Source: an uncultured Acidobacteriota bacterium (GTDB lineage: Bacteria; Acidobacteriota; Terriglobia; Terriglobales; Acidobacteriaceae). From it: a DNA stretch of 42,958 nucleotides. Below are positions 1-42,958 of this stretch, one piece after another. The notes beneath the pieces are model-generated. The model had not been told where the DNA came from. It did not search any database and saw only the letters and a list, made by a program, of their open reading frames with translations. The stretch's first letter is position 1; every line of letters starts with the position of its first letter. The translations under genes were made by a program, and so were the position numbers. Location of the stretch: the NCBI GenBank assembly GCA_903873705.1, contig CAIQPK010000056.1, positions 1-42,958 on the forward strand. Reading direction: 5' to 3'.

Positions 1-572
1 ACTTCCTGCACACCTCTGACGTCACCTTCGACATGAAGACCAACAAGATGACCGTCCACAACTCCGAAGCCGAACCCTGGACCGTCACCCTCGTCGACAC
101 CGGCGACAACACCGGCACTGGCGGACGCTTGCGCCGCGTAGCCAGATACCTCGATGGCGAGGACGCCTTCTGCATGACCTACGGCGACGGCGTAGCCGAC
201 GTCGACATCACCGCCCTCGTCGCCTTTCACCGCCAGCACGGCAAAGCGGTCACCCTCACCAGCGTGCAGCCGGTCGCCCGCTTCGGTGCTCTCGGCCTGA
301 ACGACACGCAGATCTACTCCTTCCAGGAAAAGCCCAACGACGAAGGCGGATGGATTAACGGCGGCTTCTTCGTGCTCTCTCCGAAGGCCATTGATGCTGT
401 CACCGACGACCGCCAGATGTTCGAGCGCGAGCCCATCGAGCGCCTCGTGGCCGAGGGCCAGGTCCACGCCTTCTTCCACCGCGGCTTCTGGCAAGCGATG
501 GATACGCTGCGTGACAAGGTCCATCTCGAAGAGCTGTGGAGCAGTGGAAAGGCGCCATGGAAGACCTGGTAA
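1..572 (+). CDS. rfbF: Glucose-1-phosphate cytidylyltransferase, 5'-truncated
   Basis: The reading frame is open from base 3 (reading FLHTSDVTFDMKTN) to the TAA at 570-572, so the N-terminal part lies outside the window; the internal ATG at 33 is not the true start. The visible 189 residues match the C-terminal two thirds of RfbF, which makes CDP-glucose from CTP and glucose-1-phosphate at the head of CDP-deoxyhexose pathways. Diagnostic stretches are VTLVDTGDNTGTGGRL, the nucleotide/metal-site segment TYGDGVADVD, FQEKPNDEGGWINGGFFVL and the C-terminal GFWQAMDTLRDK followed by GKAPWKTW. The next gene, rfbG, overlaps its end by 16 bases, which suggests translational coupling. Sure of family; substrate specificity follows from the rfbG neighbour. 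Confidence 0.93.
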   Translation, partial: FLHTSDVTFDMKTNKMTVHNSEAEPWTVTLVDTGDNTGTGGRLRRVARYLDGEDAFCMTYGDGVADVDITALVAFHRQHGKAVTLTSVQPVARFGALGLNDTQIYSFQEKPNDEGGWINGGFFVLSPKAIDAVTDDRQMFEREPIERLVAEGQVHAFFHRGFWQAMDTLRDKVHLEELWSSGKAPWKTW

Positions 573-1639
573 AGCCGTCTGAACTCTGGCGCGGCAAGCG
601 CGTCTTCCTCACCGGGCACACCGGCTTCAAGGGTGGATGGCTCGCTCTCTGGCTCGCCTCAAAAGGTGCCATCGTGCGCGGTTATGCCCTCGATCCTGCC
701 ACCGAGACCAACCTCTTCGACATCGCTAACGTCGGCAGCGTCATCGAAGACATACGCGGCGATATCCGCAATCAGGCCACACTCGAACCCGCCCTGCGCG
801 ACTTCGCCCCTGAAGTCGTCTTCCACATGGCAGCGCAACCGCTCGTGCGTTACAGCTACGAAGACCCCATCGGAACCTACGAGACCAACGTCATCGGTAC
901 GGCCCGTGTCCTCGATGCCATCCGCCGCACGCCATCCGTGCGCGCGGTCGTCAGCGTCACCACCGACAAGTGCTATGAGAACAAGGAGTGGCTCTGGGGA
1001 TATCGTGAATCCGATCCGCTCGGAGGTTACGACCCTTACTCCAGCTCCAAGGCATGCGCCGAGATCGTCTCAGCGGCCTATCGCCAAAGCTACTTCCCTA
1101 TCTCCCGGTTATCCGAACACCGCTGCGCCATCGCCACCGCCCGCGCCGGCAACGTCATCGGAGGAGGTGACTGGTCCACCGACCGCCTCATCCCCGACCT
1201 GATCCGTGGCTTCCTCGCCGGCGACCCGGTACTCATCCGCAACCCACACGCCATCCGCCCGTGGCAGCACGTGCTCGAGCCGCTGCACGGCTACATCCTG
1301 CTCGCCGAGCGGCTCCTCACGCTCGACCCACGCTACGCCACGTCCTTCAACTTCGGCCCCTTCGACGACGACGTCCAGCCCGTAAGCTGGATCGTCGATC
1401 GCATGACGCACTACTGGGGTGGCACCGCCTCCTGGAAGCTGGACGCCAATCCTGGTGTGCACGAAGCCGGCTACCTGAAGCTGGACGCCAGCCGCGCCCG
1501 CGCAGAGTTGGGTTGGCAACCGCACCTTCATCTCGACACCGCCCTGGAGTGGCTCGTCTCCTGGTACAAGGCATGGCAGAGCGGCGCAGACATGCACGCC
1601 GTCTGCCTGGAGCAGATCGCCGCATACGAAAAACGCTGA
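557..1639 (+). CDS. rfbG: CDP-glucose 4,6-dehydratase
   Basis: Extended short-chain dehydrogenase of 360 residues that converts CDP-glucose to CDP-4-keto-6-deoxyglucose, the step after RfbF in synthesis of CDP-linked dideoxyhexoses or related surface sugars. The NAD-binding glycine motif GHTGFKGGW is near residue 20, SVTTDKCYEN gives the Thr/Asp-Lys active-site segment, and YDPYSSSKACAE carries the catalytic Tyr-x3-Lys. GNVIGGGDWSTDRLIPD and RPWQHVLEPLHGY are typical of this family. The ATG at 557 is preferred over an in-frame GTG at 536 because a GGAAAGG ribosome site lies 5 bases upstream and the protein then begins MEDLVKPSELWRGKRVF, as in relatives. The downstream deoxysugar genes usually found in such operons are absent; the next gene is convergent. 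Confidence 0.93.
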   Translation: MEDLVKPSELWRGKRVFLTGHTGFKGGWLALWLASKGAIVRGYALDPATETNLFDIANVGSVIEDIRGDIRNQATLEPALRDFAPEVVFHMAAQPLVRYSYEDPIGTYETNVIGTARVLDAIRRTPSVRAVVSVTTDKCYENKEWLWGYRESDPLGGYDPYSSSKACAEIVSAAYRQSYFPISRLSEHRCAIATARAGNVIGGGDWSTDRLIPDLIRGFLAGDPVLIRNPHAIRPWQHVLEPLHGYILLAERLLTLDPRYATSFNFGPFDDDVQPVSWIVDRMTHYWGGTASWKLDANPGVHEAGYLKLDASRARAELGWQPHLHLDTALEWLVSWYKAWQSGADMHAVCLEQIAAYEKR

Positions 1640-1660
1640 CCGCGGCGCGAGCGTTGGCGA

Positions 1661-3826
1661 CTAAAGCGTCTTAGCTGGCTTATGTCGCGCCGGAGAATTT
1701 TCCAGCGGTTTGACGCCGTCGGTGTACAGGCGAATGGAGCGACCGCCCACAATCGCCTTCTCTCCCACTTCGCCTTCGTGAAAGGGATCGTCAAGGTTTT
1801 CGGTGTCCATCACCTGTCGCCAGGCCGTCTTTTCGGGCGGCGCGGGCAGAGTGTACTCCACCCCCTGGTCTGACGCATTCACAAAGATCAGGAAGCTGTC
1901 GTCGATGACCATCGCACCGTCGTCATCCATCACATCCAGTGTCTTGCCATTCAGCATCAGCGCCAGCGAGCGGTTCCATTCGGTGTTCCACTGGTCGTCG
2001 GAAAGCTCATTGCCGTCCGTGCCATACCACGCAATGTCGCGCACGACGGAACCCCGAATTTGACGATCCTGGAAGAACTTCCGCCGGTGCAGATTGGGAT
2101 GCTCCCGTCGCAAGGCGATCAACCGTGAAGTGAAGTCGAGCAGGCGCTTCCGCGGCTCATCAAGTTTCCAGTCATGCCACGTCAATTCATTGTCCTGGCA
2201 ATAGCAATTGTTGTTTCCCTGCTGCGACCGGGCGATCTCATCTCCCGCTGCCAGCATGGGAACGCCCTGGCTCAGGAACAGCGTAGCGAGAAAGTTACGC
2301 ATCTGCCGCTCCCGCAGATGATTTACGTTCTCATCTTCGGTCGGTCCTTCAGCGCCCATGTTCCAGCTCTGATTGTCGTTCGCGCCATCGTTGTTGTCGT
2401 CGCCGTTAGCCTCGTTGTGCTTGTCGTTGTAACTGACCAGGTCGCACAGCGTGAAGCCGTCATGAGCCGTAATGAAGTTGATGGAAGCATTTGGCTTGCG
2501 ACCGTCGTTTTGATACAGATCGCTGGACCCTGTAAGCCGGTATGCAAAGTCAGAAAGCTGTCCACTGTCACCTTTCCAGAAGCGCCGCACCGTGTCGCGA
2601 TACTTGCCGTTCCACTCCGCCCAAAGCACGGGAAAATTCCCAACCTGGTACCCCCCATCGCCCACGTCCCACGGCTCGGCGATCAGTTTCACATCAGCCA
2701 ACGTCGGGTCCTGGTGGATCGTGTCGAAAAACGCCCCCAGCTTGTTCACATCGTGCAGTTCCCGCGCCAGTGTTGAGGCAAGATCAAAGCGAAAGCCGTC
2801 GACGTGCATGTCAGTCACCCAGTAGCGAAGGCTGTCCATCAGCAATTTCAGCACCTGCGGGTGATGCACGTTGAGCGTGTTCCCAGTGCCCGTATAGTCC
2901 ATATAAAAATGGGCATTATCAGCCACGGTCCGGTAGTAAGTCGTGTTATCGACGCCTTTCATGCTGAGCATCGGCCCCTTCTCGTTGCCCTCGCACGTGT
3001 GGTTGTAAACCACGTCGAGGATCACTTCGATGCCCTCGGCGTGCAACCGTTTCACCATTTCCTTGAACTCGGTCACCTGGCCGGCATCGTCTCCGCTCGC
3101 GCTGTAGCGCGCCATCGGAGCGAAGTAGCCGAGCGTGTTGTAACCCCAGTAATCGCGCAGTCCCTTGTCCAGCAAATTGCCTTCATCGATGAAGTGATGC
3201 ACCGGCAGCAACTCCACTGCCGTCACACCCAGCTTCTTGAGATAGGCAATGCTCGACGCATGCGCGAGCCCGGCGTACGTTCCACGCAACGATTCCGGCA
3301 CATCGGGGTTGCGCATACTGAAGCCGCGCACGTGCATTTCGTAAATCACCGACTCGGAAAGCGGTATCTGCGGCAGTTTGTCCTTGCCCCAGTCGAAGTC
3401 GCAGCCAACAACCACACTCTTCGGAACACTCGCAGCACTATCCTGCTCATCCTTCTTCGTGTCATTGCCCGACATCAAATCGTAAGGGAAGATCGGTCCC
3501 TTCCACTCCACGTCTCCTGCAACCGCCTTCGCATAGGGATCGACAAGGAGCTTGGCCGAATTGAAGCGCAACCCGTTTTGCGGCTCCCACGGTCCTTCCA
3601 CGCGGTACCCGTAACGCTGGCCAGCCATAATGTTCTTTACCAGCCCATGCCAGACGAATGCGGTGCGCTCCTTGAGCGTCACGCAGTCAGTTTGGTTGCC
3701 GTCTTCATCGAAAAAGCACAGCTGAACATCGGTGGCATTTTCCGAGTAAATTGCGAAATTGGTGCCGCCATCAACGACCGTAGCGCCCAGCGGATACGGT
3801 TTACCCGGTAAAAGTGTGCGTTGCAT
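1661..3826 (-). CDS. glgX: Glycogen debranching enzyme GlgX
   Basis: GH13 isoamylase-type debranching enzyme of 721 residues that hydrolyses alpha-1,6 branches of glycogen limit dextrins in the cytoplasm. An N-terminal CBM48-like domain (GATVVDGGTNFAIYSENAT) precedes the catalytic barrel. The four GH13 signatures are visible: DVVYNHTCEG near 271, DGFRFDLAS with nucleophile Asp near 348, LIAEPWDVG with acid/base Glu near 384, and FITAHDGFTL with the transition-state Asp. The start is set at the CAT on 3824-3826, giving MQRTLLPGKPYPLGATV with GAGG just upstream; the longer open frame to 3913 adds a non-homologous leader. No other glycogen gene is adjacent; the upstream gene (3934-6309) is 107 bases away on the same strand. 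Confidence 0.95.
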   Translation of the reverse strand: MQRTLLPGKPYPLGATVVDGGTNFAIYSENATDVQLCFFDEDGNQTDCVTLKERTAFVWHGLVKNIMAGQRYGYRVEGPWEPQNGLRFNSAKLLVDPYAKAVAGDVEWKGPIFPYDLMSGNDTKKDEQDSAASVPKSVVVGCDFDWGKDKLPQIPLSESVIYEMHVRGFSMRNPDVPESLRGTYAGLAHASSIAYLKKLGVTAVELLPVHHFIDEGNLLDKGLRDYWGYNTLGYFAPMARYSASGDDAGQVTEFKEMVKRLHAEGIEVILDVVYNHTCEGNEKGPMLSMKGVDNTTYYRTVADNAHFYMDYTGTGNTLNVHHPQVLKLLMDSLRYWVTDMHVDGFRFDLASTLARELHDVNKLGAFFDTIHQDPTLADVKLIAEPWDVGDGGYQVGNFPVLWAEWNGKYRDTVRRFWKGDSGQLSDFAYRLTGSSDLYQNDGRKPNASINFITAHDGFTLCDLVSYNDKHNEANGDDNNDGANDNQSWNMGAEGPTEDENVNHLRERQMRNFLATLFLSQGVPMLAAGDEIARSQQGNNNCYCQDNELTWHDWKLDEPRKRLLDFTSRLIALRREHPNLHRRKFFQDRQIRGSVVRDIAWYGTDGNELSDDQWNTEWNRSLALMLNGKTLDVMDDDGAMVIDDSFLIFVNASDQGVEYTLPAPPEKTAWRQVMDTENLDDPFHEGEVGEKAIVGGRSIRLYTDGVKPLENSPARHKPAKTL

Positions 3827-3933
3827 AAACCTCGTTGCGACGAAGGAATCGCGGACACACCCCAGGGGAATGTGGTTTGGTTGCCGCCTCATGCATAGAT
3901 GCAGCCTGCCCACCTACGGCTGCTCACCCCGCA

Positions 3934-6309
3934 TCATTCAATAACCAGCGTAACGGTGACGCGATGCGTGACCACCATACCGGCGAGGTTGGTTCCGGTT
4001 CCCGTGATCGTCAAAGGAAGCGTCTGACTGGCGCGGGTAGAGGAGGTGAACGCTCTGTCCCCGCACCCCACGGCCGCCGTCAGTCCGGCTAAACCGACCA
4101 GTAGAGCTAGCGTCTTGATGCCCCTCACGCCTTTGGTTCGCCTGCGCACATAGGGAAGAGAAATGCCGAAGATCAAGAGCACGCCGATCCGAATATCTGT
4201 CGGACGGGTTTGCATGGCCAGTGCCGTCGTTTGGATCGCTAACGACACCGGCACAGCACCACTTCCGGGTACAACCGTCGCCGGGGAGAAAGTAGCGTTC
4301 GCGCCGGACGGCAGACCGGTGACACTCATACTCACCGCTCCCGAAAAGGGTGCGGGCTGCGAGGAGACAATCAACGCATAGCTGGCAATAGTGCCACCAG
4401 GAACCGCCTGCGTAGGGCTGCCGCTCACCGCCACGTCAAAGTCAGGCATGGCGCTCACCGTCAGGATAGCGGCGGCCGACGTGCTGGCAAGAAAGTTGTG
4501 ATCGCCTCCATACAACGCCGTAATCACGTGGGTGCCCGCTACCGGAGCGAGATACACCGCCGCGGCATTTCCGCCGGAAACGCTACCCGCCACGATACTG
4601 ACACCGTTGTCGAGAAAGGTCACGCTACCGGTCGGCACGCCGCGCGTGACCGGGACCACCGTCGCACTCACCGTCGCGGGAAGACCCGCGTAGGCAACTG
4701 AAGGCACTGCAGCGTTGATCAGTGCAGGCGCCTGCACGATGTGTAACGTGCCCGAGGACGACGCCGGACTGACCACGTAGTTACTGCTCGCAGAACCGGA
4801 AAGCGAAGCGCCGATCGGATACGTCCCCACCGGCGCGAGGTCCTGTGCAGTGGAACTGAAAGTGACGCTAACATTAGCGGCATCGCGGGCTAGCACCCCG
4901 GCTATGGTCCCCGACAGCGGCACCGTGATACCACCGTAGGTCATCGTTACCTCAGTTGCCGTCGTGGTCACCATGGCCGGCGCAACCGTTGTCGAAACCG
5001 GCGAACTGCTGGCGGCCTTATGCACGCCATCACCTGCGAATGTCGCCGTCAATACATGTGCACCTGCAGAGAGTCCGTCCGCAGTGAGCATGGCCGTTCC
5101 ACTGACCAGGGGCGCTGCCGTCACGACGGACGTCCCATCCAGCAGCACTACATTTCCTTGTGGAGCCGGACCATTTGTGGTGACGACAGCGTCCACGGTT
5201 CCCTGTCCGTAAATCAATGGCGCGGGGACGGAAAGCGCCACACTATCAACTTGAAGCGACACGCCAGGCAGCGCGTAAAGATTGGCGTTGGCGGCGATTT
5301 CCTGAACCAGGTGATTGCGCGCATCGGCGAACACCGGGAGGCTGTAACGCGAAATCGCGACACCGCGCGGCGAGTTCAACAATGCGGAAGTTGCCACCGC
5401 TCCATCGGGCGAGTACCCCTGCACGCCATTACCCGCAACCGTACTGATCACGCCAAGCTGATTCACTAGTCGCAGCCGCTGGTTGTCAGAGTCAGAAAAA
5501 ACAACATCCCCGGAAGGCAGAACGGCGACGCCCCGTGGCAGAAAGAGCGTTGCTCTTGTGGCAGGTCCGCCGTCACCGCTGAAGCCGCGAGCGCCGCTGC
5601 CAGCGATCGTCGTGATGATGCCGTTCGAATCGATCATGCGAACACGATGATTGTGTGAATCCGCAAAAAAGATGCGGCCATTCGCGTCGATCGCGATGCC
5701 CGCAGGCGTGTCCAGTTGCGCCAACTTTGCGGCACCGCCGTCGCCGCTGAAGCCTTGCGTACCGCTACCTGCGATCGTGGTCAATACTCCTGAGGACAAT
5801 CCCCGCACCCGGTGATTGCCGCTGTCGGCAATCACCACGTTCCGCCCATAAACCGCCAGCGCTAGCGGCATATTCAATCTCGCCAACCGCGCGTCACCGC
5901 CGTCTCCGGAAAAGCCCTTGACGCCTGTGCCGGCTACCGTCTGGATTTGCCCAGCGACAACCGCGCGGATACGCTGGTTACCCGTGTCGGCAATGTAAAG
6001 CGTTCCGTCCGCAGCGACCGCAACTGACTCCGGCGCATTGAGCAGCGCCTGCAACGCAGGGCCATCGTCACCTGCAAATCCTTGCAAACCGGTCCCGGCC
6101 ACCACGGTCACCGTCTCATCCAGCGCAACTTCCAGCACCTGGTTGCGATGGGCATCGGCGACGAAGAGGTTTCCGGCAGCGTCGTAAGCCACGCCCGAAG
6201 GCAGTAGAAAGGGGGGGGTGGCGGACTGCGCCGTCACAGGAGTAGATGCGAGCACCCACCACACAGTCACCGCGCATGACGTTCGCAAACGAGAATTGCA
6301 GCAGCGCAA
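3934..6309 (-). CDS. Exported six-blade NHL-repeat protein with Ig-like domains
   Basis: 791-residue exported protein of unknown role. A signal peptide (residues about 1-29, ending PVTAQSA) is followed by six NHL repeats with the recurrent cores LFVADAHRNQV, LYIADTGNQRIR, VVIADSGNHRVR, IFFADSHNHRVR and VVFSDSDNQRLR, each joined by GxxTxVAGTGxxGFSGDGGxA linkers. This is one complete six-bladed propeller. Three to four bacterial Ig-like/MBG segments follow (about 350-670), then a C-terminal stretch with a hydrophobic helix, an RRRTK stop and LAGLTAAVGCGDRAF, a tail seen in many acidobacterial surface proteins. The TTG start is supported by AGGAGG five bases upstream. A surface binding or adhesion role is inferred only from architecture. 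Confidence 0.85.
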   Translation of the reverse strand: MRCCNSRLRTSCAVTVWWVLASTPVTAQSATPPFLLPSGVAYDAAGNLFVADAHRNQVLEVALDETVTVVAGTGLQGFAGDDGPALQALLNAPESVAVAADGTLYIADTGNQRIRAVVAGQIQTVAGTGVKGFSGDGGDARLARLNMPLALAVYGRNVVIADSGNHRVRGLSSGVLTTIAGSGTQGFSGDGGAAKLAQLDTPAGIAIDANGRIFFADSHNHRVRMIDSNGIITTIAGSGARGFSGDGGPATRATLFLPRGVAVLPSGDVVFSDSDNQRLRLVNQLGVISTVAGNGVQGYSPDGAVATSALLNSPRGVAISRYSLPVFADARNHLVQEIAANANLYALPGVSLQVDSVALSVPAPLIYGQGTVDAVVTTNGPAPQGNVVLLDGTSVVTAAPLVSGTAMLTADGLSAGAHVLTATFAGDGVHKAASSSPVSTTVAPAMVTTTATEVTMTYGGITVPLSGTIAGVLARDAANVSVTFSSTAQDLAPVGTYPIGASLSGSASSNYVVSPASSSGTLHIVQAPALINAAVPSVAYAGLPATVSATVVPVTRGVPTGSVTFLDNGVSIVAGSVSGGNAAAVYLAPVAGTHVITALYGGDHNFLASTSAAAILTVSAMPDFDVAVSGSPTQAVPGGTIASYALIVSSQPAPFSGAVSMSVTGLPSGANATFSPATVVPGSGAVPVSLAIQTTALAMQTRPTDIRIGVLLIFGISLPYVRRRTKGVRGIKTLALLVGLAGLTAAVGCGDRAFTSSTRASQTLPLTITGTGTNLAGMVVTHRVTVTLVIE

Positions 6310-6422
6310 CGAATCCTCCTCAGCGCAGGCACGCGTTCAAAGTGTGCTTCCATGCGGATTCGCTGCCATCATAACCCGCGCGTTTCCCGCACGCGAGGGA
6401 AAACTTCCGTTCGTCTCTGCGG

Positions 6423-7547
6423 TCATTCCCGCACGACGGATTTAACCAGGTTACGCGGACGGTCAACGTCGACCCCGTTCCGCACGGCCATAAAGTAGGC
6501 AAACAGCTGTAGCGTCACGACCTCGTAAATCGGCAGCGTGTACTCATTCGCCGGCTCAACCTCCACCACGTCGCTAGCCAGCGCGCGAAGCGTTGCGTCC
6601 CCGGTGTTACCGATGGCAATTGTTCTGGCGCGCTGGATGCGCAGGTCGTCGAGCAAACCGATGGTCTTCTCGTAGCGCAACACCGACTCCGCATCGGCGT
6701 GATCCACAGTCGCGAGAATAACCAGCGGAACCTCATCTGACACCAGCGCGTTGGGTCCATGTTTCAACTCTCCCGATGGGTAACCTTCCGCGTGAATGTA
6801 AGACGACTCCTTCAACTTCAATGCACCTTCACGGGCGATCGGGTAATGAACGGCCCGCCCCAGGTATAGCAACGTCCTCGCAGCGTGATACTTTTCGGCG
6901 AGCTGATGCATCTGTTCTTCCCATGCTGCCAGCTGTTGTTGCATCAGCGCAGGTATTTGCCGCAACGCGGCCACTTGCACCCGAACGTCCGGCGCATCGC
7001 TTGCGCCACGGCATTCCGCGGCCAGCAGGCTCAGCAAGCGGAGAACTACCAGTTGCGTTGTAAAACTTTTCGTCGCTGGAATGGCGCGCTCCACCCCGGC
7101 TAACGTGGGCAGTGCCACGTCCGCTTCACGCATCATCGTGGAGGTCGCAACATTGGTTACAGCCATTGTCGGATGCCCGCGGCGCTTTGCCTCTCTCAGC
7201 GCGGCAAGCGTGTCCGCTGTTTCCCCCGACTGTGAAATAACCAGCACCGCTGGATCGCGCTTGGTATGGGTCGACCGGCAGATGTATTCGCTCGCGTACT
7301 CGACGTCCACCGAAAGACCCGCGGCATCTTCCAGCATGATCTCCGCCGCCAGACCGGCGTGGCGGCTCGATCCGCTGGCTGCAATCACCAGGTCCTTGTG
7401 TCTCAGAAAGCACTCGGCTGCCGTACCGAAAAATTCGGCTCGCAGACTGTCTCCGTCGACGTAGTGTCCCAGCGTGGTTTCGATCGCGGCAGGCTGCTCA
7501 TAGATCTCGCGCAGCATGGCATGCGCAAACGTGCGTGACTCACTCAT
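6423..7547 (-). CDS. GlmS-like double-SIS sugar isomerase/deaminase lacking a glutaminase domain
   Basis: 374-residue protein with two SIS domains equivalent to the isomerase half of GlmS. SGSSRHAGLAAEIML and ISQSGETADTLAALREAKRRG (ligand-phosphate loop SxSGET) mark the first domain, YPSGELKHGPNALV the second, and the C-terminus VDVDRPRNLVKSVVRE is that of GlmS. No N-terminal Cys glutaminase domain is present, so it cannot hydrolyse glutamine. Known proteins of this shape are NagB-II type glucosamine-6-phosphate deaminases and related aminosugar-phosphate isomerases, so catabolic deamination is the most likely role. The ATG at 7547 with AGAGG seven bases upstream is chosen over a GTG at 7562. 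It is divergent from engB with only 59 bases between the starts. Confidence 0.85.
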   Translation of the reverse strand: MSESRTFAHAMLREIYEQPAAIETTLGHYVDGDSLRAEFFGTAAECFLRHKDLVIAASGSSRHAGLAAEIMLEDAAGLSVDVEYASEYICRSTHTKRDPAVLVISQSGETADTLAALREAKRRGHPTMAVTNVATSTMMREADVALPTLAGVERAIPATKSFTTQLVVLRLLSLLAAECRGASDAPDVRVQVAALRQIPALMQQQLAAWEEQMHQLAEKYHAARTLLYLGRAVHYPIAREGALKLKESSYIHAEGYPSGELKHGPNALVSDEVPLVILATVDHADAESVLRYEKTIGLLDDLRIQRARTIAIGNTGDATLRALASDVVEVEPANEYTLPIYEVVTLQLFAYFMAVRNGVDVDRPRNLVKSVVRE

Positions 7548-7606
7548 AGCGAACCTCTTCACAATCCATTGTAGTGAGACGCGAGAAACCGGATAAGCTT
7601 GAGATC

Positions 7607-8221
7607 ATGCGCTTCACCCCCAAGTTTCTGCTTTCGGCCATGAGCCCCGACCACTTCCCAAACGAATCCCGCACCGGCGGCGCGCCTGAAGTCGCGTTTC
7701 TCGGTCGATCCAACGTCGGAAAGTCCTCGCTCATCAACAAGCTTCTCGGCTCAAAAGAGGCCAAGGTCTCCTCTACGCCAGGACGAACCCGCGCGATCAA
7801 CTTCTTCGCGCTGCACGAAGGCACGCCGTCCAAGCACACTTTGCGCCCGTCTCTCATCTTTGCCGACCTGCCTGGCTACGGCTATGCCAAGATCTCGAAG
7901 TCTATTTCAGCCGAGTGGCCATCGTTCATCGAACCCTACCTGAATGAACGTGAAACGCTCGCACTTTGCGTTTGCCTGGTCGACACCAACATTCCGCCAC
8001 AAGAAAGCGATACGCTGCTGCTGACTGCGCTCCGCCAAATGCAGCGGCCACATATCGTTGTGGGCACCAAGTCCGATCGACTTTCAGGCAACGCTCTAAC
8101 GAAGTCGCTAAAGGCATTGAAAGAAGCGCATGGCGAAGACGTCATTTTGCCTGTCTCGGTCAAAACGGAAAAAGGCGTGGCCGCTTTATGGCCTGAGATC
8201 GTCGGCGTGATTCAGGACTAA
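7607..8221 (+). CDS. engB: Ribosome biogenesis GTP-binding protein EngB/YsxC/YihA
   Basis: TrmE-Era-EngA-EngB family GTPase of 204 residues needed for late assembly of the large ribosomal subunit. G1 is GRSNVGKSSLIN, G2 the Thr in STPGRTRAINFF, G3 DLPGYGYAK (the YGYA extension is specific to EngB) and G4 VGTKSDRL. FLLSAMSPDHFP is the usual EngB N-terminal strand. The ATG at 607 bases past 7000 (MRFTPKFLLSAM) fits family length better than the GTG at 7574. The stop lies three bases before the convergent end of the next minus-strand gene, so the two transcripts may overlap. Confidence 0.95.
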   Translation: MRFTPKFLLSAMSPDHFPNESRTGGAPEVAFLGRSNVGKSSLINKLLGSKEAKVSSTPGRTRAINFFALHEGTPSKHTLRPSLIFADLPGYGYAKISKSISAEWPSFIEPYLNERETLALCVCLVDTNIPPQESDTLLLTALRQMQRPHIVVGTKSDRLSGNALTKSLKALKEAHGEDVILPVSVKTEKGVAALWPEIVGVIQD

Positions 8222-8224
8222 ACA

Positions 8225-8935
8225 CTAGTCCCCGATGCGCTGACGCTCACTCTTGCTGAGCCACAACCATCGGCCGTTCCGTCGCGCTTCCGGCAGATAC
8301 TGTGACACTCGTTGAATCCAGCGCCTCCGAATAATGTCGCCAACTGGCAGGAGTGCGAGCAGTTTTTCATCCAATAACCGCAGTTCAGCAGCGCTCTGTA
8401 CCGGGAGATAGTATTCGTGGCGCCTCTTCCCTGCGAATACAACGGAATGACGCTTGGGATGATTCTTGTCTCGCCAAGCGGTAAATCGCGTCGGCATTCC
8501 CGCCACCTCGAGGGTATGGACGCATGGGTCTTGCATCAAGGGTTCGGCGTCTTGACTTGACCCGATCAGCAGCAGGTCAGGTTGAATGCCGCGTTCGATC
8601 ATCTCCTGCAATGCCGGCCGCACTTCAGAAATAAGCCCAACGCTCAGGGCACGTTTCTGGCGCACCTCGTTCTTGAGCGTTCGCATTGCTTCGTCGAGCG
8701 TGTTGACCACAAAGTCGAACTCGCCACGGCGCATTCCCGACTTCATCGCCGCGGCGTCCGCGTCGATTGCCAGCGTCGCACCGCCGGCGATGCTGACCGC
8801 AGAGGGCACACCGGTAAGCGCGCAGCCTTCACCGCAGCACAGCACCAGCGCTCCGCCCCAGTCCTCACGCATCTCGACGAGCGTGCCGTAAGACCGTAGC
8901 GTCTCCAGTTGCCGGTCATGCGGGTTCAGAATCAT
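8225..8935 (-). CDS. Uncharacterised protein resembling the urocanase Rossmann domain
   Basis: 236 residues, not assigned to a characterised enzyme. Residues about 25-135 resemble the NAD-binding domain of urocanate hydratase: a strand ending in a glycine-rich turn (LVLCCGEGCALTG), GGATLAIDADAAAMKSGMRR in the position of urocanase's VxxDxxRIxRR, LDEAMRTLKNEVRQKRALS, VGLISEVRPALQEM and RGIQPDLLLIGSS where urocanase has PDxxTDQTSAHD. The substrate-binding parts are missing, and the C-terminal 100 residues (KRHSVVFAGKRRHEYYLPV onward, basic, ending WLWLSKSERQRIGD) are unlike urocanase. No histidine-degradation gene is nearby. The resemblance is by eye; urocanase activity is not claimed. Confidence 0.6.
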   Translation of the reverse strand: MILNPHDRQLETLRSYGTLVEMREDWGGALVLCCGEGCALTGVPSAVSIAGGATLAIDADAAAMKSGMRRGEFDFVVNTLDEAMRTLKNEVRQKRALSVGLISEVRPALQEMIERGIQPDLLLIGSSQDAEPLMQDPCVHTLEVAGMPTRFTAWRDKNHPKRHSVVFAGKRRHEYYLPVQSAAELRLLDEKLLALLPVGDIIRRRWIQRVSQYLPEARRNGRWLWLSKSERQRIGD

Positions 8936-8956
8936 TCGTGCCCTTCGTCAAAGAGA

Positions 8957-8987
8957 AAGGCTCCGCAGCAGCGCGCCGCAGAGCCTT
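8957..8987 (-). terminator. Rho-independent terminator of the inositol-phosphate synthase gene
   Basis: On the minus strand, AAGGCTC and GAGCCTT pair around a GC-rich loop that can itself pair in part, and the hairpin is followed by TTTCTCTTT. It lies just past the stop of the 9005-10345 gene. Confidence 0.65.
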
Positions 8988-9004
8988 CCGTGTCGCTGTA
9001 GGAG

Positions 9005-10345
9005 CTAGTCGCCGTAGTATTCCAGGCCGAGGTGCGTGATCAGGTCCTCGCCCATGACGTGCCGCAGCGTGTTCTTGAGCTTCATCGACTGGATAAAGAG
9101 ATCATGCTCAGGGTACACGCCAGGTGCCGAATCCGGTGCCTTGAAGTAGAAGCTCAACCACTCCTGAATCCCGAGACCGCGCAGGCTGGGCGTACGAGCT
9201 GCAAGGTCCATGTAGAGGCAGAGGTCCAGCGCCAGGGGCGCCGCGAGGATCGAGTCACGGCAAAGGAAATCGACCTTGATCTGCATCGGATAACCGAGCC
9301 AGCCAAAGATGTCGATGTTGTCCCAGCCTTCCTTGTTGTCGCCGCGCGGCGGGTAGTAGTTGATGCGGACCTTGTGGAAGATGTTCCCGTAAAGGTCGGG
9401 GTTCTTCTCCGGCTGGAAGATGTGCTCCAGCACGCCGAGCTTGGACTCTTCCTTCGTCTTGAAGTTATCTGGATCGTCCAGTACTTCACCATCGCGGTTG
9501 CCAAGAATATTTGTCGAATACCAGCCCGCTACGCCGAGTTGGCGCGCCTTGAAGCCCGGAGCGAGGATCGTCTTGATGAAGGTCTGTCCGGTCTTGAAGT
9601 CCTTGCCGCAGATCGGCGCATTCATCTTCTTCGAGAGCTCACGCAAGGCGGGAATGTCGACTGTCAGGTTGGGCGCTCCATTCGCAAACGGGATGCCTTC
9701 CTTCAGAGCGGCCCACGCATAGAGCATCGATGGCGAAATATTCGGATCGTCCTCAACCAGGCCCTTTTCAAAGGCCTCGAGCGTCATGTGGACTTCGCTC
9801 GGCTCAATGTAGATTTCCGTTGATCCGCACCAGATCATCACCTGGCGATCGGTCCTGGTCTTGAACTCGGCAATGTCATTTCGGATCTGGTTGGCGAGGT
9901 CGCACTTGTTCTTACCGACCTTCTGAACTTTGGGGTCGAGGCGCTTGACCCAGCGCTGGTCGAACGCCGCCGGCAGAGGCTCGATACTTTCCAGAAAAGG
10001 CCGCATGCTCTCAAGCTGGTCACGATCCAGAACACCAGCCGTCTTGGCCGCGTCATAAAGATTGCCGCCAAAGATATCCCAGCCGGTAAAGACGAGGTCG
10101 TCGAGTGATGCGAGGGGAACAAAATCCTTGATAAGTGGTGTGCGATCGTCCGTTCGCTTGCCGAGCCGGATAGTACCCATCTGGCTCATGGAGCCGATAG
10201 GCTTGGCGAAGCCTCGCCGAACGGCTTCCACCCCGGCGATGAGCGTGGTAGCAACCGCTCCCATACCGGGGATCATGATGCCGAGTTTTCCAGTGGCAGG
10301 CTTGATATCCGCCGCGCTTGGAGCGGCGGCTTGGGGTGATGACAT
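9005..10345 (-). CDS. ino1: myo-Inositol-1-phosphate synthase
   Basis: 446-residue inositol-3-phosphate synthase that isomerises glucose-6-phosphate to myo-inositol-phosphate with NAD, the first step toward inositol lipids or inositol-derived solutes. The NAD site is at the N-terminus (LGIMIPGMGAVATTLIAG). Family blocks FTGWDIFGGNLYDAA, MIWCGSTEIYIEP, FANGAPNLTVD, GKDFKTGQTFIKTIL, GWYSTNILGNRDGEVL and CRDSILAAPLALDL are all present, with catalytic Lys residues in the KDFKTGQT and later KVDFLCRDS blocks. It is transcribed after a DedA gene 91 bases upstream and ends in its own terminator. Length and blocks are complete. Confidence 0.96.
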   Translation of the reverse strand: MSSPQAAAPSAADIKPATGKLGIMIPGMGAVATTLIAGVEAVRRGFAKPIGSMSQMGTIRLGKRTDDRTPLIKDFVPLASLDDLVFTGWDIFGGNLYDAAKTAGVLDRDQLESMRPFLESIEPLPAAFDQRWVKRLDPKVQKVGKNKCDLANQIRNDIAEFKTRTDRQVMIWCGSTEIYIEPSEVHMTLEAFEKGLVEDDPNISPSMLYAWAALKEGIPFANGAPNLTVDIPALRELSKKMNAPICGKDFKTGQTFIKTILAPGFKARQLGVAGWYSTNILGNRDGEVLDDPDNFKTKEESKLGVLEHIFQPEKNPDLYGNIFHKVRINYYPPRGDNKEGWDNIDIFGWLGYPMQIKVDFLCRDSILAAPLALDLCLYMDLAARTPSLRGLGIQEWLSFYFKAPDSAPGVYPEHDLFIQSMKLKNTLRHVMGEDLITHLGLEYYGD

Positions 10346-10436
10346 GCTGTGCTGTACCCTTCTGTGAAGCAGGTTTCCGTTAGCCGGACACTCTAGTATC
10401 GCTCACGCTGTTCCGGCAACGCAAACCTGTCAGGCC

Positions 10437-11069
10437 TTACGCCGCAGCGTCGGGCGCGCCCATGCGGTTCTTCCAGTGGGTCCAGACGAACAACACGAAC
10501 GCAGCCACAATCACCACTTCCACTCCCAATTGGAAGCGGTGGAAGACGGCCTTGAAGCGCGGGTCGGAGTCCCAGTGCGCGCCGAGCTTCATGCCAATGT
10601 AGGCCAGTCCAAAGCACCACGGCCACGAGCCGATGAAGGTGTAAATGTGGAAGCGAAGCTGGTTCATCTTCGCAATGCCCGCGGGAAATGCGATAAAGGT
10701 GCGAACAATCGGCAACATGCGTCCCAGCAGCACGGCGAACGAGCCGAAACGGTTGAAGAAGCCCTCGGCGAGGTCAAGGTCTCGGCGGCTTAGCAGCAGG
10801 TAGCGTCCGAAGCGCTCGATCATCGGCCGTCCGCCCCTGGCGCCGAGCCAATACGCGGGGATTGAACCGAGATTCGAAGCCAGCGATGCGACGGTCGCGA
10901 GGATGATGAGGTCGGTCCAGCTATGGGCGAGTTTGTAGCCGGCGAAGGGCATGATGACTTCGCTGGGAATCGGAATGCAGGCCGACTGGAGCGCCATCAG
11001 CAGGAAAACGACAGCGTATGCGGTGCCGGCGGAAAGGCCTAATAAGACTGCAGTTAGTTTGGTGATCAT
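10437..11069 (-). CDS. DedA family membrane protein
   Basis: 210-residue integral membrane protein of the DedA/SNARE-associated (VTT) family, members of which are flippases or transporters for undecaprenyl phosphate and phospholipids. The family core is visible: an N-terminal hydrophobic segment, the re-entrant loop ACIPIPSEVIMPFAGY, SNLGSIPAYWLGARGGRP, the conserved FNRFGSFAVLLGRMLPIVRTFIAFPAGI (Gly-Arg-x-x-Pro-x-x-Arg) and a C-terminal transmembrane helix. ATG at 11069 is the only reasonable start. It is followed by ino1 on the same strand, so a joint lipid role is possible but unproven. Confidence 0.92.
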   Translation of the reverse strand: MITKLTAVLLGLSAGTAYAVVFLLMALQSACIPIPSEVIMPFAGYKLAHSWTDLIILATVASLASNLGSIPAYWLGARGGRPMIERFGRYLLLSRRDLDLAEGFFNRFGSFAVLLGRMLPIVRTFIAFPAGIAKMNQLRFHIYTFIGSWPWCFGLAYIGMKLGAHWDSDPRFKAVFHRFQLGVEVVIVAAFVLFVWTHWKNRMGAPDAAA

Positions 11070-11145
11070 TCAGAGTCAAGTATATCGGCTGAACATGCAG
11101 CAACGGCTTTGTTAGCATGAAGATGATCACGGAGAACGAAAAGAA

Positions 11146-11928
11146 ATGGCAGATTCCATGGCAACAGCAGCAGCCCCCGCGGCAGGACAGCCCCAGACCA
11201 GCGGTTACGGTGCACCGGCAGCGCATGGCGCCACGCCGGTCAAGCGTCAGATCGTCTGTTTTAGCTTTTATAAGGTTATGCCGGAGTGGCGCAGGCTTCC
11301 CGCAGAAGAGAAAGCCGCCCACAAGAAGGCGTTCGCCGATGTTCTGGAAAAGTGGAACAAGGTAGGCGAGTTCGTTTCGCTGACCTACTCGACCATCGGC
11401 ACACGGGGCGATGTGGACATGTGCGTCTGGACAATCGGCTATGCGGTCGATGAGCTGAACAAGATGCGGTCGGAGTTGATGGCAACGCCACTCGGCGGCT
11501 ATTTGAGCACGCCGCATAACTTCCTTGCCATGACCAAGCGGTCGCAGTACCAGATCGGCCGCGAGGACGAGAGCGAAGGCGAAGGCCGCGGAGCAATTCG
11601 TCCCGGTGGTCAGAAGTACATCTTCATCTATCCGTTCTGGAAGACGCGGCCGTGGTACCTGCTGTCGATGGCGGAGCGGAAGCGGCTGATGGATGAGCAT
11701 ATTCGGATCGGGCTGGCGTATCCGCGCGTGAAGCTCAATACCACTTACTCGTTCGGGATCGACGACCAGGAGTTCGTGGTGGCGTTCGAGACCAACTTTC
11801 CGGATGACTTTGTGGACCTGGTGCAGCAGCTGCGTGAGACCGAAATCAGCATTTATACGCTCAAGGATTTTCCTATCTTCAGCTGCGTGCGGTTGACGCC
11901 GATGGAGATGCTGGACCGGCTGGGTTAA
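11146..11928 (+). CDS. hemQ: Chlorite dismutase family protein, probable coproheme decarboxylase
   Basis: 260 residues. After an Ala/Gly/Pro-rich leader (about 1-32) comes a Cld/HemQ fold: VCFSFYKVMPEWRRLP, YSTIGTRGDVDMCVWTIG, then KYIFIYPFWKTRPWY, where Tyr 162 fits the catalytic tyrosine of the YPMSK-type motif of coproheme decarboxylases, and MAERKRLMDEHIRIG, where His 185 fits the proximal haem ligand. HemQ completes haem b synthesis by decarboxylating coproheme. The assignment as HemQ rather than another Cld-family member rests on these motifs and on hemD and hemC in the same window. It is followed 16 bases later by nth, probably co-transcribed. The ribosome site is weak. Confidence 0.8.
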   Translation: MADSMATAAAPAAGQPQTSGYGAPAAHGATPVKRQIVCFSFYKVMPEWRRLPAEEKAAHKKAFADVLEKWNKVGEFVSLTYSTIGTRGDVDMCVWTIGYAVDELNKMRSELMATPLGGYLSTPHNFLAMTKRSQYQIGREDESEGEGRGAIRPGGQKYIFIYPFWKTRPWYLLSMAERKRLMDEHIRIGLAYPRVKLNTTYSFGIDDQEFVVAFETNFPDDFVDLVQQLRETEISIYTLKDFPIFSCVRLTPMEMLDRLG

Positions 11929-11944
11929 GAGCACGGCATAGCTC

Positions 11945-12772
11945 ATGGCGATCAAGACCAAGTCCGTTGCCGGCCGCAAAAAGGCCGCGGCGCTGACGCC
12001 TCCGCAGAAGCTCTCGGCGGGTAAGCTTAAGGCTGCGGTCGTTGGCGTTCCCGCGGCCAAGGCGCGGGCGATTGCGGCCAGCGAGCCTGTGGCGGGGAAG
12101 GTGAAGCGGGGTAAGACGGTGAATCCGCTTGCGCCGGAGCGCGTTGCGGCGATTCTGGATGCTCTGCGGAAGACCTATCCCAACGTGGTTTGTGCGCTGC
12201 TCCACAAGAATGCCTTCGAGCTGACGATTGCTACGATTCTCTCGGCGCAGACGACCGATGTGGGCGTGAACAAGGCTACGCCGGAGCTGTTCCGGATGTT
12301 TCCTACGCCCAGGGCGCTCGCTGCTGCGTCTCTGGCGGAGATTGAGCCGTTGATCAAGACAACGGGTTTTTATCGCGCGAAGGCCAAGAATATCCAGGGG
12401 GCTGCCCGGGTGTTGGTGGAGCAGTTTGGCGGTGTGGTTCCCAAGACGGTTGAGGAGATGATCCAGCTTCCGGGCGTGGCACGAAAGACGGCTAATGTTG
12501 TGCTGGGAAGCTGGTATGACATTGCTTCCGGGGTTGTGGTCGATACGCATGTGCTGCGTCTATCTCGCCGGCTGGAACTTACCCAGCAGACCGATCCTGT
12601 GAAGGTGGAACGGGACCTGATCAAGGTGATCCCGCGGGACAGGTGGATTCAGTTTTCCCATGAACTCATCCACCATGGGCGGCAGGTGTGCGTGGCACGG
12701 ACACCGCGGTGTGCGGACTGCTCGCTGGAGCGGCTCTGTAACTCGGCGGATAAGACGTGGAGCTCCCACTAA
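11945..12772 (+). CDS. nth: Endonuclease III, DNA glycosylase/AP lyase
   Basis: 275-residue base-excision repair enzyme that removes oxidised pyrimidines and cleaves at abasic sites. The helix-hairpin-helix LPGVARKTANVVLG carries the catalytic Lys and VVDTHVLRLSRR the catalytic Asp. The iron-sulphur cluster loop is intact as C-x6-C-x2-C-x5-C (CVARTPRCADCSLERLC). The first 60 or so residues are a Lys/Ala-rich low-complexity extension absent from E. coli Nth (211 residues), possibly an aid to DNA binding; a later start is possible but no better internal ATG precedes the conserved domain. Confidence 0.94.
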   Translation: MAIKTKSVAGRKKAAALTPPQKLSAGKLKAAVVGVPAAKARAIAASEPVAGKVKRGKTVNPLAPERVAAILDALRKTYPNVVCALLHKNAFELTIATILSAQTTDVGVNKATPELFRMFPTPRALAAASLAEIEPLIKTTGFYRAKAKNIQGAARVLVEQFGGVVPKTVEEMIQLPGVARKTANVVLGSWYDIASGVVVDTHVLRLSRRLELTQQTDPVKVERDLIKVIPRDRWIQFSHELIHHGRQVCVARTPRCADCSLERLCNSADKTWSSH

Positions 12773-13477
12773 TGGCGGCCAGGGGTTAAGCCGCCAGGGG
12801 TCCCCCCCCAGACCCAATCTGCATCATCTGCCTTTCAAAGGACTTAGGTCTACCAGACCTGGTTCAGGTCTCCCCCAGTGTGAGTTATACGGCGGCGGTA
12901 AGCGCTTGCTGGTTTGATCCCTGTTAATAGCATAGCGATTTGGGCGAATAAGTACGCCAGGTATTTTGCATGGAAATCGACAGTGGTGGCGAGGGCTTTG
13001 TGAGTTTTGCAGAGGCGCTGGGGGTTGACAGAATTTGCGGGTATTGAGGGATAGCGCTTTGCGCGAAGAAGGCGAAGGGGAGAGCACGCAAAGAAATGCG
13101 GAGGGTTTTGTTGAAGGACGAGGGCTTGAGGGTTGGAGGAGAGGTTGATGGACTGCTGCGGCGGAGTTTGAGACCCGGCTCCAGTGGAGTGTTTCCAACA
13201 GAGCGGTGCCCGGGATAAGTCGATTTATGTATAATTCGGCGTCGATTCCAACCATGGAAACAGGCACGTGAGATTCATAAACTACGGACAGACTTCTCGG
13301 CTCCGGAGCGATAGGTTCGCGTGGTAGTTCAACTTTTGGGGCCTTGGCACAATCTGATTGCACTTAGTAACAACGTTCTTCTCGGAATCATCGACTGCAA
13401 TTTTCCTGCGACTTACTTTGACCACGGAATTGAAGATCAACCGCTTATAAACGGCTGACTCCCAACTAAGGAGAACT
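12773..13477. other. Intergenic region of 705 bases before the first PrpD-like gene
   Basis: No convincing gene. At 12846-12871 the hexamer AGGTCT pairs with AGACCT three bases on, and AGACCT can alternatively pair with a second AGGTCT, giving two mutually exclusive hairpins. TTGACA occurs at 13024-13029 within a stretch resembling 29235-29250. A TATAAT hexamer sits at 13230-13235, about 240 bases before the start at 13478, but a good -35 is not evident. An AAGGAG ribosome site precedes 13478. A 179-codon open frame on the minus strand is low in recognisable sequence and rejected. Confidence 0.5.
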
Positions 13478-15118
13478 ATGAAGACGGAAACGGAAAACAT
13501 GAATCTGAATGATGGAGACCGTGGCGCTGCGGAGCTGCGTATGGATCGCCGCGAGTTGATGAAGTTTGGGGCGGGCGCGGTTGGCCTGGCCGCCATGGCG
13601 GTACAACCTGCGCAGGGCCAGAGCCCGATTGCCCAGGCCGCGGAGGCACGGCGCGGACAGGCTGAAAAGGCCCCCCACTCGATGCGCGAGCCGGGAGAGA
13701 TTGCTCCCTTCACCGGACCGGGCTACAAGAACACGTTCAAGCGACTGGGCAACAACGGGCCGATGGACGATGCGACGGCGCAGATTGTGAAGTTTGCGGC
13801 CGAATATACCGAGGCCAAGGTGACCGCTTCGGCGGAGCGGTGGTTTAACCGCACGATGCTGGACTCACTTTCCGCGTTGATCGCCGGGTTCGAGCTGGAC
13901 GAGCCGCGCATCACCGCCCGCATCGCCAAGAAGTACTACCCCGCGGGCGAAGAGAAGTGCACGATCCTGGGTTACGGCGTCACCACGACCCCGGAACATG
14001 CTGCGCTGGCAAACAGCGTCCTGATCCGCGAAACGGACTTCAACGACAACGTCAACGCCGGCAACCACGTCAGCACGCTGATTCCCGCCGCGCTCTCGAT
14101 GGGTGAAGCGCTGCATAAGTCCGGCCGCGAGGTCATGGCCGCGGTTATCGCAGGCTACGAGCTTTCGGACTCGCCGGTGGGCCAGGACCCGGTTTGTTCG
14201 GCCGTCATGGCGGGCAAGCTGATGGGCCTCGACGAAGACCGGATGGCTAACGCGATTTCGATGGCACTGACGCCGCACGTGGCTCTGAACAAGGGCGTCG
14301 GAGCGATGTCGATGTGGAAGAACGTGCGCGAGTCCGAGCCTGTGAAGTGCGGAGTTTGGGGAGCCATCATGGCGCGGGAAGGCATGACGGGCCCGCCGCA
14401 GCCGTTCGAAGGGCGTGGCTCTTACTGGGCTTACCAGAGCGCCGGCCGCCCCGGCAACGGCATGGGACGCCCGTTCAAGCTGCCCGCGCGCGAAGACGCG
14501 ATGGTCATCGAGTGGAACCACTGGTTCAAGCGTCGTCCGTCAGAAGCCAACACCCAGGGCATGCTGCTTATCATGCCGGATATTCGGGCGTGGGTTAAGC
14601 CGGAAGAGGTTGAGTCGATGAACTGGCAGACCTCGTATGCCAACTGGGAAGAAACCTGCGATGCGCCGAAGTGGGACCCGCTCAATCGCCAGACGGCCGA
14701 TCACAGCTTCCCGTACATCTGCGTTCGCGCGTTCCTGGACGGCGACATTTACATCGACTCGTATACCGAAGCCAAGTTCATGGATCCGCAGGCACGCGGG
14801 CTGATGAATCGCTTCACCGTTCAGCCGGTCAACGGCTTCGGCGGCAACGGCGCAGGCCGATTGACGATCGTCAAGAAGTCTGGCGAGAAGAAGGAATGGG
14901 ATACCTATGACGGCATCCGCAACCCGACCATGCAGCAGTACAAGCCGATGGACGACGAGGAGCTCAAGGCGAAGTTCTGGAAGGTGTGCGAGTACCAGAA
15001 GGTGACACCCGCACAACGCGACCAGGCCTACAAGGTGTGGACCAACATCAGCCAGCTGAAAGATTTTGCTGACGCGATGAAGGTGATGGCGAAGTTCGGC
15101 CAGCCAAAGCCGCTGTAA
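13478..15118 (+). CDS. Tat-exported MmgE/PrpD family protein, copy 1
   Basis: 546 residues with a twin-arginine leader (DRRELMKFGAGAVGLAAMA, Arg 24-25) and a mature MmgE/PrpD domain, the superfamily of 2-methylcitrate dehydratase and cis-aconitate decarboxylase. Matches include DFNDNVNAGNHVSTLIPAAL, where Asp 187 and His 197 are ten residues apart as are Asp93/His103 of cis-aconitate decarboxylase, MSMWKNVR (Lys 281), GMTGPPQPFEG and FKRRPSEANTQ (Lys 351). The C-terminus AKFGQPKPL is shared by all three copies in this window. The reaction and substrate are unknown; export to the periplasm is unusual because characterised PrpD enzymes are cytoplasmic. It stands alone: a strong terminator follows directly and no small partner gene is present. 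Confidence 0.85.
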   Translation: MKTETENMNLNDGDRGAAELRMDRRELMKFGAGAVGLAAMAVQPAQGQSPIAQAAEARRGQAEKAPHSMREPGEIAPFTGPGYKNTFKRLGNNGPMDDATAQIVKFAAEYTEAKVTASAERWFNRTMLDSLSALIAGFELDEPRITARIAKKYYPAGEEKCTILGYGVTTTPEHAALANSVLIRETDFNDNVNAGNHVSTLIPAALSMGEALHKSGREVMAAVIAGYELSDSPVGQDPVCSAVMAGKLMGLDEDRMANAISMALTPHVALNKGVGAMSMWKNVRESEPVKCGVWGAIMAREGMTGPPQPFEGRGSYWAYQSAGRPGNGMGRPFKLPAREDAMVIEWNHWFKRRPSEANTQGMLLIMPDIRAWVKPEEVESMNWQTSYANWEETCDAPKWDPLNRQTADHSFPYICVRAFLDGDIYIDSYTEAKFMDPQARGLMNRFTVQPVNGFGGNGAGRLTIVKKSGEKKEWDTYDGIRNPTMQQYKPMDDEELKAKFWKVCEYQKVTPAQRDQAYKVWTNISQLKDFADAMKVMAKFGQPKPL

Positions 15119-15154
15119 ACGCCAGCCGTTTTCCGCTCGAACTTCAACCCCCTA

Positions 15155-15194
15155 CGTGACAAAGCCCACCAGATCTTTGGTGGGCTTTGTCACG
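15155..15194. terminator. Bidirectional terminator between PrpD-like copy 1 and hemD
   Basis: Perfect 17-base stem (CGTGACAAAGCCCACCA with its complement) and a six-base loop GATCTT, between convergent genes ending at 15118 and 15214. The AAAG/CTTT steps give short U-rich 3' sides in both directions. Confidence 0.85.
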
Positions 15195-15213
15195 TCCGAA
15201 ACATCGCCCCAGT

Positions 15214-16005
15214 TCAACGAAGCGTCATTTTCAGGTGGGCGACAAGAGCCTCGGCCAGGGATGCCGTATTGGCTTCCAGCGCTTCGACCTGGGGCGGATA
15301 GCCGAGTTCTCGCAGGGTCGCCGAAGTAATTGGACCGATGGAGGCGCGCACGACCTCCATGGGCATGACCACGCGAGCACTTGCTAACAGGGCGAGCAGG
15401 TTTCGGGCTGTCGACGAACTGGTAAAGGTGACCGCAGCGGGATAGTTTTCGGGGCTCGAAAAGAGTTCGCGAACGGCGTCGACCGAGTTCGGTGGAATCA
15501 CGGTTCGGTACGCTGGCGCGATCGTCACTTCTGCCCCTGCGGCCCGGAGCGCTTCGGGAAGATACTCGCGTGCTTCTTCGGCGCGCACCAGCAGAAAGCG
15601 AGTGGGTGTGGCGTCAGCCTGGCTAGCGTAAGGAAGAAGTGCGTCGGCCAGCGATTCAGCGACGGCCTGCGGCGGCACAAGAGCAGGCGCGAGCCCAATC
15701 GACTGCAGTGCGTGAGTGGTAGCCGTACCAATAGAGGCGGTTTGAAACCGAAAATCCAGCATGGGGCGGCTGTGAAACTTCCGGCGAGCCTCGAATGCAG
15801 CAACGGCGTTGGCACTCGTGAAGATCAGCCAGTGAAACGAAGACAGATTGCCGAGTGCCGCGTCGAGCGGGTCGAACGACGCGGGGCTGACGGTTTCTAT
15901 CGCCGGAATGAGAATGGGGTCGGCGCCAAGGACACGCAGCCGTTCAGCCAGTTCAGAAGCCTGCTGAGGTGCGCGGGTGACAAGGATGCGGGGGCGGTAA
16001 GGCAT
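15214..16005 (-). CDS. hemD: Uroporphyrinogen-III synthase
   Basis: 263 residues. HemD closes and inverts ring D of hydroxymethylbilane to give uroporphyrinogen III. The family is poorly conserved, but the bilobed pattern is clear: ILVTRAPQQASELAERLRVLGADPILIPAIE at the N-terminus, FHWLIFTSANAVAAF, FRFQTASIGTATTHAL, FLLVRAEEAREYLPEALRAAGAEV, AVTFTSSSTARNLL and ASIGPITSATLRELGYPP. The ATG at 16005 is unambiguous. hemC, its usual partner, is 27 kb away at the window end (42770-42958). The upstream minus-strand gene is the kinase ending at 16054, only 48 bases away. Confidence 0.88.
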   Translation of the reverse strand: MPYRPRILVTRAPQQASELAERLRVLGADPILIPAIETVSPASFDPLDAALGNLSSFHWLIFTSANAVAAFEARRKFHSRPMLDFRFQTASIGTATTHALQSIGLAPALVPPQAVAESLADALLPYASQADATPTRFLLVRAEEAREYLPEALRAAGAEVTIAPAYRTVIPPNSVDAVRELFSSPENYPAAVTFTSSSTARNLLALLASARVVMPMEVVRASIGPITSATLRELGYPPQVEALEANTASLAEALVAHLKMTLR

Positions 16006-16053
16006 CGCTTTTGAGAGGTTAACAGGTTTGGAGGTCGACCATAGCCGGGGCTT

Positions 16054-17544
16054 CTACCGATCGACAGCGTCAAACGGGAGAAAGAGAGTGAAGACGGTGC
16101 CGCGGTGCTGCGAGTTCTGGCTACTGCGTACGATGATGGTGCCGTGGTGGCGCTCCATGATCTCCTTGCTGACCCACAGACCGAGCCCGGTGCCGGTAAT
16201 ACCCTTGGTGGTAAAGAAGGGGTTGAAGAGTCGCCCACGAGTACCGGGGGAGATGCCTTCGCCGGTGTCGGCGAGCGTGAAGAAAATGCCTGCCCTGCCC
16301 GTCCGCCAATGAGTGCCTTGGCGTGCTCGCAGCACGAGGCGGCCCCCGGAAGGCATGGCGTCCAGTGCGTTGCCGAGCAAGTTTGAAATAACCTGGCGGA
16401 TTTCGCCTTCGAAGCAGCGCACTGTGCGGCTTACGCGCGGGCGGCGCTCGACCGTAATTCGCGAGTTGGCGATGCGCCCCTGAAAAATGGATAGAACACT
16501 GGTCACCACGTCCGGTAGAAAGACTTCCTGCGGGCTGGTGGCCTGCTTGTGGAAGCGGAGGGTCTGACTTACGATGGCCGAAACGCGCCGGAGTTCAACC
16601 TCCGCCGTATCCAGGAACTGGGCTACCTCTTCGCGGCGCTCACTGGTCCTGGCCAGGTAAATCAGGTTCGTCACCGCCTCCAGCGGATTATTGATTTCAT
16701 GGGCGATGGAGCTGGCGAGACGCCCGACGACTGCCAGCTTTTCACTTTGAATCAGCGCTGCCTCTGCTTTTTTCTGCTGCGTGACTTCGAGCGAGGCGGC
16801 GGTGATGGCTTGAATGGTGCCATCCGCTCCATAGACGGGAAAGTAGCTAACGGTCCAGGAACGGATGTTGGTCGGATCCGGGTCGGTGAGCAGTGTGCCT
16901 TCAAGCGGAAAATTGATGACCGGCTTGCCATCGCGAACCTGATCGAAGAGTTCACGCAAGCCTTCAATCGGCGCCATTTCAACGAGTGTGCGACCAACGA
17001 CCTGGTCTGGGCGAAGACCGAAGAAGGCGGCCTGGCGGTCGTTGAGGCGAAGGTAGTGGTAGTCGTCGAGATCGAAGAGAGCGAGGCCGATGGGAGCGGT
17101 GTCGTAGATGGTCTGGAGTTCAGCGTGCTGACGTTCAGCTTCCGCGGTTTTGCGCCGCAGCGCCTCGTGGTCGGCCTTCTGCTGGGTTACGTCACGGAAG
17201 AACAGCATGATGCCGTCTTCAGCGGGATAGCTCTGAACGCTGAGCCATATGTTCAGAGGCTCGGGATAAAAGGCTTCGAACGCGCCCGGGACGCGTTCCT
17301 TCATGCTGCGAGCGTAGTTGGCGACGTACGGCGATCCTTCGTAGACGACGCCGGGAAACGTGGTGAAGAGATTGCAGCCGGTGAGATCCTTGCCCTGTGA
17401 GATGAGCTCGTTGGCGCGACGATTGAGGAAGGTGAAGTTGTAGTCGCGATCGAGAAAGCAGATGGCGTCGGTGGTGGCATCGAAAAACTGTGCCATTTGG
17501 CGGCTGGACAGGTCACTTTGTGGTTCCGAAGCAGCGGCGTTCAA
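16054..17544 (-). CDS. PAS-domain sensor histidine kinase (orphan)
   Basis: 496 residues from a TTG at 17544. PAS domain 1 covers about 15-130 (MAQFFDATTDAICFLDRD), PAS domain 2 about 140-280 (IYDTAPIGLALFDLDDYHYL), then a HisKA domain with the phospho-acceptor in SIAHEINNPLEAVTN and an HATPase_c domain with N box ISNLLGNALDAMPSGG, G1 LADTGEGIS, F box LFNPFFTTK and G2 GTGLGLWVSKEI. No transmembrane segment is visible, so it is probably a cytoplasmic sensor; the first PAS resembles those with unknown small ligands. The TTG is preferred because GAGGA lies seven bases upstream; a frame open to a TTG at 17664 lacks such support. No response regulator is adjacent. Confidence 0.88.
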   Translation of the reverse strand: MNAAASEPQSDLSSRQMAQFFDATTDAICFLDRDYNFTFLNRRANELISQGKDLTGCNLFTTFPGVVYEGSPYVANYARSMKERVPGAFEAFYPEPLNIWLSVQSYPAEDGIMLFFRDVTQQKADHEALRRKTAEAERQHAELQTIYDTAPIGLALFDLDDYHYLRLNDRQAAFFGLRPDQVVGRTLVEMAPIEGLRELFDQVRDGKPVINFPLEGTLLTDPDPTNIRSWTVSYFPVYGADGTIQAITAASLEVTQQKKAEAALIQSEKLAVVGRLASSIAHEINNPLEAVTNLIYLARTSERREEVAQFLDTAEVELRRVSAIVSQTLRFHKQATSPQEVFLPDVVTSVLSIFQGRIANSRITVERRPRVSRTVRCFEGEIRQVISNLLGNALDAMPSGGRLVLRARQGTHWRTGRAGIFFTLADTGEGISPGTRGRLFNPFFTTKGITGTGLGLWVSKEIMERHHGTIIVRSSQNSQHRGTVFTLFLPFDAVDR

Positions 17545-17731
17545 TCGAGCATCCTCAAAACAGCCTGGTGACAAATTGCAGCGAATGTCGCAGCCCGGGA
17601 AAACTCCCGGTTTCAAAAAGATAGAACCTGAGATGACATTGGACAACCTGAATTGTGATGCCAAATCGGGGCCAGATGTTGTGAGGCCGATGCCCTCCGC
17701 GGGTATACACTTTTACTTCGGATTGTGTGAC

Positions 17732-17752
17732 GCCTGCCGATAATCGGCAGGC
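17732..17752. promoter_or_regulatory. Perfect palindrome upstream of deoC
   Basis: Arms GCCTGCCGA and TCGGCAGGC around TAA, 32 bases before the deoC ATG. The centre contains GATAAT, a possible -10 hexamer, so the palindrome may be an operator overlapping the promoter. There is no T-run after it, which argues against a terminator. Confidence 0.5.
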
Positions 17753-17783
17753 TCGATTGTTTGGTTGGGAGCGGGGATCGAGT

Positions 17784-18842
17784 ATGGCGGTAAAAGACGA
17801 ATTGCTGAAAAAGGCTGAAGAGAGCGCAGTGGCTGCGCCGAGTGGGCACGATATTGAGGGCCATGTGCCGGTGACGCTGCATGGACGTACGTTGTCACCT
17901 AATCGGCGGATGAGGCTGGAGCTGGACTGGGTGGAAGAAGTCCGCGTGAACACGTCGGCGGTGGAGCGCAGGGCGGCGACCATTGGGACTCGCCGGAGTG
18001 TGAAGAAGGACTGGCAGGCGGCTTGGCTACTGCGCGCGATCGCCTGCATGGATTTGACGACGCTGAGCGGCGATGATTCAGCTGAGCGGGTGAAGCGGCT
18101 TTGCGCCAAGGCGCGGCGGCCGCTGCAGGACCACTTGGTCAAGGCGCTGGGGATTGAGGAGCTGCACCTGACTACGGGCGCGGTTTGTGTGTATCACGCG
18201 TTTGTGGAGACGGCGGTGAAGGCGCTGGAGGGTAGTGGGATTCCGGTGGCGGCGGTTTCTACGGGATTTCCTGCTGGCTTGTCGCCGCTGGCGGAGCGGG
18301 TGGAGGAGATTAAGCGGAGCGTTGAGGCGGGGGCCAGCGAGATCGATATTGTGATTACGCGGGCGCATGTTTTCAATGGCGAGTGGAATGCGCTGTATGA
18401 CGAGGTGGCGGCTTTCAAGGAGGCTTGTGGGCCGGTCGCGCATATGAAGGCGATCCTTGGCACGGGCGATTTGTTGACGCTGCGGAATGTGGCTCGGGCC
18501 AGCTGGGTGGCGATGATGGCGGGGTCGGAGTTTATTAAGACGTCGACGGGAAAAGAAGCGGTGAATGCTACGCTGCCGGTGTCGCTGGTGATGGTGCGGG
18601 CGATTCGGGAGTATGCGGAGCGGACGGGGATGTCGGTTGGTTATAAGCCGGCGGGCGGCATCAAGACGGCCAAGCAGGCGCTGGACTGGATGGCGCTGAT
18701 GAAGGATGAACTGGGGCGGCCTTGGCTGGAGCCTTCGCTGTTCAGGTATGGGGCTAGTTCCATGCTGGGGGATATTGAGCGGCAGTTGGAGCATTTTGTT
18801 ACGGGTAGGTATTCGGCTACTTATCGGCACCCGATTGCGTAG
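17784..18842 (+). CDS. deoC: Deoxyribose-phosphate aldolase
   Basis: 352 residues. Class I aldolase cleaving 2-deoxyribose-5-phosphate to glyceraldehyde-3-phosphate and acetaldehyde in deoxynucleoside catabolism. The barrel motifs are present: CMDLTTLSGDDSAERV (the conserved Asp-Leu-Thr-Thr-Leu), VAAVSTGFPAGLSPL, EIDIVITRAHVFNGEW, MKAILGTGDLL, EFIKTSTGKEAVNATL with the Schiff-base Lys, and VGYKPAGGIKTAKQAL with the second Lys. An N-terminal extension of about 90 residues places it in the longer class found with ALDH16 rather than the 220-250 residue bacterial type. The ATG at 17784 is chosen over an upstream GTG at 17727, which would run through the palindrome. It heads an operon with the next two genes. 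Confidence 0.94.
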   Translation: MAVKDELLKKAEESAVAAPSGHDIEGHVPVTLHGRTLSPNRRMRLELDWVEEVRVNTSAVERRAATIGTRRSVKKDWQAAWLLRAIACMDLTTLSGDDSAERVKRLCAKARRPLQDHLVKALGIEELHLTTGAVCVYHAFVETAVKALEGSGIPVAAVSTGFPAGLSPLAERVEEIKRSVEAGASEIDIVITRAHVFNGEWNALYDEVAAFKEACGPVAHMKAILGTGDLLTLRNVARASWVAMMAGSEFIKTSTGKEAVNATLPVSLVMVRAIREYAERTGMSVGYKPAGGIKTAKQALDWMALMKDELGRPWLEPSLFRYGASSMLGDIERQLEHFVTGRYSATYRHPIA

Positions 18843-18847
18843 AGGAA

Positions 18848-19219
18848 ATGGCAAACACTACCAAGATGGAACTGCTGAAATACATAGAAGAAGACCGAAA
18901 ATACCTTGCAGACGCTCAACGAAATCTACCCAAGACGAAAAAGAAAGCGATTTTCGAATTCGCTACGTCGTGGGTTTTCATTGCGGTCCTTGGTTATTTC
19001 GGAGGATCTAAAGCGTGGACAGGCTCAGTCCTTCATAAGCTCTACCTGATCGTAGTTTCCTTTGTAGTGAGCGCCTTCTCCATCTGGAAACTGAAAGTAA
19101 GGATCAACGGAGCAGAAAAAGCAATTGAGTTAGCGCGGGAAACCTTGGAAGATTCGTTGAGAGACGCGGAACTTCCACAAGAGCACTTCTCGGTGAACGG
19201 AGTGAAATATGGCAAGTAG
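18848..19219 (+). CDS. Small two-helix membrane protein, unknown
   Basis: 123 residues, no recognised family. A charged N-terminal helix (MELLKYIEEDRKYLADAQ) precedes two hydrophobic segments (about 40-55 FATSWVFIAVLGYFGG and 63-82 LHKLYLIVVSFVVSAFSI) and a second amphipathic helix (INGAEKAIELARETLEDSL), so it probably sits in the membrane with both long ends on the same side. It starts five bases after the deoC stop and overlaps the next gene by 11 bases. Its base composition is visibly AT-richer and its codons differ from both neighbours, which suggests later insertion between deoC and the dehydrogenase gene. Confidence 0.7.
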   Translation: MANTTKMELLKYIEEDRKYLADAQRNLPKTKKKAIFEFATSWVFIAVLGYFGGSKAWTGSVLHKLYLIVVSFVVSAFSIWKLKVRINGAEKAIELARETLEDSLRDAELPQEHFSVNGVKYGK

Positions 19220-21608
19220 CATTGTGGAGAAGTTTTACAGCATGGAATATGGACCGGCGCCGGAAGATGCGAGTGAAGTGACTAAGTGGCTTGATGCGCA
19301 TAAGCGTTCGTTTGGGCATTACATTGACGGGGCGTGGACCAAGGTTGGTAGCGCCAGCTTTGAGACTCGGAACCCGGCTACGGGTGAGGTGATCGCGAAG
19401 ATTGCTACGGCGGATGCGGGCGATGTGGACCGGGCGGTGAAGGCGGCGCGGGCTGCGCTGCCGGGGTGGCAGGCGCTTACGGGGCACCAGAGGGCGCGGT
19501 ATCTTTATGCGTTTGCGCGGCAGGTGCAGAAGCATTCGCGGAAGCTGGCTGTGCTGGAGACGATCGATAACGGCAAGTCGATTCGCGAGTCGCGGGATAT
19601 TGATATTCCGCTGGTGGCGCGGCATTTCTATCATCATGCGGGATGGGCGCAGTTGATGGATGAGGAGTTTCCGGGGTATGTGCCGGTGGGTGTCGTCGGG
19701 CAGATTATTCCCTGGAACTTTCCGCTGTTGATGTTTGCGTGGAAGGTGGCGCCGGCGCTGGCGGCGGGTAATACCGTGGTGATCAAGCCGGCGGAGTTTA
19801 CGCCGATGAGTGCGATTGCGCTGGCGGAGATTGCGCACGAGATTGGGCTGCCGAAGGGTGTGCTGAACGTCGTGAACGGCGATGGCAAGACGGGCGCTGC
19901 GATTGTGGAGCATGCCAATATCGACAAGATTGCGTTTACGGGATCGACCGAGGTGGGACGGATTATTCGCAAGGCTACGGCGAAGACGACCAAGAAGCTT
20001 TCGCTGGAGCTTGGCGGGAAAAGCCCGTTCATCGTGTTCGATGATGCCGATCTCGACTCTGCCGTCGAGGGTCTCGTGGATGGCATCTGGTTCAACCAGG
20101 GGCAGGTGTGCTGCGCGGGGTCGCGGCTGCTGGTGCAGGAGCGCGTGGCGGAGAAACTGTACGACAAGATTCGGGTGAGGATGGAGACGCTGCGGGTGGG
20201 GTCGCCGCTGGATAAGGCGATTGATATTGGCGCGATTGTGGACCAGGTGCAGTATGACCGGATCAAGTCGCTGGTGGAGATTGGTGTGCAGGAAGGCGCG
20301 ACGTGCTGGCAGCCGGATATTTCGATGCCGGAGAAGGGCTTGTTTCTGAAGCCGACGCTGCTTACGGGTGTGTCGCCAGCGAGCACGGTGGCGCAGGAAG
20401 AGATTTTTGGGCCCGTGCTGGTGGCGATGACTTTCCGGACTCCAGCAGAGGCGGTTGAGTTGGCCAACAACACGACTTATGGGCTCGCTGCTTGCGTTTG
20501 GAGCGAGAACATTAATGTGGCGCTGGATGTGGCGGCGCAGGTGAAGGCCGGCGTGGTGTGGGTGAATGGAACGAACCTGTTCGACGCGGCTTGCGGATTT
20601 GGTGGGTATCGTGAATCGGGCTATGGGCGCGAGGGCGGCAAGGAGGGAATGTATGAGTACCTCGAGCCGGCGTGGCTGCACTCGGAGTTGAAGGCCAAGG
20701 CCGTGACTTCCCTGCCCGAGCCGGAGGGTAAACAGCACGGTGATGATGATGGTGTGGTCGAAGGGTTTGGGATTGACCGCACGGTGAAGCAGTACATTGG
20801 CGGCAAGCAGGCGCGGCCGGATTCGGGTTATAGCTATCCGGTTTATGGCGCTAGCGGGAACATGGTTGGCGAGGCGCCGCTGGGGAATCGCAAGGATATT
20901 CGCAATGCGGTGGAAGCGGCACGGGCCGCGGCGAAGTGGGGTAAGAACACGGCGCATGGGCGGGCGCAGGTACTTTACTTTATCGCCGAAAATCTGGTGC
21001 AGCGGCGTGTTGAGCTGACTGCGAAGCTGACGGAGTTTGTGGGGCCGGAGCAGGCGGCGATCGAGGTTGACTACGGCGTTGAGCGGTGTTTTGCTTATGC
21101 GGCGTGGTGCGATAAGTATGAGGGGTCGGTGCACAATCCGCCGTTCCGGATGGTGACGCTGGCGATGAAGGAGGCTATCGGGACGGTGGGCATTCTATGC
21201 CCCGACGATGCACCGCTGCTGGGCTTTCTTAGCCTGGTGCTGCCGGCGATTGCGATGGGCAACACTGTCGTCGCCGTGCCCAGCGAGCGCTGCGCTACGC
21301 TGATGAGCGACCTGTACCAGGTGTTCGATACGAGCGACCTGCCCGGCGGTGTGGTCAACATCGTTTCGGGCAAAGCCAGCGAGTTAGGCAAGACGCTCGC
21401 GGAGCATGACGACATCGATGCGATCTGGAGCTTCCGCGATGAGGCGGCCAGTGCGATGGTGAAGCTGGGGTCGATTGGGAATTTGAAGCAGGTTTGGACC
21501 AACGAAGGGCGGCAGATTGACTGGTTTGATCCGGCGCAGGCTGAGGGGCGGTATTTCCTGCGGCACTCTACACAGGTGAAGAATATCTGGGTGCCGTACG
21601 GCGAGTAG
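19209..21608 (+). CDS. Two-domain aldehyde dehydrogenase, ALDH16 type
   Basis: 799 residues. The first domain (about 35-500) is a full NAD(P)-dependent aldehyde dehydrogenase: PWNFPLLMFAWKVAPALAAG with the oxyanion Asn near 169, LELGGKSP with Glu 267, and NQGQVCCAGSR with catalytic Cys 301. A second, shorter ALDH-like domain (about 525-799) keeps the fold (VGILCPDDAPLLGFLSLVLP, AMGNTVVAVPSE) but has no Cys-Glu catalytic pair. This pseudo-domain arrangement is that of ALDH16. Downstream of deoC, it would oxidise the acetaldehyde from deoxyribose-5-phosphate to acetate. GGAG lies six bases before the ATG. Confidence 0.9.
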   Translation: MASSIVEKFYSMEYGPAPEDASEVTKWLDAHKRSFGHYIDGAWTKVGSASFETRNPATGEVIAKIATADAGDVDRAVKAARAALPGWQALTGHQRARYLYAFARQVQKHSRKLAVLETIDNGKSIRESRDIDIPLVARHFYHHAGWAQLMDEEFPGYVPVGVVGQIIPWNFPLLMFAWKVAPALAAGNTVVIKPAEFTPMSAIALAEIAHEIGLPKGVLNVVNGDGKTGAAIVEHANIDKIAFTGSTEVGRIIRKATAKTTKKLSLELGGKSPFIVFDDADLDSAVEGLVDGIWFNQGQVCCAGSRLLVQERVAEKLYDKIRVRMETLRVGSPLDKAIDIGAIVDQVQYDRIKSLVEIGVQEGATCWQPDISMPEKGLFLKPTLLTGVSPASTVAQEEIFGPVLVAMTFRTPAEAVELANNTTYGLAACVWSENINVALDVAAQVKAGVVWVNGTNLFDAACGFGGYRESGYGREGGKEGMYEYLEPAWLHSELKAKAVTSLPEPEGKQHGDDDGVVEGFGIDRTVKQYIGGKQARPDSGYSYPVYGASGNMVGEAPLGNRKDIRNAVEAARAAAKWGKNTAHGRAQVLYFIAENLVQRRVELTAKLTEFVGPEQAAIEVDYGVERCFAYAAWCDKYEGSVHNPPFRMVTLAMKEAIGTVGILCPDDAPLLGFLSLVLPAIAMGNTVVAVPSERCATLMSDLYQVFDTSDLPGGVVNIVSGKASELGKTLAEHDDIDAIWSFRDEAASAMVKLGSIGNLKQVWTNEGRQIDWFDPAQAEGRYFLRHSTQVKNIWVPYGE

Positions 21609-21696
21609 GGCTTTAGGGAGAGTCGTGGTGCGGCGAAGAAAAGCAGATCCCTTCGCTGCGCTGCGGAATGACAATCCAAAAAGTTTAGTGGCATGA

Positions 21697-21730
21697 AAAC
21701 GCGACTGCCGTGAGTGCGGCAGTCGCGTTT
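21697..21730. terminator. Bidirectional terminator
   Basis: Perfect 14-base stem (AAACGCGACTGCCG with its complement) and loop TGAGTG, between the convergent genes ending at 21608 and 21747. A-run on one side and T-run on the other suit both directions. Confidence 0.85.
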
Positions 21731-21746
21731 ACTCTGCCTGACGACC

Positions 21747-22322
21747 TTAGACGCGGCCGTAGAACTCGCGGGTTTCGGTGGTGATCTTGATCTTTTCGCC
21801 TTCCTTGACGAAGAGCGGGACGCGGATTTCTACGCCTGTTTCGAGCTTGGCGGACTTGGTTACGCTGCCGCTGGAGGTGTCGCCACGGACGGCGGGTTCG
21901 GTGTAGCTGACGATGAGTTCGACGTGCATGGGAAGCTGTAGACCGATGGGGTTGCCGTTGTATTTTTCGATCTGAACGATGGTGCCTTCAAGGAGCCAGT
22001 CGAGGGCGTCGCCCATCATCTGGGGGCTGAGCTGCCAGGTTTCGAAACTTTCCTGATCGAGGAAGTAAGAGCCTTCGGAGTCGGTGTAGAGATAGGACGC
22101 CGGGGTGGTCTCGAGGTCGGGCTCCTTGAACTTGTCGCCGGCCTTGAAGGTCTTGTCGATGACGGCGTTGGTGAGCATATTGCGCATCTTGAGGCGGACG
22201 AGCGTTTGTCCTCCGCGTGCCGTCGGGGTGGAAATCTCTTTGTCGAGGCAGGCGTAAGGGACGTTCTCGAACTCGAAGAAGGATTTGCGTTTTACGTCTA
22301 TTGCGTCGATCAGTGCGGCCAT
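21747..22322 (-). CDS. Elongation factor P-like protein, EfpL/YeiP type
   Basis: 191 residues with the three beta domains of EF-P: an N-terminal KOW-like domain, the OB domain (TWQLSPQMMGDALDWLLEG) and the C-terminal LETGVEIRVPLFVKEGEKIKI block ending in TTETREFYGRV. The loop that in canonical EF-P reads KPGKGQ with modified Lys 34 here reads STPTARGGQ. This matches the SPTARG loop of E. coli YeiP (EfpL), which uses an unmodified Arg. It should therefore relieve ribosome stalling without the EpmA-type modification. Start at 22322 (MAALIDAIDV) with AAGGA four bases upstream; the open frame to 22412 lacks support. A canonical efp presumably lies elsewhere. Confidence 0.87.
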   Translation of the reverse strand: MAALIDAIDVKRKSFFEFENVPYACLDKEISTPTARGGQTLVRLKMRNMLTNAVIDKTFKAGDKFKEPDLETTPASYLYTDSEGSYFLDQESFETWQLSPQMMGDALDWLLEGTIVQIEKYNGNPIGLQLPMHVELIVSYTEPAVRGDTSSGSVTKSAKLETGVEIRVPLFVKEGEKIKITTETREFYGRV

Positions 22323-22433
22323 GGGGTCCTTGGGTTGGTAGAAAGTCTGCGCAAGTTTGCGCGGCTTGATTAGGGTAAATGAAGTGACCCGAATCAATGA
22401 ACCCGCTCCCATTTGCTGCTAGGATTCATGGCT

Positions 22434-23111
22434 ATGAAGGTACTCGTAATCGATGTAGGTGGAACCAACGTCAAGGTGGCGTCGACCGATACGCCGGTGC
22501 CGATAAAGATTGCCTCCGGGCCAACGATGACGGCCGAAAGTATGTGCGAGCAGGTGCTCGCCGCAACGAAGGCGTGGAAGTACGACCGCATCTCAATCGG
22601 CTATCCGGGGCCGGTGGAAAAGCACCGTCCGATTTCCGAGCCGCACAACCTGGGACCTGGGTGGGTCGACTTCAATTACGAGAAGGCCCTCGGTAAACCG
22701 TTGCGCTTCGTGAACGACGCTGCCATGCAGGCGCTGGGCGGGTACAAGAACGGCCGTATGCTTTTCCTCGGTGTGGGAACGGGCCTGGGATCGGCAATGG
22801 TGCTTGACGGCGTGCTGGTGCCGCTGGAGTTGGCGCATCTGCCGTACAAGCACGGCAAGACGTATGAGGAGTACCTCGGCGTTGCCGGCTTGCACCGGCG
22901 CGGCAAGAAAAAGTGGCGGGCGTCCGTACTCGACGTTGTCGAGCGGTTGAAGGCGGCCATGGTCTGCGACTGCGTTCTGCTGGGCGGCGGCAATGCAAAA
23001 TTCATGAAGGACCTGCCGGCCCATGTTGTCGTCGGCTCGAACGCGAACGCCGTGCTGGGCGGGTTCAGGCTTTGGGACGATGCCCTGGGCAAGCGCGCCG
23101 CCCGGCAGTAG
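22434..23111 (+). CDS. ROK-family sugar kinase, polyphosphate glucokinase-like
   Basis: 225 residues. The N-terminal phosphate loop VLVIDVGGTNVKVAS and later SIGYPGPVEK, RFVNDAAMQALG (catalytic Asp in VNDA), LFLGVGTGLGSAMV and CVLLGGGNAKFM are those of the ROK/polyphosphate glucokinase group. The ROK zinc motif (CxCGxxGCxE) is absent, as in polyphosphate glucokinases. The substrate is probably glucose, with ATP or polyphosphate as donor; this is by resemblance. The ATG at 22434 has AGGA nine bases upstream; the ATG at 22428 is too close to it. It is divergent from the EfpL gene with about 110 bases between the starts, and its stop is five bases from the convergent radical SAM gene. Confidence 0.8.
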   Translation: MKVLVIDVGGTNVKVASTDTPVPIKIASGPTMTAESMCEQVLAATKAWKYDRISIGYPGPVEKHRPISEPHNLGPGWVDFNYEKALGKPLRFVNDAAMQALGGYKNGRMLFLGVGTGLGSAMVLDGVLVPLELAHLPYKHGKTYEEYLGVAGLHRRGKKKWRASVLDVVERLKAAMVCDCVLLGGGNAKFMKDLPAHVVVGSNANAVLGGFRLWDDALGKRAARQ

Positions 23112-23116
23112 CGGCG

Positions 23117-24535
23117 TCACACGGAAGCAAGCGTGCGCTCGCGCAGTGGGTTCAGGCGCGTCTGTTCAAGATTGTCACGATAGAACAGGTTGTAGGTATC
23201 GAAGGGAATCAGCCGCTTTGCGTCAGGGTGCGCAATGTGGATGCAGGTTTTCTTGATGGAGCGCAGATCAAACGTCTGGGCGTCGATGAACTGCACGATC
23301 AGGATGCGAAAGAGGTTGTCATAACCCAGGTTCTTAGGAGCAAGCACCTGCGGGAGGCAGCAGAGCAGTTCACGCAGCGTAGCCGCCTGCGATTGGGGTG
23401 AGTGGTTTGTTGAGAACAGCTTGAAGATGTGATCGCGAATCGCCGGATCGCGCTCGTAGATAATCGTGTTCCTGCCGCCGTTAATCAGGACATCCGGCTC
23501 GATCATGCCGGTCAGCGGCATAACCTGGTCGCCCAGCTTGATCGCATAAGCCATCGCCAATGAATCAGGGTGGCAGGGGACAGGTATCAGGTCCTCCGGC
23601 TTGAATACCGTGGTCTGGTCGAGGATGCGGCGGCGCACTTCAGTGAGCGTGAGCCGATGCTGTGCGGAGTCGTAATTCTGGAGGCGTCCCGCCTGCTGCA
23701 CGGGCTGAAAAGTGACACCGCGCACGCACGGTTGTTTGAGGGCGAAGTCAATGATGTCTCCCATCTCGTCATCGTTCACACCGCGCTCGACCGTGACGAC
23801 CAGCGTGGTGGAGATGTTGAGAGCATTCAGCTTTTCGAGCGCCTTGGTGCGCACGCTGCGCAGGTCGGCGCCACGCAGCTGCAAGAGCGGATCGCGGCGC
23901 AGCGAATCGAATTGGAGATAGAGTTCGAACCTCGGCATATACGTGGCGAGCCTCTCCGCGAAGCCTTCCTCCGTCGCGAGGCGAATGCCGTTCGTGTTCA
24001 CCATCAGGTGTTTGATCGGCCGCCGCTTGGCCGCATCCAGAATGGCGAAGAATTCGGGGTGGATCGTCGGCTCACCGCCGGAGATCTGCACCACATCGGG
24101 CTCAATCTCGTTCGACACGACGGCATCGAGCATGCGCTCAATCTGCTCCAGCGGCTTGTAGGTGGTGCGGTGCGTGCCGCTGTCGGCGTAGCAGATGGGA
24201 CAGCTCAGATTGCACGCGTCGCAGATTTCGATCAACGAAAGGCATGAGTGCTGCTCGTGGTCCGGACACAGGCCGCAGTCGTATGGGCAGCCATACTTGA
24301 CCGGCGTGTTGTAGTGGTCGGGCATCTCCGGCGGCTTGATGAAGACCTCCCGGCAGCGGCGATAGTAGTCGATGTCGTCGGCCATCAATACGCGCTCAAA
24401 GCCGTGTTCCGGGCACCGCTTGAGCATATAGACCTTGCTGTCTTCAAAGACGATCTTGGCGTCGACGCGGCGATAGCAGGTGGTGCAGATGCTGACGGCG
24501 GTGTCGTAGAAAAGGTAGTCGCGCGTTTTGGCCAT
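23117..24535 (-). CDS. Radical SAM protein of the Tes/Mss (membrane-spanning lipid synthase) type
   Basis: 472 residues. The radical SAM cluster motif is C108-x3-C112-x2-C115 in CDACNLSCPICYA, followed by the SAM-binding ISGGEPTIHPEF. Upstream is a rubredoxin-like metal site (C17-x2-C20 and C41PEHG) and extra cysteines at 83, 87, 90 and 98 (CPYDCGLCPDH) for auxiliary clusters. This whole arrangement is that of archaeal tetraether lipid synthase (MJ0619 type) and of the bacterial homologues proposed to couple fatty acid tails into iso-diabolic acid, an abundant lipid in subdivision-1 Acidobacteria. The lipid role is an inference from architecture and taxonomy; other members of this broad family act on different substrates. 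The GGGGA ribosome site lies close to the ATG. Confidence 0.82.
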   Translation of the reverse strand: MAKTRDYLFYDTAVSICTTCYRRVDAKIVFEDSKVYMLKRCPEHGFERVLMADDIDYYRRCREVFIKPPEMPDHYNTPVKYGCPYDCGLCPDHEQHSCLSLIEICDACNLSCPICYADSGTHRTTYKPLEQIERMLDAVVSNEIEPDVVQISGGEPTIHPEFFAILDAAKRRPIKHLMVNTNGIRLATEEGFAERLATYMPRFELYLQFDSLRRDPLLQLRGADLRSVRTKALEKLNALNISTTLVVTVERGVNDDEMGDIIDFALKQPCVRGVTFQPVQQAGRLQNYDSAQHRLTLTEVRRRILDQTTVFKPEDLIPVPCHPDSLAMAYAIKLGDQVMPLTGMIEPDVLINGGRNTIIYERDPAIRDHIFKLFSTNHSPQSQAATLRELLCCLPQVLAPKNLGYDNLFRILIVQFIDAQTFDLRSIKKTCIHIAHPDAKRLIPFDTYNLFYRDNLEQTRLNPLRERTLASV

Positions 24536-24609
24536 GGGTCCCCGCTTTCGTCAAACATCGAGAGCAAACTCACTTGAATACTATGTCTGCCAAGGATAAG
24601 GGCAGACCC

Positions 24610-24639
24610 GGTTGTGACACTTGTTGAAGTGACACAACC
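24610..24639. promoter_or_regulatory. Inverted repeat upstream of the radical SAM gene
   Basis: Arms of 13 bases (GGTTGTGACACTT and AAGTGACACAACC, one mismatch) around GTTG, 75-104 bases before the radical SAM start and after the stop of the small membrane gene. It could be an operator or a read-through terminator; no T-run follows on the minus strand, favouring an operator. The inner TGACA and AAGTG resemble the palindrome at 37531-37551. Confidence 0.45.
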
Positions 24640-24722
24640 CATGGCGGCGGTTATGACCACACTGCCTTTGAAAGGAAAAGTCTAATAAGCTTTGCGCCGT
24701 GGCCCGAACTCCTTCGCCAAGG

Positions 24723-24968
24723 TCATTTGCGAAACGTGTTGATGATGGACCCGATCACAAGGCAAAGAGCGCAGACGACAAGGCTAAGAATCGAGATGCC
24801 GAATACAGCCAGGCCGAGGGTCTGAACGAACGAGAATGCCCCGCGCCCCAGAAAGCCCAGGCCGACGCTGCACAGGCCAAAACCGATGCCAACGCCGACG
24901 GCTGAACCGGCAATGCCCTTTATCGCCCAGGAAAGATCGAGTTTGGTGTCGGAAGATGGCTCAAACAT
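24723..24968 (-). CDS. Small membrane protein, unknown
   Basis: 81 residues, no recognised family. Two hydrophobic segments (about 15-40, rich in Gly: GSAVGVGIGFGLCSVGLGFLG; and 50-75 GLAVFGISILSLVVCALCLVIG) with a charged C-terminus NTFRK. It follows another two-helix protein (24994-25263) at 25 bases, and the two share the layout short polar head, Gly-rich helix, second helix, basic tail, so they may be distant relatives. Both lie downstream of the Lgt-like gene on the same strand and could form an operon with it. Confidence 0.6.
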   Translation of the reverse strand: MFEPSSDTKLDLSWAIKGIAGSAVGVGIGFGLCSVGLGFLGRGAFSFVQTLGLAVFGISILSLVVCALCLVIGSIINTFRK

Positions 24969-24993
24969 AGGCTGCTCAACCCCTTCGTGGCGT

Positions 24994-25263
24994 CTATTGA
25001 TCTTTGGGTGTTGCTTTGGAAAACATTCCAGCGATGAACTTTCCGATAGCCCACAGGCAGCCGACTATAAGACCTAAGCCGGCACCGACAAAGAGTAACG
25101 CACCGAGCCCGGCCAGGCTGCTGCCTCCAAATTCAGAGTGGGGATAGAGGTGTGCATCGAGGCCGCACAATCCAAAAGCGAGAATCAAGCCGGCGGTGCT
25201 GAAGGCAATGACCTTCATCGGTCCTGCGTAGGAGGCTACTTCATTGGCCGACTGGTTGGACAC
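24994..25263 (-). CDS. Small membrane protein, unknown, overlapping the lgt-like gene
   Basis: 89 residues, no recognised family. Two hydrophobic helices (about 17-36 VIAFSTAGLILAFGLCGLDA and 49-80 LAGLGALLFVGAGLGLIVGC) and a basic tail SKATPKDQ. The GTG at 25263 is chosen because a strong GGGGAGG ribosome site lies six bases upstream; an internal ATG at 25218 has a poorer site. The start overlaps the last 23 bases of the Lgt-like gene, which indicates coupling to it. Confidence 0.65.
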   Translation of the reverse strand: MSNQSANEVASYAGPMKVIAFSTAGLILAFGLCGLDAHLYPHSEFGGSSLAGLGALLFVGAGLGLIVGCLWAIGKFIAGMFSKATPKDQ

Positions 25264-25981
25264 GCTGAGCCTCCCCTCTGCCGTGCCACTCCCCTGCTGC
25301 TACCGCAGTCAGGCCGACGACACACGCCCATTGAATCATGTTCAGTCCATGGACGAGCGGCTGAGGCTTAATGAAGTCGATGAAAATGCGCCACGCAAGG
25401 TAAAACGCAAGAAAAACCCGGAAAATTCGCCCTGGCGGATGGGGCCGGTTGCCAGCACGCCAAAGCATGAACCCCAGCGCCGAAAGGAACAACAGCTCGT
25501 AAAGCTGGGTGGGGTGGCGTGGAGTACCGTCACCGAAGTCGACGCCCCAGGGCAGCGACGTGGGCGTTCCGTAGGTGTCATCCGCCATCCCAGCCAGGAA
25601 GCAGCCGATGCGACCGACGGCGATACCCACGCACAGCGGCAGCGCGAAGAGGTCGCCGCTGCGGGCGCGGATGCCGAGCAGCCGCTTGGCTATCTCGACG
25701 GCGAGCCAGCCTCCGAGCAGTCCGCCGACGATGGTCTTGCCGCCGCCGGGCGTAAGGAACTCGTCCCAGTGAAACCCTGCCTGAGGCGCCTGTTCGAGCA
25801 GGCCGAGCAGGCGGCTGCCGACCAGCGCTCCCACCGCCGTGGCCGCGATCAGTATCCAGCGCCGGTCCTCTGGCAGCGGATCTCCCAGGCGATGGCGCAG
25901 ATGGCGGAAGACGAGGTAGCCGGCGATGTAGCCGAGGGCTTCGAAGAGCGGATGCCACTCGGGATGGAAGAGGCTCGGCAA
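25241..25981 (-). CDS. Divergent prolipoprotein diacylglyceryl transferase (Lgt) family protein
   Basis: 246-residue multi-helix membrane protein of the Lgt family, which moves diacylglycerol from phosphatidylglycerol to the lipobox Cys. Retained Lgt features are GRIGCFLAG (Arg of the E. coli Arg143 site), RHPTQLYELL, and FYLAWRIFIDF (Tyr235 and Arg239 equivalents). Changed features: the GGMSFHGGLIG motif with essential His103 reads GGKTIVGGLLG, so the His is Val; GNFINGE reads GCFLAGM. It is also shorter than E. coli Lgt (291). It may therefore be a second Lgt-like enzyme acting on another acceptor, or a lipid carrier. Followed by two small membrane genes on the same strand. Confidence 0.78.
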   Translation of the reverse strand: MPSLFHPEWHPLFEALGYIAGYLVFRHLRHRLGDPLPEDRRWILIAATAVGALVGSRLLGLLEQAPQAGFHWDEFLTPGGGKTIVGGLLGGWLAVEIAKRLLGIRARSGDLFALPLCVGIAVGRIGCFLAGMADDTYGTPTSLPWGVDFGDGTPRHPTQLYELLFLSALGFMLWRAGNRPHPPGRIFRVFLAFYLAWRIFIDFIKPQPLVHGLNMIQWACVVGLTAVAAGEWHGRGEAQRVQPVGQ

Positions 25982-26415
25982 GTTGTTCCGAGTTTACAGA
26001 GGATTTGGGGAAGAAACTTCGGTCGTTTGCGATGATCGCCGAGTTCAGCAATGCAGAAGACAAGACAAATGGGCCGCGTTGTCAGCAGAGATCAGCGTTG
26101 TAACTCGCCCGAGCTTACTGTAAGTTACGCCGAGTTCACCGGCGCAGCGAGGAGGCATTTTCATCGCCTCGGGAAGACCGCAACGCGTAGCGAATGGTGA
26201 CACGACCATGACGCTGCAAGTGCCGTGTTTAGCCCCGCTTAAGTGCGTTAGCTGGGTTTCGTGGCCGGTGCGTCTTTATGAACGTCAGCTGCGTACACTG
26301 AGTCAACAACGCGGGCTGAATGCCATTTTCTTCGCGTTTTCGTATGCTTGACAGTACCGTCGGCCAAACACTATAAGCGACTCGCTTAACAACCACATCG
26401 CTGGAGCGTCCTCAA
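25982..26415. other. Intergenic region of 434 bases between divergent lgt-like and PrpD-like copy 2 genes
   Basis: No convincing gene. It holds a small palindrome CTTACTGTAAG at 26114-26124 and the promoter described at 26348-26377. The rest shows no repeat or RNA gene that I can support. Confidence 0.55.
26348..26377 (+). promoter_or_regulatory. Sigma70-type promoter for PrpD-like copy 2
   Basis: TTGACA at 26348-26353 and TATAAG at 26372-26377, 18 bases apart, 38 bases before the ATG at 26416. It is the best -35/-10 pair seen near any of the three PrpD-like genes. Confidence 0.6.
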
Positions 26416-28020
26416 ATGGAATCACAGAAAGACCTGCGTGACGAAAAACAGTGTGAGCCGGAAGTCCCCTCCCCAGGTCGCCGCGACCTGATGAGAATGG
26501 GTGCCGGTGCCTTTGCCCTGGCTATGACCGGTGGACTTGCTGGTGCACAGGAAGGCGGACGACGTGGGCCCCAGGCGCCGGCAGCGCCTCCGGGACAGGC
26601 GCCTCCGACTGAGTGGCGGCCGCACACCGGACCGGGCTATTACACCTACACGGCCAATCGTGAGGACAACAACGGGCCGATGGACGATACGACGGCCCAG
26701 ATCGTGAAGTACGTTCACGGCTTCGGCTCGGCGGACATGACGCCCGGGGCGATCAAGGCCACCAACCGGACGATGCTGGACTCGATGGCTGCGACCGTTG
26801 CCGGCTTCGAGGAGAAGGCGGTCCGAATCTGCGCGCGGACGGCGATGCTGTCGCCGGCGGGCAAGTGGAAGTCGACCGGGTTTGGTTACGGCATCGAGAC
26901 GACGCCGGAGCTGGGGGCGTTCGTCAACTCGGCCATGGTGCGCATGGTGGACTTCAACGACACACCGCACAACAGCAACCTGATTCCCGCCGCGCTGGCG
27001 ATCGGCGAGGCACTGCACTGCACTGGTCGCCAAGTGATGGAAGCCGTCGCGATCGGGTACGAGATTATGGGCGTTCCCGGGGCGGGCGAGTCGGTTGCAC
27101 CGGCTATGGCTGCAGGCAAGCTGATGGGCCTGAGCGAGGACCAGCTGGGCAACGCCGTCACGCTGGCGCTGACGCCGCACATCGCCCTGAACAAGGGCGT
27201 GGGCGCGATGTCGATGTGGAAGGGCACGCGCTCGGCTGAGGCGATCAAGTGCGGCGTGTGGGCGGCGATCCTGGCCAAGCAGGGGATGACTGGACCACCG
27301 CAGCCGTTCGAAGGCCGCGGCGGACTCTGGTATACGCAGAACCGCATGGGACGGCCGTTCAAGCTGCCCGAGCAGGCCAAGCTGCAGATCGAACGGATGG
27401 TGAACAAGCGCTTCCCTTCCGACCAGATGACGCAGCAGACGCTGGGCATGATGCCGCAGATTCGGCAGTGGGTCGGCGATCCGGAGTCGATTGACAACAT
27501 CGAGTACTACATGACGTTCGGCGACTGGGAAGAAGTGGGCGACAACGCCAAGTTCGACCCCCACAACCGCGATACGGCCGATCACAGCATCGCTTACGTA
27601 ATTGCGCGCAACCTGATCTCCGGCGAAAGCTATCTGGATGCGTTTGAGGATGCGAAGCTGCCGTATAACGATCCGCCGGTGCGGGCGCTGATGAACAAGA
27701 TCACGCTGAGCCCGGTGAACGAGTGGCGCGGTAACGGAACGGCTCGCATCGTCATCAAGAAAAAGAATGGCGATACGAAGTACTGGGACACCCACGACGG
27801 CAGCCGCGATACGGAAGACATGTCGAAGTTCCCGCAGATGTCGGACGAAGACATCATGGCGAAGTTCCGGCGCGTTTGCGCCTATCGCAAGGTTGCGCAG
27901 GCGCAGAGCGAGCAGGCCCTGAAGTACTGGTGGGACCTCTCGTCGGTGCAGGACATTGCTGTTCCGATGAAGCAGTTTGCGAAGTTCGGACAGCCGGCAC
28001 CGCTGCAGGTTGTGGTCTAA
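26416..28020 (+). CDS. Tat-exported MmgE/PrpD family protein, copy 2
   Basis: 534 residues with a twin-arginine leader (GRRDLMRMGAGAFALAM, Arg 22-23) and a cleavage region near AGAQEGG. The mature part aligns along its length with copies 1 and 3: DNNGPMDDTTAQIVK, NRTMLDSMAATVAGFEE, GYGIETTPELGAFVN, ALTPHIALNKGVGAMSMWK, GMTGPPQPFEGRGGLW, FDPHNRDTADHS and the end AKFGQPAPL. Unlike the others, the active-site segment is four residues shorter (DFNDTPHNSNLIPAAL), so the His aligned with His103 of cis-aconitate decarboxylase is missing or replaced by His 185, only six after Asp 179. Function unknown. Its small exported partner starts 33 bases downstream and both share one terminator. Confidence 0.85.
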   Translation: MESQKDLRDEKQCEPEVPSPGRRDLMRMGAGAFALAMTGGLAGAQEGGRRGPQAPAAPPGQAPPTEWRPHTGPGYYTYTANREDNNGPMDDTTAQIVKYVHGFGSADMTPGAIKATNRTMLDSMAATVAGFEEKAVRICARTAMLSPAGKWKSTGFGYGIETTPELGAFVNSAMVRMVDFNDTPHNSNLIPAALAIGEALHCTGRQVMEAVAIGYEIMGVPGAGESVAPAMAAGKLMGLSEDQLGNAVTLALTPHIALNKGVGAMSMWKGTRSAEAIKCGVWAAILAKQGMTGPPQPFEGRGGLWYTQNRMGRPFKLPEQAKLQIERMVNKRFPSDQMTQQTLGMMPQIRQWVGDPESIDNIEYYMTFGDWEEVGDNAKFDPHNRDTADHSIAYVIARNLISGESYLDAFEDAKLPYNDPPVRALMNKITLSPVNEWRGNGTARIVIKKKNGDTKYWDTHDGSRDTEDMSKFPQMSDEDIMAKFRRVCAYRKVAQAQSEQALKYWWDLSSVQDIAVPMKQFAKFGQPAPLQVVV

Positions 28021-28053
28021 CCCATCAACGCCACTGGCGAAGGAGATTTGCTT

Positions 28054-28410
28054 ATGAAGAAGCTTGTATTGGCAGCCATGGCGGCGCTAACGTTGGGAGC
28101 CTTTGCGGCTCCGGCGCTGGCGGCGACCGAAACCGTGACGGGTAAAGTGGTATCGCTTTCCTGTTACTTCCAGACCAACAAGAACGCCGGCGTGCGCGAA
28201 GAGGTGTGCTTCAACGCGACCGTCAAGTATGAAGGCAATCCGGTTGGCATTGTGACTGCCGATGGCAAGGTTTACCAGCTTGCGGGGGGCGTTCTGGGCG
28301 TGAACAATGCCAAGATGGTTCCTTACGGCGGCAAGACGGTGACCGTTACGGGCGAGGTCTGGGAGAAGGCCGGAATGATGATGTTGAAGGCTGACGATCT
28401 GAAGCAGTAA
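28054..28410 (+). CDS. Small exported partner of PrpD-like copy 2
   Basis: 118 residues. A clear Sec signal peptide (MKKLVLAAMAALTLGAFAAPALA, cut before ATE) is followed by a compact beta-rich domain that looks OB-like: ETVTGKVVSLSCYFQTN, KYEGNPVGIVTADGKVYQLA, NAKMVPYGGKTVTVTGEVW and GMMMLKADDLK. Two Cys (in SLSCYF and EEVCFN) could form a disulphide or bind a cofactor. ATG 28054 has AAGGAG eight bases upstream; the earlier TTG at 28048 is not needed. The protein at 34236-34598 is a clear paralogue in the same position behind copy 3. It resembles small exported proteins of unknown role common in Acidobacteria and related phyla. Confidence 0.82.
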   Translation: MKKLVLAAMAALTLGAFAAPALAATETVTGKVVSLSCYFQTNKNAGVREEVCFNATVKYEGNPVGIVTADGKVYQLAGGVLGVNNAKMVPYGGKTVTVTGEVWEKAGMMMLKADDLKQ

Positions 28411-28423
28411 GCGGCCGGTGTCC

Positions 28424-28456
28424 GCAAAGCCCGCGACGCACCGTCGCGGGCTTTGC
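28424..28456 (+). terminator. Terminator of the PrpD-like copy 2 operon
   Basis: Perfect 15-base stem (GCAAAGCCCGCGACG with its complement), loop CAC, followed by TGTTTGTG. It begins 14 bases after the small-partner stop. Confidence 0.8.
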
Positions 28457-28523
28457 TGTTTGTGCATCGTGGTGGTTTGATGGGCATCAAAGTTGGGTAT
28501 CCGATTTCTTGTTGAGGAGCTTT

Positions 28524-29003
28524 ATGTCTACTGAGGCGTTGTTGACGAGTGGTGTGGTGGGTTCGTGGAAGATTGTGATGGGGCGGCTGGATAAGACCAT
28601 CGGGCGGCTGACCGAGGCGCAGTTGCAGGAGCGCGTGGCGCCGGGGAAGAACCGGCGGCTGTACCTGCTGGGACATCTGACGGCGGTGCATGACCGGATG
28701 CTGCCGCTGCTGGGTTTGGGCGAGCGGCTTTATCCGGAGATCGATGAGGCTTATGTGACGAATCCGGATGGCGCGCTGGCTGATCCGGTGTCAGTGGACG
28801 AGTTGAAGGCGATGTGGACGGATGTGAATGCGAAGCTGACGGCGGCGGTGGAGAAGCTGTCGGCTGAGGAGTGGCTGGAGAAGCATACGCAGGTGAGCGA
28901 TGAGGACTTTGCCAAGGACCCGTCGCGGAATCGGCTGTCGGTGTTCCTGAGCCGGACGAACCATGCTTCGTTCCATGCGGGGCAGTTCGCGCTGGTGAAG
29001 TAG
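28524..29003 (+). CDS. DinB family protein
   Basis: 159-residue four-helix DinB/YfiT-like protein. The three metal-binding His of the family are visible: LGHLTAVHDRML in the second helix and RTNHASFHAGQFAL near the C-terminus. Such proteins include thiol S-transferases for bacillithiol or mycothiol and many of unknown activity. The ATG at 28524 has GAGGAG about five bases upstream. It is a single gene with a terminator about 100 bases downstream. A more precise activity cannot be given. Confidence 0.85.
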   Translation: MSTEALLTSGVVGSWKIVMGRLDKTIGRLTEAQLQERVAPGKNRRLYLLGHLTAVHDRMLPLLGLGERLYPEIDEAYVTNPDGALADPVSVDELKAMWTDVNAKLTAAVEKLSAEEWLEKHTQVSDEDFAKDPSRNRLSVFLSRTNHASFHAGQFALVK

Positions 29004-29027
29004 TGGCGCCGGGCTAAGGGTGGCCCC

Positions 29028-29094
29028 CAGACCGGGTCTGCAAAATCTCTGATTCTGTTGGTTGAGATCTGGGCAGACCGTCGGGCTAGTCTGC
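29028..29094. repeat. Two related inverted repeats, CAGACC...GTCTGCAAAA
   Basis: CAGAC-CGG-GTCTG at 29028-29040 and GCAGAC-(10)-GTCTGC at 29073-29094, both followed by CAAAA. A related CCCCAGACCCAATCTGCAT occurs at 12807-12825 after nth. They look like degenerate copies of one dispersed intergenic element. Confidence 0.4.
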
Positions 29095-29100
29095 AAAAGG

Positions 29101-29133
29101 AAGACCGCCTGCTGTGAGCAGGCGGTCTTTTTA
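29101..29133 (+). terminator. Rho-independent terminator of the DinB gene
   Basis: Perfect 13-base stem AAGACCGCCTGCT with its complement, loop GTG, then TTTTTAT. Confidence 0.85.
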
Positions 29134-29274
29134 TGTCTGCTTCCAGTTTAGTGGATTGAGGGGATATAACATGCCAATTTTCTTTGGGAGAATGGGCCTT
29201 GTTTTGTTGGCGTTGCAGGTTTTTGCGAGGGTTGGGGGGTTGACAGGTTTTGGGGATGCACGCGTGAACGGGGG

Positions 29275-30141
29275 TTAGCGGCGGTCCTTCATGCGGTAGT
29301 GGAGGCGAAGGAACTCGACACCCCAAAGCCATAGGATGTGGTCGGCGCGCGTAACTCCGGGTTCGTCGGTGAAGACGCGTATTTCCTCTTTCATAGAGGC
29401 GACGTAGCGCGCCCACAGCGTGCCGTCGCCAGCATGAACGGTGAAGTAGAAGCCAGGTTCTCCGAAGCGGCTCCCGCTCGACTGTACTGAAAGCGATCCG
29501 TCCGTGTTGGCGACGGCCTTCATGAGGACGATGGCGTTGCCGTTCGGGAGGGGAAAGACGACCTTGACGCAGGGGCTGGGGTGGCCCGGGATGCGGCAGA
29601 TGGAGTAGCTGCCCGCGTAGAGGACGTTGTCGGTTGAACGTAGCGTGCGGACCCATGCCGTCTGCACGATCTGGCCGGTCGCGGGGTCGCGCATGGGAAG
29701 GATGGTGCTGGTCATTCCACGGGCGCTGTCGAGCGGCGAGAGCGGTACGTTGAGTTGTTGCAGGCGACGGCTGAAGAGCAGACTGAGGGCGCGGCCGAAG
29801 GGGCGGAAGGCTGCGCACCATTGCGACCAGGAGTCGAGGTCGAATGCTGAGGTGTGTGCGTAGAAGTCTTTGACGGGTTGGGCGACGGCGGAGAGAGCGG
29901 GGTTATCGGCTTCAAGGGCGGTGAAGTCGGCAAGCAGGCCGCAGCCTGGAGCTTGAATGATGTCGAGACGATGGGCTTCGGCGTAGTGCTCGAAAAAGTG
30001 GCGGCCGATCTGGCGAGTTCCGCCGATGGGGCCGTCTAGCCACGGATGTTCGCTTAGTTTGAGGCGGCGCCCGGTGAGGCGAACCCACTGCTGAGTGGTC
30101 CAGTCGGTAAGATTGCCGCGCCGGTCTCCGAGCCAGATCAC
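29275..30141 (-). CDS. Uncharacterised protein, 288 residues
   Basis: I do not recognise a characterised family. The protein is soluble, with aromatic-rich stretches: LTDWTTQQWVRLTGRR, FDLDSWSQWCAAFRPFGRAL and FSRRLQQLNVPLSPLDSARG, then a beta-rich half (TAWVRTLRSTDNVLYAGSYS, CVKVVFPLPNGNAIVLMKAV, GFYFTVHAGDGTLWARY). It has no signal peptide or transmembrane segment. The GTG at 30141 is the first start in the frame but has no clear ribosome site. The length, single open frame and absence of a better frame on the other strand support a real gene. It is followed on the + strand by unrelated DinB sequences and stands alone. Confidence 0.65.
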   Translation of the reverse strand: MIWLGDRRGNLTDWTTQQWVRLTGRRLKLSEHPWLDGPIGGTRQIGRHFFEHYAEAHRLDIIQAPGCGLLADFTALEADNPALSAVAQPVKDFYAHTSAFDLDSWSQWCAAFRPFGRALSLLFSRRLQQLNVPLSPLDSARGMTSTILPMRDPATGQIVQTAWVRTLRSTDNVLYAGSYSICRIPGHPSPCVKVVFPLPNGNAIVLMKAVANTDGSLSVQSSGSRFGEPGFYFTVHAGDGTLWARYVASMKEEIRVFTDEPGVTRADHILWLWGVEFLRLHYRMKDRR

Positions 30142-30265
30142 GTGGCGATTATTGCATGTAGCGCGTGCGGGTGTGTCGGATTGGAGGAAGGCGAATTTGT
30201 CGTTCCGGCTTCGCCTGCACTCCGGCCTGCGGCAGCGAGGAAGCGCCTGCTGCGCGTTCGTTATT

Positions 30266-30285
30266 GGCCCAACTGAAGTTGGGCC
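30266..30285. repeat. Palindromic hairpin GGCCCAACT/AGTTGGGCC
   Basis: Perfect nine-base arms with a two-base loop in the gap between divergent-free genes ending at 30338 and starting at 30141. No T-run follows, so it is likely a dispersed intergenic palindrome rather than a strong terminator, though it could end transcription of the 30338-31300 gene. Confidence 0.5.
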
Positions 30286-30337
30286 CTGCCAAGAGATCTG
30301 AGGGTTCCTCGGGAATGGGCGCTGTAGGTTTCGCGGC

Positions 30338-31300
30338 TTATTTGGCAGTAGTCTTTTTCTTCGTAGACTTTGTGGGGATACCTGAGACGTCGGATTTGCC
30401 GATAGCGGCCTGGATGGCTTTGGTTGCCGGGGTAGGTGTTGTTGCCAGGGGCAGCGCCTTAGCGGTTGACGCGGGCTTGGTTTGCGACTGGGCGGTCATG
30501 TGTTCGGTGATGAGCTCGGTCTGGAAGCGGACGATGGTGTCGGGGTCGGTGATGACGGACTGGGTGTTGTTCTGGGCCTTGTAGCCGGCACCGCCGGCTT
30601 GTCCGTTGACGACGAAGGTGCCTTCTCCGCTGGCCGACCAGTTGGTGGAACCTTCGGCGGCGATGCGTCCGTCGGCGACGAAGCCCTTGGTGTGGCTGAT
30701 CTGGTGGGTGAAGGATTCGCCGATGACGAAGTGGGTGTTGTAGGCGGCGAGGTTGTACTTCTGGTCGGCCTCGAGCAGGGCCTTCTCGTGGACGCCGCCG
30801 GCCTGGCTCTTGTCCAGCGTGATGAGCATGGTGACCGACGGGTTGAGCGCCTTCTGCATGAGGATGTTGTTGAGCTCCGAGTCGTCGAAGCCAAACATGT
30901 TGAGGTAGAGCGAGATGGAGACGCGCGAGAGGATGTGTTTTAGGATGTCGTGCACGTCGTCGCGTCCGACGTAGAAGAGATGCACGTCTTTGCTGGCGTT
31001 GAGCGAGTAGGCGCCTTCCTTGGTGTACTGCGCAAGGTCGGCGAGGGTGAAGGTCTGGAGGTTTTGAGTGGGGTCGCCGAGGGTGTTGCTGGGGCTTTGG
31101 ACGGGCGGCGCGGCGTAGGCCTTCTGCACCGCAGCGGTTGTCGCCGGTTTGGCGGCTGGGGCAGAGACGGCTACGGCGGTGGGGTCGACGAAGGGGCGTG
31201 CGGGGACGCGGGGAGCGAAGGGCAAGGCGGAGGTGGTCGTCTTTGGCGTGGACTTTTTGGAGGTGGACTTCTTTGATGACGATGTCTTTTGGGCGGTCAT
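30338..31300 (-). CDS. Phospholipase D-like protein with Lys/Ser/Thr-rich tails
   Basis: 320 residues. The central part (about 95-255) is a PLD-like domain with one HKD motif, SHTKGFVADGRIAAEGSTNWS (His-x-Lys, Asp, then GSTNWS), preceded by DVHLFYVGRDDVHDILKHIL and MFGFDDSELNNILMQKAL. One HKD copy suggests a dimer, as in Nuc-type PLD nucleases. Both ends are low complexity and basic: TSSSKKSTSKKSTPKTTT at the N-terminus and IPTKSTKKKTTAK at the C-terminus, suited to nucleic acid or envelope binding. No signal peptide. The ATG at 31300 has AGGA seven bases upstream. Nuclease versus lipase activity cannot be decided. Confidence 0.8.
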   Translation of the reverse strand: MTAQKTSSSKKSTSKKSTPKTTTSALPFAPRVPARPFVDPTAVAVSAPAAKPATTAAVQKAYAAPPVQSPSNTLGDPTQNLQTFTLADLAQYTKEGAYSLNASKDVHLFYVGRDDVHDILKHILSRVSISLYLNMFGFDDSELNNILMQKALNPSVTMLITLDKSQAGGVHEKALLEADQKYNLAAYNTHFVIGESFTHQISHTKGFVADGRIAAEGSTNWSASGEGTFVVNGQAGGAGYKAQNNTQSVITDPDTIVRFQTELITEHMTAQSQTKPASTAKALPLATTPTPATKAIQAAIGKSDVSGIPTKSTKKKTTAK

Positions 31301-31550
31301 GCGGATTCCTCTCTCGGTCACTGCTTTCCGGGCTTCGCGTATTGCGCCACGATCACGCTGTGCTGGCTCGGCGATACAACGGGCTTTCAGCCCTCACATC
31401 GTCGGGTGACGTTTACATGGAGCTGCGCCCCATGTTGGTATAGCGGCGCGCTTTCAGCGCTTAGACCTCGATCCTTCCAGATTGAAGTTATCTTCGCTTG
31501 ACGGGTCGCAGAGTGAAGCTATCTTCGCTTGACGGATAGACCCAGCGCCA
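31301..31550. repeat. Intergenic hairpins and a 22-base direct repeat
   Basis: Small hairpins GGGCT-TTC-AGCCC (31381-31393) and GCGCT-TTC-AGCGC (31448-31460) share the loop TTC. After them TGAAGYTATCTTCGCTTGAC plus GG occurs twice, at 31483-31504 and 31514-31535 (one mismatch, period 31). Each copy also contains GAAG...CTTC, a possible short stem. The second copy lies 16 bases past the end of the methyltransferase gene. No gene is seen here. Confidence 0.65.
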
Positions 31551-32573
31551 CTAAGCGACGCCGGTCACCAGCGTTTCTGGGCTCATGGGAACGGGGGCTT
31601 GGGTGATGTTGGAGAAGCCGGCTTCGGTGTACATGGCCTTGAGTTGAGAGAAGGTGTAGGCGTTGCCGGCGGGAGTGCTGGTGAGCATGGTGAGGGCGAA
31701 GCCTACGGCGGAGGGAGGCGAGGTGCGGTCTTCGTCGGGGACGAACTCGAGGGTGGCGGCAATGCCGCCGGGGCGCAGCGCGGCGTGGACCTTGCGGAGG
31801 AGCGTGACGTTGGTGGCGTGGTCGAAGTGGTGGAGGAAGTTGGTGAGCAGCACGGCGTCGAAGCCGGTGCCGAAGGCGACGTCGAAGGCCGAGCCGGGGA
31901 GCTGGGTGAAGCGGTTGGCAACACCGGCGGCGGAGGCGTTGCGCTGGGCGACGTTGAGGACGTTGGGCCAGTCGACGGCAGTGATCTGCGCTGCGGGGTT
32001 CTGTTGGGCGAACGCGATGCCGAAGAGGCCGTGGCCGGCGGCGATATCGAGTACGCGGATGGGGCCGTTGAGGGAGGCGAGGACCATTTTCGCCATCTCC
32101 ACTGAAGTGATGCGGACGAGTGACGCCATGTTCTCGGCGAAGCTGACCCAGATGGGGTTATCGGGTTCGACGCTGCCCTGACCGGGGAGGGTGGTGGTGC
32201 CGGAGCGGACGATTTCGGGGAGGCGCTGGTAGACCTCGTGGATTTCCGGGTTGGCCATGAAGCGCGAAGCGGAGGCCAGGCAGGCGGGAGAGGCGGGGTC
32301 AAGGAAAACGGCGCTGGTGGGCGTGTGCTGGTAGCGGCCGTCGGCTTTCTGGAGAAGGCCGCAGACGACGAGGAAGTCGCAAAGGATGGCGATGCCGCGC
32401 TCGGAGGCCTGGCAGTGGGCGGCGATGGAGGCGACGTCGCCGGGGCCGGCGCCGACGGCGCGGAAGAGGTCGAGCTCGATGGCGGTGTTGAGCGCGGCGG
32501 TCTGCTGGTGCGCGTTCATGAGGGCGAAGACGAGCGCGGGGTTGGGTGCCTGGGAGGGAGAGGTGGGTTGCAT
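31551..32573 (-). CDS. SAM-dependent O-methyltransferase, winged-helix dimerisation type
   Basis: 340 residues. The N-terminal part (about 10-110) is a winged-helix dimerisation domain (ALNTAIELDLFRAVG, CQASERGIAILCDFLVVCGLL). The C-terminal class I methyltransferase domain carries motif I VLDIAAGHGLFGIAFA, an acidic motif II ITAVDWPNVL, and DAVLLTNFLHHFDHA. This architecture is that of plant-type and antibiotic O-methyltransferases such as hydroxyneurosporene, acetylserotonin and polyketide enzymes. The natural substrate cannot be inferred, since no biosynthetic cluster is adjacent. ATG at 32573 (MQPTSPSQ); it is divergent from the ATPase gene. Confidence 0.88.
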   Translation of the reverse strand: MQPTSPSQAPNPALVFALMNAHQQTAALNTAIELDLFRAVGAGPGDVASIAAHCQASERGIAILCDFLVVCGLLQKADGRYQHTPTSAVFLDPASPACLASASRFMANPEIHEVYQRLPEIVRSGTTTLPGQGSVEPDNPIWVSFAENMASLVRITSVEMAKMVLASLNGPIRVLDIAAGHGLFGIAFAQQNPAAQITAVDWPNVLNVAQRNASAAGVANRFTQLPGSAFDVAFGTGFDAVLLTNFLHHFDHATNVTLLRKVHAALRPGGIAATLEFVPDEDRTSPPSAVGFALTMLTSTPAGNAYTFSQLKAMYTEAGFSNITQAPVPMSPETLVTGVA

Positions 32574-32657
32574 GTGCCGTCCTTATGAGGGTGGTTTAGT
32601 AGCCCGCGGGAAGTTTAGCAGGTGCGGATCAGGCTGCCGAGGTTCGTGGGAGAATGG

Positions 32658-34130
32658 GTGGTCGCCGAGCGACACGGGGAGGTCGCCATCAAAGTTCGAC
32701 TGCGCCTTGGAGAGCTACTGATTCGGTCGAAGCTGGCGACGACGGAGCAGGTGTCGGACGCGCTGGCACGGCAAAGCGCCGACGGTGGACGGCTGGGCGA
32801 AACACTGGTCTCCATGGGTGTGCTGCGGCGCGAGGAGCTGGATGCGTTCGTGAACCGGATACCGGTGGAGCCGTCGGATATTGAGGCAACGGGTATATCC
32901 GCGAACGAGCTGCTGGCCGGGTTAATGAAGCAGATTTATACGAGCAAGCTGGAGTCTGTGCGGGAGTTTACGGTGGCGAGCAAGCTGCCGCTCTCGATCG
33001 TACTGGGGCTGGTGCGGATGGCGGTGGGACGAAAGCTACTGGTGGCGACGGGCACCACGACTTCCTATAACGCCCAGAATACGACCTACATGCTGACCGA
33101 AGAAGGACGTCGCTGGACGGTGGATGCGCTGGACCAGCTGCGATATGCAGGACCGGCACCGGTGACGCTGACCGCGTACAGCGAGCAGGTGGGGCTGCAG
33201 AAGTTGACCAACGACTCGGTGACGCGGGAACGGATTCGGGAGGCGTTTGGGGGCATGGTGTTCGACGAGGAGGTGTTGGAGCAGGTGGGGCCGGCGCTGA
33301 ACTCGGGGCGGGCGATCCTGCTGTACGGGCCGCCGGGGAATGGCAAGACTTCCGTCGCGCTGGCGATGGCGAGCCTCTTCAGCGACGTGATCTATGTGCC
33401 GTATGCGGTGACGGTGGATGGACAGATCATCGTGGTGTTCGATCCGACCATCCATGCGACGGTGGATGATGACGAGTTGCTGGCACCGGTATCGCATGAC
33501 GACCTGGACCGGCGATGGGTGCCGTGCAAGAGACCCTTTGTCGTGGCCGGCGGCGAGCTGACGCTGGAGACGGTCGACCTGAGTTATGACGCGAGCGCAC
33601 ACTTCTATAACGCGCCCATGCCGATGAAGGCGACCGGCGGGTGCTTTGTGGTGGATGACTTTGGCCGGCAGAAGGTGAGTCCGTTGCAGCTGCTGAACCG
33701 GTGGATTGTGCCGCTGGAGAACCGGTTCGACTTCCTGAAGTTGCATACGGGCAAGTCGTTCAGCGTGCCGTTCGATGAGCTGGTGATCTTCTCGACGAAC
33801 CTTGATCCGGAGAGCTTCATCGATGTGGCGTTTCTGCGGCGTCTGCCTTACAAGATCCGGATTGGAGCGCCCAGCCTGAGGGAGTACAAGACTATCTTCA
33901 TGCGCGAGTGCGCGCCGCATGGGCTGACGCTTTCGGACGCGGTCTTTGACGCGATCGTGAAGGCCATCACCGAAGAGCTCGGGATGGCGCTGGCCGGGTT
34001 TCAACCGAAGTTTATTGTGGAACAGGTGCTGGTGATGTGCCGGTTCCTGGGGGTTCCGGCAAGGCTGGAGGAGCCGTATGTGGCGGCAGCGATGCGGAAC
34101 CTGAGCGTGAAGCGGGTGGGCCAGGGTTGA
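32658..34130 (+). CDS. AAA+ ATPase with an N-terminal MshEN/GspE-N domain
   Basis: 490 residues. An N-terminal domain of the MshEN/T2SS-E type (RLGELLIRSKLATTEQVSDA and RLGETLVSMGVLRREEL, the paired RLGxxL motifs that bind c-di-GMP in such domains) is followed by a linker and a AAA+ module: Walker A YGPPGNGKTSVA, Walker B GGCFVVDDFG, sensor-like VIFSTNLDP and a lid region. It is not a secretion ATPase: the GspE signature boxes are missing. The role is unknown; a c-di-GMP-gated chaperone or remodeller is inferred. Start choice is uncertain: the GTG at 32658 has GGGAG five bases upstream, yet the homologous domain begins about ten codons later (see findings). Confidence 0.8.
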   Translation: MVAERHGEVAIKVRLRLGELLIRSKLATTEQVSDALARQSADGGRLGETLVSMGVLRREELDAFVNRIPVEPSDIEATGISANELLAGLMKQIYTSKLESVREFTVASKLPLSIVLGLVRMAVGRKLLVATGTTTSYNAQNTTYMLTEEGRRWTVDALDQLRYAGPAPVTLTAYSEQVGLQKLTNDSVTRERIREAFGGMVFDEEVLEQVGPALNSGRAILLYGPPGNGKTSVALAMASLFSDVIYVPYAVTVDGQIIVVFDPTIHATVDDDELLAPVSHDDLDRRWVPCKRPFVVAGGELTLETVDLSYDASAHFYNAPMPMKATGGCFVVDDFGRQKVSPLQLLNRWIVPLENRFDFLKLHTGKSFSVPFDELVIFSTNLDPESFIDVAFLRRLPYKIRIGAPSLREYKTIFMRECAPHGLTLSDAVFDAIVKAITEELGMALAGFQPKFIVEQVLVMCRFLGVPARLEEPYVAAAMRNLSVKRVGQG

Positions 34131-34235
34131 GCGCGATGGATCGGCTGCGGAAGGGCCATAGCCTGCCTCCGATGCTTTGGCGGTCAGGCGGCTAGTTGGT
34201 CCGATGACCGTCTGCTGGAGTTGGTGGGGCCGCTG

Positions 34236-34598
34236 CTATTTGCCAACCACGGTAGCGCTGTCCGCCGAGATGACCATCATGCCGTGAATCTCAGAGACTT
34301 CGCCGGTGACCGTGACGGTCTGGCCGAGCAACTCGGAGATTTTTGCATTGTTGTTCGCGGTGAGGCCACCCATCACCTGATACACCTTGCCGTCGGCGGT
34401 GACGATGCCCGCGGGGTTTCCTTCCCACTTCACGGACGCCCTCTGCTCGGCGAGGCGTTGGTCGAGGCCACGCCCGGGACGGTCTTTGTTGGTGGCGTAG
34501 TAGGCAAGGCCAACGACGCGGCCGGTTATGGTCTGGGTGGTCGCCTGCGCGCTGTCGGAGCCAAGCTCGGCGAAGAAATTGATGACGGAAGCTAACAT
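34236..34598 (-). CDS. Small partner of PrpD-like copy 3
   Basis: 120 residues, paralogous to the protein at 28054-28410: TQTITGRVVGLAYYATNKD, KWEGNPAGIVTADGKVYQVM, NNNAKISELLGQTVTVTGEV and GMMVISADSATVV. It lies 22 bases after PrpD-like copy 3, in the same order as the copy 2 pair. Differences: the two Cys of the other copy are absent, an insert rich in Arg/Asp/Gln (RPGRGLDQRLAEQRAS) replaces part of the loop, and the N-terminus (MLASVINFFAELGSDSAQA) is only weakly hydrophobic with no positive n-region, so export is doubtful. The ATG at 34598 has AAAGGA five bases upstream; the longer frame to 34787 runs through copy 3 and is spurious. Confidence 0.78.
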   Translation of the reverse strand: MLASVINFFAELGSDSAQATTQTITGRVVGLAYYATNKDRPGRGLDQRLAEQRASVKWEGNPAGIVTADGKVYQVMGGLTANNNAKISELLGQTVTVTGEVSEIHGMMVISADSATVVGK

Positions 34599-34620
34599 GG
34601 AGGTCCTTTCGTGCCGGTTG

Positions 34621-36246
34621 CTATAGAGGTTTGGGCTGTCCGAACTTTGCGAGCATGACGACTGCTTCCTTGAAATCCTTGAGGCTGCCGATATCTGACC
34701 AGACCTTGTAGGCCTGGTCTCGCTGGGTGTTGGCGACGTGCCGGTAGGCACTGACGCGGTAGAACTTTTCCTTGATCTGTTCCGCATTCATGGACGGGTA
34801 GTCTTCGGTCTGAGGAGCGCGAATGCCGCGATAGGCGTCCCAGTACTTGCTTTCACCTGACTTCTTGGTGATCGTCATTCGGCCGGAGCCGAGGCTGATC
34901 CAACCATTGAGGACCGGTGAGACGGTGGTCTTATCCATGAGCGCGCGGGCGACTGGGTCCATGAATTTCTCTTCGGTGAAGGAGTCGAGGTAAATGTCTC
35001 CGTCGATGAGTGCGCGCGCAATGATGTAGGGCAGGCTGTGGTCCGCCGTTTCCCGATTGCGGGGGTCCCACTTGGGGGCATCGCAAATTTCTTCCCAGTC
35101 GTGGTTCATGGGCGTGTCCCAGTGGATGGAGGCGATCTCCTCAGGCTTGACCCAGGAACGAATCTCCGGCATCATGACCAAGATTTCCTGTGAACCTGCC
35201 TCGGCCGGGCGGCGCTTGAACCAGTTGCGCTCCATGGCGAGGCCTACCGGCTTGAGAGGCAGGGTGAACTCTCGGCCGATGCCGTTTCCGCTGGTTCCGA
35301 TGCCCTGGGTAGACCATAGGCCACCTCTGCCTTCGAAAGGCTGCGGTGGGCCGGTCATGCCGGCGTGGGCCATCATGGCTGCCCAGACACCGCACTTCGC
35401 GGACTCGGCGCTGCGCACGCCCTTCCACATGGACATGGCGCCGACGCCTTTGTTGAGCGCGACGTGAGGCGTGAGAGCGATGGTGAGAGCGTTGGCCAGG
35501 CGATCTTCGTCGAGGCCCATGAGTCTGCCGGCGACCATGGCCGCTACGACCGACTCGCCACCGGCCGGCGCTGATGCGAGCTCGTAGCCGATGCTGATGG
35601 CCTGCCTGACCTGTGCGCCGGTGCAGTGGAAGGCTTCGCCGATGGCCATCGCCGCGGGGATGAGCGTGCTGACGTGATTGCCGGTGTCGACGCTGTCGTT
35701 GAAGTCGACGCAGCGGATGAGGACGCCGTTGGCAAAGGTGGCCAGCTCGGGCGTGGTTTCGACGCCGTAACCGAGCACGGTGCACTTATATTTTCCGGCG
35801 GGCGAGAGGGTGGCGAGGTTTGCCGCGATGCGGACGGGCTCCTCTTCGAAGCTGGCGAAGATGGCAGCAAGCGAGTCGACCATGGTGAGGTTGAACTGGC
35901 TTATGGCGGCGGGAGTCATGTCCGACTCCTTGAAACCGTGGACCCACTTCACGATTTTTTGCGTGGTGTCGTCCATCGGGCCGTTCTGGCCGAGGCGGTT
36001 GTAGTCGTTCTTATAGCCGGTGCCGGTGAAGGGCGCGACGTCGCCGGGATTGCGCATGGCGTAGGGAGGTGGCGGTCCGGGAGGGCGCGGCGGCGCCTGC
36101 TGGGCCGCAGCTTTGCCTGCGGGAAGGGACGAGACGAGCGCGCCGGCGCCCATGAGCTTCATGAGGTCGCGCCGCTCGGGGCTGGATAAGGTTTCGCGAT
36201 CGCTTGCTGCACTGTGGTTTTCCGGGTCTTGATCTTTGGGATGCAT
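34621..36246 (-). CDS. Tat-exported MmgE/PrpD family protein, copy 3
   Basis: 541 residues with a twin-arginine leader (ERRDLMKLMGAGALVSSLP, Arg 25-26), a Pro-rich segment (APPRPPGPPPPY) and the MmgE/PrpD domain. DFNDSVDTGNHVSTLIPAAM keeps Asp 181 and His 191 at the ten-residue spacing of cis-aconitate decarboxylase; MSMWKGVRS and FKRRPAEAGSQ give the two Lys positions. The ending AKFGQPKPL is identical to copy 1, and GQNGPMDDTTQKIVKWVHG is closest to copy 2. AAGGAAGGG lies five bases before the ATG. Together with the small gene behind it, it repeats the copy 2 module in inverted orientation. Substrate unknown. Confidence 0.85.
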   Translation of the reverse strand: MHPKDQDPENHSAASDRETLSSPERRDLMKLMGAGALVSSLPAGKAAAQQAPPRPPGPPPPYAMRNPGDVAPFTGTGYKNDYNRLGQNGPMDDTTQKIVKWVHGFKESDMTPAAISQFNLTMVDSLAAIFASFEEEPVRIAANLATLSPAGKYKCTVLGYGVETTPELATFANGVLIRCVDFNDSVDTGNHVSTLIPAAMAIGEAFHCTGAQVRQAISIGYELASAPAGGESVVAAMVAGRLMGLDEDRLANALTIALTPHVALNKGVGAMSMWKGVRSAESAKCGVWAAMMAHAGMTGPPQPFEGRGGLWSTQGIGTSGNGIGREFTLPLKPVGLAMERNWFKRRPAEAGSQEILVMMPEIRSWVKPEEIASIHWDTPMNHDWEEICDAPKWDPRNRETADHSLPYIIARALIDGDIYLDSFTEEKFMDPVARALMDKTTVSPVLNGWISLGSGRMTITKKSGESKYWDAYRGIRAPQTEDYPSMNAEQIKEKFYRVSAYRHVANTQRDQAYKVWSDIGSLKDFKEAVVMLAKFGQPKPL

Positions 36247-36738
36247 GCGTTCCCTTCCTTCTGATGGTGGTGACGATACTCTTCGCCGTGGCCGATTGCG
36301 CGGTCTCTCAGGTTTTACGCGGCTCGTTGGGGACGGCCGGTTTCGTGGTTTTCGTTGCGCAATAAATGTAGTACAGCAAGAGGATCCCTGCCGGACCCAA
36401 CTTGTCGAAAATGAGTGTGAAGCGGTTCGTGCGTTAGGTTTGCTTGATTGCGGCGGCTTTTTGGGTTGCGTGGCGGGGTGGAGGAAGGCAGGTTTGTCAT
36501 TGCGGCGGCGCCCGCACGAGGGCCTTCGGCTGCGCTCAAGGCAGAGTGGAAGTGGTTTTCAGGCGCGGGTTAGTGGCAGGGTCGGAGACCCTGCCCCTCC
36601 GGGTTTGGGTTGTCCTTGGGTGGATGGGGCTGAATGAAATTGATCAAGGCGTGGCGAATTGAGTCTTGAGGTTCCCCACTCATGCGCAAAAACGCGTATG
36701 AATGGGCCACCCCGGCTCTTGTGGACAGGTTACCTGAG
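36247..36738. other. Intergenic region of 492 bases with dispersed hairpins
   Basis: No gene supported. It holds GGCAGGGTC-GGA-GACCCTGCC at 36575-36595 (nine-base stem) and, at 36675-36706, CCCACTCATGCGC pairing with GCGTATGAATGGG around AAAAAC. The second is a 13-base stem with two G-T mismatches that would be G-U pairs if transcribed on the + strand. The stretch CATTGCGGCGGCGCCCGCAC near 36499 resembles degenerate sequence found after other genes here. These look like acidobacterial intergenic repeat remnants. Confidence 0.55.
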
Positions 36739-37458
36739 TCAATAGCTATCGTGGAAAGCGATCATGCGACGGAGGTTTGCTTCGTGGTTTTCCGGGAAAC
36801 CACAGGCAGGCGCGAATTCATCCGTATCGCGGAAGGTTCCAAATAGACGATCCCACCAGGTGATGTCACCGTAGTTGAACTTGTGCACGTCGAGTTGGTG
36901 ATGGATCGAGTGATGCTCTGGGCGCTGTAGGAAGTAGCCTACCCAGTGGGGAGTGCGCAGATTGCTGTGGTAGAAGTATTCCCCAGCTACAGCGTAGACA
37001 TTGAACCAGGCGGCAGCTTGAGGGGAGGCGCCGAGAAGGCAAAATAATAGTGTGCTGGAAAGTACGGAGTCGGCGATGATTTCGACCGGATGTTTATAGA
37101 ACGACGTGATCATTTCAATGCGTGCCGGGCTGTGATGTACCTGGTGGAAGATGCGCCAGAGTGGTCCGAAATGATGGCGGCCACGGTGCCACCAGTAAAA
37201 GCAAAATGTTCCGACGAACCAGGCAACGAAGCCCGCAAGGGGCGGTGGGATTATGTGACTGATCTGGAACATAGAAGAGCCTTGAAACCAGCGATTCCAG
37301 TATCTGGCAGCCAGCAGAACGATTCCGAGCTGGGCGATATTCAGGAGAGCGGCGCGGCCATACCAGCCGGGGGCTTCAGGAAGTTCGCGCCCGGGAACTG
37401 CGCGTTCTGCAACGAAAAATACCAACGTGATGAAAATGATAATGGCGGCGGGAATCAT
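36739..37458 (-). CDS. Fatty acid hydroxylase / sterol desaturase family protein
   Basis: 239-residue integral membrane di-iron enzyme. The histidine boxes are complete: HRGRHH near 93, HQVHHSP near 107, and the C-terminal HSNLRTPHWVGYFLQRPEHH plus SIHH. Four to five hydrophobic segments precede and separate them. Members hydroxylate or desaturate sterols, hopanoid-related lipids or fatty acids; no sterol or hopanoid gene is adjacent, so the substrate is open, with fatty acyl lipids likely. The ATG at 37458 with AAGGAG six bases upstream is chosen over an ATG at 37497. It is divergent from the GntR gene across 152 bases that contain the palindrome at 37531-37551, so it is the likely target of that regulator. 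Confidence 0.9.
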   Translation of the reverse strand: MIPAAIIIFITLVFFVAERAVPGRELPEAPGWYGRAALLNIAQLGIVLLAARYWNRWFQGSSMFQISHIIPPPLAGFVAWFVGTFCFYWWHRGRHHFGPLWRIFHQVHHSPARIEMITSFYKHPVEIIADSVLSSTLLFCLLGASPQAAAWFNVYAVAGEYFYHSNLRTPHWVGYFLQRPEHHSIHHQLDVHKFNYGDITWWDRLFGTFRDTDEFAPACGFPENHEANLRRMIAFHDSY

Positions 37459-37530
37459 GTCTCTCTCCTTGAACGAGAAGTACGTTGAAGTGAGCATAGG
37501 TAGAGCCTGCTCTTGAATCCATCAAACACA

Positions 37531-37551
37531 TGACAGTTTTCAAAAGTGTCA
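37531..37551. promoter_or_regulatory. Palindromic operator candidate for the GntR regulator
   Basis: TGACA, then GTTTTCAAAAG, then TGTCA: a 21-base near-perfect palindrome (one pair mismatched) about midway between the divergent hydroxylase and GntR genes. Size, symmetry and AT-rich centre suit a GntR-family dimer. Confidence 0.65.
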
Positions 37552-37610
37552 CGCGGGTCAGCCTCATGCCAGATGACGGAATCCAGCTTCGCGGTAGCAT
37601 TACTTAGCTC

Positions 37611-38522
37611 ATGAACCTTTCACTCAACCAGGACAGTGATGTGCCGCTCCGTCAGCAAATTGCCGAGCAGATTATCTTGCTGATTACTACCGGCGAGTTG
37701 CGCGCAGGTGAAGAGATGCCCAGCGTACGTGCGCTGGCTCGGGTTGCGAAGGTGCACCACAATACGGTTAGCAAGGCTTATCAGCAGCTTGTACAGCGCG
37801 AGTGGCTTACGGGAAGACGCGGCGCTCAGCTAGTTGTTGGCGCTTCATCAACACGCGCTGTCGAGCCGAATTCCGAACTGGATGAACTCATCAACGAAAC
37901 AATTCGCCGTGCGAAGAGCCTGGGATATCCGCTGCAAACATTGCGCAATCGGGTGCGCGAGCTCCTTCTTGCAGCACCGGCAGATCATATTCTGGTGGTG
38001 GAAGATGAGCCGGGGCTGCGCGGGATTCTGAAGCGAGAGATTGAGGAGAAGCTTCATGCGCGCGTCGCCTGTTGTTCTTATGCTGAATTTGTAAAGGAAC
38101 CGGCGATGCTGGTTGGGTCTCAGGTATTGGCTCCAGGTCACCTGTCAGCAAGTTTGGCGTCCTACGTTCCTGTTCAACGGCCTTGCTTTTGCGTTGATTA
38201 CTCGCGCGCGAAGGAACACCTTGCTCTCATTCGGGCATTGAAGGTTCCTTCGAACATTGCGATGGCTTCTGTCAGTGCGAGCCTGCTGAAAACCGCTCGA
38301 GGGGTGCTCGCTCCTTCGATTGGGCGAGAGCATACGTATCAGGAATTTCTCTTGGCAGTGGATGACAAGACCGATTTGCGAGGCATTGATTTGGTGTTTT
38401 GTGACTCTATCGCACTGCCGCTCGTATCCGCCCAGCGCAAGGTTCACTATCAACTCATCTCTAACTCTTGCTTTGAAGATCTTTCGGATTTGTTGCGGCT
38501 GGAGCCTAGAGAACGGAACTGA
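37611..38522 (+). CDS. GntR family transcriptional regulator with a long C-terminal domain
   Basis: 303 residues. The N-terminal winged helix (about 1-75) is of the YtrA-like kind: PLRQQIAEQIILLITTGELR, AGEEMPSVRALARVAKVHHN, TVSKAYQQLVQREWLTGRRG. The remainder (about 95-300) is neither a FadR/HutC effector domain nor an aminotransferase. ADHILVVEDEPGLRGILKRE resembles the first strand and acidic pocket of a receiver, and later segments (SYVPVQRPCFCVDYSRAKEH, LIRALKVPSNIAMASVSASL) look like a ligand-binding alpha/beta fold. The divergent hydroxylase gene and the palindrome between them are the presumed targets. It ends before a terminator shared with katG. Effector unknown. Confidence 0.85.
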   Translation: MNLSLNQDSDVPLRQQIAEQIILLITTGELRAGEEMPSVRALARVAKVHHNTVSKAYQQLVQREWLTGRRGAQLVVGASSTRAVEPNSELDELINETIRRAKSLGYPLQTLRNRVRELLLAAPADHILVVEDEPGLRGILKREIEEKLHARVACCSYAEFVKEPAMLVGSQVLAPGHLSASLASYVPVQRPCFCVDYSRAKEHLALIRALKVPSNIAMASVSASLLKTARGVLAPSIGREHTYQEFLLAVDDKTDLRGIDLVFCDSIALPLVSAQRKVHYQLISNSCFEDLSDLLRLEPRERN

Positions 38523-38540
38523 TACTTCATCAGAAAGCGC

Positions 38541-38564
38541 AAGGGCTGCCTTTCGGCAGCCCTT
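38541..38564. terminator. Bidirectional terminator between gntR and katG
   Basis: Perfect ten-base stem AAGGGCTGCC with its complement, tetraloop TTTC, between convergent genes ending at 38522 and 38589. Confidence 0.8.
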
Positions 38565-38588
38565 GATGTTGCGGTGATGTGCGTCTCG

Positions 38589-41347
<2,759 letters not shown>

Positions 41348-41577
41348 GTGAGATTAGGTCAAGATTGGGGCTGTGGATTGCTATTGGCGAATTACGCCAA
41401 TCCTTCCGAGAAGCCGACTTATGAGGACTAATTCGCTAGAGAATTCATTTCAGTTGCGACTCATGATGATCGGTGAAAATGTGGCGGCCAAATGGTGTTA
41501 TTTGAGCGGAGCGCTCGAGGTAATTTGGAGGAAGCCCGAGGCGGCACAAACCCTTTTTCGCGTTAGATAAATTGTGG

Positions 41578-42585
41578 TTACCCATCGCCTCGGACCATCC
41601 GCACCAGTGTTCCATTACCCATAGTGCGGAACTCAGGCTTCCTTCTGTAGCCTGGTCCCTGCAATACCTTGATGAGCCAGTCAGACGGTCTTCCGCTAAA
41701 ACACCAGCGATGCGCAGTCTCTGCGATCTTCCGGTTGAAATTTGCCATCCCCTCGGGTGATATCCGCTTGAATGTGATCGGCGGGAGTTTGCGTACTCCG
41801 GCGTCACGGCTAGACTGTGCCAGATACTCAAGATCGTGTTTCATAACTAGCAGCGTGTTGGCATCGAGAGGGCAGCAGACCGAGACATCCCTACGAAGCA
41901 GTGCGTCTTCCCCGCCCGCATTAGCGAAGGATCGAAAGACGGGATGATCGGAAGTAAGAAAAGCGCTGGGCGGCTTTGCTGATAAAACTTCCCAGCTCAT
42001 TGCTGCGAAGAAGCGAGCGTGTTCATTACCGCTTTTGATCATGTCCTCAAGGTCGAAGGTGTCGGGGTTGCTCTGCATTTCTTTCATGAGTTCATCTAGC
42101 TCATCTTGCGTCACGGTGAACCGGCTGCCGCGATTGGCTCTTCTGCCTTCCGCGATCGCGAATGATTCGACTTCGGCTTGTAACAGCCCCGATTTCCTGA
42201 GCGATTGCGCTAGGTCCTTGGTGCTTCGCAGCGCATGCTCGCGTGTGATTTCGCGCGCGTAGGGCACCCGCATCTCCTGAAAGGAAATGTAGCGAGCGAG
42301 AGCGATTCGGTCATTCACGTCGGGTGGTTGTTTTGTTGCCGTAAGGCGTCGCAACGCTGCTAGACCTGGCTCTTCGATGCTCTTCTCGAGGTACGATTCG
42401 ATGTGGACACCGGACGGGGCGTTTGGAATGTTGTAGAAATCGCGCTGGCTAGCGAGAGTGTCTGGCTTGCCTCGGTACGGCTTGAAGCGGCGGCGGCCAT
42501 AGGTCCAAAGCATGTCTTCGCCAGGAGCTAAGAAGCCCTCCAGATATGCGGCCTGGACATAGTGATGTTGCCGTGCATTGCCCAT
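41578..42585 (-). CDS. DUF4238 domain-containing protein
   Basis: 335 residues. The N-terminal QHHYVQAAYLEGF and LWTYGRRRFKPYRGKP, the middle FISFQEMRVPYAREITREH-like region (ARYISFQEMRVP) and the SAFLTSDHPVF strand are hallmarks of DUF4238, a widespread family of unknown function often on islands beside restriction, toxin or phage genes. No signal peptide. Codon use is less GC-rich than the katG region, which suggests acquisition. The ATG at 42585 precedes MGNARQHHY. No partner gene is seen next to it; 184 bases separate it from the hemC end. Confidence 0.85.
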   Translation of the reverse strand: MGNARQHHYVQAAYLEGFLAPGEDMLWTYGRRRFKPYRGKPDTLASQRDFYNIPNAPSGVHIESYLEKSIEEPGLAALRRLTATKQPPDVNDRIALARYISFQEMRVPYAREITREHALRSTKDLAQSLRKSGLLQAEVESFAIAEGRRANRGSRFTVTQDELDELMKEMQSNPDTFDLEDMIKSGNEHARFFAAMSWEVLSAKPPSAFLTSDHPVFRSFANAGGEDALLRRDVSVCCPLDANTLLVMKHDLEYLAQSSRDAGVRKLPPITFKRISPEGMANFNRKIAETAHRWCFSGRPSDWLIKVLQGPGYRRKPEFRTMGNGTLVRMVRGDG

Positions 42586-42769
42586 TTTGAAAGTCTAATG
42601 GTGCGATGAAGGGTTTACTTCTGAATATCAGCCTTGATGAGAGATCGCCAAGACTTAACTCCCCATAAACGCGCTTATCGTCATCTAGACGGCTTATCTC
42701 TAAACTTGTTGAGCCTGCACGCGGTACCGCAGCGTCAAGCACTCCGCGTTTTGCGCCTAGTCATCAAGC

Positions 42770-42958
42770 TCAGGCGACGTCCAGCTGTTGTCCAGAAAGA
42801 AGTTCCATCGCTCCCCTAGCCTGGAGGCCCATGGCGGCGCGTTGGCCGAACTCTTCGGCGGGCATGCCGAGCTTGGCGCGCTCTACGGTGTGGATGACTT
42901 CTTCTCCGTCAGGGGCGGCGACCTGGGCGTGGAGATGCCAGGCACCGTCGACTTCGTG
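42770..42958 (-). CDS. hemC: Hydroxymethylbilane synthase (porphobilinogen deaminase), C-terminal fragment
   Basis: The last 62 codons of a gene that runs off the window. VDGAWHLHAQVAAPDGEEVI and EEFGQRAAMGLQARGAMELL match the third domain and C-terminal helix of HemC (compare DGEIWLRALVGAPDGSQII and the LAEELLxxGAxEIL end of E. coli). HemC makes the linear tetrapyrrole used by HemD. The active-site Cys region is not in view. The ATG and upstream context are missing, so the call rests on the C-terminal pattern. Confidence 0.72.
   Translation of the reverse strand, partial: HEVDGAWHLHAQVAAPDGEEVIHTVERAKLGMPAEEFGQRAAMGLQARGAMELLSGQQLDVA

Follow-up and report, generated by a model that had tools for sequence, protein, structure and literature searches.

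Why should two PrpD-like genes, lying on opposite strands of one stretch of DNA, each be followed by the same kind of small gene? A first-pass annotation of the window (the whole stretch analysed, 42,958 nucleotides from an uncultured Acidobacteriota bacterium) had reported two such pairs, in which the genes lie 33 and 22 bases apart, and the open reading frames are present as claimed. On the forward strand, PrpD-like copy 2 (26416..28020, 534 aa) is placed by Pfam and an RR motif among Tat-signal members of the MmgE/PrpD family (PF03972, MmgE_PrpD_N, E 4.2e-40; PF19305, MmgE_PrpD_C, E 6.6e-17). The 33-base gap (28021..28053) contains a ribosome-site-like GAAGGAG and leads into an S-type small OB-like gene (28054..28410, 118 aa), whose product has a Sec-like signal peptide and two of the three Cys of its family. 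A terminator-like hairpin of 15 pairs lies 3' of this two-gene unit (28424..28456, forward strand); the region holds three terminator-like sites against 2.0 expected from shuffles, and this stem is the longest by far. On the reverse strand, copy 3 of the same Tat-signal family (34621..36246, 541 aa; Pfam, PF03972 E 4.8e-39, PF19305 E 2.6e-15) is followed, across 22 bases containing GAAAGGA (34599..34620), by an H-type small gene (34236..34598, 120 aa) without recognisable signal peptide and without Cys. The two small genes are indeed paralogous: GNP[VA]GIVTADGKVYQ and TVTVTGEV occur in both products, and a tblastn search with one recovers its counterpart (E 1.4e-24; 55% of residues identical). 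A third Tat-signal PrpD-like gene, copy 1 (13478..15118, forward strand, 546 aa), has no small gene; the tree joins it, with support, to the PrpD of contig C16, which is paired.

The two-gene module is real, and it is larger than the annotation had stated. The genome encodes 13 intact Tat-signal MmgE/PrpD paralogues, three of them in the window, and behind seven of the 13 a same-strand small OB-like gene follows after 18-44 bases. These comprise the S-type pairs of window copy 2 and C48b and the H-type pairs of window copy 3, C3, C44, C92 and C16; all seven intact small genes have open frames, and GAAAGGA precedes each of the five H-type genes. One further PrpD copy (C50) is internally deleted, and a small gene begins 25 bases downstream of it. 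Because all eight small genes found by profile search in the 4.18 Mb genome sit directly behind PrpD-family frames, their placement is beyond chance. The further claim that the pair has been kept as a unit holds for the seven intact pairs, but not for four of the 11 paralogues in one PrpD clade, which are without the small gene; two of these four are well-supported sisters of paired copies. No convincing decayed small gene was found next to the six unpaired PrpDs or in congener G123 (best tblastn E 0.12). Taken together, seven paralogues with the same small neighbour suggest a purpose-made partner protein for a putative enzyme.

What kind of enzyme might this be? Known MmgE/PrpD proteins are cytoplasmic or mitochondrial lyases and epimerases, for which iminodisuccinate epimerase (2hp3/2hp0), cis-aconitate decarboxylase (6r6u, 6r6t, 7br9) and 2-methylcitrate dehydratase (1szq, 5mvi) served as references. 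Like these, the paralogues carry both Pfam domains: copy 2 scores 137.9 / 62.3 bits against a Pfam cut-off of 32.1, copies 1 and 3 score 131.7/44.7 and 134.5/57.1 bits for the N- and C-terminal domains, and a profile match to 2hp3 spans positions 96-495 (E 9.3e-34). One study gives the active-site set of bsIRG1 as D91, H102, Y146, H151, K200, K266 and C271 (PMC7347537). The Asp, the His and two Lys (D179, H185, K269 and K331 in copy 2) are invariant in all 13 paralogues; unlike in the known enzymes, the Tyr/His loop is, as read from alignments, shortened in the 11-member clade and without Tyr/His, and the Cys is replaced. Thus iminodisuccinate epimerase and cis-aconitate decarboxylase were rejected as identities, the Tyr/His loop and the Cys being missing from the full set, which also leaves the paralogues as putative enzymes. 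Also rejected was 2-methylcitrate dehydratase, that is, PrpD proper: copy 2 reaches 64.9, 37 and 23.6 bits where the NCBIfam equivalogs demand 950, 575 and 458, and copies 1 and 3 likewise fall far under. The paralogues further differ from known members in a shared FGQPKPL-like end, in the paired small gene, and in a Tat-type signal and roughly 90 N-terminal residues ahead of the match. The RR motif is invariant and is followed by a hydrophobic stretch in 13 of 13 (9-residue hydropathy 1.57-2.32), so that by sequence criterion all are predicted Tat substrates, and this thirteen-version enzyme-like family is probably exported. Plasmid searches with the PrpD gave 187 records, of which the 15 listed share 24-33% identity and miss roughly the first 80 residues. 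The monomer model (pLDDT 46.5) was too poor to use.

The neighbourhood of the paralogues hints at where such an enzyme might work. Within 9 kb, members of a receptor cluster lie by seven of the 13, members of two propeller clusters by eight, and either kind by nine. Pfam confirms a receptor barrel at five (C44, C41, C92, C48b, C14) and a propeller at five (C6, C92, C48b, C3, C54); in the receptor candidate at C6 it detects no barrel, and the propeller candidate at C48a matches no Pfam family. The window copies have no member of these clusters within 9 kb. In congener G123, receptor, PrpD and NHL propeller are consecutive; a PrpD of this kind was found in one of 27 congeners, the larger searches scoring three to seven candidates per genome. 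Because receptors and beta-propellers stand close to many paralogues elsewhere in the genome, we envision the PrpD-like protein as a probable periplasmic enzyme whose substrate would be delivered by TonB-type receptors.

The small protein is harder to place. The best of its AlphaFold models (pLDDT 68.1; the other four 40.6-45.1) has a strand and helix order matching the OB fold, taken as a barrel of five strands whose third and fourth are linked by a helix. Foldseek matches to this model are weak (best E 0.021, none below 0.001 among those listed), and the best 50 of 488 are headed by OB proteins (RPA, SSB, LysRS), with YgiW at rank 47; an OB-like fold is thus suggested by the model. Relative to DUF5818 (PF19135), the window proteins remain below the 27-bit gathering cut-off (18.0 / 17.8 bits, E 0.0022 and 0.0024; C48b E 7.8e-5), which their relative L037 passes. 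Against PDB sequences only four weak matches appeared, the best to MspA porin (E 0.016); the NCBIfam MspA profile also matches at E 3.9e-5, but scores 23.3 bits where 280 are required. We take the resemblance as chance; MspA is absent from the 50 Foldseek matches listed.

Where did the small gene come from? Outside this genome we collected 77 small-gene loci, namely 76 matches and L037, a distant Bryobacterales locus that was the sole result of a contig scan with the small-protein alignment (two strict patterns; own genome possibly excluded). None of the 77 has a PrpD relative in its fetched flanks, which span about 1.5-6 kb per side and are shorter at contig ends, so that farther or cut-off neighbours would escape. 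In the same search control loci were matched, three of four being self matches, and generic PrpDs are detectable (copy 2 matches L125 at 1e-48 and L123 at 7e-36). Within these flanks, pairing with PrpD is therefore not supported as a feature of the wider small-gene family. The annotation had named homologues lying mostly away from PrpD-like genes, together with a lack of any predicted interface, as evidence against a partnership; such is the position of these distant relatives, but not of the gene's own derived clade, where eight of eight lie beside PrpD.

That clade is well defined. In a tree of the seven paired small proteins with 19 of the 77 outside proteins (two of 20 larger and three of four further loci left out), the seven group together with support 99/98. 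Their sequences indicate a single descent from a predicted Sec-exported three-Cys family. The three Cys (C..CxxxC) occur in 75 of the 77 outside loci and are partly matched in the other two, and 59 have a His between them, a count covering all 77. The full set is missing from all seven paired proteins: the S-type retain two Cys, the H-type none of the three. Signal peptides divide along the same line. Hydropathy over 12 residues before the domain is 0.96-1.63 in H-type proteins, 2.28 in S-type and 2.07-3.00 in 15 of the 19 outside rows, where rows were cut to 135 residues, the N-terminus was removed or displaced in L098, L108 and L045, and L102 has no anchor motif; in 9-residue windows the gap is narrow, H-type proteins reaching up to 1.94 and outside rows with intact N-termini down to 1.96, with the Tat stretches of PrpD at 1.57-2.32. 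By this crude measure, two of the seven intact small proteins have a Sec-like hydrophobic core and five have none. By this prediction the signal peptide is gone from five of the seven paired small proteins, whereas the Tat signal persists in their PrpD partners. The annotation's phrase 'exported proteins' has a Sec-type signal behind it in 28054..28410, but no recognisable signal in 34236..34598.

Did the two genes travel together? Pairwise identities of small and PrpD proteins correlate across the seven pairs (r 0.90; 6 of 5040 relabelings as high) and within the five H-type pairs alone (r 0.58; 5 of 120), and 7-row trees of the two proteins have identical unrooted topology. Because divergences correlate and these trees agree, we conclude, with the annotation, that the pair duplicated as a unit. 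The well-supported agreement consists of the S/H split and of C3 with C44; a 16-row PrpD tree orders C92, copy 3 and C16 unlike the small-gene tree, at weak branches. The paired PrpDs do not form a single clade (AU p 8e-63). Purifying selection on both genes is evident from sequence comparison: among H-type pairs, dN is 0.16-0.35 against dS of 0.80-1.75 for the small genes (dN/dS 0.13-0.32), and 0.25-0.37 against 0.84 to saturated for their PrpD partners.

How might the small protein serve the enzyme? That the two work together, as first proposed, is plausible. We envision each pair as a two-gene operon for a putative enzyme of MmgE/PrpD fold with a Tat signal, from a lineage-specific subfamily, and a dedicated small OB-like accessory that would bind it as a subunit. 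In S-type pairs, the small protein would reach the periplasm by Sec and meet the enzyme there; in H-type pairs, the leaderless small protein would bind, while still in the cytoplasm, to enzyme that has already folded, and would be co-exported with it through Tat. We hold the chances of this scenario to be about even. Alternatively, and rather less probably, the small protein may have a job of its own in the pathway, binding or sensing a ligand without ever contacting PrpD. The wider family's life away from PrpD genes and the four of 11 clade paralogues that manage without a small gene would fit such a role, as would the lack of a residue signature in PrpD (three columns track small-gene presence, against a permutation mean of 5.0); yet loss of the H-type signal peptide would strand an independent periplasmic protein, and the three Cys so widely retained outside are altered precisely in PrpD-linked copies. 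An escort role is improbable. Redox-enzyme maturation chaperones bind Tat signal peptides and delay export until folding is complete, and a cytoplasmic escort of this sort could explain five leaderless small proteins beside partners with Tat signals; copy 2 and C48b, however, carry Sec-type signal peptides, as do most examined outside relatives, and we know of no OB-like Tat escort. Least probable is a slowly disappearing passenger that duplicates only through adjacency to PrpD, for although the small gene is absent behind four clade paralogues and in C50 follows a deleted PrpD, the low dN/dS, the seven open frames and the common GAAAGGA speak against it.

Returning to the accessory subunit, a tentative history, which we regard as possible but, taken as a whole, less likely than not, would have a Sec-exported three-Cys OB-like protein captured once, in a place behind an exported enzyme of MmgE/PrpD fold, losing its Cys site, and in one sub-clade losing its signal to become a Tat hitchhiker subunit, all within a thirteen-member family of periplasmic enzymes. 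The DUF35 proteins of steroid hydratase/aldolase complexes (compare PMC12329534) are likewise small OB-fold partners of a degradative enzyme. Unlike the pair proposed here, they work in the cytoplasm, on CoA thioesters. In Tat hitchhiker complexes such as E. coli PaoABC, a signal-bearing partner is reported to be encoded beside a signal-less one (PMC4273604); here, by contrast, the partner is OB-like, two of seven have their own Sec-type signal, and co-export is proposed from sequence. In the literature searched, no paper combines MmgE PrpD (names without slash) with Acidobacteria or the periplasm and none mentions DUF5818, and no such pair appears in the titles or abstract openings of the listed papers on MmgE, PrpD, cis-aconitate decarboxylase or MmgE in Acidobacteria. 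If our proposal is true, an exported subfamily, expanded 13-fold and with its own small partner, would extend the known scope of the MmgE/PrpD fold. The presence of S-type and H-type pairs in one genome poses the testable question of a partner protein switching its export route, and a change from Sec to Tat would then be readable from the paralogues of a single genome.

Both window pairs are laid out as the first-pass annotation described: a MmgE/PrpD-family gene with a Tat signal (copy 2, 26416-28020, plus strand; copy 3, 34621-36246, minus strand) is followed after 33 and 22 bases, respectively, by a small gene (28054-28410, plus strand; 34236-34598, minus strand), and the two small products have GNPxGIVTADGKVYQ and TVTVTGEV in common. 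Behind the copy 2 small gene lies a terminator-like hairpin of 15 pairs (28424-28456; a consensus match and the longest stem of the region), which fits the expectation for a two-gene operon; such a hairpin was looked for behind the copy 3 small gene, and none was found. Using copy 2 as tblastn query, the genome (4.18 Mb in 94 contigs, the window being C56) returned 18 rows, comprising 13 intact paralogues, named here by contig (the C41 one appearing as two pieces), a C50 fragment, and three generic relatives at a greater distance (C7, C20, C72). All 13 intact paralogues are open reading frames, and seven are followed by a small gene, at gaps of 33 bases (copy 2), 22 (copy 3), 18 (C3), 19 (C44), 21 (C92), 22 (C16) and 44 (C48b). 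An eighth small gene, cut by the end of C50, lies 25 bases behind a PrpD-family frame (L036 9001-9646 = C50:67000-67645) in which the Tat signal is joined to the C-terminal tail and the middle is missing, reflecting either a true deletion or an assembly effect. A PrpD-family frame hence precedes 8/8 small genes found in the genome; the six other intact paralogues, including copy 1 (13478-15118, plus strand), are without a small gene, and no remnant was detected beside them.

How did this arrangement arise? The proposal that the pair duplicated as a unit is supported by co-divergence: pairwise identities of small proteins and PrpDs correlate with r 0.90 over the seven pairs (6/5040 relabelings as high) and r 0.58 over the five pairs with leaderless (H-type) small proteins (5/120 as high), and the tree of the seven small proteins matches, in unrooted topology, one restricted to their seven PrpDs, with several inner branches weak in both (down to 44/0 and 51/52). 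C92, copy 3 and C16 take a different order, at weak branches, in the 16-row PrpD tree; well supported for both proteins are the grouping of C3 with C44 and the split of the H-type from the signal peptide-bearing S-type. When 19 outside relatives are added to the tree, the seven small proteins stay together as a single clade of their own (99/98). That the pair has also been kept as a unit holds only in part. Eleven PrpD paralogues cluster (support 93/99), with C6, C14 and the homologue from the congener G123 outside; seven of the eleven are paired and four unpaired, and two of the latter are supported sisters of paired copies (copy 1 of C16, 100/100; C48a of C44, 97/97). Paired copy 2 and C48b branch outside the remaining nine (96/99). 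The tree requires at least five changes of small-gene presence and gives no direction for them, and the simplest reading of these sequences would be a single early gain followed by repeated loss. Small gene and PrpD both look constrained in simple Nei-Gojobori counts, one PrpD dS being saturated.

Outside the genome, a profile built from the seven own small proteins matched 16 other genomes among 297 of the order and 62 others among 395 of the phylum at E 1e-5, all far more weakly than the seven complete own copies, and one of 27 others in the genus at E 0.01, weakly (0.0026). The 76 distinct matches from order and phylum plus a distant Bryobacterales locus (L037) make up 77 outside loci, and tblastn with 16 PrpD proteins found no relative of PrpD in the flanking sequence retrieved for any of them. 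At three loci from one other family (L107, L108 and L109, near 6000; three genomes), a three-Cys small relative has the same pair of adjacent genes, one of which carries a CxxCH motif; this is a different common neighbourhood of the small family. The PrpD profile found the subfamily in one of 27 other congeners (G123, E 1e-60) and, elsewhere, with 3-7 candidates scored per genome, only in G307 and G333 at 1e-80 (198 others) and G109 at 1e-60 (396 others, G123 being recovered there too), the latter three matches beginning at profile position 85 or 90. The pair is a real, lineage-specific, co-duplicated operon pair.

What might the enzyme do? Judged by sequence, the paralogues belong in the MmgE/PrpD family but under no named enzyme. 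IDS epimerase and cis-aconitate decarboxylase are nearest by profile, and, with residue roles taken from PMC7347537, all 13 PrpDs retain the Asp, the His and the two Lys of the active site; as read from alignments, the loop carrying Tyr and His in those two enzymes is shortened and their active-site Cys replaced in the 11-member clade. Scores against the NCBIfam models of true 2-methylcitrate dehydratase fall far below the cut-offs. The C-terminus is FGQPKPL in seven paralogues and a near variant in four more (11/13), C6 and C14 differing more. Within 9 kb, receptor-cluster members occur at 7/13 paralogues, members of two propeller clusters at 8/13 and either at 9/13; C16 and the three window copies have none. 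Pfam confirmed an outer membrane barrel at C44, C41, C92, C48b and C14, found only a CarboxypepD_reg domain in the C6 receptor candidate, and matched NHL or other propeller models at C6, C92, C48b, C3 and C54 and none in the C48a propeller candidate; the scan left out the C54 receptor candidate (a 65-residue piece) and the propeller candidates of C44 and C14. In G123 the gene order is receptor, PrpD, NHL propeller. The neighbours of these other paralogues, as distinct from the window copies, suggest that imported compounds are processed in the periplasm. A TPP-dependent enzyme near the C92 PrpD (L029 2391-4328) and a GMC oxidoreductase near that of C14 (L035 5409-7649) have Tat-like starts and might be exported forms of enzymes that are usually cytoplasmic. 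Behind the C48b pair come two glyoxalase-fold proteins that are related to each other and have signal-like N-termini (L028 9455-11251); 42 bases separate the small gene from the start of the first.

The small protein is likely OB-like, as indicated by structure prediction: of five AlphaFold models made with three small-protein sequences, one was usable (pLDDT 68.1, pTM 0.63), and OB proteins head its Foldseek list (best E 0.021). The product of 28054-28410 is weakly similar to the MspA porin of mycobacteria (PDB E 0.016; NCBIfam E 3.9e-5, far short of the model's cut-off). Copy 2 and C48b encode the S-type, with Sec-type signal peptides and two family Cys. The H-type proteins of copy 3, C3, C44, C92 and C16 start with ML, without a hydrophobic core, and have none of the family Cys, one or two Cys standing at other positions in C3, C44 and C92. 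C..CxxxC is present at 75/77 outside loci, with a His between as well at 59/77; of the two exceptions, L131 is matched in part and close to where its contig ends, and L069 has its first Cys beyond the stretch tested. Hydropathy over 12 residues is 2.07-3.00 in 15 of 19 outside rows (of the other four, three are low with cut or displaced N-termini and one is without an anchor), 2.28 in the S-type and 0.96-1.63 in the H-type, a gap that shrinks to 1.94 versus 1.96 in 9-residue windows. All 13 PrpDs keep RR and a hydrophobic stretch.

A partnership between small protein and PrpD is likely. Should partner and enzyme act in the same place, the H-type would need another export route, and the obvious one would be co-export with the folded PrpD as Tat substrate. 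We infer such co-export of the H-type partner through Tat, as we do the mechanism of the partnership. What offers the most interesting handle is that the partner of an enzyme with a Tat signal has passed from Sec export to a leaderless form.
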